DNA from: Phycisphaerales bacterium
GTDB lineage: Bacteria; Planctomycetota; Phycisphaerae; Phycisphaerales; UBA1924
Direction of reading: 5' to 3'
Length of the DNA: 64,000 bases
Assembly (NCBI GenBank): GCA_028289195.1
Contig: JANQQR010000009.1
Coordinates: 1 to 64,000, forward strand
The translations under genes and the position numbers were made by a program. This document shows positions 1 to 64,000 of the stretch, in pieces (position 1 is the stretch's first letter; the number at the start of each line of letters is the position of its first letter). The notes beneath the pieces were generated by a model. The model made no database searches. It saw only the letters and a program-made list of their open reading frames with translations, and had not been told where the DNA came from.

Positions 1-167
1 GCCGGGACGCCCATCTCCTTCAGTTCGCCGAGCAGCGCTTCCGCCTCGTCCGCGCTGGTCCGGTACGTGAAATCGATCGCGCAGCCGCGCTCGGCCAGCG
101 CCAGCGCCGTCGCCCGGCCGACCCGCCTCGCGCCACCCGTGATCAGGGCGCGCGGGCGCTCACCCAT
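1..167 (-). CDS. SDR-family oxidoreductase, N-terminal part (runs off the window start)
   Basis: Only the first 55 codons are inside the window. The start ATG (167-165) is followed by a Rossmann nucleotide-binding turn, ITGGARRVGRA, of the TGxxxxxG type seen in classical short-chain dehydrogenases (FabG or pteridine reductase-like), then a helix and an acidic/basic second strand ending DFTYRTS. The arginine pair after TGG is common in NADPH-using members. The start overlaps the last 8 nt of the upstream small membrane protein gene, so the two are probably translationally coupled. The catalytic Ser-Tyr-Lys lies outside the window, so substrate and exact family cannot be judged. Confidence 0.8.
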   Translation of the reverse strand, partial: MGERPRALITGGARRVGRATALALAERGCAIDFTYRTSADEAEALLGELKEMGVP

Positions 168-408
168 CCCGTGTCTCCTCGGGCTCTGCGTCGGCGGCGG
201 CCCGCTTGCCAGCCTCTTCCCACGCGCTCGTCGCGGCACCGGCCTCCCGCTCGCGCCCGCTCCTGTCAGCGAGCGCGTGGGCCCGGCGCCTGAGCCAGCG
301 GGCAGCCGTCACCGCCAGAAGCGCGGCAAGGATGATCAGCACCAGCAGCAGCACCACCGCCAGCACCCGCGCCCGGGCGCTCGTGGGCAGCTGAGCCAGG
401 ACCGCCAT
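160..408 (-). CDS. small single-pass membrane protein, unknown function
   Basis: Eighty-two residues. The N-terminus is short and is followed by one strongly hydrophobic helix (roughly residues 13-37, rich in Val, Leu, Ala), then an Arg-rich stop-transfer stretch and a charged, Glu/Ala/Arg-rich cytoplasmic tail ending EPEETRDG. This is the shape of a simple inner-membrane anchor protein; no family is recognised. The stop codon overlaps the ATG of the downstream SDR gene, which argues for co-transcription. The start at 408 is chosen because it places the hydrophobic helix close to the N-terminus; longer versions read into low-complexity sequence. Confidence 0.5.
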   Translation of the reverse strand: MAVLAQLPTSARARVLAVVLLLVLIILAALLAVTAARWLRRRAHALADRSGREREAGAATSAWEEAGKRAAADAEPEETRDG

Positions 409-766
409 GGGCCCATCGAGATTGGTGGAGAGTCCCCGATTCACTCCACGACGATACCCCGCCGCGGCCGGGCTCTCCAAGTCCTTGTACCGCCTAGGCC
501 TACAGTTCTCGGAAGCAGCCGGCAGGTGAGGCCTGCGCCGTCTGAACCCGCGGGCCGGTCCAGCGGGTAGAAATAGCTGGGCCCGCCCGGGGCCCGGGAC
601 ACGATGAAGGTGCAGCGGGCCGATCGGAATCTCTGCCTCTGCGCCCAGAATGAAGGCCGGGCCGCTTCCATCCGGGATCCGGGGCAAGAAGCCCGGTCTC
701 TCGGGACAATCCAGATCTGAACCCGATAAGCCGACGAACCGTTTCGTAATGCAGGACACCATCCAC
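409..766. other. divergent intergenic region without a clear gene
   Basis: 358 bp lie between the minus-strand membrane protein and the plus-strand protease. Open frames exist on both strands but have no recognisable domain or consistent start signal. A GC-only repeat built on two GGGCCC copies (about 580-597) could form a hairpin. I see no convincing promoter hexamers. Confidence 0.4.
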
Positions 767-2998
767 ATGCCAAGCCCCACGCGCCGCCGGACGCTCGCGA
801 TCCTCCTGACCGGGACGCTTAGCGCGGCCCTCGCCGCAGCCCCCGCCGTCGCGCAGGAGGCCGACCGCCCGAGCACCGCCGTCGCCGAGGCCAACGCCGA
901 GGCGCTCGAGTCCTGGGCCGCCGACGTCTGGCGCTCCGCCCGGTCCGGTCGCGCCGGCGCCACGCTCGATCTCCTCGAGTCGGTTCCCGCCGGAGCGTTC
1001 GACGCCGAAGCCGGCAAGCTCGCCGCCAGCGCCGAGCGACTGCAGGCGAACATCGAAGAGCGCGAGAAGATGCGTGCCGAGCGCATCGAAGAGGTCCGCA
1101 CCGAGCTCCGCGAAGCCGCGGCGGAAGACGACCTTCTCGACGGCCTCCGGGCCGCGATCGAGATCGAGACGCTCAGCGCCGACACCCAGGACATCAAGTC
1201 GGATCAAGAGGTGCAGCGCCTGATCGGTCTGGCGGTCGATCGTGCCGGCGAGGCCGAGGCCGACGGCGACTGGTTGGAGGCCCACGCCCTGTACGCCCGC
1301 CTCCACCTGCTCTACGAGCAGGAGGGCACCTACAAGGACGACCTGCGCCGCCTCGCGCAGCGCCGCATGATGCTCAGGCTCTACGTGCCCGAGCGCCTCC
1401 ACGATCTGGTCAACGAACGCCGCATCGCCGACGAGGAAGAGCCGCTGCCGCCGTTCAACGCCGTCGGCGAGGACTGGCGCGAGAAGCTCGCCGGCATCGA
1501 CGACATCATGGTCATGCGGGCGATCAACACCGCCGCGACGAACCACGTCGATCGCGTCGAGATCGAGGACATCCTGATCAGCGGCCTGCTGGGCGTGAAG
1601 ACCCTCGTCACCACCAGCGACCTCTCCACGGAGTTTCCCGGGCTGGATCGCGACAACGCCCGCGAGCGGATGATCGAGTTCCTCGACGATCGCGTCGCCA
1701 CCCTCGCGCAGGGCGGCGGGCGCGACACGTTCCGCGTCCTCATCGGGACCGTCAAGGATCTCCTCGACACCAACGATCGCTCGGTCCGGCTGCCCCAGGA
1801 GGCCGTCCTCCACGAGTTCGCCGACGGCGCGATGTCCCGCCTCGACGACTTCACCTCGATCATCTGGCCCGGCGACCTCGAGCAGTTCCAGCGCACGACG
1901 CAGGGCACGTTCAAGGGCGTCGGCATCCAGATCCAGCTCAACGAAGCCAGCGAGATCGTCGTCGTTACGCCCCTCTCGGGCACGCCCGCCGCTCGCGCAG
2001 GGATCCGCGCCGGCGACCTCATCCGCAAGGTCAACGACGACTCGACCCTCGGCATGGGCCTCCTCCAGGCCGTCGATCGCATCACCGGTGAAGAGGGCAC
2101 CAAGGTGCGCCTCGGCATCGAGCGCGAGGGCGAGGAGGACATGATCGAGTACGAACTCGTGCGCGCCGAGATCCCCATCCACTCCATCAAGGGCTGGGAG
2201 CGCACGGGAGCCGACGAGCTCGACTGGAACTGGTTCGTCGATGAGAGCCACGGCATCGGCTACATCAGGCTCACCCAGTTCACCAACAACACCACCGAAG
2301 AGTTCAAGGGCGCGCTCAAGGACATGCGCCGCGAAGGTTTGAACGGCCTGATCCTCGATATGCGCGGCAACCCCGGCGGGCTGCTCTCTGAAGCCGTCGG
2401 GATCGTCGGCCAGTTCGTCGATCGCGGAGTGGTCGTGACGCAGGAAGACCACCGGGGCATGACCGTCGGTCGCGAGACCGTCCGCCCCGGCCGCAGCGCC
2501 GTTCCTGATATCCCCGTCGTGGTCCTCGTCAACGGGGGCTCGGCGAGCGCCAGCGAGATCGTCGCCGGCGCCCTCCAGGACTACGGAGAGGCCGTCATCG
2601 TCGGCGACCGATCGTTCGGCAAGGGCAGCGTCCAGCACGTGCTCCAACTCGCCGAGAACGCGGCGTTCAAGCTCACCACCCAGTACTACCGCCTGCCCGG
2701 CGCCGACGGCGCCAAGGGCCGGCTCATCCACCGGCGCCCCGGCGCCAAGGAATGGGGCATCGAGCCCGACGTGTCGGTCGAGATGCTCCCCGAGCAGTTC
2801 GCCGAGGCGTACCGCCTCCGCCAGGCCGCCGACGTCGTCGAGTTCGATCGCGACGGCAACCTCATCCCGCCGGAAGAACCCGTCGATCTGGAGAGCCTCG
2901 TCGAAGACGGGCTCGACCCGCAGCTCGAGACCGCGCTGATCCTCATCCAGTCGCAGGTCATCCCCGCCGCCAACCCGGCGCGGGCAGAACTCGACTGA
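767..2998 (+). CDS. ctpA: S41-family carboxyl-terminal processing protease (CtpA-like)
   Basis: About 743 residues. A basic N-terminus and hydrophobic stretch ending APAVAQ form a signal peptide, so the enzyme acts outside the cytoplasmic membrane. A long helical N-terminal region (about 30-370) precedes a PDZ domain (about 380-470, beginning GTFKGVGIQIQ and containing GIRAGDLI) and the S41 catalytic core. The Ser-Lys dyad is visible: Ser594 in GGSASASEI and Lys619 in RSFGKG, 25 residues apart as in E. coli Prc and plant D1 protease. Family members trim C-termini of periplasmic substrates. ATG 767 is chosen because an AGGA lies about 10 nt upstream and the signal peptide begins there; an in-frame ATG at 749 is possible. 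The long N-terminal helical domain is larger than in minimal CtpA proteins. Confidence 0.92.
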   Translation: MPSPTRRRTLAILLTGTLSAALAAAPAVAQEADRPSTAVAEANAEALESWAADVWRSARSGRAGATLDLLESVPAGAFDAEAGKLAASAERLQANIEEREKMRAERIEEVRTELREAAAEDDLLDGLRAAIEIETLSADTQDIKSDQEVQRLIGLAVDRAGEAEADGDWLEAHALYARLHLLYEQEGTYKDDLRRLAQRRMMLRLYVPERLHDLVNERRIADEEEPLPPFNAVGEDWREKLAGIDDIMVMRAINTAATNHVDRVEIEDILISGLLGVKTLVTTSDLSTEFPGLDRDNARERMIEFLDDRVATLAQGGGRDTFRVLIGTVKDLLDTNDRSVRLPQEAVLHEFADGAMSRLDDFTSIIWPGDLEQFQRTTQGTFKGVGIQIQLNEASEIVVVTPLSGTPAARAGIRAGDLIRKVNDDSTLGMGLLQAVDRITGEEGTKVRLGIEREGEEDMIEYELVRAEIPIHSIKGWERTGADELDWNWFVDESHGIGYIRLTQFTNNTTEEFKGALKDMRREGLNGLILDMRGNPGGLLSEAVGIVGQFVDRGVVVTQEDHRGMTVGRETVRPGRSAVPDIPVVVLVNGGSASASEIVAGALQDYGEAVIVGDRSFGKGSVQHVLQLAENAAFKLTTQYYRLPGADGAKGRLIHRRPGAKEWGIEPDVSVEMLPEQFAEAYRLRQAADVVEFDRDGNLIPPEEPVDLESLVEDGLDPQLETALILIQSQVIPAANPARAELD

Positions 2999-3022
2999 GC
3001 CCGCGCCTCATCGACGCGCCGG

Positions 3023-3727
3023 ATGCGCGCCGATATCCATGGTGTGAGCGCAGAGCGAACACGGACAGGAATCTCGAACCCGACGCGCACCCTCGTCGTC
3101 TCGGACGGGGGCCTCGCGTCGCTCGTCGCGTGCTTCCTCGTCGAGGACCCGCAGTCGGTCGTCGTGTGGTCGCCTCCCGCCGGGGCCGAACTCCTGGATC
3201 TCCCCGGCGTCCCGACCGACGAGCACAACACCAGAGCCGCGAAGCGCCAGTCCGACGCGCTGGCCTTCGGGGGGTGCCTCGTCTCCCCGCCACTCGCAGA
3301 TCTGGCGCCGGTCGGCACAGCCCCGGCCTGGAACATCCTCGCACGAGCATGCCTGGACGCCGCGAGCGCCGGCTGCACATCGGTCTCGTGGCCGATCTCC
3401 TGCGGTGCCGACGCCGGTCGCCTGGCCGATGCCGCCGAAGCCGCGCGCCTCGTTGCCCGCCTTCAGATGCTCCCCCCGGTACCGGGGGGTAAGGCGCCGC
3501 GCGAGCCCCTCGAGGTCACGCTCCCGGTCGCCGATCTCGACGCCCAGAACCTCGCCGATCTCGCCCTGGACCTCGACGTGCCCCTCCAGGCCCTCTGGTG
3601 GCGTTGCCCACAGGCCGGCCACACGCCCGCCGGCATCGACGCGGGCCTCGCCTGGGACCCTGTCCTGCGGGATGTGGCCGCCTCCAGGGGCGTGATCTGG
3701 GACGCCGAAGCAGTCGGCCTCGCCTGA
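3023..3727 (+). CDS. conserved-looking protein of unknown function, possible degenerate PP-loop fold
   Basis: 234 residues if started at 3023; a GTG at 3044 in the same frame is an alternative. After a short polar leader comes LVVSDGGLASLVACFL, which resembles the strand-loop-helix of PP-loop ATPases (S-G-G-x-D-S) such as QueC but lacks the key Asp-Ser. The rest alternates strands and helices and ends with WWRCPQAGHTPAG. There is no signal peptide, so it is probably cytoplasmic. It sits between the protease and rplU with no close operon signal. I do not recognise a family; the PP-loop comparison is inference only. Confidence 0.5.
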   Translation: MRADIHGVSAERTRTGISNPTRTLVVSDGGLASLVACFLVEDPQSVVVWSPPAGAELLDLPGVPTDEHNTRAAKRQSDALAFGGCLVSPPLADLAPVGTAPAWNILARACLDAASAGCTSVSWPISCGADAGRLADAAEAARLVARLQMLPPVPGGKAPREPLEVTLPVADLDAQNLADLALDLDVPLQALWWRCPQAGHTPAGIDAGLAWDPVLRDVAASRGVIWDAEAVGLA

Positions 3728-3864
3728 GCCCGCTCCTGGCGCCGGCGAACCCCCCAGATTTGCCAGAATCGTCGGAATCGCTACACTGCTCGGCTCGGCC
3801 CGCTCCCGGCGAGGCCGTTCGACGCCCCCGCGCGGGCCCCAGAGATTCCCAGGAGCGACTAGCG

Positions 3865-4185
3865 ATGTACGCGATCATCGAGGACAGCGGAACCCAGCTC
3901 AAGGCCGAGGTCGGCTCGACCCTGAACATCGACATCCGTGATCTCGATGACAGCGCCACGAGCGTCACCTTCGATCGCGTCCTGCTCGTCGGCGAGGGCG
4001 ACAAGCCCGCGACCGTCGGCAAGCCCTACGTCGACGGCGCCACCGTCACGGCCGACATCGTCGAGCGTCAGTTCAAGGACAAGAAGATCGTCTCGGTGAA
4101 GTACAAGCGGCGCAAGGGCCAGCGCACCAAGCAGGGCCACCGCCAGAAGCTGATGAAGGTCAAGGTCAGCGCGATCAACGCCTGA
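3865..4185 (+). CDS. rplU: 50S ribosomal protein L21
   Basis: 106 residues, the normal length for bL21. It begins MYAIIEDSGTQ and has the typical C-terminal basic block KYKRRKGQRTKQGHRQK followed by MKVKVSAI, which binds 23S rRNA domain VI. The ATG at 3865 has CAGGAG 9 nt upstream. A TACACT hexamer near 3780 is a possible -10 box, giving a leader of about 75 nt. In most bacteria rpmA (L27) follows directly; here the next gene is convergent lptD, 18 bp away, so L21 stands alone. Confidence 0.96.
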   Translation: MYAIIEDSGTQLKAEVGSTLNIDIRDLDDSATSVTFDRVLLVGEGDKPATVGKPYVDGATVTADIVERQFKDKKIVSVKYKRRKGQRTKQGHRQKLMKVKVSAINA

Positions 4186-4203
4186 TCCCCTCCCGCCCGG
4201 CGA

Positions 4204-7200
4204 TCAGCTCCCCCCGAACGGTCCGGACTCCAGACGCGACGCCCCCATCGGCGCCGGCTGTCCTGTCTCACGCTCGTACAGATCCCGGGTGAACACGCGG
4301 CTGCGTGTCTCGCCCCGCGCACCGACCGGGCGGACCGAGAACCCGATCGACACCTCGTCCCCGATGTTGTCGAAGTCCACGCCGACCTCGACCGTCACTT
4401 GCGGGAACCGGCGCATCACCCGGAAGCCAAGGTCCTGGAAGTCGTCTTCATCGAGTTCGTAGTCGATCGAGGCGCTGGCCGCGTACCGGCGGGTGAGCTC
4501 GTACGCGGCGCCGAACTGCAGCACCTCGGAGTCCGGCTCCTCGAGATACCGGTACTCGAGGTACGAGCGGAACCCGTTGCCATGATCGACCACCGCGCCG
4601 CCCGAGAGGCGAGCGGTCGAGCGCTCGGCCACGTCGTACACGAGACTGCTCGAGAGCGTCAGCGCACCCGTCAAACGGAGGATGAGGTCGTTGTCGACGA
4701 ACTCGCCCAGGTTGGACGACTCCGGGCGTGACTCGTTGAACCGACCGTAGGGCGACTCCGGATCCACATTGTTCGAGGACCACACGTAGTCCGTGTCGAT
4801 CACGAGCCAGTCCACGCTGCGGCGCGCACCGGCGGGCCCGCGCTTCGTCTGCCACGTGTTCCGGATGCCCGCGCGGATCGACGTGCCCGAGGCGATCGAC
4901 TCGACGCTCTCGTCGTACACGGGCAGGTCTTCCTGGTCCACGTTCGTGTCGCTGGTCCACACTGTCACGCTCGGTTCGATCAGGTGACGGATCTGGTGGA
5001 GATCCCAGAACCGGGACTCCACGCCCTGGTCGACCTTCTGCAGCGTCGTCGCGAGGCGCACGCCCACCGAGCCCCACGCGCGCAGCGAGTCGTTCGACTC
5101 CGTCTCGCCCGCCGCCGTCGTGAAGTCGTCGAAGTCCGTGTCGTACAGGGTCAGCCGACCGACAGCGAACGGCACGATGTTCAACGCCCCCGCCGACAGC
5201 GGCATCTCGATCGCGTGACGCGTGTCCAGGCGGTTCACCGTGTCCTCGTTCAGCCCCTGGTCGCGCAGCGCGTCGCCGATCGACTCGTCCGCTCCGATCC
5301 CGAAAACCGCCTCGGCGTCGCGATCGGTCTGGAATCCGAGCTCCTCCATCGTCGGCTCGGTGAAATGCAGACGCATGCGGCTGTACCGCGTCTCGCTCGT
5401 GTAGCTGAAGAGGCTGCCGAAGAGGTTGTCGCCAACCCGCGCGTACGTGAGCTCGGGCAGCTTCTCGACCTGGTACCCCAGGCTCTGCAGCTGGTACTGG
5501 TTGACCGCGAAGTCGGTGAACGGGCCGCGCAGCTCCGCCGACAGCAGCGAGCGGTCGTCGAGGCGCCGTGCGTAGGCGGAGTTCGTGAACTCCCGCCCTT
5601 CCTCGGCGAGGTCGCGGAAGAACGCTGGGACGAACGTCTCGTCGCTGACCCACGCGCCCTCGAGGAACAGCGTCCAGTTGTCGTTCAGACGCCAGATCTG
5701 CTCGGCCATCACCAGGCCGCGGTGCTCGTTGTCCTGGTCGATCTCCCCGCCGCTCGGGAGCTTGTCCGTGCCGTTGTCGAACATGTAGTAGCCAAAGAGC
5801 GAGCCCTCGGCCTCGTTCGTCCGCCAGTCGAGGTCCGCGCCGATGGCGAACCCGCGGTCGAGGTAACCGTCCAGGAGCAGGCTCGCCCGGTTCCCCTCGG
5901 CCGGATCGAGACCGAGCAATGTGTACATGTCCCAACTCGTGGCGATCAGGGGGCTGCCCCGAAGGCTGCCGACCTTGACCTCCTCGATCGCGTACCTCGT
6001 GACCTCACCCCGGACTCGAGGCCACCAGAACAGCGGCACGTTGCCCGCCATGAACGTCACATGCTCGGCGTCGGCGTAGTTCCGCTCCCGGGTCCCCGCG
6101 ACCGGGTCCGCGGGCGCCCGCGTGATCGTCACCTGGCGAGCCCCGATCGAGAAGTGGGGCTCGGCGAACCCGGTGTTCGCAAGCGTGACGTTCTGCGCTG
6201 TCCATTGGTTCTGGGCCTCCTGGCGGATCGCATCGGCCCGCACATACAGCGGCATCCCGCGCCGAGAGTCGTAGGCCCAGAACACACCGTCGAGGATGAT
6301 CGCTTGCTCTGTCAGCACGTCGTAGTAGATCTTCGAGCCGCGCAGCGCGTAGCCCGAGCTGGCGATGTTCACATCACCCTCGAGGTACACCCCGCGGATC
6401 GCCCCGAGATCGAACCTCGCCGCATTCGGGTCCGCGTCCGGCTCGAAGAACACCACCGCGTCCTGTGCGCGGAGTTCAACCGATCGCGACCCGCCGGCGC
6501 CCTCGATCCCGCCGCTCTCCGTGATGCGTGTGTATTGCGCCGTGAACCCGCCGGAGGCGATCGCCGCCCACGCGCCGTCATCCTCGCGGGTAAGCACGAT
6601 GTCGCCCCCGGGGGCGAACGCGAAAACGCCGTCGACCGGCACGATCGCGGCGCTCCGCTCCGCCGGCGCCATGGAGCCGCGATCGTCGGGCGGCAGCGAC
6701 GCGAGCACACGCTCCGTCGCCGAAGGCTCCCGTGGGAAACTCTGACCGGTCTGGCGGAGGACGCCGCGGAGATAGCGCGCCAATCGCTGCTCGCCCTCTC
6801 GGACGAACGGGTCGTCCGGCCGCGAAGGCTCGAGGATGTCCGGGCGCAGGCGGGCGCCGCTGTTGAGGATGATCCCCGTGACCAGAAGGCGATCGCCCTC
6901 CTGAGCGGCCAGCGCTTCAGACGCGAGCCCGCCCGAGGCGTCCTGCATGTACACCGCGACCTGGTCGGCCTCCTGCGAGCCCACCAGCACGGGCTCCAGC
7001 CAGACGACCGCTTTCCTGGCTCGGTAGGTGTACGGCCCGAGCGTGACCTCCACCTGACGATCGAGCAGCACCCGCGTGACCTGGCCGTCCTGCCACGACC
7101 ACGCCCGCGCGCCCGTCAGGACGATCTCTCCGCGCTCCGGGAAGGTCGGCAGCGTCAGGCCGCTGAATCCCAGGCCGTCGATGACGGGCTGGCCGCGTGC

Positions 7201-7287
7201 CGGGAGCACGGGCATCACGACCACGCAAAAGGCGGCCGCCAATGCCGCGACCCAGCGCCCTGACAGCCTGCGTCCGTGCCTATCCAA
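4204..7287 (-). CDS. lptD: LptD-like LPS-assembly outer-membrane protein
   Basis: About 1027 residues from the TTG at 7287; a longer TTG version to 7389 exists but adds low-complexity sequence. The N-terminus has a signal peptide (WVAALAAAFCVVVMPVLPARG). The first half contains OstA/LptA-like beta-jelly-roll repeats, including the typical passage on altered sites and vectors (ARQVTITRAPAD, then GNVPLFWWPRVRGEV near residue 450). The second half is a long array of alternating strands with aromatic ends, as expected for the LptD beta-barrel that places lipopolysaccharide in the outer leaflet with LptE. It is longer than E. coli LptD (784 aa). It is divergent from the HD-GYP gene; presence of LptD implies a true outer membrane. 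Confidence 0.82.
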   Translation of the reverse strand: MDRHGRRLSGRWVAALAAAFCVVVMPVLPARGQPVIDGLGFSGLTLPTFPERGEIVLTGARAWSWQDGQVTRVLLDRQVEVTLGPYTYRARKAVVWLEPVLVGSQEADQVAVYMQDASGGLASEALAAQEGDRLLVTGIILNSGARLRPDILEPSRPDDPFVREGEQRLARYLRGVLRQTGQSFPREPSATERVLASLPPDDRGSMAPAERSAAIVPVDGVFAFAPGGDIVLTREDDGAWAAIASGGFTAQYTRITESGGIEGAGGSRSVELRAQDAVVFFEPDADPNAARFDLGAIRGVYLEGDVNIASSGYALRGSKIYYDVLTEQAIILDGVFWAYDSRRGMPLYVRADAIRQEAQNQWTAQNVTLANTGFAEPHFSIGARQVTITRAPADPVAGTRERNYADAEHVTFMAGNVPLFWWPRVRGEVTRYAIEEVKVGSLRGSPLIATSWDMYTLLGLDPAEGNRASLLLDGYLDRGFAIGADLDWRTNEAEGSLFGYYMFDNGTDKLPSGGEIDQDNEHRGLVMAEQIWRLNDNWTLFLEGAWVSDETFVPAFFRDLAEEGREFTNSAYARRLDDRSLLSAELRGPFTDFAVNQYQLQSLGYQVEKLPELTYARVGDNLFGSLFSYTSETRYSRMRLHFTEPTMEELGFQTDRDAEAVFGIGADESIGDALRDQGLNEDTVNRLDTRHAIEMPLSAGALNIVPFAVGRLTLYDTDFDDFTTAAGETESNDSLRAWGSVGVRLATTLQKVDQGVESRFWDLHQIRHLIEPSVTVWTSDTNVDQEDLPVYDESVESIASGTSIRAGIRNTWQTKRGPAGARRSVDWLVIDTDYVWSSNNVDPESPYGRFNESRPESSNLGEFVDNDLILRLTGALTLSSSLVYDVAERSTARLSGGAVVDHGNGFRSYLEYRYLEEPDSEVLQFGAAYELTRRYAASASIDYELDEDDFQDLGFRVMRRFPQVTVEVGVDFDNIGDEVSIGFSVRPVGARGETRSRVFTRDLYERETGQPAPMGASRLESGPFGGS

Positions 7288-7459
7288 GGAGCGCGATGCT
7301 ACCGGGGCACGCCCGAACCCGCCACGACGGGGCCCGGTTTTCGGACCCTGACCCCGGTGGAGTTCTGCGCCGGGGCCGCCCTGCGTCAAGTCGGCCCGCC
7401 GCTGACCCGACTACCTCGAAACAGGGCGGATCCGCCAGACCCGCCGAGGGATTCACGAC

Positions 7460-8926
7460 GTGGCCGAACCCAAAGCCAAGAGCAGCACCCCGACGCCCCC
7501 GTCGCGCTTCTATCCCGTCGATGTCGACGCGATCGATCACGACGTGCTGCAGCTCGACCTCTATATGTGGCACGAGCGCTCGCCGCGACCGGTCCTCTAC
7601 CGCGCACAAGGGGTCGAGTTCAGCGAGCGGGACCGGCGCGAGCTCCTCTCCAACGGCGTCGAGACCCTCTTCATCCCTGACCAGCAGCACGCCGTCTACC
7701 GGGAGATGCTCGCCCGGCGGATCGACGACTGCTTCGAGGAGCCCGACTGCGCGCCCCAGGAGCGCGCCGCCGCGGCGCTGCACGTCTGCCGGCGCGCCGT
7801 CGAGGACGTCCTCATGCTCCCCGATCGCGCCGAGTCAGTCGCCGCGGTCAGCGCTGTCAGCAAGGCCCTCTCCAAGTGGTCGCAGCAGAACCCCAAGGTC
7901 TTCTCCTATCTGCTCGACCTCGGCGCCCACGACTTCTACACGCTCACGCACATGATCAACGTCGGCGTCGGCTGCGCGATGCTGGCCCACCAGCTGCGCC
8001 CGAAAGACGCCGAGTTCATCAGCGACTGCCTGCAGGGGGGCCTGCTCCACGACCTGGGCAAGCGCGGCATCCCCGAAGACATCCTCTGCAAGGAAGGTCG
8101 CCTCGACCCCGGTGAGTGGGAGATGGTCCGCAAGCACCCCGCCCTCGGATACGCCGAGCTCTCCAAGGCGGAGAGCGTTCCCCCGCGGGTGCTGGAGATC
8201 GTGCGCGACCACCACGAGCGCCTCGACGCCGAGGGATACCCCCGGGGAATCTCCGGCGACTCGATCGGCCTCCACACACGGATCTGCACCGTCGTCGATT
8301 GCTTCGACGCCGTGGTCTCCAAGCGTCCCTATCGCGACCCGATCCACCCCAGCGGCGCTATCAAGCTGCTCACCGATGTCGCCGGCACGATCGTCGACCA
8401 CGAGGTGCTGCTCGCCTGGGCGAAGCTCGTCAACACCCTGCTCGCCGAGGACCCGCAGCGCACCAAGGGTCTGAAGCCGGGCGAGTCGATCGGGCCATCG
8501 GTCACGAACCTCCTGCCCCGGCCCATGGTGCAGGAGTTCACCCAGCCGCCCGCCGCGCAAGTCTCGACGATCGGCGCCGACAACCGGCGCCGCTTCCCGC
8601 GCAAGCGTTGTCAGGCCACGATCCGCGCGACCTTCCTGCGACAGGGCAAGGCCGCTCCCGTGCTCCCGGGTGAGTCGGTCGATCTGCGCATGCTCGACAT
8701 CGCCAAGGGCGGCGTCCTGCTCCAGAGCGACTGGCCCTTCACGCTCGGCGACGTGCTCGTGCTGATGTTCCCGCAGGGCGATGCACCGCCGATCCGCCTG
8801 CACGCGCGGGTGGTGCGCGTGCGCAAGGACTCCGGCGAAGACGGCAAGTGGGTCTCCGGCGTGCGCTTCATCGCCGAGAGCGAGCTCCGCGCAAGCAGCG
8901 GCGCGGGCAGCCGGAAAGCGTCCTAG
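7460..8926 (+). CDS. HD-GYP phosphodiesterase with C-terminal PilZ domain
   Basis: 488 residues from GTG 7460. An N-terminal DUF3391-like region (about 15-130) is followed by an HD-GYP domain: metal-binding His197-Asp198 in LLHDLGKRGI, His251-His252 in DHHERLD, and GYP at 259-261. HD-GYP proteins hydrolyse cyclic di-GMP. A PilZ domain starts near residue 375 with the RRRFPRKR binding motif and continues with DIAKGG, the D/NxSxxG equivalent, then a beta-barrel. So one protein both binds and probably breaks down c-di-GMP, with PilZ as a likely allosteric sensor. There is no membrane segment, so it is cytosolic. An unusual stretch between HD-GYP and PilZ has no recognisable fold. Confidence 0.9.
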   Translation: MAEPKAKSSTPTPPSRFYPVDVDAIDHDVLQLDLYMWHERSPRPVLYRAQGVEFSERDRRELLSNGVETLFIPDQQHAVYREMLARRIDDCFEEPDCAPQERAAAALHVCRRAVEDVLMLPDRAESVAAVSAVSKALSKWSQQNPKVFSYLLDLGAHDFYTLTHMINVGVGCAMLAHQLRPKDAEFISDCLQGGLLHDLGKRGIPEDILCKEGRLDPGEWEMVRKHPALGYAELSKAESVPPRVLEIVRDHHERLDAEGYPRGISGDSIGLHTRICTVVDCFDAVVSKRPYRDPIHPSGAIKLLTDVAGTIVDHEVLLAWAKLVNTLLAEDPQRTKGLKPGESIGPSVTNLLPRPMVQEFTQPPAAQVSTIGADNRRRFPRKRCQATIRATFLRQGKAAPVLPGESVDLRMLDIAKGGVLLQSDWPFTLGDVLVLMFPQGDAPPIRLHARVVRVRKDSGEDGKWVSGVRFIAESELRASSGAGSRKAS

Positions 8927-8934
8927 AGATCAAC

Positions 8935-10149
8935 TCAGCCGAGGCGCGCCGGGCGTCCGCCCAGCGGCGTCGAGTCGACGAGGGGCTTGGACTTGTATGC
9001 GTCCAGCGTCTCTGCGATCGACTGGGCCAGGTCCGTCTTCTCGAAGTGGGGGAACAGGCGCTCGGCCTTTTCGTCGTCCAGAAGCACGCCCTGATCCCAG
9101 AGGTGCTTCCGCTCCAGCAGGTCTCGCGGACCGCTCGAGCTCAGACGCAGGCCCGTCCACGATTTGCGATCGACGATGCACCGCTTGTGCCCGCAGACCT
9201 TCGAGACGTGCTCGTAGAACGACTTCTGCGGGCGCACGATGTGTCCGGCGAAGTGCACGACCTCGTACCGATCGAAGGCGAACTCGCTCCTGACCATCTC
9301 CAGGAGGTCCGCGGCCATGCGCGCAACATCCGGCATGTACGCCCACTGGTGCGGCGCTTCGAGCTTGCCGTAGATCGTCATCGGCTTGCCATCGATCGCG
9401 TTCTGGAAGATCCCGTCGACGATCGGGTTCCGGACCGATGGGCCGTAGATGTCGCTGATCCGCAGCGTCAGCGCCCGGATCCTCCCATCGGCGGCAGCGG
9501 TTTCGAGCGATTCCTCGCAGGACATGCGCGCTCTGCCCGCGGCGCACATCGGCTTCAGCGGCGTCGCCTCGGGCAGCGCCCGCCCGCACTGCTCGCCGAG
9601 CGGGTGCACCGTCGAGGGGAACAGCACGAAAGCCCCCGCGTGCTCGGCAACCTGGATCACACGCTCGGTCGCCTGCATCAGCGTGGGGTTCCACTTGGAG
9701 ATCGGGCAGTTGTAGGCGTGCACCGCCGCCTCGCAGCCCTCGATCGCCTTGGCCAGCGTGTGGTCGTCGAACAGATCACCCTGGATCATCTTCAGGTGCT
9801 CGTGGTCGGCGAACTTCTCCCACGCGCTTGCGCCCTCGCGCACCAGGATGCGTGCCTCGCGACCGCGCGACAGCAGCTCGTCGACGATCCCGGCGCCCAT
9901 CGAGCCCGAGCCGCCCAGCACCAGCACGGGACCCAGCTTCTCCTGGTTCCGACGCCCGAACATCGAGCGGGATTCGGTCAGCGCCTCGCGCACCTCGGGC
10001 GGAGCCGGAGCGGCCGGCGCCTCGGCGACCGGCGCGACGGCTTCGGTCGCCGGCGCCGCAACGGGTGCGGCTTCGACAGCGGGAGCACGGGACAGCTTCG
10101 AAGTACCGCCGGGGTCCAGTTCCGCGATTTGCTTGAGCGCGCTAGGCAT
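8935..10149 (-). CDS. atypical NAD(P)-binding SDR / epimerase-like protein
   Basis: 404 residues from ATG 10149, which follows a GGGATGG. The first 75 residues are Ala/Pro-rich and disordered. The Rossmann motif GGSGSMGAGIVDELLSRG follows near residue 80, and the overall layout (GDLFDD, PSTVHPLG, ISDIYGP, VVHFAG) is that of extended SDR sugar epimerases. The usual YxxxK dyad is not in place: the corresponding segment reads AAGRARMSCEES, so both Tyr and Lys seem lost. It may bind a nucleotide without normal epimerase chemistry. It converges on the HD-GYP gene, 8 bp apart. Confidence 0.75.
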   Translation of the reverse strand: MPSALKQIAELDPGGTSKLSRAPAVEAAPVAAPATEAVAPVAEAPAAPAPPEVREALTESRSMFGRRNQEKLGPVLVLGGSGSMGAGIVDELLSRGREARILVREGASAWEKFADHEHLKMIQGDLFDDHTLAKAIEGCEAAVHAYNCPISKWNPTLMQATERVIQVAEHAGAFVLFPSTVHPLGEQCGRALPEATPLKPMCAAGRARMSCEESLETAAADGRIRALTLRISDIYGPSVRNPIVDGIFQNAIDGKPMTIYGKLEAPHQWAYMPDVARMAADLLEMVRSEFAFDRYEVVHFAGHIVRPQKSFYEHVSKVCGHKRCIVDRKSWTGLRLSSSGPRDLLERKHLWDQGVLLDDEKAERLFPHFEKTDLAQSIAETLDAYKSKPLVDSTPLGGRPARLG

Positions 10150-10378
10150 GATCCATCCCGTTCCGGGCTCCTGAAAGCCCAACGGTGGCCCCTCCGGAAT
10201 CCTCCGTCGAATCACCGACACAACCAATCCCGCCGAGCGCGTCCCGGCGTATCCAGATGGTCGAATACAGGCCGCGCGGGTCAAGCGGAAACCCGCCCGC
10301 AGCCGATCGACGCGCCCCTGCAGAGCGCACCGGCGGCGCAGACGGAATCGAGCTGGATATCGGTCCGGTCTCGAAGAC

Positions 10379-11269
10379 TCAGGGGCAGGCGTTCAGCCAG
10401 TTGCCCAGCACCACGGTGATGTCAGTGAAGTTGACGAGCCCGTCGCAGTCGGCATCGCCGGGACCGGTGTTCCCGGCCCCGTAATCAGTGAGCCACGACG
10501 CAAGCACCGAGGTCACATCCGAGAAGTTCACATCGCCCGGAGAGTCCTTGGAGGCGTTCCCGAGGCAGCACGCGGGGGCCTCGTCCACGAGGTTCGCCTG
10601 GACCCAGTCGACCGCCTGCTCGTGCAGTTCCTCGGGATGCTCGCCGAGCCCGTGAACGAAGAACACCGGCTCGCTCGTCAGGCCGCCAACTTCCAGCTGG
10701 AACGACCACAGGTAAAACCCGGTCGGCGCGGTGTTCACGTCGATGACCGTGAAATCAACATGCTTGTGCAGGAATCCCTGGCTGTCGGTCGGGTTGATCG
10801 AGAACCCCGCAACATCGCTCGCCGAGCCGTCCAGGATCGACTCGAAGATCACCGAGGGAGCCTTGGAGACGCTCAGGATCGTGCCCGCAGCGATGGGCGA
10901 GAAGCTCACGCTCCCCGTCGCGTCCCAGTGCCACAGGTTGCTGGTGATCGAGTCGATCTCGATCGCCTTCCCGATGAAGACGACATCAGAGTTCGCCGGC
11001 AGTGCGCTGAACCCCATTGGCACCTGCGGAGCGCTCAGCGCGTTGAAACCGGGTTCGTCGCTGGCGCCGAAGATATCGAACTCCGCCTCGAAAACCCTGG
11101 TGTCGGTGTTTGCGATCATGAACGTGTCGAAGTCGTACTCGCCCGTGACCAGATCCCCGTTGCCGTCGACCAGAAGGAGCATGTCAACGTGCTGCGCGCT
11201 CGCGGAGCACGCCGCTCCACCGATCGCGGCGAATCCAGCAAACGCCCTCAGAATCGTCTTTGTGTGCAT
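10379..11269 (-). CDS. secreted all3515 / choice-of-anchor M-like protein with dockerin-like C-terminus
   Basis: 296 residues. A signal peptide (MHTKTILRAFAGFAAIGG to SASA) precedes a beta-rich domain starting HVDMLLLVDGNGD and ending with SEPVFFVHGLGE. The last 55 residues hold two calcium-loop repeats, GDVNFSDVTSVLASW and GDADCDGLVNFTDITVVLGNW, as in type I dockerins and the dockerin-like sorting tails common in Phycisphaerae. The beta domain is clearly paralogous to the protein at 11422-12177. It resembles cyanobacterial all3515-type and actinobacterial 'choice-of-anchor M' proteins, several of which are Zur-repressed; that link is from memory. A 20-bp palindrome lies 66 bp upstream of the start. 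Confidence 0.7.
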   Translation of the reverse strand: MHTKTILRAFAGFAAIGGAACSASAQHVDMLLLVDGNGDLVTGEYDFDTFMIANTDTRVFEAEFDIFGASDEPGFNALSAPQVPMGFSALPANSDVVFIGKAIEIDSITSNLWHWDATGSVSFSPIAAGTILSVSKAPSVIFESILDGSASDVAGFSINPTDSQGFLHKHVDFTVIDVNTAPTGFYLWSFQLEVGGLTSEPVFFVHGLGEHPEELHEQAVDWVQANLVDEAPACCLGNASKDSPGDVNFSDVTSVLASWLTDYGAGNTGPGDADCDGLVNFTDITVVLGNWLNACP

Positions 11270-11334
11270 GTTTCGTATCGTCCCGGGTTCGTCTTGCATC
11301 GGGCCCTGCGTCCCGACGATTGTGATCCAAAGCC

Positions 11335-11354
11335 TGGCGTCAACATTGACGCCA
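11335..11354. promoter_or_regulatory. 20-bp palindrome, candidate operator
   Basis: Arms TGGCGTCAA and TTGACGCCA are perfectly complementary with a 2-nt spacer. It lies 66 bp upstream of the dockerin-tailed gene start (11269) in the gap between two paralogous secreted-protein genes. There is no T-run, so it looks more like a dimeric repressor site than a terminator. Confidence 0.5.
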
Positions 11355-11375
11355 AAGTGGAGTTGATGAAAGGCA

Positions 11376-11399
11376 GCCGGTCGGCGTTAACCGACCGGC
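11376..11399 (-). terminator. hairpin terminator after the PEP-CTERM paralog
   Basis: A 9-bp perfect stem (GCCGGTCGG / CCGACCGGC) with a 6-nt loop lies 22 nt after the stop codon at 11422. On the minus strand it is followed a few bases later by a short T-run (CCTTTC). It would separate the two paralogous genes into different transcripts. Confidence 0.55.
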
Positions 11400-11421
11400 G
11401 ACCGGAAGAAACTCTGTCTAT

Positions 11422-12177
11422 TTACGCGCCGCGGCGCCGGCGACGAACACCGGCAACCCCGACGACGGCCAGGGCCCCGAGGGTCCCAGGCGTGGGCACA
11501 ACGTTGTTCTCGACCCACTCGACGGCCAGCTCGTGCTGCTCCTCGCCCGGCTCACCGAGGCCGTGCACGAAGTACACGGGCTCGCTGGTCAGACCGTCGA
11601 CCTGGACCTCGAACGACCACAGGTAGAACCCCGAGGGCGCCGTGTTCACGTCGAAGAGCGTGAAGTCGAGGTGCTGGTGCATGAACCCGTTCGCGGCCGT
11701 CTGGTTGACCACGAACCCAGGAACGCTGCTCGACGACCCGTTGAGCGTCGCGTTGAACGTCGCCGAGGGGTTCTTCGACGTGGTGTGGGTCGTTCCGCCG
11801 GTCATCGGCGTGAAGTTCACGCCGCCGGTCGCGTCCCAGAACCACAGGTTGCTCGACGTGCCGCCGATGTCGAACGCCAGGGCGTTGAAGTTCACGTCCT
11901 CGTTGCCCGGCAGCGCGCTGAACCCAGCGGGGGGCGACGACACCGCGTTGAACCCCGGCTCGTCGGTCGTGCCGAGGACATCGAACTCGCCTTCGTACAC
12001 GCGCTGGTCGGTGTTCAGAACCGTGCCGGAGTCGAAGTCGATGGCACCGGTGATCAGGTTGCCGCCGCCGTCGATGAGAAGCAGCAGGTCCGAGTGCTCG
12101 GCCGAAGCCGCGCTCGCGACAGCCGCTGCCGCTCCGATCCCCACCACAAGCCGAATCGAATCTCTCTTCGTACGCAT
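11422..12177 (-). CDS. secreted all3515-like protein with PEP-CTERM-type anchor
   Basis: 251 residues. GAGGAAAG lies just upstream of the ATG at 12177. The signal peptide ends near ASAASA. The beta domain (EHSDLLLLIDGGG to SEPVYFVHGLGEPGEE) matches the neighbouring protein at 10379-11269 nearly throughout. The tail differs: VPTPGTLGALAVVGVAGVRRRRR is a PEP-CTERM-like signal with a short Pro motif, one hydrophobic helix and an Arg cluster, which would be handled by an exosortase-like system. The two paralogs thus share a domain but use different C-terminal sorting devices. Confidence 0.75.
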   Translation of the reverse strand: MRTKRDSIRLVVGIGAAAAVASAASAEHSDLLLLIDGGGNLITGAIDFDSGTVLNTDQRVYEGEFDVLGTTDEPGFNAVSSPPAGFSALPGNEDVNFNALAFDIGGTSSNLWFWDATGGVNFTPMTGGTTHTTSKNPSATFNATLNGSSSSVPGFVVNQTAANGFMHQHLDFTLFDVNTAPSGFYLWSFEVQVDGLTSEPVYFVHGLGEPGEEQHELAVEWVENNVVPTPGTLGALAVVGVAGVRRRRRGA

Positions 12178-12256
12178 TTCTTTCCTCGTTTCTCCAAGAA
12201 CAAACAGATCGCGGGCGATCACTCACCCGCACGTATTTCCCCAAAACACTCTCGCG

Positions 12257-13006
12257 TCACGGGCTCGCCGAAGGGTCGAACCTGTTCCGCTCGAGATCCG
12301 TGAACACGTCCTCGAAAGCCAGCATCTCGGCGTGTCCGTCGATGAAGCCCCAGTTGGTGCGCCCGCCCCACGTGCCCGGATCACCGCCGACGGCGTTGAT
12401 CTGTACGTGCTGCTGCGCCTTGAACGGAGGCGAAGGATGGTTGAGCCACGATTCCACGTGCGGGTGGTCCGCGCCGGCGAACTCGCCCTCGTAGGCCATG
12501 ATCAGGAAGTGCACCGTCTGCGACGGGTGCTTGATCTTGGTCATGGTGTAGCCGTCGTAGGGGATCTTGTATCGCGGCCCCCAGGGCACCGTGCTCACAT
12601 CAAGGAAGTTGTTGATGCCGTAGCTGGTCACCCGGCGCTGCGTCGCCGGTGCGCCCGGGATCGGCAGGTCCGCGTCGCCGGGAGCGCCCCAGTGCGGGCT
12701 CCGATCCAGCGGCGAGCGGGCGATCAGCTCCGGTCCGTAGTAGTCGCGCAGCGTCTCGAACCACGGCGCAAAGTCTCCGTGCGTCACGCCCCCGTGGGCG
12801 AGATTGGCGCGGATGAGGGCCCCGTCGTGGTCCATCGTGTAGGTGTAATGGGCGATCTCCATCTGCCGGATGTTCGACAGGCAGGCAGTCGACTGCGCGA
12901 GATGCCTCGCCCTGCCCAATGAAGGCAGGAGGATGCCCATAAGCACCGCGACGATCGCGATGACGACGAGCAACTCGACCAGCGTGAATCCACGCGTGGT
13001 GCGCAT
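12257..13006 (-). CDS. prepilin-type (pseudopilin) secreted protein, DUF1559-like
   Basis: 249 residues. The N-terminus MRTTRGFTLVELLVVIAIV is a classical type IV prepilin leader: cleavage after G7 and methylation of the new Phe, with Glu at position 5 of the mature form. The rest is a globular pseudopilin domain with a C-terminal FIDGHAEMLAFED block, typical of the large planctomycete family with an H-x9-DG motif. Such proteins depend on prepilin peptidase PilD and type II secretion/type IV pilus-like machinery. GGGAG precedes ATG 13006. It is followed 79 bp downstream by the PEP-CTERM gene and preceded by the His-rich protein, so these may form one operon. Confidence 0.88.
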   Translation of the reverse strand: MRTTRGFTLVELLVVIAIVAVLMGILLPSLGRARHLAQSTACLSNIRQMEIAHYTYTMDHDGALIRANLAHGGVTHGDFAPWFETLRDYYGPELIARSPLDRSPHWGAPGDADLPIPGAPATQRRVTSYGINNFLDVSTVPWGPRYKIPYDGYTMTKIKHPSQTVHFLIMAYEGEFAGADHPHVESWLNHPSPPFKAQQHVQINAVGGDPGTWGGRTNWGFIDGHAEMLAFEDVFTDLERNRFDPSASP

Positions 13007-13117
13007 TGCGGTTCTCCCAGCCAGCGCGAAACCCCGCGCGGGCACTTAGCTGCGTTGCGATTGATGGTGAGCGGACGCGGCCCCGTATCGGGCTCGGTCT
13101 ACAGGAAGGCTCCGAAC

Positions 13118-13636
13118 TCAGGCCGCGCGCGGCGGTCCCCGAGCACGGACCAACGCCACGCCACGCTGGACCGGCGCTTCAACGCGCTGGACCACGAGCA
13201 GGCCGACACGGTCCGACCGGAACCAAGGCTCTTCCACGTCCTCCACTGACTGGAGCGTCGCCGCCGCCAGCAGTTCGCACGTCGAGCAATCGTGCTCGTC
13301 GTGATCATCGTCCCCCGGTGCGCACGGCTGTTCGCCGTCCTCATCCGGGTGGTCCTGATCGTCGTTGTTGTGATGGTGGCCGTGGCCACAGGTGCTGAAG
13401 GAGATGCTGTGGCTGCAGCCGGTGGTGGCATGCGCGTGCCCGCACTCGCTCTGCGCCGAGACCTCCGTCGCCGTCGCGTGCTCGAGCGACCAGTGCAAAG
13501 CCCGGAACGCGCCGGACTGCAGGATCACCAGCCCCAGCAGCACGAACCAGACAGCCGGCATCCCAACGCGCAGCGATGCCGCGCTCAGGGAGAGCCTTCC
13601 CGCACGAGAGGCGTTTTGGGACCGCTGGTCTGCCAC
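13118..13636 (-). CDS. His/Cys-rich membrane protein, possible metal-binding (DUF2946-like)
   Basis: 172 residues from GTG 13636, where a TAGTAT hexamer stands 7 nt before the start; ATG 13561 is an alternative. One hydrophobic helix (VWFVLLGLVILQSGAF) is followed by a segment with many His, Asp and Cys: CGHAHATTGCSH, then GHGHHHNN, an Asp-rich run, and HDEHDCSTCELL. The HDCxxC ending resembles DUF2946-type proteins found near metal-uptake genes. Zinc or copper binding is inference from composition. It is the first gene of the minus-strand cluster ending with the two all3515-like proteins. Confidence 0.6.
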   Translation of the reverse strand: MADQRSQNASRAGRLSLSAASLRVGMPAVWFVLLGLVILQSGAFRALHWSLEHATATEVSAQSECGHAHATTGCSHSISFSTCGHGHHHNNDDQDHPDEDGEQPCAPGDDDHDEHDCSTCELLAAATLQSVEDVEEPWFRSDRVGLLVVQRVEAPVQRGVALVRARGPPRAA

Positions 13637-13643
13637 TATCCAG

Positions 13644-13649
13644 ATACTA
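13644..13649 (-). promoter_or_regulatory. -10 box TAGTAT of the His-rich gene
   Basis: TAGTAT on the minus strand ends 7 nt before the GTG at 13636. That spacing puts the transcription start at or next to the start codon, so the mRNA would be leaderless. No -35 box is visible. Confidence 0.45.
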
Positions 13650-13707
13650 CCGCCGGCCCGGCCCCGGGCCAGCGCAGACGGGCCAGAAATTGCCCTTCTT
13701 CGCGCAG

Positions 13708-15030
13708 CTACCACACATTCGCCGGCTCGTGGCCCGCCACACGCCCGTCCGGGCCGTGCTTGGCGGCCTGGCCGTTGGCCGCACGACCGTTGGCTTCGGG
13801 CACGCCGGGGAAGTGCTCGCCCTCCCACGACGCCGGGTACTTGTCGTCGTCGATCGCCAGCGCCGCCTTCGTCGGGTGCAGCGGCGCGAACGTGTCGCAC
13901 ATCACCGCCAGCTCGTTCGTGAAGGTCGCGCCCAGCGACTTCTCGATCGTCCCCGGGTGCGGCCCGTGGGGGATCCCCTGGGGGTGCAGGCTCACCGAGC
14001 CCACGTCGATCCCCTTGCGCGCCTTGTAGTTGCCCTCGACGTAGTACAGCACCTCGTCCGAATCGAGGTTCGAGTGGTTGTACGGCACCGGGATCGCCTC
14101 GGGATGGAAGTCCAGCATCCGCGGGCAGAACGAGCAGATCACGAAGTTGTGGCCCTCGAACGTCTGATGAATGGGCGGCGGCATGTGCAGCTTGCCCACG
14201 ATCGGCGCGAAGTCATCGATGTTGAAGCAGTAGGGGTAGTAGCAGCCGTCCCAGCCCACCACGTCGAGCGGGTGGTACGGGTAGATGTACGAGTGCACGC
14301 AGTCCCGCGCCTTGATCCGCACCTCGAAGTCGCCCTTTTCGTCGTAGGTCAAGGGGAATTCGGGGATGCGCAGGTCGCGCTCGCAGTAGGGCGAGTGCTC
14401 GAGGAACTGCGAAGTCTTCTTGGAGATGTAGCGGGGCGGGGGCAGGATGTGGCTGGCGTTGCACGTCTCGAAGCAGACGAACTTGCCCAGCGGCATCTCG
14501 TCTTTCGAGTGCCCGCCGAACTGCTCATCGTCGCCGTCGGCCCGCTCGTCGAACACCATCTGGTACGTGACACCCTTGGGGATCACGATGTAATCCTTGG
14601 GCCCGAACTGCAGCGTGCCCATCAGCGTGTAGCACGTGCCGGTGCCATAGTGGATGAACAGGCACTCGTCGCCCTGCCCGTTCTTGAAGTGGTAGCCCAT
14701 CTGCTCCTCGGGCTGGCAGATGCTCATCTCAACATCCGCGTTGCCCAGGATGACCACGCGCCCCGTGACTGGGTCGCCCTTCTTTTCCATGCGCGTCGAC
14801 ACCAGGTGGCGCATGCGCATGGTGTCGGTCTCGACGTACTCGGGCTTGGTGCCGTACATCGTCTTCCACCCCGTCACCTGCGTGGGCGGGTGGATGTGGT
14901 ACATCGTCGACGTCGGGCCCACGAACCCCTCGGTGCCGAACAGCTCCTCGGAGTACAGAGCGCCGTCGGGGCGCCGGAACTGCACGTGACGCTTCTTGGG
15001 GAGCTGACCGAGCTTCGTGTAGTAGGGCAT
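13708..15030 (-). CDS. hmgA: homogentisate 1,2-dioxygenase
   Basis: 440 residues; GGAGG sits 9 nt before ATG 15030. The cupin-type fold and motifs match homogentisate dioxygenases: PYNHSNLDSDEVLYYVEGNY followed by SLHPQGIPHGPHPG. By alignment with the human enzyme the iron ligands are His319, Glu326 and His355. The enzyme opens the ring of homogentisate to maleylacetoacetate in tyrosine and phenylalanine breakdown, using Fe(II) and oxygen in the cytosol. The upstream enzyme, hppD, is in the same window 11 kb away. The last 35 residues are a low-complexity Ala/Gly tail not needed for the fold. Isomerase and hydrolase genes for the next steps are not adjacent. Confidence 0.93.
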   Translation of the reverse strand: MPYYTKLGQLPKKRHVQFRRPDGALYSEELFGTEGFVGPTSTMYHIHPPTQVTGWKTMYGTKPEYVETDTMRMRHLVSTRMEKKGDPVTGRVVILGNADVEMSICQPEEQMGYHFKNGQGDECLFIHYGTGTCYTLMGTLQFGPKDYIVIPKGVTYQMVFDERADGDDEQFGGHSKDEMPLGKFVCFETCNASHILPPPRYISKKTSQFLEHSPYCERDLRIPEFPLTYDEKGDFEVRIKARDCVHSYIYPYHPLDVVGWDGCYYPYCFNIDDFAPIVGKLHMPPPIHQTFEGHNFVICSFCPRMLDFHPEAIPVPYNHSNLDSDEVLYYVEGNYKARKGIDVGSVSLHPQGIPHGPHPGTIEKSLGATFTNELAVMCDTFAPLHPTKAALAIDDDKYPASWEGEHFPGVPEANGRAANGQAAKHGPDGRVAGHEPANVW

Positions 15031-15168
15031 GGCGGGAACCTCCGACAGGACTGTATGCGCGGGCCTGCGCCGAAGAATCATAACCCAGATCAACTCTGCC
15101 CGTCACTTCATGAGGCAGAATCGCAGACTATCCTTACAGTCTATCCCTCCGGTCCCGCTCGTGCCGGA

Positions 15169-16530
15169 TCAGGGCCACTCCACCCACTGGCTGTCCCGCC
15201 ACCAGTGCCTCGTGGGCCACACCTCGCCCCACGCCGCCCAGTCCGCCGGGTCGACGCCAAGGATCGCCTCCATCGGCGCGTCCCGGCCCGCGCGCCGGTC
15301 CTCAAGCGTCTCGTTCACCACGATGTCCGGCTTGATCCAGATCCGCCGGTCACGCATCTGCGAGTCCTGCCAGCGCATCGTCGAACAGCGGAGCGCGTAG
15401 CCGGTACTCGGCAGTTCGATCCGTGTGGCGTCGCCGTAATGGTTCGGGCGCCCGCCCGTCGGCTCGCCGACGAAGATCGCGTAGGTCAGCGTCTCCAGGC
15501 GGGTCGCGCAGTTCTGCGCAGCAGAGAACACGCCCCCGTCGATCACGACGAACAGGCGCCCCGGCGCGTTCTGCGGGCTCTTGATCACCGCGTCGTTCAG
15601 AAAGAAGCTCAGTTCGTTCTGCCCGCCGCCGTTGCCGCGCAGATCGACGACCAGGCGCTGCGCGTCGTCCCGTTGCGCCGTTTCCAGAACGCGCTCGCAG
15701 AAATCTGGGAACGGGTCGGTCTCCATGTCTGCCACCGAGTTGTATTTCACGTAAACAGTGCCGGAGTCTTCCAGAAACTCCATCCAGTACGCCTCGGAGC
15801 GCCGCGTGCGGAAGCGGGGCAGATCCTCGGCGCCGGGGTCGATCGACTCCCAGGCGCGCGGAGCCCGGCGCGGGACGCCCTGCCCGGGCGCCGTCTTGAT
15901 CGCATCGAGCGTCACGGTCCGTCGCCGACCCTCTGTGTCCTCGATCACGATGTCCGTGCGCAGCGGGTCGTCGCTCCAGCCCAGTTCGTGGAGGATCCGC
16001 GGCATGCGCAGGTATCGCTCGGTCAGCCAGAGGTCGGACTGCGGGTTGTCGCCGCACGCGTAGGCGCTGAGCTCCTCGAGAGCGTCCTCGATCGTCACGC
16101 TCCCGATCCGAACCACCCTCAACCCCAGCAGGTCCGTGTGCCCGGGCGCGGTGGCCGTAACGAACACGCCTGCGGCGAACCACTCCATCGCCACCGGCAC
16201 CGTGTGCGACAGCAGTTCCGAGTCCCGCGGGATGACGACGCGGGAGTGCCCGTCGCGTAGCAGCGACACGAGGCGAGCCAAACGCAGGTAGTACCCCGCC
16301 TCGCTCAGCCCATCGAGCCCCACGCGGGCGCTGGCGATGTGCGACTCCCACTCGTCCTCCGGGGTGTGCCACCACCACTCGGGGTGCGTCTCCCTGATCG
16401 ACTCGACCAGCAGATCAAGATCCGCAGCGCGCCCCGCGCGGGAGGATCCGGTCTCTTCGCCCCTGGCCGCGACCGACAGCCCAGCGATCCAGGCCACACA
16501 CAGCGCACACCACATCGGGAATCGTCGCAT
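15169..16530 (-). CDS. secreted S41-family peptidase (Ser-His type)
   Basis: 453 residues with a signal peptide ending near VAARG. GAGGAG lies 6 nt before ATG 16530. The region LVSLLRDGHSRV carries His95, the DGH motif of tricorn-like S41 enzymes, and GGVFSAAQN carries the candidate nucleophile Ser336, followed by VGEPTGGRPNHYGD. The Lys of the CtpA-type dyad is absent, so this belongs to the S41 branch that uses a Ser-His-acid arrangement. There is no obvious PDZ domain. Substrate unknown. It stands alone between hmgA and the VOC gene. Confidence 0.83.
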   Translation of the reverse strand: MRRFPMWCALCVAWIAGLSVAARGEETGSSRAGRAADLDLLVESIRETHPEWWWHTPEDEWESHIASARVGLDGLSEAGYYLRLARLVSLLRDGHSRVVIPRDSELLSHTVPVAMEWFAAGVFVTATAPGHTDLLGLRVVRIGSVTIEDALEELSAYACGDNPQSDLWLTERYLRMPRILHELGWSDDPLRTDIVIEDTEGRRRTVTLDAIKTAPGQGVPRRAPRAWESIDPGAEDLPRFRTRRSEAYWMEFLEDSGTVYVKYNSVADMETDPFPDFCERVLETAQRDDAQRLVVDLRGNGGGQNELSFFLNDAVIKSPQNAPGRLFVVIDGGVFSAAQNCATRLETLTYAIFVGEPTGGRPNHYGDATRIELPSTGYALRCSTMRWQDSQMRDRRIWIKPDIVVNETLEDRRAGRDAPMEAILGVDPADWAAWGEVWPTRHWWRDSQWVEWP

Positions 16531-16643
16531 CTGGTTCTCCTCGTCCGGCCCGGGTCTCCCGGGCGTTCGGTTCACCCAGACGCATGTGGGCTGGCGATCA
16601 GTCACCGGATCTCCGGAACCACGCGGGTTTGGTCGCCCGGTGC

Positions 16644-17312
16644 CTACTCCGCGCGCACGACCTGCGACCCGTATCGCCACTGCCCGCTCGCGACACCCTT
16701 CAGATCGACCCGCAACGGGCACGGTGCGCCCGGCACGTCATCAATGGGCCTCCACGCCCGGCCGGTCTTCGACAGAATCAGCAACCCCTCGTCGTCGCCC
16801 AGCGCGCAGAATTCATCCGAGCCCCCGTCGAACTCGGGGATCCCGAAGCGCTCGCGCAGGTCGGCCGACGTCCCCGGCACGTCGTCAACCACCAGCCCGA
16901 TCTCGCTGATCCCCAGAAGATCGGTGTCGGCCTCGAACGAGCGCTTCCCGCTCCCGGCGATCCGGTCGCGCGCGATGAACTCGATGATGTTCCCCGCCGG
17001 GTCCAACGCGTACACCGCTCGCGCCGACCATCGCGGGAACTCGGCGATCTCGACGCCCTCTGGCTGCAGCAGCAGCTCCGTGCGCTGTCCCAGCCAGTGC
17101 ACGACCAGCTCGAACTGATCGGGCGCCACGTTGAACGCGAAGTGCGCGGCGGGCACCGGGCCGTCCGACCGCCTGATGTCCAGGCGGCTCGCTCCCGCCT
17201 GGACCTCGAGCGATTCCTGCAGGGGCGTGAGCGCCATCCCGAGCTGTCCGCCGTAGAACCGCCCCATCTCCGACACGTCCGGGGCAAAGATCGTCACCTG
17301 CTGGATGCGCAT
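16644..17312 (-). CDS. VOC (glyoxalase/bleomycin-resistance fold) family protein
   Basis: 222 residues beginning MRIQQVTIFAPDVSEMGRFY, the first strand-helix of a VOC module. The first module continues to YALDPAGNIIEFIAR, and a second module starts at LLGISEIGLVVDDV. VOC proteins include metal-dependent lyases, dioxygenases and binding proteins. The usual metal His at the start of module 1 is replaced (VTIFAPD), but His in FAFNV-type strands and Glu in NIIEFIAR remain, so activity is uncertain. A TAAGAT hexamer at 17322-17327 lies 9 nt before the ATG. Confidence 0.8.
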   Translation of the reverse strand: MRIQQVTIFAPDVSEMGRFYGGQLGMALTPLQESLEVQAGASRLDIRRSDGPVPAAHFAFNVAPDQFELVVHWLGQRTELLLQPEGVEIAEFPRWSARAVYALDPAGNIIEFIARDRIAGSGKRSFEADTDLLGISEIGLVVDDVPGTSADLRERFGIPEFDGGSDEFCALGDDEGLLILSKTGRAWRPIDDVPGAPCPLRVDLKGVASGQWRYGSQVVRAE

Positions 17313-17663
17313 CTGGGTGCAATCTTACATCGCACCCGACCGCGGGATGTGCGACATTTTCCAAGAAGCTCGGAACAATCCGCTTGGCCGCGCGTTTCAT
17401 CGCGTCATACTCCCCCGCTCCGCACGCGACAGAAGGACCCGAGCCATGTTTCCCGTTCCACCCACGCAACACCGATCGATCCGGCGCATGAGCGACCGAA
17501 TCCTGCGGTGCGCGTCCGCGAACGGAGATCCATCCGGGTCTGTGCGCGACCTGCCGTAGCGCCCCGCGCCGGCCCCGCACCCATCCAGCAAGACATTTCT
17601 GAAACCTCGCACGACCCCGGTGCGCGCCGAGAGCGGCGCGCCCTCGGGGATGGAGCATTCGAT
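17313..17663. other. divergent intergenic region
   Basis: 351 bp between the divergent VOC gene and the small CxxC protein. The minus-strand -10 candidate for the VOC gene is at 17322-17327. Open frames here read as Arg/Pro-rich sequence and look like chance products of high GC. Nothing else is recognised. Confidence 0.4.
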
Positions 17664-18056
17664 GTGAACTGTGAAATCTGCGGCGCGCGGCGCGAACAGG
17701 CGCAGAGCCTCGCGCGCTCGATCGCGCCCGAAGACATCAAGGCCGGGCAGTACCTCGCGATCCTCGCCGAAGTCGAGGAGACCGAGCCGCTGTTCCTCAC
17801 CGGCGAGAGCTGGCGATCCGCGGACCTCCCCATCCGCTACGAGAGTTTCTGCCACTACGTGGAGCCGCTGAAGGTGCTCGCTGTGTGCGTGCCGTTCGTG
17901 TTCATCCGGTACGTGACCGGAGACGTCCGCACGCTCGACTGCCGTCAGACGCGCTTCGCGCACCTCCCCGAGGAGTACGCCGAGTTCGTGTGGAAGCGCC
18001 ACAAGGCGCGACTGCGCGCGGCCGAGGGGAACAAGGGCTCCAAGCGCCAGCGCTAG
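17664..18056 (+). CDS. small protein with N-terminal CxxC, unknown function
   Basis: 130 residues from GTG 17664 with a GGAG about 9 nt upstream. It starts with a zinc-ribbon-like MNCEICGARREQ but no second CxxC pair follows, so a half-site or redox role is possible. The middle part is a compact mixed fold (YLAILAEVEETEPLFLTGE, then YVEPLKVLAVCVPFVFIRYV) and the C-terminus is basic (KGSKRQR). No family is recognised. A strong terminator follows 12 nt after the stop. Confidence 0.6.
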   Translation: MNCEICGARREQAQSLARSIAPEDIKAGQYLAILAEVEETEPLFLTGESWRSADLPIRYESFCHYVEPLKVLAVCVPFVFIRYVTGDVRTLDCRQTRFAHLPEEYAEFVWKRHKARLRAAEGNKGSKRQR

Positions 18057-18068
18057 ACGCCCATTGAC

Positions 18069-18115
18069 GCACCGGCCGGGACGGGTACGGAACGCCCGCC
18101 CGGCCGGTGCTTTTT
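18069..18115 (+). terminator. rho-independent terminator
   Basis: A 12-bp perfect stem (GCACCGGCCGGG / CCCGGCCGGTGC), an 18-nt loop and an immediate TTTTT run. It ends the CxxC-protein transcript and isolates it from the M28 peptidase gene. Confidence 0.9.
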
Positions 18116-18192
18116 CATGCCATCGATCGCCCGGGCCCGCCTACACTGTTGGCTCCCGTTTTCCTCACGCAACCACGGCCCAGGAGCCCCGG

Positions 18193-20712
18193 ATGCCCAC
18201 CCGATCGATCGCCCTCGGAGCACTGCTCGTCGCTGCCTTTTCGAGCGCCGTTCTCGGCGCAGACGAGCCCCTGCTCGAGTCCCCGGTGCGTCTCACGAGC
18301 CCGGCGGAGTTCAGCCGCGCCGGCGAGGCCTACTTCTCTCCGGATGGCGAGTGGATCGCCTTCCAGGCGGTCCCCGCCGGCCAGGACCCCGGCGGCTCGT
18401 CGCCGCGATACCTCATGTACGTCGCCCCGCTGGAGCGCGACGCCGACGGCGCCGTCACCGGGCTCGGCGAGCCGGTGCTGATCTCCCACGAGGGCTCGGC
18501 CAACACCTGCGCGTGGTTCCACCCGTCGATGCCCGGCGTGCTCATGTTCGGCTCCACGCTCGATCGCCCGTCCCCCGGCGAGCAGGAAGCGGGCTTCCAG
18601 CGCGAGTCTTCGCGCTACGCCTGGGCGTTCCCGCGCGAGATGGACATCGTCACGCGCACCGTCCCCGAGGTCGTCGACTCCCACGTCACCGATCCGGCGC
18701 TCAGGCGGGCGCTCCTGGCCCGCCCCGACGTCGCCGAGCCCGTTCCCTTCTGGGAGTCCGACGGCTACGACGCCGAGTGCTCCTGGTCCCCCGACGGACG
18801 ATTCGTGCTCTTCACCGCCGTCGACCCCGAGACAGGCGACGCCGACATCCACGTGCGCGAGATCGCAACCGGCGATGTTCACCCACTCGTGGTCGCGCCG
18901 GGATACGACGGCGGCCCGTTCTTCTCGCCCGACGGCACGCGCATCTGCTATCGCTCGGACCGTGAGGGCAACAACCTCCTCCAGGTCTTTGTGTCCGATC
19001 TCGAGTTCGACCATCGCGGCGTCCCTGTCGGGGTCGCCCGTGAAACCCAGCTCACCGAGAACGACCACGTCAACTGGGCGCCGTACTTCCACCCGTCGGG
19101 CGAGTTCCTGATCTACACCACCTCGCAGATCTCGCACATGAACTACGAGGTGTTCGCGCTCCCCGCGTACCGGCGCGAGGGCGAGGCCCCCAAGGCGTCG
19201 ATCCGCGTGACCAACGCCTCCGGCTTCGACGGCCTGCCCGTCTTCGACGTCCCCGGCCAGCACATGATGTGGACCAGCCAGCGCCCACTCGCAGACGGCT
19301 CCGAGGGCGGCTCCAGCCAGCTCTGGATCGCCCGGGTCTCCGATGCGCTCCCCGCCTCGTTCGGATCGGCCAGCGCCAGGGCGAGCACCGGCGCTGCACC
19401 GAGCGCCACCGAGGCGCCGGTCGCCGACGCGTTCGCGCGCCTCAGCCCGCTGGCCCGCTCCTACAACGACCACGTCACCATCCTCGCCAGCCCCTGGCTC
19501 GCAGGGCGCCTCCCCGGCACCCGCGGCATCGAGCGCGCCGAGGAGTACATCGCTGAGAACCTCGCGGCAGCGGGCCTCGAGCCCGCGTTCAGCGAGGGCG
19601 AGGGATCCGAGGGGTCGTTCTTCCAGCCCTTCGAGCTGCGTCCGCACGCGTCGGACACCAAGCTCAATGTGCGCAACGTCGGGGCCATTCTGCCTGGTCG
19701 CGGCACGCTCGCCGATCGATGGGTCATCATCGGCGCTCACCACGATCACCTGGGCAAGGGCGAGTACGGCTCGATGGTCGGCCCCGGCCAGATCCACGAG
19801 GGCGCAGACGACAACGCCTCGGGCACGAGCGCCGTGCTCTGCCTGGCCCAGCAGCTCCGCGCTGCCTACGACGAGGCACCTCAGGACGCCGACCTGCGCT
19901 CGGTGCTCTTCGTGACATTCACGTCCGAAGAGATGGGCATCAACGGCTCGCGTCACTTCGCTCAGAACCCGCCGATCGATCTCGACTCCTGCGATCTCAT
20001 GCTCAATTACGACATGATCGGGCGCATCACCGAGGGGCGCGTGTCGGTCTCCGGTCTCGATTCCGGCGAGGGCCTGGAGAACGTGCTTGACGGCGTGTTG
20101 AGCGCCGGGCCGCTGGAAGTCGTCCGCCCCGACGGGCTGTCGGCCCGATCGGACCACGCGCCGTTCTACGACGAGCGCGTGCCGGTGCTGTTCATGTCGA
20201 TCACGCCGTTCCACGCCGACTACCACACGCCCGACGACGAGTCGTGGAAGATCAACCGCCACGGGGCCGCGCTCGCCGTCGAGCTCTCGCGCGACATGGT
20301 GCTCGCTGTATCCCAGCACGCCTCGCCGATCGCCTTTTCCGAGGTCGAGAACTACGACCAGGGCCCGTCGGTCCGCATGGGCAACATCAAGGTCCGCTTC
20401 GGCATCATGCCCGGCAACTACAACGACTCGGATCCCGGCGTGCAGGTGCAGCGGGTCTCCCCCAACACGTCCGCCGAGTTGTCGGGCGTCCTCGCCGGCG
20501 ACCGGCTGATGATGTGGGACGGCGTGCTCATCGAGACGATCCCGATGTGGATGGAGCTGATGTCCAAGCACGCCCCGGGCGATGTCGTCCGCGTGGAGGT
20601 CGATCGCGACGGCGAGCGCGTTGAATTGCTGGTCACGCTGCTGCCGAGCCGGTCCGCGGAAAGCACCCCGGACCCGAACGTCTCCCACGGCCACGGGGAC
20701 CCGCAGGACTGA
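18193..20712 (+). CDS. secreted M28-family metallopeptidase with N-terminal propeller and C-terminal PDZ domain
   Basis: 839 residues; GGAG precedes ATG 18193. A signal peptide ends near VLGADE. Residues 30-400 are TolB/WD40-like propeller blades (AYFSPDGEWIAF, CSWSPDGRFVLF, PFFSPDGTRICY). The M28 zinc aminopeptidase domain follows, with ligands visible in GAHHDHLG (His516), GADDNASG, TSEEMGINGS, NYDMIG and FHADYHTPDD. A PDZ domain ends the protein (VQVQRVSPNTSAELSGVLAGD). The domain order propeller-peptidase-PDZ suggests the propeller and PDZ guide peptides to the active site. Likely periplasmic or secreted. A TACACT hexamer near 18141 may be its -10 box. Confidence 0.9.
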   Translation: MPTRSIALGALLVAAFSSAVLGADEPLLESPVRLTSPAEFSRAGEAYFSPDGEWIAFQAVPAGQDPGGSSPRYLMYVAPLERDADGAVTGLGEPVLISHEGSANTCAWFHPSMPGVLMFGSTLDRPSPGEQEAGFQRESSRYAWAFPREMDIVTRTVPEVVDSHVTDPALRRALLARPDVAEPVPFWESDGYDAECSWSPDGRFVLFTAVDPETGDADIHVREIATGDVHPLVVAPGYDGGPFFSPDGTRICYRSDREGNNLLQVFVSDLEFDHRGVPVGVARETQLTENDHVNWAPYFHPSGEFLIYTTSQISHMNYEVFALPAYRREGEAPKASIRVTNASGFDGLPVFDVPGQHMMWTSQRPLADGSEGGSSQLWIARVSDALPASFGSASARASTGAAPSATEAPVADAFARLSPLARSYNDHVTILASPWLAGRLPGTRGIERAEEYIAENLAAAGLEPAFSEGEGSEGSFFQPFELRPHASDTKLNVRNVGAILPGRGTLADRWVIIGAHHDHLGKGEYGSMVGPGQIHEGADDNASGTSAVLCLAQQLRAAYDEAPQDADLRSVLFVTFTSEEMGINGSRHFAQNPPIDLDSCDLMLNYDMIGRITEGRVSVSGLDSGEGLENVLDGVLSAGPLEVVRPDGLSARSDHAPFYDERVPVLFMSITPFHADYHTPDDESWKINRHGAALAVELSRDMVLAVSQHASPIAFSEVENYDQGPSVRMGNIKVRFGIMPGNYNDSDPGVQVQRVSPNTSAELSGVLAGDRLMMWDGVLIETIPMWMELMSKHAPGDVVRVEVDRDGERVELLVTLLPSRSAESTPDPNVSHGHGDPQD

Positions 20713-20718
20713 TCGCGC

Positions 20719-21984
20719 CTAGCGCTCGCCGGCGATCACGAAGCAGCGCCCGCACTTGGCCTTGCCGTCGATCGTCGCCCAGGCCGAGGTGATCAGGAAG
20801 TCCGTGATTCCGTCGCCATCCACGTCGCCGAGGTTGGTCGTGTCGAACCCGAAAGTGTCGTTGGCCGCGGTGCAGGTGATCTCACGCAGCACCTCGCCGG
20901 TCTTGCCGGAGTAGAGCACGCACTTGCCGGCCGCGGGCGCGTGGGTCGACTCGTTCCAGATCCCGATCAGCAGGTCCGCGCTGCCGTCGCCGTCGGCGTC
21001 GCCCGCGTCACCGGCTCCGATGCCGAACCCGCCACCGGCGCCGGCGCCGCCCCATTCGTGGAGCTTCTGGCCCGTGCCGGTTGAGTAGACGTACACGCGC
21101 CCGGTGTTCTGGCCCTTTGCGCTGTCGTTCCAGTCCGAAGCGTACAGATCGCTCACCCCGTCCCCGTCGATGTCGCCCACGAAGTTGACGAACATGCGCC
21201 CGAGGAACACGCCGGTGTCCGACGCATCGATCGCGAAGGCCGGCTCGGTCCGGTCGGGCACGAACACGAAGACCTTGCCGCGCTCGCCTTCGCCCGCGTT
21301 CATCGCGCCGATGGCGACACACTTGCGCTCGCCGCTCGAGAAGCCCGACACTTCAGAGCCGAACAGATCGCCGGGCGTCTCTCCGGCGAACGTCCGCAGC
21401 ACGGTCCCGTCGGCGCCGGAGTACAGGTAGGCCGCGCCCGAGTCTTCTCCGGTTGCGTCCGCGCGGCGGGCGCCGACGAGGAAGTCCGCGTGCCCGTCGT
21501 CGTTCCAGTCGCCAGCGCCGCTCACGGCCCAGCCGAACACGTCGGTCTGGTCCTCGGCGCTCACCGTCAGAAGCGTGCGCCCGTCGTCGCCGGAGTAGAC
21601 GAACGCCTCGGCCGTGCCCAGCGAGCCGCAGATGACATCAGGGATGCCGTCGGCGTTGACGTCGCCGGCCGCGTCGCAGCCCATGCCCAGGCGTGCGCCC
21701 TCGGCCCCCTGGCGCGTCCAGAGCAGCTCTCCTGACGCGGACGAGTACATGTAGATCTTGCCCGTGGCTTTCTGGTCCGAGGTGTGCGGAGCGGTCGAGA
21801 CGAAATCCGCGATGCCGTCGCCGTCGACATCGCCGATCCGGCGCGCCACCCAGCCGAACTCGTCGTTCTCGTGCTCGCCCCGGATCTCGTGGATCACCCG
21901 GACCGGCTCGACAAACTGGGCGTCGGCCCCAGCGAGAGCGGACAGGAACGCGAGCGAAACGACGCCGACCGATCGGGTGTGCAT
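20719..21984 (-). CDS. secreted FG-GAP (integrin-alpha-type propeller) repeat protein
   Basis: 421 residues with signal peptide ending AGADAQ; AGGAG precedes ATG 21984. It is built from about seven repeats of the FG-GAP type, each with a calcium-loop motif such as GDVDGDGIADF, GDVNADGIPDV, GDWNDDGHADF and GDIDGDGVSDL. These fold into a beta-propeller that binds calcium, and such proteins are abundant on planctomycete cell surfaces. There is no sorting tail; it ends CGRCFVIAGER. It converges on the M28 gene with 6 bp between stops. Role unknown, probably adhesion or surface structure. Confidence 0.88.
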   Translation of the reverse strand: MHTRSVGVVSLAFLSALAGADAQFVEPVRVIHEIRGEHENDEFGWVARRIGDVDGDGIADFVSTAPHTSDQKATGKIYMYSSASGELLWTRQGAEGARLGMGCDAAGDVNADGIPDVICGSLGTAEAFVYSGDDGRTLLTVSAEDQTDVFGWAVSGAGDWNDDGHADFLVGARRADATGEDSGAAYLYSGADGTVLRTFAGETPGDLFGSEVSGFSSGERKCVAIGAMNAGEGERGKVFVFVPDRTEPAFAIDASDTGVFLGRMFVNFVGDIDGDGVSDLYASDWNDSAKGQNTGRVYVYSTGTGQKLHEWGGAGAGGGFGIGAGDAGDADGDGSADLLIGIWNESTHAPAAGKCVLYSGKTGEVLREITCTAANDTFGFDTTNLGDVDGDGITDFLITSAWATIDGKAKCGRCFVIAGER

Positions 21985-22103
21985 GGGGTTCTCCTTGCCC
22001 TCCGGTTGGAATCCTGTACGCGTCCGGGGTGCCCCGCGTGCCGGGCGTTCGGCCACCAAACTCGGGCGCCAAACGAGCAATCCCGTGATAGCCGGGCCGG
22101 GCC

Positions 22104-22613
22104 CTAGAGCTTCTCGACGTCTGTGGGCCGGTTCCGCTCGAGCGATCCAGGCTCCATGTAGAACCCCTGGCCCGTGTGCACGAGCTTCCCTTCCTGCTCC
22201 AGCGCGACCCAGATCGCGCGGGGGAACTCGCCCGGGGGCATGATGGCGTCGATCGACGATGCCCTCCCGGAGCTGAGTCGTTTCCCGCGGAGTTTGGATT
22301 CGTCTTCGAGGCGCATGAGTTTCACCCGCTTGCGGAAGGCCCGCATCGCCTCGCTGAGCTGGTCCTTGGAGAAGCTCTCGGCGCTGACAGGCTCGGGCTC
22401 CGGCTCGGCCTCGGGGTTCTCCAGGCGCGTGACGATGTCGTCGAGCCCGGTGATGTCTTTCGCTTCGACGACGCGCTGCAGGCGCTCGGCGTCGACGCCG
22501 GGCATGCGGGCTCCCAGGCGTCCGGCCAGGCCCCAGTTGTCGAGGATCTTCATCGGGTCCTTCGGATCGCGCAGCTCGTCAACGATCGATCGCAGCTTCT
22601 GCAGAGCGTTCAT
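22104..22613 (-). CDS. protein of unknown function, helical with possible winged-helix C-terminus
   Basis: 169 residues, no signal peptide. The N-terminal 60 residues are helical (MNALQKLRSIVDELRDP), the middle is a Glu/Pro linker (PEAEPEPEPV), and the C-terminal part contains basic helices and a hairpin ending LEQEGKLVHTGQGFYMEPG that recalls the wing of a winged-helix domain. Its start is 30 nt after the stop of the candidate selenoprotein gene, and a TATCCT hexamer at 22621-22626 sits 7 nt before the ATG, so it probably has its own leaderless promoter. No family recognised. Confidence 0.65.
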   Translation of the reverse strand: MNALQKLRSIVDELRDPKDPMKILDNWGLAGRLGARMPGVDAERLQRVVEAKDITGLDDIVTRLENPEAEPEPEPVSAESFSKDQLSEAMRAFRKRVKLMRLEDESKLRGKRLSSGRASSIDAIMPPGEFPRAIWVALEQEGKLVHTGQGFYMEPGSLERNRPTDVEKL

Positions 22614-22620
22614 AGATGCG

Positions 22621-22626
22621 AGGATA
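22621..22626 (-). promoter_or_regulatory. -10 box TATCCT of the 22104-22613 gene
   Basis: Minus-strand TATCCT ends 7 nt before the ATG at 22613, inside the short gap after the upstream gene. The spacing predicts a leaderless mRNA. Confidence 0.4.
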
Positions 22627-22643
22627 CCCGAGGTGCGGACCCG

Positions 22644-23171
22644 CTAGCGGAGCTCTTCGATCAGGCGCACCAGGCCCTCGCGATCGCTGTCTCTCGTGAC
22701 GGCGGTCATCTTCTTGTGGGCGATGTTGCCGTTCTTGTCGACGACGACCAGCGTCGGGAATCCCCGGACGCCGTAGTCGACCGCGATCGCGCTCCCCTTT
22801 TCGACGACTGGGATTGTGATGTCCTTGTCGTCGAGCAGGGCCTGGGCGCTCTCGAACTTCGTGCCGTAGTTGTCGCTGCCGTGGACGAGGATCAGCTCGA
22901 CGTCGTCCATGGCCGAGACCTGGTCGTGGAGCTCCTGCAACTGCGGGAGCGAGGCGACGCAGGGCGCTCACCAGTTGGCGTAGAAATCGATCAGGATCAC
23001 CGAGCCGCGCTTGTCGGCGAGGTCGAACGACTCGCCCGCCGACGTCGTCGCGCTCATGGCGGGAGCCGCCGTGCCCAGCGGCGGGCCGGACTGTGGCGTC
23101 GACGAGCAGGCGCCGGCGAGCATCACGGCGCCGGCGCCGATCAGTGCGAGACAGAGTGTTCGGATCGTCAT
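22644..23171 (-). CDS. thioredoxin-like (TlpA/ResA-type) lipoprotein, candidate selenoprotein with UxxC active site
   Basis: Read with TGA (22970-22968) as selenocysteine, this is one 175-residue protein. Residues 1-22 are a lipoprotein-like signal (VMLAGAC, Cys22). Then come the redoxin start PLGTAAPAMSATT, the strand SVILIDFYANW, the active site U68-A-P-C71, and the rest of the fold: ELILVHGSDNYG, the cis-Pro loop VRGFPTLVVVDKNG and a final helix. Known relatives have WCxPC here, so TGA replaces exactly the nucleophilic Cys. The frame stays open and conserved in character on both sides, which argues against a pseudogene. If TGA is a stop, the product would be a useless 67-residue fragment. 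A SECIS-like hairpin follows the TGA. No sel genes are in the window. Confidence 0.72.
22931..22950 (-). promoter_or_regulatory. SECIS-like hairpin downstream of in-frame TGA
   Basis: In the mRNA the stem GCTCC / GGAGC starts 18 nt after the TGA, with an inner GC/GC pair after one C-A mismatch and a 4-nt apical loop AGTT. The loop G lies 27 nt after the TGA. Bacterial SECIS elements typically place a loop with an early G about 16-37 nt after the codon, to bind SelB. Confidence 0.5.
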
Positions 23172-23233
23172 CGTCAGGAATCTCCTGGATGCGAGCGCCG
23201 CCTTCGCGCCAGCACCGAGCGCAGTCTACAGCC

Positions 23234-23995
23234 TCAATCGCCCTTGCGGGCCGCGCGCGCGACGCGCCCGTTCTGGTGCACCTCGATCGCGACGCACCGC
23301 TCGCCTTCCATGATCGGGCGGACGATGACCTGCGGCGCGGGCGTCGGGCGCAGGTCGCCGTTGGCCTGCAGACGCAGATCGAGCAGCGGCTGGCCCTCGA
23401 CCTGGATGGTCAGGCGCCCTTCCTCGGTGTGCGTCATGGTCGCGTCGCGCCCGAGCTCGGCGATGTGGTAGACGCCCACCATCACGGCCGCGAAGCCGTC
23501 CTCGATCGGCAGGTCGTCGAGCTCGGCGAGCATCTTGTCCCGGCGCATCACGCGCAGCGGGAACTGGGTCGCGTTGTGGCCGTCGCGCTGGATCTGCCCG
23601 AGGGCTTCGAGCGCCTCCGTCGCGCCCGAGCGATCGCCGCTCAGGATGGCGAGTTCGAGGGTCGCCGATGCGCCGAGCGCCTCGGCCAGGCCGCGTCGGA
23701 TCGCCGCTTGGGATTCCTCGATCGGTTGCTCGAGGTCGCCGAGGTCCGCCGGCATCGGCGCGCTCTTGGCCTCAACGAGCCCGGCCTGGAGCGCGTGCAG
23801 GGGCTCGAGGGCATCGGCGAGGTCGGCGTCCTCAGATCCGATGATGCCCCGCAGTTCGCCGAGGCGTTGCTGCATCTCGCCCATGATCTGGGCCATCATG
23901 GATCTCTCGGGCGCGGCCTGGGCTCGCGCGAACGGGCAGGCAATGGCGACGACCGCGCTCAAAGCGAGCGCGACGATCACGGCGTTTCTGTGCAT
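23234..23995 (-). CDS. secreted protein of unknown function
   Basis: 253 residues with a signal peptide (MHRNAVIVALALSAVVAIACPFARAQA). GAGAGG lies 5 nt before ATG 23995. The first half is helical and Met/Gln/Glu-rich (MMAQIMGEMQQRLGELRGI), probably a coiled coil; the second half is beta-rich, ending with VIVRPIMEGERCVAIEVHQNGR. No domain is recognised. It lies 62 bp upstream of the candidate selenoprotein on the same strand, so the two could be co-transcribed, with this one first. Confidence 0.7.
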   Translation of the reverse strand: MHRNAVIVALALSAVVAIACPFARAQAAPERSMMAQIMGEMQQRLGELRGIIGSEDADLADALEPLHALQAGLVEAKSAPMPADLGDLEQPIEESQAAIRRGLAEALGASATLELAILSGDRSGATEALEALGQIQRDGHNATQFPLRVMRRDKMLAELDDLPIEDGFAAVMVGVYHIAELGRDATMTHTEEGRLTIQVEGQPLLDLRLQANGDLRPTPAPQVIVRPIMEGERCVAIEVHQNGRVARAARKGD

Positions 23996-24194
23996 GGTTC
24001 CTCTCCCGAGGTGGGGGTGGGGGGCGCTGTGGCGCATACCCGCGTCCGGATGAGATGTTTCGCGGCTTCGAACTCCCGGTTCCCTAGCGGCGAACAGGCA
24101 CCGCGTGCGGGCGCGTGAAGCTGGAATCACCATGCTCGCGATGCCCCTCGAACCCACACCGCGACCGGGGCGTCACGGGCCGGTACGCCCGGGC

Positions 24195-25055
24195 ATGCAC
24201 CACCACCACTCGATGGCGTCGCGACTCACGTTCGGGATCCTCGTGGCGTTCGGGGCGTGCGGCGCACCGGCACTCGCGGGCACGACCTACCCGGACTGGA
24301 GACCCGATTGCACAGAGGTCGTCTTCAGTTCCGATCGCTCGGGCGACAACGAGTTGTGGGTGCTCGATGTCGAGAACGGCGCCAGCCGCCGGATCACCTC
24401 CAGCCCGGGTGTCGACTCGCACCCTCGCTGGTCGCCCGACGGGGACTGGATCGCCTTCGACTCGCACCGCGATGGGAACAGGGACATCTACATCGTCCGC
24501 CCCGACGGCACCGGGGTGCGCGCGATGACAACCGATGGCGCATGGGACGGCGCACCGTCGTGGGCGCCCGACAGCCGCTCGCTGCTGTTCTACTCCGAGC
24601 GCGACGGCAACGCCGAGATCTACAGCGTCGACATCGAGACGGGCACGGAGACGCGCCTCACCCGCACGCCCGAGGACGAGCAGGTGGCGTCGTGGTCGCC
24701 CGACGGGTCGATGATCGTGAGCGAGTGCGAGGTGAGCGGCGTGCGCCAGATCGCGCTCTACACGCCCGACGGCCAGCGCGAGCGCTTCCTGGTCGAGAGC
24801 CCCGCACGCGACCACATCCCCTCGTGGCTGCCCGACGGCGAGACGATCGTCTACTGCTCCCGCATCGACGGCGACGACGAGCTCTTCACTATCGGGATAC
24901 ACGGCGGCACCCCGCGCCGCCTGACCGACAACGACTCGGCGGACATCATGGCCAAGCAGTGCGCTGATGGTTCGATCGTGTTCGTGTCGAACCGCGGTGG
25001 GGGGCTGGCGCTGTTCGTCAGAGATCCGGATGGGACTGAGCGGGTGCTGGAGTGA
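24195..25055 (+). CDS. TolB-like beta-propeller protein, exported
   Basis: 286 residues from ATG 24195; ATG 24213 is also possible and a GTG at 24105 is less likely. The signal peptide is MASRLTFGILVAFGACGAPALAG. Six propeller blades follow, each with the TolB/WD40-like block WSPDG or WxPD plus a D/N-rich strand end: PRWSPDGDWIAFDSHRDGN, PSWAPDSRSLLFYSERDGN, ASWSPDGSMIVSE, PSWLPDGETIVYCS. It lacks the TolB N-terminal domain, so it is not TolB itself. Likely periplasmic protein-protein interaction partner. It is divergent from the 23234-23995 gene. Confidence 0.85.
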   Translation: MHHHHSMASRLTFGILVAFGACGAPALAGTTYPDWRPDCTEVVFSSDRSGDNELWVLDVENGASRRITSSPGVDSHPRWSPDGDWIAFDSHRDGNRDIYIVRPDGTGVRAMTTDGAWDGAPSWAPDSRSLLFYSERDGNAEIYSVDIETGTETRLTRTPEDEQVASWSPDGSMIVSECEVSGVRQIALYTPDGQRERFLVESPARDHIPSWLPDGETIVYCSRIDGDDELFTIGIHGGTPRRLTDNDSADIMAKQCADGSIVFVSNRGGGLALFVRDPDGTERVLE

Positions 25056-25134
25056 TAGCGACGAAGGGCCCTAGACCCCAAGAAATCGTCCATCGGTAAA
25101 GGGACAGTCATTAAGCCCGGCCTGCGCTCGCGGA

Positions 25135-25156
25135 CCCGCTTAGACCACGGCACGGG
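25135..25156 (+). repeat. direct repeat copy A (22 bp)
   Basis: Matches copy B at 25846-25867 at 20 of 22 positions (core CCCGCTT-GACC-CGGCACGGG). The two copies bracket a gene whose base composition is visibly lower in GC than its neighbours. Confidence 0.6.
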
Positions 25157-25198
25157 AAGATCCATGCCACCGACATCCGCCTCGATCAGCGTAGGTGA

Positions 25199-25795
25199 TC
25201 ACTGGCGTTCAGGATCTCGGAGTCCGAAGGCTTCATGGAGCAATGCATCGCCGGCGTCGGGGTCGAGCTCAGTAAATTCGAGTTGATCGAGCGACACTTC
25301 TCCGGTGGCAAAATCGGGGCCGTAGTTGTGATATGAGATGTCCCAGCCCATCTCCTGGAGTCGGTTCTTCAGTGAAGAAACCAGCGTGCTTGCATCGACA
25401 AGGCCCCAGAAGCCGCGACTTGGCCTGAGCTGCTCGTAGAGCCCCTTCTCTGGTTGGTGATACATGAAATCAGTGAACACCCGGCACGCGGGGGCGGTCG
25501 TCTGTGTAGACGCCGTCGCTCCGATTGCATGTACCGGGAGATTCGCGAGCGCCGCGACTTCAATGCAATCGATCGTCTGAAGGAACGGAGTGAGATCAGC
25601 AAGGACCCAAGCCCGTAGCGCGAGGTCAACTTGAGAAGTGGTGTCGGGGGCGTCGTCGGCTTCGCCGATGGGGACGATGGCCCAAGGGCCAGGAGCGGTT
25701 CGTCGTGCATCCGAAGCCATGCGATTTTGTTGCGGTCGCTGATCCCAGATCAAGAACCGGCGCGAGCCTCGACGACAGAACAGCTTCACGTTCAT
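25199..25795 (-). CDS. orphan protein of unknown function in a lower-GC island
   Basis: 198 residues from ATG 25795, or 173 from ATG 25720; the longer form is preferred because its extra N-terminus (KLFCRRGSRRFLIWDQRP) looks like real protein. No signal peptide or membrane segment. It has the look of a mixed alpha/beta protein (WAIVPIGEADD, DCIEVAALANLPVHAIG, EMGWDISYHNYGPDF) but no family is recognised. Base and codon use are clearly less GC-rich than in the neighbours, and near-identical 22-bp direct repeats flank it, both signs of acquisition. No Shine-Dalgarno is visible; a TAGGAT hexamer lies about 17 nt before ATG 25795. Confidence 0.6.
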   Translation of the reverse strand: MNVKLFCRRGSRRFLIWDQRPQQNRMASDARRTAPGPWAIVPIGEADDAPDTTSQVDLALRAWVLADLTPFLQTIDCIEVAALANLPVHAIGATASTQTTAPACRVFTDFMYHQPEKGLYEQLRPSRGFWGLVDASTLVSSLKNRLQEMGWDISYHNYGPDFATGEVSLDQLEFTELDPDAGDALLHEAFGLRDPERQ

Positions 25796-25845
25796 GCGGA
25801 ACACGCGTGAGAATCCTACGAGAATCTGGCAGTCAAGTTGGCAGG

Positions 25846-25867
25846 CCCGCTTGGACCGCGGCACGGG
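25846..25867 (+). repeat. direct repeat copy B (22 bp)
   Basis: Partner of the repeat at 25135-25156, 711 bp away in the same orientation, two mismatches (both A to G). It lies between the orphan gene start and the hppD stop codon at 25879. Confidence 0.6.
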
Positions 25868-25878
25868 GCTTGCCGCAC

Positions 25879-27084
25879 CTACAGATTCCCGCGCCGCTCC
25901 TGCTCGAGCTCCAGCGCCTCGAACAGCGCCTTGAAGTTGCCCTTGCCGAAGCTCTGGCTGCCGCGACGAGAGATGATCTCGAAGAACAGCGTCGGGCGGT
26001 CCTGCAGCGGCTTGGTGAACAGTTGGAGCAGGTAGCCCTCGTCGTCGGCGTCGACCAGGATGCCCAGGTCCTTGACGCGCTGGTGGTCTTCCTTGACGGC
26101 CTCGTGGCCGTGGGCCTTGAGGGTGGTGTTCACGCGGTCCCAGACGGACTCGTAGTAGGTGTCGGGCAGCGCGAGGAAGTCGACGCCGCGGCTGCGCAGG
26201 GCGGCCACCGAGGCGAGCTCGTCGTCGGTGCGGAGCGCCAGGTGCTGCACGCCCGGGGTCATGTTGTGCCACTCGAGGTACTCGAGGATCTGCGACTTCT
26301 TTTTCCCGTCGGCGGGCTCGTTGATCGGCATCTTGATCAGGTGGTTGCCCGAGGCCATGACCTTGGACATGAGCGCCGAGTACTCGGTCGAGATGTCCTT
26401 GTCGTCGAAGTGCTTGAACATCTTGAACTCCAAGACGCTCTCGTACCAGTCGACCCAGTGGTTCATCTTGCCCTCTTCGACGTTGCCCACGCAGTGGTCG
26501 ACGTACTTGAGGCCGCAGGGGTTCTTCTTGTTGTACTCGTTGAGCGCGAAGCCCTCGATCTTCTTGAAGCCCGGGCCGATCAGGCCGCCCTTCTTGACGT
26601 TGGTCAGCTCGTAGTCGCCGGTGCGGCTGACGAACGTGTGCTGCACGCGCCCGTAGGTCTTGATCGAGGCGAAGGTGATCGAGCCGTTCTCGTCGCTGAG
26701 GGTCTGCGGCTCGGCTGCGACCTCGGCGCCGTTGGCGACGGCGCGCTCGAAGGCCTTCTCGGCGTCGAACACCGTCAGGGCGATGTCCTTGACGCCGTCG
26801 CCGTAGAGCCTGATCTCGTCGGCCGAGGCGTGGTCGGCGCTGAGCGGCGTGGTCAGCAGCAGGCGGATGTTGCCCTGGGTCAGCAGGTAGTTCGCCTCGT
26901 CGCGGCTGCCCGTGGTTAGGTCGGCGACCTGGTCGACCTGAAAGCCGAAGGTGTGGGCGTAGAAGTAGGCGGCCTGCTTGGCGTTGCCCACATAGAAGCG
27001 GACGTGGTCGACATCGATCAGCGTCAGGGGATCGTTGCGATCGAGGTCGGCGGGGGAGGTCGAGGTGGCTTGGGCAGTCGTCAT
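25879..27084 (-). CDS. hppD: 4-hydroxyphenylpyruvate dioxygenase
   Basis: 401 residues, in the usual range. GGAGGAG lies 8 nt before ATG 27084. Two VOC-type halves are present, and the Fe(II) ligands are visible in order: His197 in YVDHCVG, His281 in GVQHLAL and Glu369 in LFFEIISRRG. The C-terminal motif GNFKALFEALE is typical. The enzyme turns 4-hydroxyphenylpyruvate into homogentisate, the substrate of HmgA encoded at 13708-15030. It is divergent from an Lrp/AsnC regulator; a good sigma-70-like promoter and an inverted repeat lie in the shared gap, so control by that regulator is likely. Confidence 0.96.
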   Translation of the reverse strand: MTTAQATSTSPADLDRNDPLTLIDVDHVRFYVGNAKQAAYFYAHTFGFQVDQVADLTTGSRDEANYLLTQGNIRLLLTTPLSADHASADEIRLYGDGVKDIALTVFDAEKAFERAVANGAEVAAEPQTLSDENGSITFASIKTYGRVQHTFVSRTGDYELTNVKKGGLIGPGFKKIEGFALNEYNKKNPCGLKYVDHCVGNVEEGKMNHWVDWYESVLEFKMFKHFDDKDISTEYSALMSKVMASGNHLIKMPINEPADGKKKSQILEYLEWHNMTPGVQHLALRTDDELASVAALRSRGVDFLALPDTYYESVWDRVNTTLKAHGHEAVKEDHQRVKDLGILVDADDEGYLLQLFTKPLQDRPTLFFEIISRRGSQSFGKGNFKALFEALELEQERRGNL

Positions 27085-27144
27085 GGTCGGGCTCCTCCGG
27101 TGTTTGGCCGCTTGGATGGGTTGATGCGGGTTGCCGCGCCCCAG

Positions 27145-27173
27145 ATTCTGAGGGGTTTGGGTCGTTCTGACAA
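27145..27173 (-). promoter_or_regulatory. sigma-70-type promoter of hppD
   Basis: On the minus strand TTGTCA (27173-27168), a 17-nt spacer and CAGAAT (27150-27145) match -35 and -10 boxes. The predicted leader is about 55 nt and contains the GGAGGAG ribosome site. Confidence 0.55.
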
Positions 27174-27179
27174 CGGATT

Positions 27180-27207
27180 ATTCGCCGAAGAAGGGGCTGA
27201 GGCGAAT
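27180..27207. promoter_or_regulatory. inverted repeat, candidate Lrp/AsnC-type operator
   Basis: ATTCGCC and GGCGAAT face each other across a 14-nt AG-rich spacer, so arm centres are 21 bp apart (two helical turns). It lies just upstream of the hppD -35 box and 130 bp before the divergent regulator gene. Confidence 0.45.
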
Positions 27208-27336
27208 TTTCTGCCAGCAGAGCGGGCCGAAGAGGGCCTAGACTGGGCCCGATCGGGGCCGGGCCGGAGCCCGTGCGCCGAATCGAGATGCCGATCGCGG
27301 GCGTTCGGCCTGCGATCGTTCGGCGAGAGGGCACCG

Positions 27337-27909
27337 GTGGCGCAGCAGAATCGAAGAACATCAGGCAACGGCGGATCGGCCAACGGGCGGAACGGGTCGA
27401 AGAACGCCGGCGCGGGACGCGGCCGGGTCCGGTTCGACGACATCGATCTGGCGATCCTCGACCAGCTCCAGGCGGACTGCAAGATCACCAACGCGATGCT
27501 CGCCCAGCGCGTGGGCATCTCGCCCCCGTCGACGCTCGAGCGCGTGAAGAAGCTCGAGGCCTCGGGCATCGTGCGCGGCTACGTCGCGATGCTCGACGCG
27601 GCGCTCGTCGACAAGTCGATCAGCGCGATAGTCCACGTGACCCTGCGCGAGCACGGCGAGGAACGCCTCAACGAGTTCAAGGAGGCGGCCGCCAGCTTCG
27701 ACGAGGTGCAGAACGCCTGGCACACCGCCGGCGAAGAGGACTTCATCCTCAAGGTGCTCGTGACAGACATGAACGAGTACGAGCGCTTCGTCGTGCACCG
27801 CCTCAGCGCGATCCCGAACATCGGGCGGGTGCGCACGAGCTTCTGCCTCAGTGCATTCAAGGACGAGACACGCGTGCCCCTTGACGCGGTCGCGCAGAGC
27901 GCCGAGTAG
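27337..27909 (+). CDS. Lrp/AsnC-family transcriptional regulator
   Basis: 190 residues from GTG 27337 with GAGAGG about 7 nt upstream. A 25-residue Gly/Asn/Arg-rich leader comes before the winged-helix domain (DDIDLAILDQLQADCKITN, recognition helix ISPPSTLERVKKLE, wing ASGIVRGYVAMLD). The C-terminal RAM/AsnC effector domain follows (SAIVHVTLREHGEE to VRTSFCLSAFKDE). Lrp-type proteins form octamers and respond to amino acids. Its divergent position next to hppD suggests that it senses an aromatic amino acid or pathway intermediate and controls tyrosine catabolism; that is inference from context. Confidence 0.9.
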   Translation: MAQQNRRTSGNGGSANGRNGSKNAGAGRGRVRFDDIDLAILDQLQADCKITNAMLAQRVGISPPSTLERVKKLEASGIVRGYVAMLDAALVDKSISAIVHVTLREHGEERLNEFKEAAASFDEVQNAWHTAGEEDFILKVLVTDMNEYERFVVHRLSAIPNIGRVRTSFCLSAFKDETRVPLDAVAQSAE

Positions 27910-27915
27910 GCCGCG

Positions 27916-29247
27916 TCATTCCCGCGTCGGGTGCGCCAGGCGTTCGGTGGCGATCTCCATGAGCAGCCCGCCCAGGCGCGTCGGGTAGTCCTCGGGCATG
28001 GCCCAGAGAACGGGAGATGTCTCGCCGTCGCGCTCCCCGGGAACCAGCCCGCGTTCGGCGGCGGTGAGGTCGGTCCGGACCGAAAGGATCAGGTCCGAGC
28101 TGGCCCACGGGTGATCGAACCAGTAACGGTGGCCGGTGATGTCGAATCCGCGGTTGTCGGCACCCAGCGAGACGTTGATCGCCTCGAATCGCTCGAGCGC
28201 CTCGACGCGGGCCACCTGCTCCGCGTCCAGCGACGGGGCGGTTTGGCCGATCCGCTGGCCGCCGCCCATGAACCGAGCGGCGGAGCTCAGGGCGTCGTCC
28301 ACGTCGGTCGCGGTGACGATCACGCGATCGCTCAGGTCGTGGATCGTCTCGATGACCTCCATGAACCGGCTCTTGCTGACATCGCCGGCCGCGAAGTACG
28401 CGGTCCCGATCCGCAGGCGCTCGCGAATCGCTTCGGCGGGTTCGTCCGGGTACCGATTTCGGAGAATCTCGTAGGTGTCGGTCAGCACCCGGCAGCCGGC
28501 GCTCCAGGCGATGATGTGGATCCGGCGCGCCTCGGTGTGCCCGGCGAGCAGCTCGATCAGCGTAGCAAGCTCGTCGGATGCGCGGCGCCCGCGCGCGACG
28601 TCGTTGCCCACCGCGTAGGCGAAGAGGTTCTGGCGGGTCGGCCATGAGAAGGCGACGGAGGTCATGTCGCGCCCTGTGAAGTGGTCGAGCTGGGCCGCGT
28701 AGGCGCAGGCGTTGTAGAAGTTGACCTTCGCGCCGTGGACGTAGATCAGGATGTCCTTCGAGCGGGCGTCCTGGATGGCGTCGTTCATGTCCTCGAGCAC
28801 CCAACCGGCCTGCGAGGGCGACGCGGCTTCGTCGAGCGATGTGCCGGGGAGAACGCTCCCCGCTTCGATCACACCCGCGAGAGAAAGCGGGACCACGCTT
28901 CGGCGCTCGGCGGTGGACGATGCCTCGACAAGCTCGCGCCACTGCTCGTAGCGGGGGCCGAAGGCGATCAGCGCGAGCCCCATCGAGATCTCGTCGGTCT
29001 CGGTGTTCCCGTAATCGATCCGCTGCACGTGGTCCGTGCGTTTGCGTGTGGTGGCGTAATAGACGCGTCGCGGCGTCCAGCGCTCGGCCTCCGGGATGTG
29101 CGCCAGCGGGGCCAGGCCGACCTCGGTGTAGAGGACGGGGGTGGGCATGAGGGGGACGGTGCCGACGCCGCAGCCGGAAAGGATGGACGCGAGCAGCGCG
29201 CCGGACGCGACGAGGAGCAGGGCACGGGTCGGTCGTTTCGCTGGCAT
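27916..29247 (-). CDS. DUF900-type alpha/beta-hydrolase lipoprotein
   Basis: 443 residues. A lipoprotein signal with lipobox LSGC (Cys26) marks the N-terminus. The first part includes the motif RRVYYATTRKRT typical of DUF900 hydrolases. The alpha/beta-hydrolase core follows: DILIYVHGAKVNFYNA (oxyanion region) and IHIIAWSAGCRVL, the nucleophile elbow xWSxG with Ser as catalytic residue; a His near the C-terminus (DITGHRYWFDHPW) may complete the triad. Related proteins are lipase or esterase-like with unknown substrate. TATCCT at 29257-29262 is 9 nt before the ATG. It converges on the Lrp gene with 6 bp between stops. Confidence 0.85.
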   Translation of the reverse strand: MPAKRPTRALLLVASGALLASILSGCGVGTVPLMPTPVLYTEVGLAPLAHIPEAERWTPRRVYYATTRKRTDHVQRIDYGNTETDEISMGLALIAFGPRYEQWRELVEASSTAERRSVVPLSLAGVIEAGSVLPGTSLDEAASPSQAGWVLEDMNDAIQDARSKDILIYVHGAKVNFYNACAYAAQLDHFTGRDMTSVAFSWPTRQNLFAYAVGNDVARGRRASDELATLIELLAGHTEARRIHIIAWSAGCRVLTDTYEILRNRYPDEPAEAIRERLRIGTAYFAAGDVSKSRFMEVIETIHDLSDRVIVTATDVDDALSSAARFMGGGQRIGQTAPSLDAEQVARVEALERFEAINVSLGADNRGFDITGHRYWFDHPWASSDLILSVRTDLTAAERGLVPGERDGETSPVLWAMPEDYPTRLGGLLMEIATERLAHPTRE

Positions 29248-29318
29248 GGTCGGGTGAGGATACGCCCATTCGCCGGGGAGTTTGTTCCGGCCGGGCGAGG
29301 GGGGATAATCCAGCACCG

Positions 29319-30302
29319 ATGGCAGGCGTCATCCGCAACATCACGAGCACGATCGCGCACTGGCCGGAGGTCATCGCCGATGCGCTCGGCCTCAAGGCCG
29401 GCGACGAGGCGCGCCCGGCGACGGGGCGCCTGCCCGAGCGGGACCGGTGGGAGGCGTCGCGCTTCGCATCGGTCTGGCTGGGGCACGCCACGGCGCTGCT
29501 GCGCCTGGGGCGGACCACGGTGCTGACCGATCCGGTGCTCTCGGATCGCGCCGGCGTCGACATCGGGCCGGTGCGCCTGGGGCGGAAGCGGTCCTCGGCG
29601 CTGCCCGAGGACCTGGACGCGGCGCTGCCCCCTGTCGACGTGGTGCTGCTCAGCCACGCGCACCTGGACCACTGGGACCGGCGCACGCTGGAGCGCTTCG
29701 CGCACCGGCACACGACGGCGGTGATCCCGCGCGGGACGAGGCGTCTGTTGCCGCGGGGGTTCGGGGCTGTGGTGGAACTGGCGTCCGATCAGGACGTGGA
29801 GATCGCGGACCAGCACATCACCGCGATCGAGCCCGAGCACTGGGGGGCGCGGTTCCTGTGGGACAGCCACCGGGGGTGCAACGCCTACCTGCTCGAGCCC
29901 GAGGGCCCCGAGCACAACCGCGCGCTGTTCGTGGGCGACAGCGCACACACCGACGTGTTCGACGTGCTGGCCGATCGCCACCCGCTGGACCCGAGCCGCT
30001 TCCCGCGCTCCGGCGTGGATCTCGCGCTCATGGGCATCGGCGGGTACCACCTCGAAGAGCACCACGCGACGCCCGAGCAGGTAGCCGACATGGCGCGCCG
30101 GATGAACGCAAGCCTGCTGATGCCGATCCACCACGCGACATTCCGGGGCGAGAAGGAACCGATCGATGAGCCGCTGGAGCGCTTGCTGGCGGCGTGGGAC
30201 CCGGGGCGGATCGTGTGCGGGCGTGTGGGGGAGAGCTGGTTTGGTGTTGGTCGCGACCGCGAAGGAGATTCCGGCTCAGAATCCGGCGAGCCGGTGCTTT
30301 AG
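29319..30302 (+). CDS. MBL-fold metallo-hydrolase (UlaG / NAPE-PLD-like)
   Basis: 327 residues. The metal motif SHAHLDHWD begins at Ser112 (His113, His115, Asp117, His118). Other ligands are visible in EPEHWGAR, VGDSAHTDVF and MPIHHATF. This pattern fits the RomA/UlaG and N-acyl-phosphatidylethanolamine phospholipase D group of zinc hydrolases. No signal peptide, so cytosolic. The start ATG 29319 follows GATAATCC by 7-9 nt, in line with a leaderless transcript. Its stop overlaps the stop of the convergent PaiB-like gene by 4 bp. The last 25 residues are low complexity. Confidence 0.88.
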   Translation: MAGVIRNITSTIAHWPEVIADALGLKAGDEARPATGRLPERDRWEASRFASVWLGHATALLRLGRTTVLTDPVLSDRAGVDIGPVRLGRKRSSALPEDLDAALPPVDVVLLSHAHLDHWDRRTLERFAHRHTTAVIPRGTRRLLPRGFGAVVELASDQDVEIADQHITAIEPEHWGARFLWDSHRGCNAYLLEPEGPEHNRALFVGDSAHTDVFDVLADRHPLDPSRFPRSGVDLALMGIGGYHLEEHHATPEQVADMARRMNASLLMPIHHATFRGEKEPIDEPLERLLAAWDPGRIVCGRVGESWFGVGRDREGDSGSESGEPVL

Positions 30303-30940
30303 CCGTCCGTCTGATCGCGGATCTTCTGAGCGATCGCTCGAGACTCATCTCGCGGGCACTTCATCAGGTGGTCGGCGACGGAGCGCCGGTCTTCCTCGTC
30401 GAACGTCTGGTGCAGCTTGGAGATGGTCTCGACGGAGTCGATGTCGATCGTGAAGGCCGTCACCGCGGGGTGGAGGCGCTCGATGTAGCCCTCGGGGGCC
30501 ATGGTCGTGTCCCAGGTGGGGTAGTCGCCGGCCTCGGCGTAATGGGGCTCGATGAGGGTCGAGAGGTCGTCGATCAGTGTGCGGAAGAACGCGATGTCGC
30601 CGTTGGTGCGCGCCCGGCCGCGCACGCGCACCTCTTCGTAGTCGTAGGTGCCGCCGCGCACGGGCTTGGCTCGCCAGTGGGGGGAGACGTAGGTCGAGGG
30701 TCCTGAGAACACGACGAGCACCTCGGAGCCGTCGAGGCCCGTCGCCTGTGGGTTCTGGGCGTTGAGGTGGGCGCGGAGGGTCGCGGGGTTCCCGGCATTG
30801 TCTGTTGTTGTGACCAACGGGACGCGCGTGGCGTGGAGGCCGTCGTGGGAGGTGATCAGGTGCGCAAAGGGGTGCGTGCCCATCAAGTCGAGGGCGGCCT
30901 TTGGTTCGGTGATGTGGCGCCATTTCGGCGGGTAGGTCAT
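30299..30940 (-). CDS. PaiB-like FMN-binding protein
   Basis: 213 residues from ATG 30940 with GGAG about 10 nt upstream. It starts MTYPPKWRHITEPKAALDLM and contains VVFSGPSTYVSPHWRAKP and EGYIERLHPAVTAFTIDID, which match the PaiB family (split-barrel FMN-binding fold). Bacillus PaiB was first described as a negative regulator of sporulation and protease genes; most homologs are likely flavin-binding oxidases or reductases. The gene is alone on its strand. A function beyond FMN binding is not supported here. Confidence 0.8.
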   Translation of the reverse strand: MTYPPKWRHITEPKAALDLMGTHPFAHLITSHDGLHATRVPLVTTTDNAGNPATLRAHLNAQNPQATGLDGSEVLVVFSGPSTYVSPHWRAKPVRGGTYDYEEVRVRGRARTNGDIAFFRTLIDDLSTLIEPHYAEAGDYPTWDTTMAPEGYIERLHPAVTAFTIDIDSVETISKLHQTFDEEDRRSVADHLMKCPRDESRAIAQKIRDQTDG

Positions 30941-31114
30941 CGCGTGTGTTCTCCGACACCGGTGGGCGACGCGCATTGTCGCGGTCACCGGCCGGCCTCA
31001 TAGTATGCGCAGAGGCGTACGGGCCCGGGCCCTGAAATGCCCGGGCACCGCTCGCCAAGAACCCGGTACGCGATACCCCGCGCGCGCGACGATCGGGGAT
31101 TGGGAGACGAGGCG

Positions 31115-33142
31115 ATGGTGCAGACGAGGATGATGATGGCGCTGGCTGCCGCTGCGTGTGCGATCCCGGCGCAGGCCGAGCCGGCCAGGCCGGGGTCCGT
31201 CGGGCCCGTGAGCGTGGTCGATGTCGATGCCGGCGAGATCCGGGCCATGCAGCGGATCGAGATCGATGGCGAATCGATCGGGGGCGTCACGCGATTCGAG
31301 GGGATGAGCGCCGGCGAGGTGCTCTACGCCGTGCCCGGGCTGATCGATTCGCACGTGCACTATTCGCCGGCGCCGATCCTGAACGGGCTGCAGATGATCG
31401 CCCACGGCGTGGTGATGGTCCGCGACCTCGGCGCCGCGACGACCGACATCCTCGAGATCCGCGATGAACTCGAATCGGGCTCGATGCTGGGCCCGGCGAT
31501 GATCTGTTCCGGGGCGATCGTCGACGGCAGCCCGCCGATCTGGCCGTTCAGCGAGGAGTGCTCGACGCCCGAAGAGGCGCGGGCAGCGGTGCGCAAGCTG
31601 GCGAACGCGGGCGTCGACTTCATCAAGGTCTACTCGCGCCTTAAGCCCGAGGTCTACGCGGCCGCATGCGACGAGGCGCGGGCCCTCGGGCTTCGCGCAG
31701 TCGGCCACATCCCCGAGTCGGTCGATATCGACGGCGCGATCGCGGCGGGGCAGTACACGAACGAGCATCTCATGCGCATGCCGTCGGAGTTCGTGCCGCG
31801 CGCCCGCCAGGGCGAAGGGTCGCCGATGCCCGACTGGTGGTGGCACTACGAGGAGGCGGACCCCGCGGACATCGACGCGTTCTGCGCCAAGATCGCCGGC
31901 AGCGGCATGGTGCAGTGCCCGACGCTCATCGTGACCGAGGGCATCCGCAAGGCCGGCGACGGCACGGGCGTCGAAGACGAGCGGATGCGCTACGTCGCGC
32001 CAACGCTCAAGCAGTTCTGGAACATGCCGATGTACGCCCGGTGGGGCGAGACGCTGGCCAGGACCAACCCGTACCGGCTCGACCTCGTCGGTCGTTTGCA
32101 CGAGGCGGGCGTGATCATCGTGGCGGGGACGGACCTGGCGAACCCGTTCGTGTTCGCCGGCTCGGGCCTGCACGAGGAGGTCGGCCTGCTGATGGACGCC
32201 GGCATGGACGACCGCGCAGCGCTCGCCAGCGCGACGACGGTGCCGGCAAGGGTGTTCGATGTCGACGACCGGTTCGGCGCGATCGAGCCGGGTCGAGAAG
32301 CGTCGTTCTTCCTCACCCCGGTGAACCCGCTTGAGGACCTGCGCGGCGCGCTGGCGTCGATGCACGCTGTCGTGCACCGCGGCACGTACTACGGGCGCGA
32401 GGACTTGGACGAGCTGATGGAGCGCTCGGCGCGGGAGGCGTCGGGAGAGATGGTGGCCGAGGAGCCGGCGGGCGACAAGCGCGCCATCGTCGGCGAGGTC
32501 ATCCACCAGGGCCGGTACGAGCTCATGTTCGGGCAGTTCCCTGCGGGACACGAGGAGTTTGTGATCACCCGCACAGACGACGGGTCATACCGCATTTACT
32601 CGTCTGTGCGCCCCGGCAACGGGCCGCAGGCGCCGTCGGATTCGGTGTACTACCTCGACGCGCAGAAGCGTCTGGTGAAGGTCGAATACAACGTCGATTC
32701 CCGCAACCCGACGAGCGTGGTGTACGAGATCGACGCCGACGAGGTCACCACGACCGTCTACGCCGAGGACGGCTCGGTCGCCGAGCGCACGACCGGGACG
32801 CTGGGCGAAGACGGGACGCTCGCCGGGCTCAGCTGGGTGTCGAACTTCTTCGCGACCGACGACCTGGGCGTCCACGCCATGGAAGTCGGTGAGCGCCACG
32901 AGTACACCAGCGCCGGGTTCGGCTGGTCGGGCACCAGCATCGGCAAGGCGCCCGCGTCGCTCGCCCGGGTTGAGGATGCGCCCGCGTTCGAGGGCGGCGA
33001 CGTCTGCCGCGTGTTCGACGGCGAGGCCCAGACGCCGATGGGCATGATGAAGACCCGCTCGTGGGTCGACGCCGAGGGTGTGACCGTGCGCGCCCGGCTG
33101 GTCATGCCGTTCGGGACGCTCACGGCTGAGCTTGAGAACTAG
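31115..33142 (+). CDS. exported amidohydrolase with extra C-terminal beta domain
   Basis: 675 residues; GGGAG lies about 8 nt before ATG 31115. The signal peptide ends near IPAQA. The binuclear metal centre of the amidohydrolase superfamily is fully visible: His80 and His82 in SHVHYS, Lys171 (carbamate) in DFIKVY, His198 in AVGHIPE, His218 in NEHLMRM and Asp340 in AGTDLAN. Such exported members include imidazolonepropionase-like and dipeptidase-like enzymes; the substrate is unknown. After residue 435 comes about 240 residues of beta-rich sequence (VYYLDAQKRLVKVEYNVD) resembling a lipid- or sugar-binding domain not part of the usual fold. Confidence 0.85.
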   Translation: MVQTRMMMALAAAACAIPAQAEPARPGSVGPVSVVDVDAGEIRAMQRIEIDGESIGGVTRFEGMSAGEVLYAVPGLIDSHVHYSPAPILNGLQMIAHGVVMVRDLGAATTDILEIRDELESGSMLGPAMICSGAIVDGSPPIWPFSEECSTPEEARAAVRKLANAGVDFIKVYSRLKPEVYAAACDEARALGLRAVGHIPESVDIDGAIAAGQYTNEHLMRMPSEFVPRARQGEGSPMPDWWWHYEEADPADIDAFCAKIAGSGMVQCPTLIVTEGIRKAGDGTGVEDERMRYVAPTLKQFWNMPMYARWGETLARTNPYRLDLVGRLHEAGVIIVAGTDLANPFVFAGSGLHEEVGLLMDAGMDDRAALASATTVPARVFDVDDRFGAIEPGREASFFLTPVNPLEDLRGALASMHAVVHRGTYYGREDLDELMERSAREASGEMVAEEPAGDKRAIVGEVIHQGRYELMFGQFPAGHEEFVITRTDDGSYRIYSSVRPGNGPQAPSDSVYYLDAQKRLVKVEYNVDSRNPTSVVYEIDADEVTTTVYAEDGSVAERTTGTLGEDGTLAGLSWVSNFFATDDLGVHAMEVGERHEYTSAGFGWSGTSIGKAPASLARVEDAPAFEGGDVCRVFDGEAQTPMGMMKTRSWVDAEGVTVRARLVMPFGTLTAELEN

Positions 33143-33176
33143 CCGATCGGATTCCCGGCGAGACGCCCCGGGCGCA

Positions 33177-33884
33177 TCAACGGCGCCTGCGCGCCGCACC
33201 GGTGATCGCCAGCGCGAGGAGCGGCAGCCCCGCGGGAGCGGGAATCTCTCTGATCTGAAGAGTGATCAGCGCGAGGTCGTCGGACGTGTCGCCGTTGTTG
33301 GAGTGCACGAGATCGATGAGGGTCCCCGGCTCGACGTCCGAGACCTCGATCGAGAACGTCTCGCCGACGAGATTGTCCTGGACGATCTCGATTGTTCTGC
33401 GACGGATGCCGTCGACGTAAAGAAACAGCTCCAAGCCGTTGCCCCCGGCGACGTCCTTCCGCGCGCTCCCGTCGATCGAGAGCATCGAGGGCACGCCGGG
33501 CCCCGCCGTCCAGCGCAGGAACACCCACTCGGAACCGGGAGCATTCGAGTACATCCCGAGCTCGGAGCTGTTCTCGGCGGTGAGCGAGGTGGTGTTGAAC
33601 CCATCGACGTGCAGGAAGTCCGGGCTCTCGTAGCCGGGAATCATCGTGTCCCAGGCGAGAGTCTGGAGAGTCGGGTCGACGGTCGGGTTCGCGTTGTTGG
33701 CGAGCAGGTACTCCCAGACACCGATCCCGGCCGAGTCCGGCGGGCTGTTCGTGTCGCCGGGGATCATCCCCGGGACCCAGTCGGCGCGGGCGTCTGCGAT
33801 AAGCGCCCCGCCAGCCCAGGCTGCCGATGTTGACAGCGCGAGCGCAGCGACGGACGCGGGGGCGACGATTCTGAGGGCTCTCAT
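33177..33884 (-). CDS. PEP-CTERM-type secreted protein
   Basis: 235 residues. Signal peptide ends AAWAGG. The body is a concanavalin/LamG-like beta domain without recognised active residues (WVFLRWTAGPGVPSML, LELFLYVDGI). The C-terminus IPAPAGLPLLALAITGAARRRR is a PEP-CTERM-like sorting signal with a Pro motif, a short hydrophobic helix and an Arg tail, pointing to exosortase-type processing. It converges on the amidohydrolase gene. Function unknown, probably surface or matrix protein. Confidence 0.82.
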   Translation of the reverse strand: MRALRIVAPASVAALALSTSAAWAGGALIADARADWVPGMIPGDTNSPPDSAGIGVWEYLLANNANPTVDPTLQTLAWDTMIPGYESPDFLHVDGFNTTSLTAENSSELGMYSNAPGSEWVFLRWTAGPGVPSMLSIDGSARKDVAGGNGLELFLYVDGIRRRTIEIVQDNLVGETFSIEVSDVEPGTLIDLVHSNNGDTSDDLALITLQIREIPAPAGLPLLALAITGAARRRR

Positions 33885-34010
33885 TCTCTGACTCCATGCG
33901 CCGGTGCCTGTGCGGGACGCCGGCCTCTCTTTCCTCTGTGCAGGATCAGCCTAGCCCAATACGCGGCGTGGTCCAGCGGGGATCTGCAAAAACGACGCCC
34001 GCGGCGCGCC

Positions 34011-34054
34011 AAACCCAAAACGACAGCGGCTCCCCGGAGGAGGTCGGGGAGCCG
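34011..34054 (-). terminator. rho-independent terminator of the fibro-slime gene
   Basis: Perfect 9-bp stem CGGCTCCCC / GGGGAGCCG (34027-34054) with a 10-nt loop. On the minus strand it is followed by GTCGTTTTGGGTTT. It lies 53 nt after the stop at 34107. Confidence 0.75.
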
Positions 34055-34106
34055 TGCCGGTGTTGCTTCCGAGGGAGGAGGTCCTCGGGGATCTGAGGCT
34101 TGGTGA

Positions 34107-35606
34107 TCAGTCGTGGTAGGCCATGGTTGGGGCGCCGGAGGAGAGGGTGGACTCCAGCGGGAGGTTGGTGCGGATGCGGAAAGGGGTGCCGTCGGCCACG
34201 CGCTGGGCGTAGAAGAACCGGAGGTAGTAGGACTTGCCGTCGACGAGGCCGAGGCGGTCGACGTCGATGTACTGGTGCGCGCCCTCGACGGGCCCCGCCA
34301 GGTCGATGACGAGCTTGTCGTCGATGTACAGCCAGATGTCGCCGTCGCCGTAGAACTCAAAGAAATGGCCGGCGCAGGCCGTGTTGTTGAAGCGTGCGGT
34401 GAACTCGAGGGTGAAGTTGCGATTGGCGGGCTCGCCCTCGTTGCCGTAGAGCTCGTTGTCGATGGGAGCGAAGTCTGCCTCATCGAACTCGAGCACGCCG
34501 CCGCCGGCGGCGAAGAACGTCATCGGGATGGTGGTGGCGGCGTTGACGAGCGGGTTGGTGCGGAACCACTGGCTGAACGTGAAGGAGTCCGTGATGTTGC
34601 CGCTGGAGGCCGAGCCCATACCGCCGGCGAGGTCGGCGAGGTTTGCGCACGTCGCGCCCGCGCCGCCGGCGCCGGCGATGTGGACGCCGGCGATGTTCTC
34701 GACGGCCAGCGAATCGGCGGTGATGGAGCCGAAGAACTCGGCGTTGTTCTTGATCATGATCGGCGCGTCGGGGGAGATCAGCGTCGCGTAGGTAAACGTG
34801 TCGTTCTCGATCACGAATTCCTTGTCGTTGCTAACGTTGTAGATCACCACGCGTGTGTGGTCGGCGGTGTTGGTGTTGATGCTGACGTTATTCTTGATGA
34901 TCCCGTCCTTGCGCACGTACACCGTCAGCGTGGCGCCCGGATCCAGCAGGATCTCGGTGTTGTTTTCGATATTGAACAGGTCGTTGGCGACGATCGTGAC
35001 GTCGCCCTGGATGATCAGGTCCCGCCCGTCCTGCAGCACGAACTTCGTGCAGCGGAAGCTCGAGCTGAGGATCGTGGTCCCGTTGCCCTTGACCTCGACG
35101 TCCCCGAGATTCGGTAGGCCGCCGGGCCACGCGGGAACCGTCGGCATTGTGGCGCCCGAGACGATGTCGGGCATCGGGCCGGAGTTCGTCACCGGATCGT
35201 AGGGGCCGAGCGACGGGTCGTAGGTGTCGATCGTCGGCGAGTTGTTGATGCCGATCGGCTTGACGAGGGTGATCGAGCCAGTGCCGCCACCGGGCGCGGC
35301 GTACATGTGCGGGGCGATCTCGTTGGCGTTCTTCTCGTAGTACTGCGTGTTCACCAGCGCGCCCGAGCCGGCGAAGACCGGCTTGGAGTTCGCGTCGGGC
35401 AGCAGCTCGACGTTGCCGGCGGCGTGGCTGCCGACGGCGCCGAGCGAGAGGCCGAAGTCGGGGTGCATGGTCCTGAAATCACGCACCGTGCCGAAGATCG
35501 TCACGGAGGACTGCGCCAGCGCGCCGGATGCGGCCGTCAGCGCGAGCGCGGCGGCGAACGTGGCGTTGCGGGCGAGAGTGTTGGTGCTCGTGGCTGAGCG
35601 TCGCAT
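34107..35606 (-). CDS. fibro-slime domain protein (secreted), copy 1
   Basis: 499 residues; GGAGGT lies 7 nt before ATG 35606. The signal peptide ends ASGALAQ. The start of the mature protein, TIFGTVRDFRTMHPDFG, is the fibro-slime N-terminal motif. A beta-helix-like insert (residues about 165-330, FVLQDGRDLIIQGDVTI, EFVIENDTFTYA) is followed by the PA14-like C-terminal domain with FFEFYGDGDIWLYIDDKLVIDL and YLRFFYAQR. The family is named from Dictyostelium and Fibrobacter surface proteins; a carbohydrate-binding or adhesive role is inferred. A paralog lies directly upstream. Confidence 0.88.
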   Translation of the reverse strand: MRRSATSTNTLARNATFAAALALTAASGALAQSSVTIFGTVRDFRTMHPDFGLSLGAVGSHAAGNVELLPDANSKPVFAGSGALVNTQYYEKNANEIAPHMYAAPGGGTGSITLVKPIGINNSPTIDTYDPSLGPYDPVTNSGPMPDIVSGATMPTVPAWPGGLPNLGDVEVKGNGTTILSSSFRCTKFVLQDGRDLIIQGDVTIVANDLFNIENNTEILLDPGATLTVYVRKDGIIKNNVSINTNTADHTRVVIYNVSNDKEFVIENDTFTYATLISPDAPIMIKNNAEFFGSITADSLAVENIAGVHIAGAGGAGATCANLADLAGGMGSASSGNITDSFTFSQWFRTNPLVNAATTIPMTFFAAGGGVLEFDEADFAPIDNELYGNEGEPANRNFTLEFTARFNNTACAGHFFEFYGDGDIWLYIDDKLVIDLAGPVEGAHQYIDVDRLGLVDGKSYYLRFFYAQRVADGTPFRIRTNLPLESTLSSGAPTMAYHD

Positions 35607-35804
35607 GGGTGACCTCCGGGTCGGCTTCGTCCGCGGGGGCGGACTTCAAAGAGCGTGAGTGGTCGTGTGGGCGTTGAAGGTGGGGAAGAGTCGTGTACGT
35701 AGGAAGCGTCAAAAACAGCGGGGGTGGATGCAAGGGGGGACGAGAGAAACCGCGGGCGACCGTGACGTCTGTGCGGGCTGGGATCGGCCGGCGGGCGCAC
35801 AAGA

Positions 35805-35832
35805 ACGAGCGCGCCGGGGTCGGCGCGCTCGT
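35805..35832 (-). terminator. hairpin terminator between the two fibro-slime genes
   Basis: An 11-bp perfect stem ACGAGCGCGCC / GGCGCGCTCGT with a 6-nt loop, 36 nt after the stop at 35869, followed on the minus strand by TTCTTGTG. The weak T-run suggests partial read-through into the downstream paralog is possible. Confidence 0.6.
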
Positions 35833-35868
35833 GTCTCGTCGGTGTGTGGGGAGCGTCGAGGGCGGGGC

Positions 35869-37350
35869 TTAGTCGTAGAAGCTCGCGACCGGCACGGACT
35901 TGGGGCCGGTGGTGCGGAGGTTCAGGTTGGTCCGCACGCTGAGGGGCGAGTTCTGGTCGGCCCGCTGGGCGTAGAACAGCTGGAGCTTGTACTCGGTGCC
36001 CTCGACCAGGCCGAGCCGGTCGAAGGAGAGGTACTGGAGGCGGTTCGCGCCGTTGCCCGAGAAGTCCATCGCCAGCTTGCCGTCGATGTACATCCAGAGG
36101 TCGCCCTCACCCGAGACCTCGATGAAGCGTCCCTCGCACTGGCCGGGGCCGGTGAACAGGGCGTCGACCTCGAAAGTCAGGTTGCGATTGTGATCGGAGC
36201 CGGCGTTGCCGAACAGGCGCTTGTCGATCGGCGTGAAGTCGGCGGTCGAGTACTCGAACACGCCGGCGCCGTTATCGGTCAGCACCATCTCGTAGGCCGC
36301 CGGGGCGTTGACGCCCGGCCAGTGGCGGAACCACTGGGCGAACGAATCCTGCCCGCTGATCCGGCCGTTGGTGGGCGAGCCCATGGCGGCATCCGAGTCG
36401 TTCAGGGCGTTGCAGGGGTCGATGCCCGGGTCGAGCACGCCGCCGATATGGTCGAGGCTGGTCGTCAGCGTGACGAGGACGACGAGGTCCTGGAAGTCGG
36501 TGTAGATCGACGTGAGGTTGGTCGTGCCGAGCTCGAACAGAAAGATCGCCTGGTGGGGCAGGAGTGAGATCGTCCCGCGATCGGTATCGATGTAATCGCG
36601 GACGAAGTGCTCGATGTCGTTCTGGCCGTTGAACCCCGCGTAATTGGGCACCGCGTCGCCGTCGCGCAGCACGCGGACCTGGGGCGAGTCATCGGCAGAG
36701 TTGGCGCTCAGGTGGGTGCGATACCTGCCGCGCGACCAGTACCAGCTCTTGGCCTGGATCGAGAGCTCGGTGCCCGGCGCGAAGGCTCCCGGCGCATCGA
36801 ACCGGCGAGGGTTGTTCTCGTCGTTGACCGTTGCGCTGGCGCTCGAGTACGGGCCGAACGGCTCGTGGACGTCCGCATCGGTGCGCACGCGGAGCGTGAC
36901 CGGCATGGGGCTGCCCCCGCTGGTCTCGATCGCGGCGCCCAGCACCGTGAAGACCGCCACGAACTCCTGGTTGGGGATCACCAGGCCGTTGGCGATCCCG
37001 AAGTCTTCCATGGGCACGGGGTCTTCGCTGAACCCGCCGGCGAGATGGGGCGGGATGGGGCGCCCCTCGCTGTCGAGCGCGTCGGTGGCGACCACGCGTC
37101 CGTCGCCCGTGTAGACGGGCTTGCCGTCGAAGTCGAGATCGACCGCGACGCTTCCGGTAATCAGCGCATCACCGCCGAGCGAGGCGAGCTCGAAGTCGGG
37201 GTGGTTGGCGTTGAAGTCGCGGACGACTCCGTGGAGCGAGACGCTCGCCTGGCCTTGGGCGAGCTGACAGGGCAACGCGGCGCAGCCGGCGAGCAGCGCC
37301 AAACGGGCCCCGGAAAGGGCTCTGGGCTTGGTGTGGAAGGTGGTGGCCAT
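35869..37350 (-). CDS. fibro-slime domain protein (secreted), copy 2
   Basis: 493 residues; GGAG precedes ATG 37350. Signal peptide ends near AQGQA. It shares with its downstream neighbour the opening SLHGVVRDFNANHPDFE and the closing PA14-like domain (GEGDLWMYIDGKLAMDFSG, YKLQLFYAQRADQNSP, ending VASFYD). The middle differs: it has no beta-helix insert but a domain with RVRTDADVHEPFGPYS and FLFELGTTNLTSIYTDFQDLVVLV. So the pair arose by duplication with replacement of the central part. Two Cys pairs in the PA14 region (DPCNAL, GQCEGRF) may form a disulfide. Confidence 0.88.
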   Translation of the reverse strand: MATTFHTKPRALSGARLALLAGCAALPCQLAQGQASVSLHGVVRDFNANHPDFELASLGGDALITGSVAVDLDFDGKPVYTGDGRVVATDALDSEGRPIPPHLAGGFSEDPVPMEDFGIANGLVIPNQEFVAVFTVLGAAIETSGGSPMPVTLRVRTDADVHEPFGPYSSASATVNDENNPRRFDAPGAFAPGTELSIQAKSWYWSRGRYRTHLSANSADDSPQVRVLRDGDAVPNYAGFNGQNDIEHFVRDYIDTDRGTISLLPHQAIFLFELGTTNLTSIYTDFQDLVVLVTLTTSLDHIGGVLDPGIDPCNALNDSDAAMGSPTNGRISGQDSFAQWFRHWPGVNAPAAYEMVLTDNGAGVFEYSTADFTPIDKRLFGNAGSDHNRNLTFEVDALFTGPGQCEGRFIEVSGEGDLWMYIDGKLAMDFSGNGANRLQYLSFDRLGLVEGTEYKLQLFYAQRADQNSPLSVRTNLNLRTTGPKSVPVASFYD

Positions 37351-37610
37351 TGGAGACTCCCGAACAGAGACGATGGTGGTCCGACTGAGACGAAGTGGCG
37401 GGTTCTGGTGATGTAGGTACCTGCGGTCATCTCTTGCATTTCACAATCCCGAATCCAGGGGGCTCGGTCAACGAGTGCGGGGGAATTGATGGGCGACGAC
37501 GAGGGGTCTGGCGAGTCTGGCCGAGCGCTGACGGATGTGCCGGTCCGGCGAGGTGTTCCGATTGCACCGACTCCGCCCCGACGCGGTGCGACCCGGCGCG
37601 GCGGAGGGGG

Positions 37611-37616
37611 TACAGT
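37611..37616 (+). promoter_or_regulatory. -10 box TACAGT of the ABC ATPase gene
   Basis: TACAGT ends 6 nt before GTG 37623; a GGAGGGGG run lies just upstream of it. Either the mRNA is leaderless or the purine run is the ribosome site of a longer transcript. Confidence 0.4.
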
Positions 37617-37622
37617 CCGTCC

Positions 37623-38369
37623 GTGCAATCCGAACCGGAACAGTCAGGGCGCGGCGCGGCGCTGGTGGAGCACCCGGTGTGCGAGCTCCGCGACGTGCGC
37701 AAGATCTACTACAAGCCCGACGGCAGCGTCCTGGTCGAGGCGCTCGCCGGCGTGGATGTCGCGATCGAGCGCGGGCAGTACGTCGCGATCATGGGGCCCA
37801 GCGGCTCGGGCAAGAGCACGCTGATGAATGTGCTGGGCTGCCTGGACCAGCCGACCGACGGCGCGTATCTGCTCGACGGCAAGGACGTGTCGACGATGGG
37901 CGACGAGGAGCTCAGCCGCTACCGGGGCGAGAAGATCGGGTTCATCTTCCAGGCGTTCAACCTGATCAGCCAGCTGCGCATCGAGGAGAACGTCGAGGTC
38001 CCGCTGTTCTACCAGGGCGTCGCGCGAGAGGAACGCCACGCGCGTGCCGTGCGGGCCCTCGAGACCGTGGGCCTGGGCGACCGGATCGGGCACCGGCCGC
38101 GCGAACTCAGCGGCGGGCAGCAGCAGCGCGCCGCGATCGCGCGGGCGCTCGTGGGCGACCCGGTCGTGCTGATGGCCGACGAGCCAACGGGCAACCTCGA
38201 TTCGGCGACCGGCGAGGCCATCCTGCAGGTGTTCGAGAATCTGCACCAGGCGGGCATGACGATCCTCATGGTGACGCACGACGATTCGATCGCCGACCGC
38301 TGCGAGCGTGTCGTGCGCGTCCGGGACGGGAAGATCGAGTCGGACGAGCTCGTGAACGCCGGCGGGTAG
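37623..38369 (+). CDS. MacB/LolD-type ABC transporter ATP-binding protein
   Basis: 248 residues from GTG 37623. Walker A GPSGSGKST (58-66), Q-loop IFQAFNLI, signature LSGGQQQRAAIARAL, Walker B VVLMADEPTGNLDS and the switch His in VTHDDS are all intact. This arrangement with 'EPTGNLDS' is typical of the MacB/LolD/FtsE group, which powers lipoprotein release, efflux or membrane-extrusion permeases. No permease gene is next to it: the following gene is a beta-helix protein and the preceding one is a divergent secreted protein. The partner must be elsewhere. Confidence 0.93.
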   Translation: MQSEPEQSGRGAALVEHPVCELRDVRKIYYKPDGSVLVEALAGVDVAIERGQYVAIMGPSGSGKSTLMNVLGCLDQPTDGAYLLDGKDVSTMGDEELSRYRGEKIGFIFQAFNLISQLRIEENVEVPLFYQGVAREERHARAVRALETVGLGDRIGHRPRELSGGQQQRAAIARALVGDPVVLMADEPTGNLDSATGEAILQVFENLHQAGMTILMVTHDDSIADRCERVVRVRDGKIESDELVNAGG

Positions 38370-38545
38370 CCCGGACCCGCTCCGATCGGGGCGCCGGTCG
38401 CCCCGGGCGGGCGCGGGCAGGAACCGGCGGGTGGGGGGTGCGTACGGAAGGCTGGAGCGGTTCCCGGGCTCGTGTTCGAGCCGAGGCGCAACGGGGCCCG
38501 AGGGTGTGCCGTGTCGTCGCGCGGGCGACGAGAGGAGATCGATCG

Positions 38546-39724
38546 ATGAGACCTGGGAGACTGGGCGCCTTGGGCGCATCCTTGTGTGTGCTGGGTGCGT
38601 GCGCCGGGGGCGCTGCCGCGGGCGATCTGAACCCGCCCCCCGGGCCGATCGCGCCGACGGGCATGCGCATCCTCAGCCAGGCGACGACCCCGCCCCCGAT
38701 CGAGATCACCGAGCCCGGGCACTACGTGCTGATGTCCGACCTGACGGGAGTCTCCGCCGCCTCCGGGATCGAGATCCAGACAAACGACGTGACGATCGAT
38801 CTCAACGGCTTTGCGATGCGCGGCGTGCCGGGATCGATCGACGCGATCCGCGTGCCCGGCATCGCCAACAACATCACGATCCGCAACGGGATCGTCAAGG
38901 ACTGGCGCGGCAACGGATTGCAGCTGTCCAACGGGCAGAACTGCATCGTCGAGGACGTCCTCGCTGAGAACAACGTCTTTGCGGGGATCGCCTCCGGGAC
39001 CAACTCCATCGTGCGCAACTGCGTGTCGATTCAGAACGGCGGCCAGGGCATCCTCGTCGACAACGCCTCGACGGTGATCGGCTGCACCACGTCGTTCAAC
39101 GCCGGCGACGGAATCAACGGGTCGCAGGGAGTGACGATCGAGTCATGCACCTCCTACGAGAACCTGTCGTTCGGTATCAGGAGCCTCGACGCCTCGAACA
39201 TCCGGGGCTGCACGGTGTACGCCAACGACGGGTCGGGGATCGCGGTGGCGCAGGGATCGCTGGTCGCCCACTGCACCGCGTTCCAGAACGCACAGTCGGG
39301 CATCCGGCTGGATGACGAGTGCGCCGTGATCGAGTGCACCGCCTACCAGAACACGTTCGAGGGGATCTTCACCGACCGATCCTGCCTCGTCGCGCGGTGC
39401 TCAGCAGGGCAGAACGAGGGCCCCAGCATCTCGGTGGGCACCTACACGATGGTGCGCGACTGCCTCGCGTCCGACGCGGGGATGGGGATCGGCATGAAGG
39501 CCGGTATCGAGGTGCGCGGCACGAACTGCTGGATCGACAGCAACGCGTGCGTGAACAACACCGGTGAGGGCATCGTTGTCCTTGGAACAGACAACGTGAT
39601 CACACGCAACTACCTCCAGGACAACGAGGACAACCTGATCGCCGTCGGCGGCAATCAGATCGGCACGCTCTCGACCTCGCCGGTCGGCGCGGGGCCGTGG
39701 GACAACCTCAGCTTCCCCCCGTGA
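38546..39724 (+). CDS. secreted right-handed parallel beta-helix protein
   Basis: 392 residues; GAGGAG lies 9 nt before ATG 38546. Signal peptide ends near GGAAAG. After a Pro-rich segment (NPPPGPIAPTGMRIL) and GHYVLMSDLTG come about twelve beta-helix coils (VTIDLNGFAMRG, NITIRNGIVKDW, SIVRNCVSIQNG, TVIGCTTSFNAGDGI, SNIRGCTVYANDGSGI). The regular NxCxxxxN ladder is that of pectate-lyase-like or NosD-like proteins, but catalytic residues are not evident. Such proteins bind or cleave polysaccharide outside the cell. It may be co-transcribed with the ABC gene 176 bp upstream. Confidence 0.88.
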   Translation: MRPGRLGALGASLCVLGACAGGAAAGDLNPPPGPIAPTGMRILSQATTPPPIEITEPGHYVLMSDLTGVSAASGIEIQTNDVTIDLNGFAMRGVPGSIDAIRVPGIANNITIRNGIVKDWRGNGLQLSNGQNCIVEDVLAENNVFAGIASGTNSIVRNCVSIQNGGQGILVDNASTVIGCTTSFNAGDGINGSQGVTIESCTSYENLSFGIRSLDASNIRGCTVYANDGSGIAVAQGSLVAHCTAFQNAQSGIRLDDECAVIECTAYQNTFEGIFTDRSCLVARCSAGQNEGPSISVGTYTMVRDCLASDAGMGIGMKAGIEVRGTNCWIDSNACVNNTGEGIVVLGTDNVITRNYLQDNEDNLIAVGGNQIGTLSTSPVGAGPWDNLSFPP

Positions 39725-39771
39725 TCGCCCCCGATGGACCGGAGACCGCGTTCGCAGCGTCCGGGCCGGGC

Positions 39772-39816
39772 AAAAAGAAAAAAAACCGGACCGGCGCCGA
39801 TGTGGCGCCAGATCCG
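39772..39816 (-). terminator. strong rho-independent terminator on the minus strand
   Basis: Stem CCGGA...GGCGCC / GGCGCC...TCCGG (39785-39816) with loop GATGT, followed on the minus strand by an almost unbroken T-tract of 13 nt (one C). On the plus strand it has no T-run, so it is not a terminator for the beta-helix gene. Confidence 0.75.
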
Positions 39817-39980
39817 GCTTCCGGGGGGCAAAGTGATTTCGAACAGGGGAAGAGTACGGTCCAGACCCGGGGTTGTCGAGCGTCGCTTAGCGCGATCTTG
39901 AAGAAAACTACCTTCATTTGGTAGGGCTTTTGTTCGGTGTGGGCGATCGTCCTTCGGCGGAGGCGGGGCCGCCCCGCCGA

Positions 39981-39986
39981 TAGCAT
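39981..39986 (+). promoter_or_regulatory. -10 box TAGCAT of ruvC
   Basis: TAGCAT ends 6 nt before GTG 39993. No Shine-Dalgarno stands between them, so a leaderless mRNA is likely. Confidence 0.45.
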
Positions 39987-39992
39987 CCACCT

Positions 39993-40490
39993 GTGCGTGT
40001 GCTCGGCATCGATCCCGGCTTGTCGCTCACCGGCTACGGCTGCGTCGCTGACGGACCGGGGTCCGGGAGAGGGCCCGATATCGTCGAGGCGGGGTGCTTC
40101 CGTCTGAATCAGCGTGCCTGCGTGTCCGAGCGTCTGGTCGAGCTCGAGTCGGATCTCGCGGCCTTGGTCGAGCGCGTCGGGCCGGATCTGGTGTGCGTGG
40201 AGTCGGTGTTCGCTCATTCCCGGTTCCCCCGGACGTCGATCACCATGGCCCACGCCCGCGGGGTCATCCTGCTGGTCATCGCGAGGGCCGGGTGCACGCT
40301 TATCGAACTGCCCCCGGCCGAGGTCAAGAAGTCGGTCACGGGCAACGGGCGGGCCAGCAAGGCGCAGGTGCAGGAGGCCATCGCCGCCCACCTCGGGCTC
40401 GACGAGGCGCCCGAGCCAGCGGACGTCGCCGATGCGCTGGCGGCGGCGCTGTGCGGCTGGCATCGCAGCCGCTCGGGTGCGCTGGTCTAG
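39993..40490 (+). CDS. ruvC: Holliday junction resolvase RuvC
   Basis: 165 residues, GTG start. The RNase-H-like fold and acidic catalytic residues are present: Asp7 in VLGIDPG, Glu in CVESVF (about 69), and the Asp pair in EPADVADALAAALC. The segment AHARGVILL after the second acidic residue matches other RuvCs. The enzyme cuts Holliday junctions together with the RuvAB motor. ruvA and ruvB are not in the window, which is common. Its stop codon TAG forms part of the -10 box of the next gene. Confidence 0.94.
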   Translation: MRVLGIDPGLSLTGYGCVADGPGSGRGPDIVEAGCFRLNQRACVSERLVELESDLAALVERVGPDLVCVESVFAHSRFPRTSITMAHARGVILLVIARAGCTLIELPPAEVKKSVTGNGRASKAQVQEAIAAHLGLDEAPEPADVADALAAALCGWHRSRSGALV

Positions 40491-40493
40491 ACT
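40488..40493 (+). promoter_or_regulatory. -10 box TAGACT of the sigma-54 activator gene
   Basis: TAGACT overlaps the ruvC stop codon and ends 7 nt before ATG 40501, so the activator may have its own leaderless transcript besides read-through from ruvC. Confidence 0.45.
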
Positions 40494-40500
40494 GGGCCCC

Positions 40501-41940
<1,440 letters not shown>

Positions 41941-42023
41941 CGCGGAAGGGCGCGTCGGCGCGGTGCTGCGCCGCGCGCCTCGGGTTCGCCGGCGTGCGTG
42001 GCCGGCGGGCCGGATGATCAGAA

Positions 42024-42758
42024 TCAGAACGGGAACGCGCGCGAGTCGAGCTCGCGATGGATGTAGTTCGGAGCGTGGATCAGCAGCGCGCCCTGGGTCT
42101 CGTTGATCCAGGCGCCGTCGCCCCCGGCCGCCCGCCACTGCTCGGGGCGGATGGCGGCCTGGACGATCGACACGATCTCGTCCGCCCGCTCTGCGGGGGT
42201 CTTGAACGCGAAGTCGCCGTCGTTGTTGTCCTCAAAGATGCTCCCGCCGCTCCCGCCGCCGCCCTGGCCGCCCTGGTTCAGCACCTGGTCGAGGTCGAGG
42301 CGCGGAGCGTCGTCGAAGTCGGGGAGTTCCTGCAGCATGTCGGTGAGGTCGTACACCTTGCGATAGGCGCGCTCGTTCAGGCGGCTGAGCGGGCCGATCT
42401 CCAGCGAGTAGCCGTCGCGGGAGTGCTGCCATGTGACCTCTTCGAAGTCGGTCGACGCGGCTTCGCAGATGCGTTCGAGGAACGCGATCGCCGGCATCTG
42501 TGTCACCGAGAGGCTGATCTCGAGCTCCGGATCGAGCCCGGTGGATTTCGTGTCCGACAGCCACATGGGCTCGAGCCGGATGCCGGTGAACTGAGTGAAA
42601 AACGTCAGGACGTCCGGCAGCGGGGCGTCCGTGAGATCGACGCTGATGGGGCGCTCGACGGCGCCGGGTGCGATGCCTGCTGAATTCGCGTTTGCGTGAG
42701 AGGGTGCGGCGAGCGCAGCGATCGCGCACAGAGACAGCCCGAGAGAACGGCGCAGCAT
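42024..42758 (-). CDS. exported STN-domain (secretin/TonB N-terminal-like) protein
   Basis: 244 residues; AAGGAG lies 6 nt before ATG 42758. The signal peptide ends near HANA. Residues 35-110 form an STN-like domain (ISVDLTDAPLPDVLTFFTQFTGI, then MPAIAFLERICEAA). A linker with QGGQGGGGSGG leads to a C-terminal part (ADEIVSIVQAAIRPEQWRAAGG ... GALLIHAPNYIHREL) resembling N-terminal secretin repeats. No secretin barrel follows. Similar orphan proteins are common in planctomycetes; a role in a secretion or pilus complex is inference. Confidence 0.75.
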   Translation of the reverse strand: MLRRSLGLSLCAIAALAAPSHANANSAGIAPGAVERPISVDLTDAPLPDVLTFFTQFTGIRLEPMWLSDTKSTGLDPELEISLSVTQMPAIAFLERICEAASTDFEEVTWQHSRDGYSLEIGPLSRLNERAYRKVYDLTDMLQELPDFDDAPRLDLDQVLNQGGQGGGGSGGSIFEDNNDGDFAFKTPAERADEIVSIVQAAIRPEQWRAAGGDGAWINETQGALLIHAPNYIHRELDSRAFPF

Positions 42759-42945
42759 GGCGTACTCCTTGGTCGAAGACCGAGCGTGAATGAGGATTCT
42801 CTTCGTCGCACCGGGCGCCAATCGGTGCCGGCCACGACCACCACTCAGACGCGCGCGCGGGCAGCCTGGTTCCCAGATTTGGGAATCACTTCACGAGTTG
42901 TGCGCCGGCTCTCCCCCGTGCGGGGTGGAGAACGTCCACACGCTG

Positions 42946-43410
42946 CTAGAGGATCTCCATCACCTCGAAGCGGACGGTCTTGCGCGGGGCGTCTACGCGG
43001 ATCGTCTCGCCGACGCGCGCCTTCATCAGCGCCTCGCCCATGGGCGAGTTCGGGGTGACCTCGACGTAGTCGAGCATCGGGTCGTTGGTCGCGTCGCCGA
43101 CGAGCCGGTAGATGTCTTCGTCGCCGGTGTCGACCTCGCGCAGCTTCACGGTGGCGCCGACGAACACGACGCCGTCGACGATTGAGCCCTCTTCGAGCAC
43201 CTTCACCTCGGAGAGACGCTTCTCGAGCTCCTTGATCTCCGCCTCTTCCATCGCCTGGTCTTCGCGGGCGGCGTGGTAGTCGGCGTTCTCCTTGAGATCG
43301 CCCAGGGCGCGGGCCTCGGCGATGCGCTCGGAGATCACAGGCCGGTTCGCCTTGAGCTTGGCGAGGCGGTCGGACAGCTTCTGGTGCTCTTCTGGGTTGA
43401 GGAACTCCAT
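42946..43410 (-). CDS. greA: transcription elongation factor GreA
   Basis: 154 residues, normal for GreA. The N-terminal coiled coil contains the tip motif LGDLKENADYHAAREDQ with the acidic residues that enter the RNA polymerase secondary channel and trigger cleavage of backtracked RNA. The C-terminal FKBP-like domain ends TPNSPMGEALMKARVGETI. AAGGAGAGG precedes ATG 43410. It is followed by no other gene on the same strand for 190 bp. Confidence 0.95.
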   Translation of the reverse strand: MEFLNPEEHQKLSDRLAKLKANRPVISERIAEARALGDLKENADYHAAREDQAMEEAEIKELEKRLSEVKVLEEGSIVDGVVFVGATVKLREVDTGDEDIYRLVGDATNDPMLDYVEVTPNSPMGEALMKARVGETIRVDAPRKTVRFEVMEIL

Positions 43411-43500
43411 CGCGGGGCCCTCTCCTTGCTGCTGGCTCGAACGAAACCGGCCGCGGCACGAGCCACGGCCGGTGTCGACAGTTCTTCGGGACACAGAATC

Positions 43501-44289
43501 CTATCGCGCGTCGGCCGCGGTGTCAGCGTCGCCCTGCCCCGAGGCGTGCAGGATGCCCGCGAGCACGAACAGCAGCAGCGCCGGCGCCAGGGGCGCGAGG
43601 GTGAGCGCCCATTCGGGGCCGGTCATACGCGGCGCGATCGCCGGCGGCGCCGAGGTGATCTGGAACACGCTGGTGAGCGGGCTGAGCCACAGGACGATCC
43701 TGGGCGCGTTGGTCAGCACCAGCGCCGCGGGCGCAGCGATGATGGCCGCCAGGCACGCGCCGGTCGAGAACGCGCGGGCCAGATGCCCGTTCACGGTGTA
43801 CCCCAGCGCGAGCAGCGCCGCGGCGAGCGTGCTCCACGCGACGAGGTTCGACGCGATCGCGCCGTTGATCTCCCAAGACCAGCGCGTGAGCATCGGCATG
43901 GGCCAGAGCACGGCCTGCACCGGGATGATCACGATAAGCAGGTCGACGAGCACGGAGCGGATCGGGCGTCGCGGGAACTGCTGACTCAGTCGCACCATCG
44001 GCCACAGCACGCAGGCGCCGATCGCCAGCATCACGAACAGCGCCCGGCACGCATAGGCGAACTGGTCGTGCGAAGGGACTGTGAGGAACGAGACCGCGAA
44101 GATCGTCAGCCCTGCACTGACGCTGATGTACACCGCCCACATGAGCGCGAGCGGGCGGGGCTCGCCCTTGCGATGGGCCCACGGGTCGTCGGGGCTCGAG
44201 CGCAGCCCTCCGACGAAGACCATCGGCCCGATACGCACGCCCGGCGGCTCGCCGGCGCCGGCTGGTTTGTCGGTGGGCTCGGGCGTCAC
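43501..44289 (-). CDS. multi-pass membrane protein, unknown function
   Basis: 262 residues from GTG 44289. After a cytoplasmic Pro-rich start come about six hydrophobic helices (ALMWAVYISVSAGLTIFAV, ALFVMLAIGACVLWPMV, SVLVDLLIVIIPVQAVLW, LVAWSTLAAALLALGY, ACLAAIIAAPAALVL, APLAPALLLFVLAGIL). No known transporter motif. It lies 20 nt after the ftsQ-like stop, but a clear TAGACT hexamer 6 nt before its GTG suggests its own transcript. Confidence 0.7.
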   Translation of the reverse strand: MTPEPTDKPAGAGEPPGVRIGPMVFVGGLRSSPDDPWAHRKGEPRPLALMWAVYISVSAGLTIFAVSFLTVPSHDQFAYACRALFVMLAIGACVLWPMVRLSQQFPRRPIRSVLVDLLIVIIPVQAVLWPMPMLTRWSWEINGAIASNLVAWSTLAAALLALGYTVNGHLARAFSTGACLAAIIAAPAALVLTNAPRIVLWLSPLTSVFQITSAPPAIAPRMTGPEWALTLAPLAPALLLFVLAGILHASGQGDADTAADAR

Positions 44290-44295
44290 TGCCGG

Positions 44296-44301
44296 AGTCT
44301 A
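44296..44301 (-). promoter_or_regulatory. -10 box TAGACT of the membrane protein gene
   Basis: Minus-strand TAGACT ends 6 nt before GTG 44289; identical hexamer and similar spacing are seen before trpE and the sigma-54 activator. Confidence 0.45.
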
Positions 44302-44309
44302 CGCACGAC

Positions 44310-45260
44310 TCAGTTGGGCACGGTCTTGTCGATCAGCACGACCGGGGGGTAGATCTCGATCCGGTCGTGCCGGGCGTCGAGTCGCTGGGAGAGGATGTCG
44401 CGCAGGTTCGCCAGCTTCTTCTCGGTGGACACCTCGCCGTTCGACGCGGCGCCGATCGGGGAGCCCCACACGATGCGCGAGCCCTGGTCGGTGATGAGCG
44501 TGAGGTGGCCGGATCGGGCGTACGGCGCCAGGTCGATCGCGGCGACCCGCGCGAACTCGGGATCGCGCCGGAGGCGTCCGAACAGCTCGATGGCCGCCTG
44601 GACATCGCCGCCGGCCCACGCGACACCGAAGCGGATCGCGGGGCCCTCGGTCGGCGGCGCGGCCGTCGGGCTGAGGATCAGCGGCATGGTGCCCTCGGCG
44701 ACCGGGGCGTTCGGCGGGAGCTGCAGGATCTCGCCCCCGGTGGCGACCAGGTAATCGCTCGTCCGGTGGCGGACGACCGCGACGGGGACCCGCCAGTCCC
44801 CTTCGATTTCGACGGTGTTGCCCGCCAGGCGCTGCACGCGATCGAGGGTCGAGAACCACCCGGTGGCGCTCAGCGCGTCGGCGGCGAGCTGCAGCCCGGG
44901 CTGGTCGAAGGGATCGCTCGAGAGATTGGACAGGGCGATGTCGGTGAGCAGGCGCTGCACGGGACGGGGGAGCCACGTCTCGCCCGACTCGTCGGCTCGC
45001 TCGGGCCACGAGAATGCGACCGCCGGCTGGTCCGGGTAGGTCGCTCCGATGGAGCGCATCAGGGGCTCGCGCGCCATCAGCCACGTCGAGGGGATGGCGA
45101 CGACGAGAATGGACGCGAAGACCTGGAACGGCGCTGACGAGACCGCCTGCACGAATCGCGGACGCACGAGCGGGGCGCCGGCCGGCGCCTTCGAGGCCTT
45201 GGACTTCTTCTTGCTCTTGGCGCCCTTGGCGCTGCGCGAGCTGATTGGTTTGCGCGACAT
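44310..45260 (-). CDS. ftsQ: FtsQ/DivIB-like membrane protein
   Basis: 316 residues; AGGAG lies 7 nt before ATG 45260. A Lys/Ser-rich cytoplasmic tail (KGAKSKKKSKASK) is followed by one transmembrane helix (FQVFASILVVAIPSTWLMA) and a periplasmic part with a POTRA-like region and VPVAVVRHRTSDYLVATGGEIL, as in the beta domain of FtsQ. It follows murC-murB-ddl in the order typical of ftsQ in dcw clusters, which is the main support. FtsQ joins the division complex at midcell. Sequence similarity to known FtsQ is weak by eye. Confidence 0.68.
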   Translation of the reverse strand: MSRKPISSRSAKGAKSKKKSKASKAPAGAPLVRPRFVQAVSSAPFQVFASILVVAIPSTWLMAREPLMRSIGATYPDQPAVAFSWPERADESGETWLPRPVQRLLTDIALSNLSSDPFDQPGLQLAADALSATGWFSTLDRVQRLAGNTVEIEGDWRVPVAVVRHRTSDYLVATGGEILQLPPNAPVAEGTMPLILSPTAAPPTEGPAIRFGVAWAGGDVQAAIELFGRLRRDPEFARVAAIDLAPYARSGHLTLITDQGSRIVWGSPIGAASNGEVSTEKKLANLRDILSQRLDARHDRIEIYPPVVLIDKTVPN

Positions 45261-45283
45261 CGTCGATCTCCTGCACGCGGCGC

Positions 45284-46234
45284 TCAGGCCGGCTGAGACT
45301 GCTGGAGCACGCCCGCCCCTGAAGCGGCCCGTGCCAGAGCCGATCGGAGGATCAGCTCGCACAGCTCGGGCATCTCGATGCCCTCTGCGCGGGCGGCCAT
45401 TGGCACCAGCGAGTGCCCGGTGAAGCCCGGCATGGTGTTGATCTCGAGCAGCCAGGCGCATTGGTCATCGTCGAGGATGAAGTCCGCTCTGCAGAGATCG
45501 CGGATCCCCAGGCGATCGGCCAGCTCGGCCGTCTGTCGCTGGATGGTGGACGCGATGCCTGCCGGCAGCTCCGGATCGACGATGTACGTCGTGTCGTCGC
45601 GGTTGTACTTGGCCTCGTAGTCGTACAGGCCGTCCGCAGCGGCGATCTCGATCGGGGCCAGCGCCCGCAGGCCGCCCGGGCCCGGGATCATGCCGACCGT
45701 CAGCTCCCGCCCGCAGGCGAAGGGCTCAAGCATGTAGGGCCGGCGCGGATCGTGAGCCAGCGCCCGTGCGTCGGTCCAGTCGTTCTCCCCTCGACAGATG
45801 ACGAGGCCGACGGTTGAGCCTTCGAACACCGGCTTGGCGACGAACGGGAACCCGATCGGCGCGACGTCGTCCGCGGGATCGAGCAGCACGCTCGGGGACG
45901 TGGCGATGTTGAGCGTCGCCGCGACGGATTTGGTGGCGATCTTGTCCATCGCGAGGCGGGCGGCACGGGGCCCGGATCCGGCGTAGGGGCGCCCGAGCGA
46001 GTCAAGGAGGTCCTGGAGGCGCCCGCCCTCGCCCCAGCGCCCGTGGAGCGCGGGAAAGACCGTGTCGCCAGGCAGATCCCGCAGTTCCTCGAGCGTGGGC
46101 TCGTTGATTGTGTGCAGGTGGACCGTCCGTCCGGCGTCGCGGAGTGCGCCCGCGATGGCGCCCGCCGAGTGGATGGAGACGTCGCGCTCGGCGTCGGGAC
46201 CGCCGGCGAGGACGAGAACACTCTCGTTGCTCAT
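45284..46234 (-). CDS. ddl: D-alanine--D-alanine ligase
   Basis: 316 residues; GAGGAGG precedes ATG 46234. ATP-grasp features are visible: LVLAGGPDAERDVSIHSA at the start, PALHGRWGEGGRLQDLLDSLGRPYAGSGP, FVAKPVFEGSTVGL and WLLEINTMPGFTGHSLVP with the metal-binding Glu and Asn. The enzyme makes D-Ala-D-Ala for peptidoglycan precursors in the cytosol. Its ATG overlaps the murB stop by 4 nt (ATGA) and ftsQ starts 23 nt after its stop, so it is part of one operon. Confidence 0.93.
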   Translation of the reverse strand: MSNESVLVLAGGPDAERDVSIHSAGAIAGALRDAGRTVHLHTINEPTLEELRDLPGDTVFPALHGRWGEGGRLQDLLDSLGRPYAGSGPRAARLAMDKIATKSVAATLNIATSPSVLLDPADDVAPIGFPFVAKPVFEGSTVGLVICRGENDWTDARALAHDPRRPYMLEPFACGRELTVGMIPGPGGLRALAPIEIAAADGLYDYEAKYNRDDTTYIVDPELPAGIASTIQRQTAELADRLGIRDLCRADFILDDDQCAWLLEINTMPGFTGHSLVPMAARAEGIEMPELCELILRSALARAASGAGVLQQSQPA

Positions 46235-47145
46235 GGGGCCTCCTCGGTGTGTCTCGACCAGATGACCACCTCGGGCTCGAGCGTGACGCCGTCGGCGTCC
46301 TGGACGATCCGGGTGACGCGGCGCATGAGCTCGATCACGTCGCCGGCGGTGCACGACTTGGACGTCGAGATGAAGTTCGCGTGCACATCGCTGACGGTGG
46401 CGCCGCCGACACTGAGCCCCTTGGCGCCCGCGCGATCGATGAGCATGCCCGCGCTCACGCGCTGGCCGTCGATCGTGGGATTCTTGAAGCAGCAGCCCGC
46501 TGAGTTGTCGGCCAGGGGCTGCGAGCCCTTCTTGTAGGCCATGACGTCCTTGAGCTTCTCGCGCAGCGCCGGCTGCTGGCCAGGATCGACGCGCCGGAGC
46601 TCGAGCTCGGCGCCGACGATGATCCGGTCTTCGAGGCCGGAGCGCCGGTAGGCGAACGGGATGCCGGCGCGCGGGATCGTCTCGCGTCTGCCCCCGGAGT
46701 CGATCGTGTCGACGCTCGTGATGACATCGGCGATCTGCCCGAACGCGCCGCCGGCGTTCATGCGCACCGCGCCGCCGACCGAAGCGGGGATCCCCGCGAG
46801 CGTCTCGATGCCCGCGAGACCGTTGCGCACGCAGCGTGTGATGAGCTTGGGTAGACTCGCGCCGGCGCCCACTCGAAGCGAGACGCGACCATCTTCCGAC
46901 TCCTGTTCCTGGATCGCATCGAAGCGCTCGAGGCTGATCGTCAAGCCGTCGATGCCGTCGTCGTCCACGAGCAGGTTCGCGCCGTCGCCGAGGATGCGCA
47001 CCGGCTCACCGGCGAAGCGTTCGAGCAGCTCGAGGAGTTGTGGTTCGTCTTCGGGAGCGGCGAGGTTGTCGGCGCTGCCGCCGATGCCGAACCAGGTAGA
47101 GATCGGTTGATCGGTGCGCACGAGCTGGTCGGACGCGACGCTCAC
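46231..47145 (-). CDS. murB: UDP-N-acetylenolpyruvoylglucosamine reductase
   Basis: 304 residues from GTG 47145, which overlaps the murC stop by 4 nt (GTGA). FAD-binding motifs: STWFGIGGSADNL, VRILGDGANLLVDD, and AGIPASVGGAVRMNAGG. Later KKGSQPLADNSAGCCFKNP carries the catalytic Ser/Cys region, and LEPEVVIW the terminal Glu. MurB reduces the enolpyruvyl group to lactyl, giving UDP-MurNAc, the substrate of MurC from the preceding gene. Confidence 0.94.
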   Translation of the reverse strand: MSVASDQLVRTDQPISTWFGIGGSADNLAAPEDEPQLLELLERFAGEPVRILGDGANLLVDDDGIDGLTISLERFDAIQEQESEDGRVSLRVGAGASLPKLITRCVRNGLAGIETLAGIPASVGGAVRMNAGGAFGQIADVITSVDTIDSGGRRETIPRAGIPFAYRRSGLEDRIIVGAELELRRVDPGQQPALREKLKDVMAYKKGSQPLADNSAGCCFKNPTIDGQRVSAGMLIDRAGAKGLSVGGATVSDVHANFISTSKSCTAGDVIELMRRVTRIVQDADGVTLEPEVVIWSRHTEEAP

Positions 47146-48683
47146 GACGCCGCGAGCCTGGCGGGGGGCGTGGCACCGGTGACGACCGGGGCGTGCGCCG
47201 GCGAGCGCAGGAATCCGTGTGCCACCTTCCAGACAGGACCGGCGCCCATCACGACGAGCAGATCGCCCGGCCGGCAGAGCACGTTGAGCTGGTCGACGAT
47301 CGCCTCGAACGGGTAGATGTGCATCGCGTGCACGCCGCGCTGGCGCAGGCGATCCACGAGGTCGGCGGAAGAGACCTTGGTCTTCTCGACCTCGGAGTCG
47401 CGCACGAAGTAGATGTGGGGCACGACGACGACGTCGGCCTGGCTGAAAGACTGAGCGAACTCGTCGAGCAGGAATCGCGTGCGCGAGTGCTGGTGGGGCT
47501 GGAACACACATATGAGGCGTCCGCCGTTGTCCTCCGGGCGCTCGCCCTCGCGAAGCGCGCGGAGCGTCGCGTCGATCTCGGTGGGGTGGTGCCCGTAGTC
47601 ATCGTACACGCGCACGGGTGGCTGCTCGGGCGCGATGACCTTCTCGCCCAGCCGCTGCATGCGCCGGTCGAGGCCGTGGAATCCTCCGAGTGCTTCGGCC
47701 ACCTTCTTGGCCTCGGCGCCGAGGTGGATGGCCAGCGCGCCCGCGATCGCCGAATCCAGGGCGATGTGCGCACCGGGCACGCGATTCACCCACGTCGCGA
47801 CCAGCTCGCCGGATCGATTGAGCCCGACGCGGCGCTCGGCGGTGTCGTAGGTGATGTGCCAGTCGGCGTCGGGCGCGAAGCCGATCGTTTCGACGGCGCA
47901 GTCCAGGCCGGCGGTGACCTCGCGCCGGTGGGCGCCGTCGTGGGCAAGCAGCAGGTAGCCGCCTTCGCTCGCACTCGGCAGGAGCGAGGCGAACTCGCGG
48001 AAGCTCTGCACGACGGCGTCGAGCGATCCGTAGATATCCAGATGGTCGGCCTCGACGGCGGAGATGCACCCGATCGTCGGGTGCAGCAGGTGGAACGAGC
48101 GATTGAACTCGCAGGCCTCGGCGATGAGCAGACCCGGGGAGCCGGCCCGCGGCCCGGCGGGGATGCTGTCGGCGCCGAGGCGGAAGCCGGTGGGGACGCC
48201 GGAGTTGTCTCCGAGCTGCGCACAGGTCGCGCCAACGATCACGGTGGGGTCGAGGCCGGAGTGGATCAGCGTCCAACCGAGCATCGCGCAGATGGTCGAC
48301 TTGCCGTGCGTGCCGGCGACCGCGAGGCCGGTGCGCCCGACCATGCACAGGCCCAGCGCTTCGGCGTAGGTGTACACCGGGATGGACCGTTCCTGGGCGG
48401 CGAGCAGTTCGGGGTGGTCGGGTTTGATGGCCGCGGAGGCGACGACGAAGTCGCAGCGATCGGGGATGCGACCGGAGGCCTGGTCGAAGCCGACGGGGAT
48501 GCCGGCGCTGTCGAGACCCCGGGTGATGTGGGTGGGCTCGCGATCGGAGCCGGAGACGCTGACGCTTCGGGCGCTGAACATGCGGGCGAGGCCGGACATG
48601 CCGCAGCCGCCGATGCCGATGAGGTAAGCGTGGGCGCCGCTCGCGAGGGGCGCAGCGGGGGACGGATCGGACTGAAAGGACAT
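47142..48683 (-). CDS. murC: UDP-N-acetylmuramate--L-alanine ligase
   Basis: 513 residues, slightly longer than usual. The N-terminal UDP-binding Rossmann part reads YLIGIGGCGMSGLARM; the ATP P-loop is AVAGTHGKSTICAML; later VYDDYGHHPTEIDATL and VFQPHQHSRTRF are typical of MurC. It adds L-Ala to UDP-MurNAc, the first step of the stem peptide. First gene of the murC-murB-ddl-ftsQ run. A TACACA hexamer 5 nt before the ATG could be its -10 box. Confidence 0.96.
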   Translation of the reverse strand: MSFQSDPSPAAPLASGAHAYLIGIGGCGMSGLARMFSARSVSVSGSDREPTHITRGLDSAGIPVGFDQASGRIPDRCDFVVASAAIKPDHPELLAAQERSIPVYTYAEALGLCMVGRTGLAVAGTHGKSTICAMLGWTLIHSGLDPTVIVGATCAQLGDNSGVPTGFRLGADSIPAGPRAGSPGLLIAEACEFNRSFHLLHPTIGCISAVEADHLDIYGSLDAVVQSFREFASLLPSASEGGYLLLAHDGAHRREVTAGLDCAVETIGFAPDADWHITYDTAERRVGLNRSGELVATWVNRVPGAHIALDSAIAGALAIHLGAEAKKVAEALGGFHGLDRRMQRLGEKVIAPEQPPVRVYDDYGHHPTEIDATLRALREGERPEDNGGRLICVFQPHQHSRTRFLLDEFAQSFSQADVVVVPHIYFVRDSEVEKTKVSSADLVDRLRQRGVHAMHIYPFEAIVDQLNVLCRPGDLLVVMGAGPVWKVAHGFLRSPAHAPVVTGATPPARLAAS

Positions 48684-48828
48684 AGCAGTGTGTATCGGCG
48701 CTCGCGGGGTTCCGGGTGGAAAGCCCCGATGCTACGGCGGGATCCGGCGAATCCAGCGTTCTGTCGCGCGATGGGGAGAACCTGTCGCTTGGCGTCGCTC
48801 GGTGTCGGGTGCCGGGTCCGCGGGCTGG

Positions 48829-48834
48829 TACTCT
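48829..48834 (+). promoter_or_regulatory. -10 box TACTCT of the Nudix gene
   Basis: TACTCT ends 7 nt before GTG 48842; no ribosome site fits between them. Confidence 0.35.
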
Positions 48835-48841
48835 CTGGCGC

Positions 48842-49372
48842 GTGAACCACGAGGGCTTTCCCCACAAGATCGCGGTGCTTTGCGATCTGCGTGACGCGCA
48901 GGGGCGTGTGCTGCTGCTGCATCGCAAGAAAGAGCCCAACCTCGACCTCTACTCGCCCATCGGCGGCAAGATGGAACTCGCGACCGGCGAGAGCCCGCTG
49001 ATGGCGGCCCGCAGGGAGATCGAGGAAGAGGCCGAGATCGATGTCCCGCTCGAGCGCCTGAGGCTCGGCGGGGTGGTCAGCGAGCGGGGCTTCGACTCCA
49101 AGGTGAACTGGCTGATGTTCTGGGTCCGCGTTGAAGGCCCGGTGGAGGTCGAGGAGCGGGAGTTCCGTGAGGGGCGCCTGGAATGGCACCCCGAATCGCG
49201 CCTGCCTCGGGTTCTGGGCGGGGATGAGCCGGGTGCCCTGGCGATGCCCGAGACGGATCGGCGGGTGATCTGGCCGCTGGCGCTCGCGAACCACGAGGGG
49301 TTCTTCAGTGTGTACATCGACTGCCAGGCGAGCCCGCTGCGTTGGGTGGTCGAGGCGGGTCGACTGCCCTGA
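48842..49372 (+). CDS. Nudix hydrolase
   Basis: 176 residues from GTG 48842. The Nudix box is present but slightly divergent: GGKMELATGE then SPLMAARREIEEEAEI, where the R-E-x-x-E-E core that binds magnesium is intact, the spacing before the first Glu is two residues longer than GX5E, and the final Gly is Ala. Members cleave nucleoside diphosphates linked to other groups (8-oxo-dGTP, sugar nucleotides, caps). Substrate cannot be told. It is divergent from murC. Confidence 0.88.
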   Translation: MNHEGFPHKIAVLCDLRDAQGRVLLLHRKKEPNLDLYSPIGGKMELATGESPLMAARREIEEEAEIDVPLERLRLGGVVSERGFDSKVNWLMFWVRVEGPVEVEEREFREGRLEWHPESRLPRVLGGDEPGALAMPETDRRVIWPLALANHEGFFSVYIDCQASPLRWVVEAGRLP

Positions 49373-49387
49373 AGCCGGCCCGAGGCG

Positions 49388-49798
49388 TCATGGGGACGGA
49401 ACAGGTGGGACAGTCGACCTGGCGAGGACGAATCCCAGAGCGCACAGCGCAAGACCCGCGAGCATCGAGCCAGCGAGATAGAGAATCGCTGACCCGGGCT
49501 TGCCCTCGTGGAAGAGCCGGAGGGCGTCTCCGGAATAGGTGCTGAAGGTGGTGAGCGCGCCGAGAAGGCCGATGGTGAGGAACGCCCTGAGACGCTCGTC
49601 GAGCGGGCCTCGGGCTTCGACGAATCCGAGGACCAGCCCCAGAGCGAAGCAACCGATGAGATTGACGAGGACCGTGGCCCACGGCGAGTGAGCGCCCGGA
49701 CGCTGCGAGGCGCCGGTGGCGAGGAGTTCGTAGGCCCCGAATCGGGCCAGGGCGCCGAGAGCCCCGCCCAGCGCTACTGCAAGGACGGTTTGCATCAT
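49388..49798 (-). CDS. crcB: CrcB/FluC fluoride channel
   Basis: 136 residues with four hydrophobic helices. The family signature GLLGALTTFSTYS in helix 3, the Asn in VNLIGCFALG of helix 2 and the N-terminal GGALGALARF are all present; the Phe and Thr/Ser residues line the fluoride path. FluC proteins work as dual-topology dimers that let fluoride leave the cell. Either of two consecutive ATGs (49798, 49795) could start translation. I looked for a fluoride riboswitch upstream and saw none; only 47 bp separate it from the divergent NfeD gene. Confidence 0.93.
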   Translation of the reverse strand: MMQTVLAVALGGALGALARFGAYELLATGASQRPGAHSPWATVLVNLIGCFALGLVLGFVEARGPLDERLRAFLTIGLLGALTTFSTYSGDALRLFHEGKPGSAILYLAGSMLAGLALCALGFVLARSTVPPVPSP

Positions 49799-49806
49799 CG
49801 GGCGCT

Positions 49807-49812
49807 ACTATA
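49807..49812 (-). promoter_or_regulatory. -10 box TATAGT of crcB
   Basis: Minus-strand TATAGT lies 8 nt before ATG 49798, in the very short divergent gap. Close to consensus and compatible with a leaderless mRNA. Confidence 0.45.
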
Positions 49813-49845
49813 CGGATAGGAGCCAGCCCACCCGGGACGAAGGAC

Positions 49846-51786
49846 ATGGACGGACGAACGACGAACACGCACCGACGCGCCCAGACGGGCCGCAAGAGCA
49901 GGGCCCGCACGCGCCTCCGGCGCACGCTGGGCGCGCTGTCCGCGATCCTGCTCGTCTGGCTCGGCGCGCTCGACGGCGCGGCCCTGGCGACGGAAGCCGC
50001 CGACGCCGATCCGGGCGCGAGCGCGTCCGGGCCGGCCAGCGTGCCGGCCTCGCGTGTCGCCCCGAACCTGGCTGTGATCACGATCGAAGGCCCGATCGAT
50101 GCCGTGACCGTTGCCAGCTTCGAGCGGCGCCTGAACCGCGCCGTCGACGGCGGCGCCGACGGGATCGTCGTTGAGATCAACTCGCCGGGCGGCGAGGTGG
50201 GCGCGGTGGTCGAGATCTGCCAGCTCATCAAGGGCGCGCCGTTGAGCAACGTGATCGCGTGGGTGAACGACACGGCCTTTTCCGGCGGCGCGGTGATCGC
50301 GCTGGCGTGCAAGGACATCGTGGTCGCGCCCGGCGCGACGATGGGCGACATCGGCGTGATCGGCGGCGACCCGCTGGGCATGAGCTTTTTCCAGGGGCTC
50401 GCTCCGACCGAGCGTGCCAAGGGGTTGGCCCCGATCCTGACCGAGATCATCGATTCAGCGCGGGCCAACGGCTACGACGAGATGCTCGTCCAGGCCTTTG
50501 TCACGCTCAAGGTCGAGCTGTGGTGGGTCCGCAACACGCAGACGGGCCAGACCTACTTCATCACCGCGGACGAATACCGGGCGGTGTTCGGGACCGAGCC
50601 ACCGCGCGAGAACGCGCGCATCTCGACCCCCGGCATGAAGGCCGCCAACGCTCAGAGTGAGGCCGAGGGACGCGGCACGACCGTCGAATTCGATCCGGAG
50701 GACGCGCCGAGCGCATCGGTCGAGCAGGAGCGCGAGCTGCAGCCGGCGTCGCCCGAACTCGACAACGAGACGATCAAGCGGATCGTCGGGTTCGGCGTGA
50801 ACTACGACTCGACTCGTCCGGACTTCTTCAACGCCTCGCCCGGCGAGTACGAGCTCATCGAGTACGCGCTGACCGGTGACACGCTGCTCACGCTGAAGCA
50901 GGCCGACCTGCAGCGCTGGGGGCTGGCCAACCCGAACCTGACGGTGTCGAACGACGAGGAGCTCAAGCAGTTCATGGGCGCGACGGAGCTGCGGCGCCTC
51001 AAGCGGAGCTGGTCCGAGACGTTCGTGCGCTTCATGACCCAGGGCATGAGCGGGCTGGTCGTCCGCGCGGTTCTGATCATCGTCTTCCTGATGGCGATGT
51101 TCATGGAGATGTCGATGCCGGGCCTGGGCATCCCGGGCGCGGTGGCGCTCGTGGCTCTCGCCGGCCTCGTGCTGCCCAACATGCTGATCGGCGCCGCCAA
51201 CTGGTGGACGATCGCGGCAGTGGGAGGGGGCGTGGGACTCATCCTGATCGAGATATTCGTCGTGCCCGGGTTCGGCGTGCCGGGTATCGCCGGGCTGCTG
51301 ATGCTCTTCGGCGGTCTGGTGGGCACGTTCGCCAACGCGGGCGAGCTGTTCCCGGGTTCGGGCTCGGGCGACGGCGCCGACCTCGCGTGGGCGAGCGGCA
51401 TCGTGCTGATGGCCGTGTTCATCGCGGGGGTCGGGATGTTCTTCTTCGCGAAGTACACATCTCGATTCCCGATGTTCGGCAAGCTCGTGCTCGCCGACGG
51501 GATCCCGACGGACGACGAGGCCACGCTGCTGGGAGCGATGGCGGGCGGGTCCGAGAGCGCGCACCATTCGGGCGTGACGGTGGGGATGGAAGGCGTGGCC
51601 TCAACGCCCCTGAGAACGTCGGGAACGGCGGAGTTCGACGGGCGCCTGGTCGATGTCGTCAGCGAGGTCGGCTTCATCGAAGCCGGCGAGGCGGTCCGTG
51701 TGTGCTCGGTGGGCAGGTACCGTGTCGGCGTGGAGCCGGCGGGCGGACCCCCGAGCCACGCAACTGATGCGGAGGCGAGCACGTGA
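49846..51786 (+). CDS. long NfeD protein with ClpP/SDH-type serine protease domain
   Basis: 646 residues. GAAGGAC lies directly before ATG 49846. A signal/anchor helix (residues about 27-47) is followed by a ClpP-crotonase-type domain: VITIEGPIDAVTVASFERRL, INSPGGEV, DTAFSGGAVIALACKDIVVAPGATMGDIG; Ser in AFSGG is the likely nucleophile. Four to five C-terminal helices (VLIIVFLMAMFMEMSMPGLG, VALVALAGLVLPN) and an OB-like NfeD end (VGMEGVASTPLRTSGTAEFDGRLVDVVSE) complete the family layout. NfeD proteases cut stomatin or flotillin-type proteins. The stop overlaps the next gene (GTGA), and floA follows, so the three work together. Confidence 0.92.
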   Translation: MDGRTTNTHRRAQTGRKSRARTRLRRTLGALSAILLVWLGALDGAALATEAADADPGASASGPASVPASRVAPNLAVITIEGPIDAVTVASFERRLNRAVDGGADGIVVEINSPGGEVGAVVEICQLIKGAPLSNVIAWVNDTAFSGGAVIALACKDIVVAPGATMGDIGVIGGDPLGMSFFQGLAPTERAKGLAPILTEIIDSARANGYDEMLVQAFVTLKVELWWVRNTQTGQTYFITADEYRAVFGTEPPRENARISTPGMKAANAQSEAEGRGTTVEFDPEDAPSASVEQERELQPASPELDNETIKRIVGFGVNYDSTRPDFFNASPGEYELIEYALTGDTLLTLKQADLQRWGLANPNLTVSNDEELKQFMGATELRRLKRSWSETFVRFMTQGMSGLVVRAVLIIVFLMAMFMEMSMPGLGIPGAVALVALAGLVLPNMLIGAANWWTIAAVGGGVGLILIEIFVVPGFGVPGIAGLLMLFGGLVGTFANAGELFPGSGSGDGADLAWASGIVLMAVFIAGVGMFFFAKYTSRFPMFGKLVLADGIPTDDEATLLGAMAGGSESAHHSGVTVGMEGVASTPLRTSGTAEFDGRLVDVVSEVGFIEAGEAVRVCSVGRYRVGVEPAGGPPSHATDAEAST

Positions 51787-52283
51787 TCGAGAACGCTCTT
51801 GTGTTATGGGGCATCGGGCTGCTCGGCGCCGCTGTGCTTCTGGGAGTCCTGGAGCTCTTCGTGCCCTCCGGCGGCATCATCGGCATCGTGGCCCTGGGCT
51901 GCGCCATGGCCGGCGTGGTGGCCTTCTGGCGCCACTCGACGCTGATGGGTGTCTCGTCGCTGCTCGTCGTGCTCGTGCTGACTCCGGTGCTGATCAACTT
52001 CGGATTGCGGGTGATGCCCCACACGCCATTCGGGAAACAACTCTTCCTCTCAGAAGCCACGGCCACCGAGGCCGACGTGCAGGACCAGGCCGACCGTCGC
52101 GCCGAGGAGCAAGCCCTCGTCGGCGCTGAGGGCGTGGCGCTCACCGATCTGCGCCCCGTGGGCACCGTGAACATCGACGGCACTCGCATCGAGGTGCTCG
52201 CTTCTGGCCCGGCGATCGATCGCGGCACGCGCGTGCGGGTCGTCGAGGTTCACGGGCGAGATGTCCGGGTCCGCCCTGTCTGA
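51783..52283 (+). CDS. short NfeD-family membrane protein
   Basis: 166 residues from GTG 51783, overlapping the previous stop by 4 nt. Two to three hydrophobic helices (LVLWGIGLLGAAVLLGVLELFVPSGG, IIGIVALGCAMAGVVAFW, VSSLLVVLVLTPVLI) lead to the OB-fold NfeD C-terminal domain (VGAEGVALTDLRPVGTVNIDG ... GTRVRVVEVHGRDVRV). Short NfeD proteins are typical partners of flotillins encoded next to them. Confidence 0.92.
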   Translation: MIENALVLWGIGLLGAAVLLGVLELFVPSGGIIGIVALGCAMAGVVAFWRHSTLMGVSSLLVVLVLTPVLINFGLRVMPHTPFGKQLFLSEATATEADVQDQADRRAEEQALVGAEGVALTDLRPVGTVNIDGTRIEVLASGPAIDRGTRVRVVEVHGRDVRVRPV

Positions 52284-52405
52284 TCGCCCTCGGAAGCGGG
52301 GCGATCGGACCAGCGTGCTATCGGACCATCGGCTAGGATGACCACCACTCGACGCGCGAGCCCCCGGCGGGGCCGGGCGCGTGTCGGGCACTGCAGGGAG
52401 ACGTC

Positions 52406-53422
52406 ATGAGCGGTCCGGTCCTGATTGGTGTGCTGATCGTTGCGGGGTTGATCTTCCTGATCCTCGTCGCGGTCGGTCTCAACTTCCTCAACCTCTACGT
52501 CCAGGCCTTCCTCTCGGGCGCGCGGGTCTCGCTGTTCAGCCTGATCGGCATGCGTCTGCGCAAGGTCGACCCGCGGACGATCGTGCTCAGCCGCATCCGC
52601 TCGAAGCGGGCCGGCATCGACCTCTCGACGGACATGCTCGAGACGCACTACCTCGCCGGTGGGCGAGTGCCCAGCGTGATCAACGCGCTGATCGCCGCGG
52701 ACCGCGCCAAGATCGAACTGCCGTTCTCGACCGCGTGCGCGATCGACCTCGCCGGGCGCGACATCCTCGACGCCGTGCAGACGAGCGTGAACCCCAAGGT
52801 CATCGAGGTGCCGAATCCCAAGCTCGGTCGCCCGACGATCGACGCCGTGGCCAAGGACGGCATCCAGCTCAAGGCCAGAGCCCGCGTCACGGTGCGGGCC
52901 AACATCCAGCGCCTCGTCGGCGGTGCGACCGAAGAGACGATCGTGGCCCGCGTCGGCGAGGGCATCGTGTCGACGATCGGTTCGGCCGCCACGCACGCCA
53001 ACGTGCTGGAGAACCCCGACAACATCTCCAAGACCGTGCTCGCCAAGGGCCTCGACGCCGGCACGGCGTTCGAGATCCTCTCGATCGATATCGCCGACAT
53101 CGATGTGGGAGAGAACATCGGCGCCAAGCTGCAGGCGGATCAGGCCGAGGCGGACAAGAAGAAGGCGCAGGCCGAGGCTGAGAGCCGTCGCGCGATGGCT
53201 GTCGCCAGCGAGCAGGAGTTTGCTGCCGAGGAGCAGAAGAACAAGGCGCTCGTCGTACTCGCCGAAGCGGAAGTGCCCAAGGCCATGGCCGACGCGTTCC
53301 GGGGCGGCAACCTCGGGATCATGGACTACTACCGCATGAAGAACATGGTCGCCGACACGCGCATGCGCGACTCGATCGCGAACCCCGAGGGCGATGACAA
53401 CGGACGCGGCGACGTCGTCTGA
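52406..53422 (+). CDS. floA: flotillin-like protein FloA
   Basis: 338 residues; GGGAGA lies before ATG 52406 and a TAGGAT hexamer at 52334-52339 may be the -10 box. One N-terminal membrane helix ([21 protein letters not shown]) is followed by the SPFH-type region with the family block [16 protein letters not shown] and [36 protein letters not shown], then Ala/Glu-rich coiled-coil helices ([20 protein letters not shown]). FloA organises functional membrane microdomains in Bacillus. The gene follows two NfeD genes. Confidence 0.95.
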
Positions 53423-53434
53423 CCCGTCTCTGAA

Positions 53435-54016
53435 TTAGCCGTTGCGACCCGGTCCGAGAGTCCGGGCGATCTGCTGCAGGCGCGCCCGGCGGTACGACTC
53501 TGTCGAGATGCTCGCCGGAGCCTCGCGCTCGGTGCGCTCCGACGCCACTGCGGCGTGGCGCGCGGCTCGCTCGGCTTCAGCCGCGAGCACGGTGGCCCGC
53601 TGGGGCTGGATGCCGGTGTAGGTCGCCAGGGGCACCGACAGGCTCGCCGAGGCTCCGACCGGGCCGGACCAGAACGTTGATGCGTCGGCGGGCGGGCCGA
53701 TGAAGAACACCGTGCCGGCAGGGATCGAGGGCACGACGCCGGCGCGCGTCGCGACGTAGTCCGATTGGGGGAACACCGCCCGCAGTGCGCCCGACTGGCG
53801 CATGTACTTGCCGGGTTCGCCCGGGACAACATCGATGCGATCAAACGTCAGCACCGCCCGCGGGTCGATGTTGATCTGGCGGAGCGAGGTCCCGATGGGG
53901 GAGACGTCGCTGATCCCGGGGTCGACCTCCTGGCCGCTCAGCGCACTCTGGGCGCTCGCGCTCGACGAGACGAGCGCGACGCTGAGAGCCAGTCTGGGGA
54001 TCGATCGCTGAGTCAT
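53435..54016 (-). CDS. secreted protein of unknown function
   Basis: 193 residues from ATG 54016 with a signal peptide ending SSSASAQ. The body has no cysteine and no recognisable domain; it contains RAVLTFDRIDVVPGEPGKYMRQSGALRA in pieces that look beta-rich, and the C-terminal third is an Ala/Glu/Arg-rich helix (VLAAEAERAARHAAVASER). No ribosome site is obvious. It is the last gene of a minus-strand series after the Rrf2 regulator, 160 bp away, and converges on floA. Confidence 0.6.
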   Translation of the reverse strand: MTQRSIPRLALSVALVSSSASAQSALSGQEVDPGISDVSPIGTSLRQINIDPRAVLTFDRIDVVPGEPGKYMRQSGALRAVFPQSDYVATRAGVVPSIPAGTVFFIGPPADASTFWSGPVGASASLSVPLATYTGIQPQRATVLAAEAERAARHAAVASERTEREAPASISTESYRRARLQQIARTLGPGRNG

Positions 54017-54176
54017 GGCTACGCGGGGAATGCCGAGAGAGGGCCCGTGCTCGAACAGCGTACCGCGCCCGGGCGGATCTCCAAGCGCGATGATCGCAGT
54101 ATCGGCGCACGGACGTCCCGGGCGCTGGCAAAGGCCGCGTCCTGAGCGAACCCGTGGGCTCTTGTGGTTCTCGGAC

Positions 54177-54704
54177 TCAGCCGGCGCCGGCGCCGACCGC
54201 ACCGGCGGGGCTCTCGCTGGCGCCGTTCTCCGACCGCTCGACGAGATCGCTCAGCGAGACGTGGCCGAGCGCGCTGCGATAGGCGTTCGAGAGGCGGTCG
54301 TTGATGAAGTCGATGGCGCTCTGGCCGCAGGTGCTCTCGCCGTTCTCGGTGCGGGCGCCCGGGGTCGCCGGCCCGGACTCGCTGTCGGTGGCGAGGGCGG
54401 CGGCAATCTCGGGGAGCTTGATCTCGCTGGGGTCGCGGGCGAGGCGGTAGCCGCCCCCGGCGCCGACCTTGGAAATCAGGATGCCCCCCGAGCGCAGGGC
54501 CAGGAGGATCGACTCGAGGAACTTCCCAGGCAGCTCTTCGGCAGCGGCGATCTCCCGCGACTGCAGGTAGCCCCCGCCGTGGGCGCGGGCGAGGCGGACC
54601 GATGCCTTGATGCCGTATTCGCAGCGTTTGGAAAGTCTGTTGGGGATGCAGGGGGAGCTCGACGCGTCGCCGTCGCGCTCGGCGGAATTCGTGAGGGAAA
54701 CCAT
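54177..54704 (-). CDS. Rrf2-family transcriptional regulator
   Basis: 175 residues. The winged-helix domain is clear: LSKRCEYGIKASVRLARAH, recognition helix SREIAAAEELPGKFLESILLALRSGG, wing ILISKVGAGGGYRLARDPSEIKL. Iron-sulfur Rrf2 proteins (IscR, NsrR) have three Cys after the wing; here the region EIAAALATDSES to STCGQSAIDFIN has only one, so a cluster is unlikely. It starts 43 nt after the TonB-like stop on the same strand. It may regulate this ExbD-TonB group, which is inference. Confidence 0.88.
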   Translation of the reverse strand: MVSLTNSAERDGDASSSPCIPNRLSKRCEYGIKASVRLARAHGGGYLQSREIAAAEELPGKFLESILLALRSGGILISKVGAGGGYRLARDPSEIKLPEIAAALATDSESGPATPGARTENGESTCGQSAIDFINDRLSNAYRSALGHVSLSDLVERSENGASESPAGAVGAGAG

Positions 54705-54747
54705 GGGTGCAGCAGCTCCGGAAATCGGGTGTATCCCGCCACGAACG

Positions 54748-55764
54748 TCAGAGGAGGATCGTGATCTCTACTGAGATCGTCTGACGCTCGGTACCGTTAC
54801 CGAGTTCCAGCAGTTGCGGACCATTTGCGCGCCATTGGTAGATGGCGTCCAGGATCGGGCGATCCACATCCTTATCCCCAGTGGTGCGCAGGAATTCGGC
54901 GGTGTCGACCGTGCCGTCTCCGAAGAAGTGGATGCGCACAATGGGATCACGCGGGCTCGACATGAGCACCGTCACGTCTGTGAATCTAGGCCTCACAGTC
55001 TTGATCTTGAGACCGTTGCCGGCGAGCGGCTTGCCCAGCTGCGCCTTCTTCGCCGTGATGCGCGCCGCAAGCGGAGACTCGCGTTCGGAGGGCGCGCCTT
55101 CGTCTTTCGTCTGGGGAGTCCCCGAAGCCGGCGCAGAGGGCGAGGGTTCCTGGGCGGGTGCCGGATCCTCCTCCGACGGCTCGGCTTCCTGCTCCGATTC
55201 GGTTTCGGCTTCGCTGGGAGCCTCGGCGTCCGGCGCCGTCTGGAGATCGGCGAGTTCGGGGATCACGGATTCGAGATCGAGCGCCCGCGCAACGCGATCG
55301 AGCGGCTCGGTCGTCGGCGAGGGGCTGGGAGGGAGCGCCTCAGCGGTGCGCTCGACCGGCTCGGAGGCGAGCGGCTTGTCTTCGACTTGCTGGCGCGACG
55401 GGCTCTGAGAGGTGAGCTGCGTAGGGATCGGTGGGCCGCTCGGGCGTGTGCGCGCGAGCCCCGCCTGTTCCACCTGCGACGCCTTGGTGTCGTATTGCTC
55501 CTGGAATTCGTCGTAGCCGATCCACGTGAAGCTGGTGGTCGTGCTGTCGGGGTTGCCGAGGGTGATCTCGGAGTCTTCGGGCTCCGGCGGCTCGAACTCG
55601 CGTGTCATCGGAGCCGCGCCCGACGCCTGCAGCGGCGCCACCACGAGCATCACGACCGCGATCGCGTGCAGCACGAGGCTGGCGCCGATCGCGATCGCCA
55701 TGCGACGACTGGGGCTCGGGTCCAGGCCCGGCGTGTTGGAGGGGCTGCGTCCCACGGGGGACAT
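54748..55764 (-). CDS. TonB-like energy-transducing protein
   Basis: 338 residues. One N-terminal membrane helix (MAIAIGASLVLHAIAVVMLVV) with a His inside it, as in TonB, is followed by a long Glu/Pro/Ser-rich periplasmic spacer (residues about 60-235) and a small C-terminal alpha/beta domain (PIVRIHFFGDGTVDTAEFL, PILDAIYQWRANG, ISVEITILL). It lies 15 nt after exbD. Together they resemble a TonB system that uses proton flow to drive outer-membrane uptake. No exbB is in the window. Confidence 0.72.
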   Translation of the reverse strand: MSPVGRSPSNTPGLDPSPSRRMAIAIGASLVLHAIAVVMLVVAPLQASGAAPMTREFEPPEPEDSEITLGNPDSTTTSFTWIGYDEFQEQYDTKASQVEQAGLARTRPSGPPIPTQLTSQSPSRQQVEDKPLASEPVERTAEALPPSPSPTTEPLDRVARALDLESVIPELADLQTAPDAEAPSEAETESEQEAEPSEEDPAPAQEPSPSAPASGTPQTKDEGAPSERESPLAARITAKKAQLGKPLAGNGLKIKTVRPRFTDVTVLMSSPRDPIVRIHFFGDGTVDTAEFLRTTGDKDVDRPILDAIYQWRANGPQLLELGNGTERQTISVEITILL

Positions 55765-55779
55765 CTTAGATGCCCCGGA

Positions 55780-56205
55780 TTAGCGGGGCTGATCGGGCTG
55801 ACGGATGAACCGGAGCTCGGTGAATCCCGCGGTTTTGAGGGCATCCACCAGGGCGAAGAGGTCGCCGGAACGCGAATCGACGTCGGTGGCCACGAGGAGC
55901 TGGGCGTCGGGCGTCTCCTGCAGCCGGGCGTCGAGCGTCGCGGGCAGATCGATCATCTCGACGAGCTCGTCGTCTACGCGCACGCCCCCCTCGGCGTCGA
56001 GCGAGATCAGGACGGCCGCGACCCGCTCGGCGCCCTGCTGGCCGGCGGTGGCGTTGGGCAGGGTGATGTCCGTCACCTCGAGGCGCACCATGAGCACGAA
56101 CGCGAAGATGAAGAACGTCAGCAGCAGGAACATCACGTCCATGAGAGGCGTGAGCTCCAGGCGGGCTTCCGGGGCGGGATTCCTCCTCGACACCTGCATG
56201 GGCAT
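55780..56205 (-). CDS. exbD: ExbD/TolR-family biopolymer transport protein
   Basis: 141 residues from ATG 56205 (ATG 56199 possible). The pattern is exact: short basic start, then LELTPLMDVMFLLLTFFIFAF with the proton-coupling Asp in the membrane helix, and a periplasmic domain ending QLLVATDVDSRSGDLFALVDALKTAGF. Works with ExbB to energise TonB. It is divergent from trpE, 43 bp apart. No Shine-Dalgarno is visible. Confidence 0.9.
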   Translation of the reverse strand: MPMQVSRRNPAPEARLELTPLMDVMFLLLTFFIFAFVLMVRLEVTDITLPNATAGQQGAERVAAVLISLDAEGGVRVDDELVEMIDLPATLDARLQETPDAQLLVATDVDSRSGDLFALVDALKTAGFTELRFIRQPDQPR

Positions 56206-56235
56206 CAGGGTAGCGGGGAGGGGCGGGGCGCGACC

Positions 56236-56241
56236 TAGACT
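56236..56241 (+). promoter_or_regulatory. -10 box TAGACT of trpE
   Basis: TAGACT ends 7 nt before ATG 56249, giving a predicted transcription start at the start codon. No trp leader peptide or attenuator fits in the 43-bp gap. Confidence 0.45.
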
Positions 56242-56248
56242 TGCCGCC

Positions 56249-57871
56249 ATGCGTGCCTCGATGACCCAGGATGAGTTCGTTTCCCTCGCTTCCTCGCTGC
56301 TCGCTCGCGAGGGGGCCGGCGAGCGCACGGTCCTCGTGCCGCTGGGCGTCCGCCTGTTGGGAGACCAGCTGACCCCTGTCCTGGCCTACCGGCGCCTGGT
56401 GGTCGGCGACGAGCGGACGGCCCCGTCGTTCCTGCTCGAATCCGTCGAGGGGGGCGAGCGGATCGGGCGCTACTCGCTGATGGGCGCACGCCCGCTGCTG
56501 GAGGTCGTCGCGCGCCAGGAGTCGCTTTCGGTGCGCCATCGCGGCACGGGCGAAGTGCGCAGCGAGACTCACGCCGATCCGCTCGACGCACTCCGTCGCA
56601 TTGCCGCGACGCACGAGCTGGCCGATCCCGGAGAATCAGCGAGGCGATCGCTCCCCGGCAGCCCGTGGGGCGGATGGTTCGGGTACGCGGGCTACGACAC
56701 CATGCGCTACGCCGAGCCGGGGAAGCTCGGCTTCGAGCGCGCGCCGCGTGACGATCGCGCCCTGCCGGATTTGAGCTTCGGTCTCTACGACGAGATCGTC
56801 GTATTCGATCACGTAGAGACCCTCGTGCACGTCGTGCGCCTGGTGGAGATCGGCGCTGGGGTAGAGCCGCGAGAGGCCTTCGAGCGTGCGCTCGCCGGTC
56901 TCGAGTCGACGGCGACGGCGTTGCAGACCCACAGCAAGCCGCTGCCTTCCGGCGCGTTCGCGGGTGCACCCGGGCCGATCGACTGGTCGAAGGCCACGTC
57001 GACGCACGATCGCGCAAGCCACAAGCAGATGGTGGAACGTGTGCGCGAGTACATCCGCGCGGGCGATGTGTTCCAGGTGGTGGTGGGGCAGAGATTCGAG
57101 CGCCCGAGCAGCGCGGACCCGTTCGACGTGTACCGCGCGCTGCGCGCGCTGAACCCGAGCCCGTACATGGGCTACCTCCAGGGCGAGGGCTGCATCCTCG
57201 TGGCGTCGAGCCCGGAGATCCTGTGCCGCGTCGACCCGGGCGATCGCCCGGGTCGCATGGTCGTGACGAACCGTCCGCTTGCGGGGACGCGGAAGCGCGG
57301 CTCCACGGACGACGAGGATTCAGCCCTGGAGCGCGACCTGCTCGCCGACGAAAAAGAGCGCAGCGAGCACATCATGCTCGTGGACCTGGGGCGCAACGAC
57401 GTCGGGCGCGTGGCGGAGGTGGGGAGCGTCGAACTGCCCGCGGTCATGGAGATCGAGCGCTACAGCCACGTGATGCACATCTCGTCGACCGTCACCGGCG
57501 AGCTGCGCGAGGGTGTGGACCAATGGGATGCGCTGCGGGCTGCGCTCCCCGTGGGCACGATCTCCGGCGCCCCGAAGATCCGCGCGATGCAGATCATCGA
57601 CGAGCTCGAGCCCGTGCGCCGCGGGCCGTACGGCGGCGGGTTCGGCTACGTGGGCATGCGCGGCGAGATGGACGTTGCGCTCGCGCTTCGGACGATCGTG
57701 GTGCCCGTGGATCGGCGCGAGGGCGACACGTGGGTGTACCACCTGCAGGCGGCGGGCGGCATCGTGGCCGAGTCGGACCCGGGCGACGAGTTCCAGGAGA
57801 CGGTCAACAAGGCGTCGGCGCTGGCGCGCGCCATCGACGTCGCCGAAGAGGCGTTCTCGACTGAAGGCTGA
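56249..57871 (+). CDS. trpE: anthranilate synthase component I
   Basis: 540 residues; ATG 56261 is a second in-frame option. The N-terminal part has the tryptophan-binding LLESVEGGERIGRYSLMG, with the ESxxxxxxxxxS feedback site. The chorismate-binding domain contains RALNPSPYMGYL, SSPEILCRV, RPLAGTRKRG, DEKERSEHIMLVDLGRNDVGRV, and GTISGAPKIRAMQIIDELEPVRRGPYGGGFGYVG. It makes anthranilate from chorismate with glutamine-derived ammonia from TrpG. trpG is not in the window, so the trp genes are scattered. Confidence 0.95.
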   Translation: MRASMTQDEFVSLASSLLAREGAGERTVLVPLGVRLLGDQLTPVLAYRRLVVGDERTAPSFLLESVEGGERIGRYSLMGARPLLEVVARQESLSVRHRGTGEVRSETHADPLDALRRIAATHELADPGESARRSLPGSPWGGWFGYAGYDTMRYAEPGKLGFERAPRDDRALPDLSFGLYDEIVVFDHVETLVHVVRLVEIGAGVEPREAFERALAGLESTATALQTHSKPLPSGAFAGAPGPIDWSKATSTHDRASHKQMVERVREYIRAGDVFQVVVGQRFERPSSADPFDVYRALRALNPSPYMGYLQGEGCILVASSPEILCRVDPGDRPGRMVVTNRPLAGTRKRGSTDDEDSALERDLLADEKERSEHIMLVDLGRNDVGRVAEVGSVELPAVMEIERYSHVMHISSTVTGELREGVDQWDALRAALPVGTISGAPKIRAMQIIDELEPVRRGPYGGGFGYVGMRGEMDVALALRTIVVPVDRREGDTWVYHLQAAGGIVAESDPGDEFQETVNKASALARAIDVAEEAFSTEG

Positions 57872-57895
57872 GTGGGATGCGCGGCTGCGGGTGGG

Positions 57896-58177
57896 CTAGT
57901 GCTCGCCCGACTCGCCGTTCTTGAGCGCCGCGCTCGGGGTGAAGCCGACCGTGGTAGAGGCCTTGATGTCGATCGGCTGCTTGGTGGCGGGGTTCATGCC
58001 CGTGCGGGCTTTGCGGAACCGCTTCTTGAAGGTCCCGAACCCGCTGATGGCGACTTTCTCGTGTTCGTCCACACCTTCGATGATGGACTTGATGACCGCT
58101 TCCACGGCCCGTCCAGCCGAAGCCTTGCTCTCACCGAGCCGCTCGGCCACTTCCTCGATCAGGTCGCCTTTGTTCAT
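57896..58177 (-). CDS. hup: HU-family DNA-binding protein
   Basis: 93 residues, standard HU size. MNKGDLIEEVAERL opens the dimerisation helices; VAISGFGTFKKRFRKARTGMNPATKQPIDI is the beta arm with the conserved RxGxNPxT tip that intercalates into DNA. A consensus AAGGAGGT lies 10 nt before ATG 58177, the best ribosome site in the window, consistent with high expression. Confidence 0.95.
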   Translation of the reverse strand: MNKGDLIEEVAERLGESKASAGRAVEAVIKSIIEGVDEHEKVAISGFGTFKKRFRKARTGMNPATKQPIDIKASTTVGFTPSAALKNGESGEH

Positions 58178-58364
58178 CAGCCGATGACCTCCTTGCAACC
58201 CCGCGTCGGGAGGAATCTCCGCGTCCAAAGAGTGCGGAGCAAGCGAGCCATCCTCCCGTTAGCGGTCGCCATATGTAGAAAGCACGATGGTCGGATCAAG
58301 CACGCCGCGCGTCAAGCGCGTGGGAGTTCTGCTCGGGTCATGGCGGGCGTCGCCCCCCGGTGTG

Positions 58365-58370
58365 TATACT
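58365..58370 (+). promoter_or_regulatory. -10 box TATACT of clpS
   Basis: TATACT ends 6 nt before ATG 58377. It is near-consensus and the spacing predicts a leaderless transcript. Confidence 0.5.
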
Positions 58371-58376
58371 TTGGGG

Positions 58377-58742
58377 ATGTCCGAAACCGCGACACTGACA
58401 CGACCTGAATCGCGCACGGAGCGCCAGCAGGAGCAGCCGCGCTTGTGGAACGTGGTGCTCCTGGATGATCAGGAGCACACCTACGAGTACGTGGTGGACA
58501 TGATGCAGCGGGTCTTCGGGCACACCTTCGAGAGCGGCCTCCGGATCGCCAAGACCGTGGACGAGCACGGCCGCGCCGTGTGCAAGACGACGCACCGGGA
58601 GTTGGGCGAACTCAAGGTCGAGCAGATCCACACCTTCGGGCCCGACCGGCTCAGCGCCGGCTGCCGGGGTTCGATGTCGGCGATCCTGGAACCGGCGGAG
58701 TTCGGGGACGACGACGATGGTCGCGGGGGCGGCCCGGCGTGA
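58377..58742 (+). CDS. clpS: ClpS-family adaptor protein
   Basis: 121 residues. After a disordered start (MSETATLTRPESRTERQQEQ) comes the ClpS fold: WNVVLLDDQEHTYEYVVDMMQRVFGH, with the acidic pair that holds the N-degron amino group, and IAKTVDEHGRAVCKTTHRELGELK. ClpS hands N-end-rule substrates to the ClpAP protease. The C-terminus EFGDDDDGRGGGPA is an acidic extension. The stop overlaps the next gene by 4 nt (GTGA). clpA and clpP are not in the window. Confidence 0.9.
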   Translation: MSETATLTRPESRTERQQEQPRLWNVVLLDDQEHTYEYVVDMMQRVFGHTFESGLRIAKTVDEHGRAVCKTTHRELGELKVEQIHTFGPDRLSAGCRGSMSAILEPAEFGDDDDGRGGGPA

Positions 58743-59695
58743 GCACCAGCGCCGCCGGCGCTCCGGTGGTGATCGTCGCCGAATCACTGGACGACTCGTG
58801 GCGATCATGGCTCGCCGAGCGTTGCTCGGTGGTGAATGTCAAGGTCGACGACGATGGCGCACCGCTCGATTCGGCCGAAGCGCTGGTCGTGCGCACCTAC
58901 ACCCATGTCGACGCCGCGCTGCTGGACCGGATGCCCGCGCTGAAGGTCGTGGGTCGCGCAGGGGTGGGGATCGACAACATCGACATCGGCGCCTGCCGGG
59001 CGCGGGGGGTCGAGGTCGTGCACACTCCCGCCGCCAACACCCGCGCCGTGGTGGAACTCGTGTTCGCCGCCGTTTTCGATGCGCTGCGACCTCGCCTGTT
59101 CCTGGACCGGGCGCTCGGGCTCGATGAATGGAAATCGGTCCGCGCCGAACTGGTCGGCCCTCGCGAGCTGAGCGAGTGCACCCTGGGGATACTGGGAATC
59201 GGGCGTATCGGCCGGCAGATCGCCCGGGCCGCGGCGGGGTTCGACTGCACCGTCATCGCGTGCGACCTCGAGCAGATCCCCCAAGAGCACCGCCACGGTG
59301 CGGAGATGGTCGGGCACGATGAGTTGTTCCGGCGGAGCGACGTGCTCACGATCCATGTCGACGGGCGCGCCGGCAACCGGGGGCTGATCGGCACACCCGA
59401 ACTGGCGCTGCTGCCCGAAGGGGCGCTGCTCGTGAACGCCAGCCGGGGCTCCGTCGTGGATGCGGGCGCCCTGGCGGAATGGCTCGGGCGCGACCCGAGC
59501 GCCCAGGCGATTCTCGACGTCCACGACCCCGAGCCCTTCGGCCAAGACTTGCCCCTCCTCGCCCTGCCCAACGCCCACCTCATGCCCCACATCGGCGGCG
59601 CCACGGCGCACGCGCACCGGAACATGTCGGCGGTTGTCGAGGATGTCTGGCGCGTGCTGAGCGGCGAGCCCCCGCGCTGGCCGGCTCCGGAATAG
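58739..59695 (+). CDS. D-isomer-specific 2-hydroxyacid dehydrogenase
   Basis: 318 residues from GTG 58739. Catalytic and cofactor regions are present: VVGRAGVGIDNIDI, NAA-type PAANTRAVVELV, the NAD motif LGILGIGRIGRQIARAAAGF with Asp at strand end (ACDLEQ), NASRGSVVDAGAL with the substrate Arg, a DVHDPEPFG Glu, and MPHIGGATAHA with the catalytic His. It resembles phosphoglycerate dehydrogenase SerA without the ACT domain, so serine synthesis is possible but other 2-ketoacids cannot be excluded. Co-translated with clpS. Confidence 0.9.
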   Translation: MSTSAAGAPVVIVAESLDDSWRSWLAERCSVVNVKVDDDGAPLDSAEALVVRTYTHVDAALLDRMPALKVVGRAGVGIDNIDIGACRARGVEVVHTPAANTRAVVELVFAAVFDALRPRLFLDRALGLDEWKSVRAELVGPRELSECTLGILGIGRIGRQIARAAAGFDCTVIACDLEQIPQEHRHGAEMVGHDELFRRSDVLTIHVDGRAGNRGLIGTPELALLPEGALLVNASRGSVVDAGALAEWLGRDPSAQAILDVHDPEPFGQDLPLLALPNAHLMPHIGGATAHAHRNMSAVVEDVWRVLSGEPPRWPAPE

Positions 59696-59744
59696 GACGA
59701 ACAGAAAGCCGACGCGTGGGAGCGATCGGTCGGTCGGGATTCAC

Positions 59745-59764
59745 ATTGTAGCATATGCTACAAT
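59745..59764. promoter_or_regulatory. 20-bp perfect palindrome, candidate operator
   Basis: Arms ATTGTAGCAT and ATGCTACAAT form a perfect palindrome with no spacer. It ends 20 nt before ATG 59785 and includes a TACAAT hexamer that could be the -10 box, so a bound dimer would block transcription. Confidence 0.65.
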
Positions 59765-59784
59765 CGGGCGGATCGGAGGTGCTC

Positions 59785-60177
59785 ATGCTCCACGACAAGA
59801 TCGAGTTGCTGTTCGTCCTGGCCATGACAGTGGTCGGCATCTCGCATGTCGCGCAGGCCCGCTTGTGGACAGAGTCGCTCAGGAGGCTGCTCGAGCACGA
59901 GCACGGCGCGATCGTCATCGCGCTCTATTCGCTGCCGGTCGGCGCGATCTTCGCGCTGGGGGGGCGGGGGTTCGTGCTGCACGCCGGTGCGCTGGTCACG
60001 GTCTACGGATGGCTGCTGGTGATCAAGAGCGCGATCTACCTCTGGAACCCCGGAGTGGCGCGGAGATTCGCGGACAAGGACCGGCTGACCGAATCCCGCT
60101 GCCGCCTCGCCGGGTGCGTGATGCTCGTGCTCGGAGTTGTCGTTGCCCTCGGCCGGATTATGACTGAACAGGGCTGA
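59785..60177 (+). CDS. small membrane protein controlled by a palindromic operator, unknown function
   Basis: 130 residues from ATG 59785; GGAGG lies 5 nt upstream. Four hydrophobic helices: IELLFVLAMTVVGISHV, GAIVIALYSLPVGAIFALG, GALVTVYGWLLVIKSAIYLW and VMLVLGVVVALGRIM. The cytoplasmic loops are basic (RLWTESLRRLLEHEHG, RRFADKDRLTESRCR). No family is recognised. The 20-bp palindrome directly upstream implies tight regulation, unlike its neighbours. Confidence 0.75.
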   Translation: MLHDKIELLFVLAMTVVGISHVAQARLWTESLRRLLEHEHGAIVIALYSLPVGAIFALGGRGFVLHAGALVTVYGWLLVIKSAIYLWNPGVARRFADKDRLTESRCRLAGCVMLVLGVVVALGRIMTEQG

Positions 60178-60202
60178 GCGGGTGGTGCGCGGGCGCTTGT
60201 CG

Positions 60203-60208
60203 TAGAAT
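60203..60208 (+). promoter_or_regulatory. -10 box TAGAAT of pdxJ
   Basis: TAGAAT ends 6 nt before ATG 60215, the same hexamer as before folC and near leuS. Predicted leaderless start. Confidence 0.5.
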
Positions 60209-60214
60209 CAGCGC

Positions 60215-60976
60215 ATGATCCAGCTGGGTGTGAACATCGATCATGTCGCGACGGTGCGTCAGGCGCGCCGGGGGGTCGAGCCGGACCCGGTCCGGGCGGC
60301 CCACGAGGCCGAGCTCGGGGGTGCCGACGGCATCACGGTCCATCTCCGCGAGGACCGGCGCCACATCAACGACCAGGACGTCGAGCGCCTCCGCGCAGCA
60401 GTGAACGTCAAGCTCAACCTGGAGATGGCGGCGACCGACGAGATGGTCGAGATCGCGCGCCGGGTGCGCCCGCAGATCGCGATGCTGGTCCCGGAGGGAC
60501 GCCGAGAGATCACGACCGAGGGCGGCCTCGACGTCGCCGGTCAACTGGAGCGCCTGAGGGACGTCGTCTCTCGACTGCGCGACGGTGGGCTCATCGTCTC
60601 GGCCTTCATCGACGCCGAATCGGGCCAGGTGGAGGCGGCCAGGGAAGCCGGTTTCGACGTGTGCGAGGTGCACACCGGGCCGTACGCCCACGCGTTCGCC
60701 GACGCGGGCGGCGACTTCCTCATCGAGCCCCTGGCCCGCGAGTTCGATGCGGTGCGGAGCGCCGGTGAGTTGATCCGCAACTTGGGGATGCGCTTCAACG
60801 CCGGGCACGCGCTGAACTACCACAACGTGCAGCCGATCGCGGGTCTGCCGGGGATCGCCGAACTGCACATCGGCCACTCGATCGTCAGCCGTGCCGTGTT
60901 CGTGGGGCTCCGTGAGGCTGTGCGGGAGATGAAGCGTCTGATGGCGCAGGCCTCCGAAGTGCGCGATCAGGCATAA
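60215..60976 (+). CDS. pdxJ: pyridoxine 5'-phosphate synthase
   Basis: 253 residues, full length. It has LGVNIDHVATVRQARRG, the catalytic ITVHLREDRRHI (His, Arg, Asp), LNLEMAATDEM, LVPEGRREITTEGG, EVHTGPYAHAF, NAGHALNYHNV and HIGHSIV, all typical of PdxJ TIM barrels. It condenses 1-deoxyxylulose 5-phosphate with 3-amino-2-oxopropyl phosphate to form pyridoxine 5'-phosphate in the DXP-dependent vitamin B6 route. pdxA is not in the window. Confidence 0.97.
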   Translation: MIQLGVNIDHVATVRQARRGVEPDPVRAAHEAELGGADGITVHLREDRRHINDQDVERLRAAVNVKLNLEMAATDEMVEIARRVRPQIAMLVPEGRREITTEGGLDVAGQLERLRDVVSRLRDGGLIVSAFIDAESGQVEAAREAGFDVCEVHTGPYAHAFADAGGDFLIEPLAREFDAVRSAGELIRNLGMRFNAGHALNYHNVQPIAGLPGIAELHIGHSIVSRAVFVGLREAVREMKRLMAQASEVRDQA

Positions 60977-61009
60977 GTCTCGTTCTGACAGTTGTTTACA
61001 TCTCGGGAT

Positions 61010-61038
61010 TTGAGTTGAAACGACGATTCTGGTAGAAT
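61010..61038 (+). promoter_or_regulatory. sigma-70-type promoter of folC
   Basis: TTGAGT (61010-61015), 17-nt spacer, TAGAAT (61033-61038). Nine nt separate the -10 box from ATG 61048, so the leader would be only 2-4 nt. This is the clearest complete promoter in the window. Confidence 0.65.
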
Positions 61039-61047
61039 CGCCGGACT

Positions 61048-62529
61048 ATGCCGAAATCAGCGAAAACGGGTCAGGGAGCGGGCGGGAGTGCTTCGCGGAG
61101 GCGCACCGGCGCCAGCGCCAAGAAGGGCACGACCAAGACCGGCACCCGCCGGGCGCCGGCCAAGAAAGCGGCCCCGGAGATCACCAACTACCAGAGCGCG
61201 CTGGCGTACCTGTACGACCGGGTCGATCTGGAGCGCGCCCGGATGAGCCGCGTCGACCCCGGGGTCTTCAAGCTCGATCGGATGAAGGCGATCATGGACG
61301 GGCTCGGCAAACCCCAGTCGATGCTCCGCTGCGTGCACATCGCCGGGACAAACGGCAAGGGCTCGGTCTCGGCGATGATCGGCTCGTGCCTGCACGAGTG
61401 CGGGTGCGGGGTCGGCATCTACACCAGCCCCCACCTCACCGACGTGCGCGAGCGCGTCCAGATCGACGGGCAGATGATCACCCACCAGCGTCTGGTCGAG
61501 GTGCTCGGGCGGATCGCCGAAGTCGTTGAGAAGCTCCCCAAGCGCCTGGGGCAGGCCACGTTCTTCGAGTTGATGACCGCCGTCGCCCTCGTGCACTTCG
61601 CCGAGCAGGCGGTCGACGTCGCGATCATCGAGGTGGGCCTGGGCGGCAGGCTCGATGCGACGAACATCATCGAGCCGGATGTCGCGGTGGTCGCCGGCAT
61701 CGGGCTGGACCACACCCAGGTGCTGGGTGAGGACCTCGAGTCGATCGCGCGCGAAAAGGCCGGGATTTTCAAGCAGAACGCGGCGGCGATCACGTTCAAG
61801 CAGGATTCCAAGGTGGTCGCTGCGCTGCGAGAGGTCGCCGAGGGCACGGGCGCCACGCTGAACGTGGTGGGGGACGACATCGATTTCAGCTTCCGGTTCG
61901 AGGCGAGCCCGCAGCTCGGCCCGCACATGCGCGTCGGCCTGAGCACGCCGCGCTGCACGTTTGAGCACGTGCCGGTGCCGCTGCCCGGCGAGCACCAGGC
62001 GCTCAACTGCGGCCTGGCGCTGGCGGTGATCGACCAGCTCTCGATGCGCGGGTTCGACCTGCCCGAGGCGAAGGTGATCAGCGGGCTGGAGAAGACCACG
62101 ATCCCCGCGAGGCTCGAGCAGGTCTGGGAGCGCCCCCGCATCCTGCTCGATGGGGCGCACAACCCCGATGCGATCGGCGCACTGGTGCGCTCGCTGGGTG
62201 CGTACCTGACCTGCGACTCGCTCGTGATGATCTTCGGCTGCGCCGCGGACAAGGACGTCGACGGGATGCTCAAGCAGCTGGTGAGCGGCGCCGACAAGGT
62301 GATCTTCACCAAGGCCAAGGGCAACCCGCGGGCCGCCGACCCCGAGGAGCTCGCCAAGCGCTTCGCCGAGTCGTCGGGCAAGATGTGCCAGACGGCTCCG
62401 ACCCTGGAGGACGCGCTATCGATCGCCAGCCGCGCAGCCTCGCGGGACGACCTGATCTGCATCACGGGCAGCTTCTTCCTCGCCGGGGAGGCGAAGAAGC
62501 TCCTGGCCGACAAGGCCAAGAACGCCTGA
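61048..62529 (+). CDS. folC: folylpolyglutamate synthase / dihydrofolate synthase
   Basis: 493 residues. A basic Ala/Lys-rich leader of about 45 residues (SAKTGQGAGGSASRRRTG, KKGTTKTGTRRAPAKKA) precedes the enzyme. ATP P-loop HIAGTNGKGSVSAMI, IEVGLGGRLDATNII, VAGIGLDHTQVLGEDLESIAREKAGIFK and LDGAHNPDAIGALV are all family marks. It adds glutamate to dihydropteroate or folates. The long basic leader is unusual for FolC and may be a local elaboration. Confidence 0.94.
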   Translation: MPKSAKTGQGAGGSASRRRTGASAKKGTTKTGTRRAPAKKAAPEITNYQSALAYLYDRVDLERARMSRVDPGVFKLDRMKAIMDGLGKPQSMLRCVHIAGTNGKGSVSAMIGSCLHECGCGVGIYTSPHLTDVRERVQIDGQMITHQRLVEVLGRIAEVVEKLPKRLGQATFFELMTAVALVHFAEQAVDVAIIEVGLGGRLDATNIIEPDVAVVAGIGLDHTQVLGEDLESIAREKAGIFKQNAAAITFKQDSKVVAALREVAEGTGATLNVVGDDIDFSFRFEASPQLGPHMRVGLSTPRCTFEHVPVPLPGEHQALNCGLALAVIDQLSMRGFDLPEAKVISGLEKTTIPARLEQVWERPRILLDGAHNPDAIGALVRSLGAYLTCDSLVMIFGCAADKDVDGMLKQLVSGADKVIFTKAKGNPRAADPEELAKRFAESSGKMCQTAPTLEDALSIASRAASRDDLICITGSFFLAGEAKKLLADKAKNA

Positions 62530-62634
62530 GCCCCACCCGATCGGGGCGTCGGGGCGAGCCCGGCTCAGTAGAATCCGCCGGAACCGTTCTGTTGTTTGGC
62601 CGTCGGCCCCGGATCGGGGCGAAAGGGATGTGAG

Positions 62635-64000
62635 ATGGCTGACGAGGTGCAGACTGCCGAGGCCCGGACCTCTCATCGATACAGCGCCGCGCTGGCGTCG
62701 GAGATCGAGCTGCGCTGGCAGGCGGCCTGGGCGGAGTCCGGCGCGTTCCGGGAGCCGAACCCGGGAGAGGCCGGCTTCGACGCCTCACGTCCGAAGTACT
62801 TCGTCATGGACATGTTCCCGTACCCATCCGGGGCGGGGCTGCACGTCGGGCACCCCGAGGGATACACCGCGACGGACATCGTCGCGCGCTACAAGCGCAT
62901 GAGCGGCTTCAACGTGCTGCACCCCATCGGCTGGGACGCCTTCGGGCTTCCCGCCGAGCAGTACGCGATCCAGACCGGCGTGCACCCGGCCAAGACGACG
63001 CGCGCCAGCATCGGGACGTTCCACCGCCAGCTCGAGCGCTTCGGGTTCTGCTACGACTGGTCGCGCGAATTCGGGACGATCGACGAGGACTACTACCGCT
63101 GGACGCAGTGGATCTTCCTACAGCTCTACGAGTCGTGGTTCGACCCGGAGCGGAACTCGGCGCGGTCCATCGCCGAGCTGCGCGATGAGATGATTCGGGG
63201 CGAGCGCGCCGTCAAGCTGAACCCGCACGCCGCGGAGTACGCCGGCGCGGGCGACCTTCCCGACGGGACCGACGCGGGGCCGTGGGAATCGCTCGACGAG
63301 GAGACGCGCCGAGCGGTGATCGACTCGTACCGCCTGGCCTACGTCGCCCTGCAGACCGTGAACTGGTGCCCCAAGCTCGGCACGGCGCTGGCCAACGAGG
63401 AGGTCATCGACGGCAAGAGCGAGCGAGGCGGCTACCCCGTGCTCCGCAAGCCCCTCCGCCAGTGGATGCTGCGCATCACGGCGTACGCCGATCGCCTGCT
63501 CGAGGGGCTGAACGATCTGGACTGGCCGTCGTCGACGAAGACGCAGCAGTCCGAGTGGATCGGTCGCTCGGACGGCGCCGAGATCGAGTTCCAGGTTCTC
63601 GACCGCCACGGCGAGTGGATCGGTGAATCGCTGCGGGTGTTTACGACCCGGCCCGACACGATCTTCGGCGCGACGTACATGGTCGTCGCGCCCGAGCACC
63701 CGATGATCGGGATGCTGCTCGAGGAGCCGCACCCGGAAACGGACGTCGAGGCGCTCGAGGCCTACGTCGAGCGTGCGCGGAACCGCTCGGATGTCGAGCG
63801 TCAGGAAGCCAAGGACAAGTCGGGCGTGTTCACCGGCGTGTGGGCGGTGAACCCGCTGACCGAAGAGAAGATCCCGGTGTGGACCAGTGATTACGTGCTG
63901 GTCGGCTACGGCACGGGCGCGATCATGGCCGTTCCGGGCCAGGACCAGCGCGACTGGGACTTCGCCAAGCGCTTCGAACTGCCGATCGTGCGCACAGTGC
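62635..64000 (+). CDS. leuS: leucyl-tRNA synthetase, N-terminal half (runs off the window end)
   Basis: 455 codons are visible; the frame is open at the window edge. Class I motif [15 protein letters not shown] has the HIGH equivalent HVGHP from His70. The connective CP1 editing domain follows ([21 protein letters not shown]). Within it [13 protein letters not shown] keeps the essential Asp (437) but has Gln436 where most LeuRS proteins have His. An insert of about 35 residues ([20 protein letters not shown] to [10 protein letters not shown]) interrupts the start of the domain. A TAGAAT hexamer lies about 62 nt before ATG 62635. Confidence 0.97.

Follow-up and report, generated by a model that had tools for sequence, protein, structure and literature searches.

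A minus-strand gene in the window (the whole stretch of DNA that was analysed, 64,000 nucleotides long) very probably encodes an exported, probably lipid-anchored TlpA/ResA-like oxidoreductase with selenocysteine (Sec) as its first active-site residue. We strongly infer Sec insertion at codon 68, an in-frame TGA, from the gene, its homologues and its genome. The first-pass annotation of this DNA had proposed that the organism reads this TGA as Sec, and the proposal is supported by the Sec machinery of the genome, the Sec/Cys pairing among homologues and a hairpin apex common to the UGA genes; these features, a SECIS-like hairpin in the window gene, and the frame and fold of its protein, were demonstrated computationally. 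The positions of all features are collected in the table.

Reading frame and fold of the window protein

Translation gave a single frame that runs for 175 residues to a TAG and, as the first-pass annotation had described, is interrupted only by the TGA. The GC content at codon positions 1, 2 and 3 was 0.58, 0.61 and 0.90 upstream of the TGA and 0.67, 0.34 and 0.94 downstream of it, and given third-position values of 0.90 and 0.94 in a window with an overall GC of 68%, both halves look coding. Past the TGA come 107 more open codons, which preserve the cis-Pro and the second Cys and contain no further lesion. The downstream half, whose possible degradation had been raised earlier as an argument against the Sec reading, is not degraded (GC3 0.94), and the frame runs on through the later thioredoxin elements, including the cis-Pro, as had been claimed, with Pro139 in an invariant column.

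The read-through protein matched the Pfam families Redoxin (5.8e-17), AhpC-TSA (9.9e-16) and Thioredoxin_8 (2.6e-14), all well above cut-offs and with matches that span the TGA. Its AlphaFold2 model had a pLDDT of 91.3, and the best PDB matches to the predicted structure were ResA (4nmu), a DsbE-like protein (3gl3) and the lipoprotein Etrx2 (4hqz). When 30 homologues were aligned, residue 68 fell in an invariant Cys column, Cys71 was the second invariant Cys and Pro139 the invariant cis-Pro, in agreement with the earlier placement of the TGA at the nucleophilic Cys of a TlpA/ResA WCxxC motif; in W-U-APC the TGA occupies the place that the first catalytic Cys has in a thioredoxin fold of TlpA/ResA type. 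The protein accordingly combines a domain match, a thioredoxin fold, UxxC in place of CxxC and a cis-Pro, the features of a TlpA/ResA-like thioredoxin. It scored below the cut-offs of the NCBIfam models for ResA sensu stricto (NF002854; 62.8 bits, cut-off 170), DsbE (43.7 bits, cut-off 123) and NF041054 (WAxxUGC_long; 36.1 bits, cut-off 300), and did not reach the cut-off of any other NCBIfam model. A lipid anchor is plausible, judging from the lipobox LAGA/C22, which was read by eye. The flanking genes (23234-24157 and 22104-22613, both on the minus strand) match no family of NCBIfam or Pfam above its cut-off, the former giving a weak Cytochrom_B562 match, and the neighbourhood therefore gives no hint of the substrate.

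Table. Features of the window gene (window positions) and further UGA genes of the same genome (contig positions).
Feature	Position	Strand	Basis
Predicted selenoprotein CDS, 175 aa, ATG start, TAG stop, TGA at codon 68	22644..23171	minus	translation; Sec predicted
TGA codon, predicted Sec68, opening the U-A-P-C active site	22968..22970	minus	translation and homologue alignment
Cys71, predicted resolving Cys of UxxC	22959..22961	minus	invariant alignment column
Pro139, cis-Pro of thioredoxin fold (G-F-P-T)	22755..22757	minus	invariant alignment column; strand 140-144 next in model
Predicted signal peptide, lipobox-like LAGA/C22	23106..23171	minus	by eye from translation
AGGAG, possible ribosome-binding site, 10 nt before ATG	23182..23186	minus	sequence
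SECIS-like hairpin, loop AGUU, 7 bp and one mismatch	22931..22950	minus	sequence, recoding test, UGA-gene comparison
Paralogue of window gene, AVF-U-APC, probable lipoprotein (LIG/C)	C11:287323-287781	minus	AhpC-TSA match
AhpC-TSA UGA gene, RGVW-U-PYC	C11:330461 (L151:1462-1902)	plus	AhpC-TSA match
AhpC-TSA UGA gene, AFW-U-PYC	C18:138139 (L152:2140-2496)	minus	AhpC-TSA match
Deiodinase-like UGA gene, GCLT-U-PPF	C18:141410-141802 (L152:5411-5803)	minus	Pfam T4_deiodinase and AhpC-TSA over cut-off

Selenocysteine machinery and SECIS-like hairpin

The search for Sec machinery suggested in the first-pass annotation found selA, selB, selD and tRNA-Sec(UCA) all present in the genome. The three protein genes scored above curated cut-offs and form one cluster with the tRNA-Sec (anticodon UCA, 69.6 bits; ARAGORN concurs) on contig C18, the complete Sec operon sitting on a contig other than the window's. 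The selD gene itself carries an in-frame UGA (CAG-U-AGK). TGA is also an ordinary stop in this genome, ending the neighbouring genes, selB and selD.

The hairpin, described earlier as having a 4-nt loop with an early G and lying 18-37 nt after the TGA, was found exactly so. As DNA it reads GCTCCCGC-AGTT-GCAGGAGC (7 bp and one C/A mismatch, nt +18 to +37 after the TGA) and as RNA GCUCCCGC-AGUU-GCAGGAGC, with its onset 18 nt past the UGA. The position directly after the UGA, the small apical loop and the early G agree with published bacterial SECIS elements and the SECIS definition (PMC1088965). When the window gene was recoded synonymously 4,000 times, 0.35% of the versions matched the hairpin score with an RGUY loop and 3.2% with any early-G loop. 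All 11 UGA genes tested had a 5-8 bp hairpin with an [A/G]GU[U/C] apex and the loop 19-34 nt after the UGA, under a rule whose loop-length tolerance was set after the sequences had been seen; the RGUY motif had been chosen on the first 13 genes, and three own-genome genes found later fit it. By comparison, the RGUY-hairpin rule was satisfied at 2.4% of the window's TGA triplets, and an RGUY-apex hairpin occurred in none of 28 Cys homologues. The window gene, selD and the genome's remaining UGA genes share this apex. Less favourable to the SECIS reading are the one mismatch in the window hairpin and its loop position, 25 nt after the UGA compared with 31-34 nt in most of the other genes tested. 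Within the PHERSLV group the hairpin falls in a conserved peptide, and its members are therefore not independent of one another.

Bacterial decoding of UGA as Sec proceeds through SelB, which together with Sec-tRNA binds a hairpin in the message. In the window gene, SelB-GTP with Sec-tRNA(UCA) would recognise the hairpin just after the UGA and deliver Sec instead of termination, placing W-U-A-P-C at the start of helix alpha-1. Once exported, the protein would attack disulfides or oxidised substrates through the selenolate (U68), and Cys71 would resolve the mixed bond formed by Sec68, with a DsbD-type membrane protein as plausible reductant; a DsbD_TM protein is encoded at C24:110231. Lipidation and the proposed reductant and substrates are all plausible at this level of analysis.

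UGA codons among homologues and within the genome

Homologues were compared across 61 genomes (the own genome and 60 relatives), and the counts refer throughout to the matches listed. Besides the window gene, 11 listed homologues, ten of them outside the own genome and one within it, carried a single TGA, which in 11 of 11 replaces the first Cys of C-x-P-C, and neither TAA nor TAG occurred inside the frame among the matches listed from the 61 genomes. A selB above cut-off was present in 11 of the 61 genomes, and these included all those with a TGA homologue: among the matches listed, 8 of the 11 selB-positive genomes had a TGA homologue compared with 0 of the 50 others, and homologues in selB-negative genomes had no stop. 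With the own genome excluded, 7 of 7 genomes with a listed TGA homologue were selB-positive (naive probability 3e-7, a value that overstates independence since one family accounts for six of the seven). The codon comparison proposed in the first-pass annotation thus came out, among the matches listed, as TGC or TGT in the Cys homologues inspected and TGA only together with selB; the UGA lies in frame where homologues have Cys, with the flanks conserved on both sides. Two further genomes of the same family (G008:C352 and G027:C75) combine a full-score selB with no TGA among the thioredoxin-type matches listed for them, and must either have other selenoproteins or have theirs on contigs that are missing.

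The comparison with 251 genomes of the order listed about 150 matches, reaching down to about 3e-15, and the only TGA-bearing ones among them were the own genome's two. No close orthologue of the window gene was found among the matches listed from the 60 relatives and the 251 genomes, the best relatives listed being 36-38% identical and having Cys, and the window gene's own TGA is therefore not conserved in a second species. A scan of named genomes returned only remote thioredoxins from other groups, and a plasmid tblastn only remote TlpA/DsbE relatives. The Cys homologue L029 of a sister genome (WCGPCRASSPNVQILHDQF) is closely like the UGA paralogue of the own genome (F-U-APCRASSPNVQVLHETF).

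The genome has 21 AhpC-TSA matches, five of which, including the window gene, contain one in-frame TGA each, and in the four others the UGA likewise falls at the active-site position; with selD, the genome has at least six UGA genes. The RGVW-U-PYC and AFW-U-PYC genes have a perfect 7-bp hairpin with a GGUU apex after the UGA, while the GCLT-U-PPF gene, which adjoins tRNA-Sec, has its deiodinase-like selenoprotein domain within a long exported-looking protein. A WUxPC DNA pattern scan of the genome gave eight hits, seven of which were set aside as chance (short frames with no thioredoxin likeness, 0 of 7 reaching the hairpin threshold).

Alternative explanations and known relatives

If the gene were an ordinary TlpA gene of the Cys type, an error of sequencing or assembly, or a recent nonsense mutation, would need only a single base change from TGC to TGA, and this particular TGA has no confirming close orthologue. 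However, the change must have struck a Cys codon that is also UGA in ten homologues of other selB-positive genomes, with UGA at that position in four more genes of this genome, and must have done so just ahead of a SECIS-like hairpin, while selB-negative homologues among the matches listed have no stop. Since 11 further genes, all from selB-positive genomes, have UGA at this site too, we reject this explanation, leaving it a very slight chance. Slighter still is that of a decaying pseudogene with a 3' half that has ceased to be translated, which would fit a stop codon inside the frame but not the 107 further open codons with a GC3 of 0.94, the intact cis-Pro and second Cys and the lack of any other lesion.

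We give an equally minute probability to a variant code with TGA as Trp, or to unspecific read-through. The frame is open whatever residue the TGA encodes, but Trp would produce WWAPC, with the invariant Cys gone, and is rejected because TGA normally terminates the neighbouring genes, selB and selD. The Sec machinery might also decode the UGA yet mostly insert Cys (thiophosphate taking the place of selenophosphate), making the working protein a Cys enzyme; Cys insertion at Sec codons occurs in some organisms and the homologues work with Cys at this position, but the presence of all of selD, selA, selB and tRNA-Sec favours Sec as the residue normally inserted, and we consider this no more probable than the variant code.

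A Sec-containing, TlpA/ResA-like window protein has catalogued counterparts. UxxC selenoproteins of the Prx-like and thiol-disulfide isomerase-like kinds were reported in surveys of 2005 and 2006 (PMC1088965, PMC1794560), and a review of 2026 tabulates UxxC selenoproteins under PF08534 ('Redoxin family protein'), cd02966 ('Thiol-disulfide isomerase-like protein') and PF00578 ('Prx-like thiol:disulfide oxidoreductase') (PMC13188914). The earlier statement that Sec replaces Cys in UxxC redox proteins elsewhere is borne out by these three sources, and because redoxin/TlpA UxxC selenoproteins are already catalogued, the window protein adds to a known type. Likened by family and motif only, it has the same domain families and a predicted Sec at the first Cys of UxxC; it differs in being short and probably lipid-anchored, and in that no close orthologue turned up in the genomes searched. 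The extracytoplasmic thioredoxins ResA, TlpA and CcmG (DsbE) have the same fold, active-site and cis-Pro position, whereas the window protein has a predicted Sec for the first Cys and falls below the ResA and DsbE NCBIfam cut-offs. NF041054 (ResA-like WAxxUGC motif-containing protein) is likewise a ResA-like selenoprotein family, but with the Sec motif UGC in a longer protein, in contrast to the shorter UxxC protein of the window. Only tentatively, and with the balance somewhat against it, may the gene represent a UxxC selenoprotein subfamily that is lipid-anchored, restricted to one lineage and previously undescribed there, belonging to an extracytoplasmic selenium-based thiol-redox set of this bacterial family, in which one genome has five thioredoxin-fold UGA genes, including a deiodinase-like one.

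Standard gene callers would stop the protein at residue 67 or give a 98-residue second-half fragment starting from TTG, and the redox protein is therefore lost in annotation. The case leaves the picture of Sec decoding unchanged. It provides a clean collection of Sec and Cys forms with which to ask when Sec takes the place of Cys, and it shows a bacterial lineage that uses Sec in several redox proteins, some of them apparently exported.
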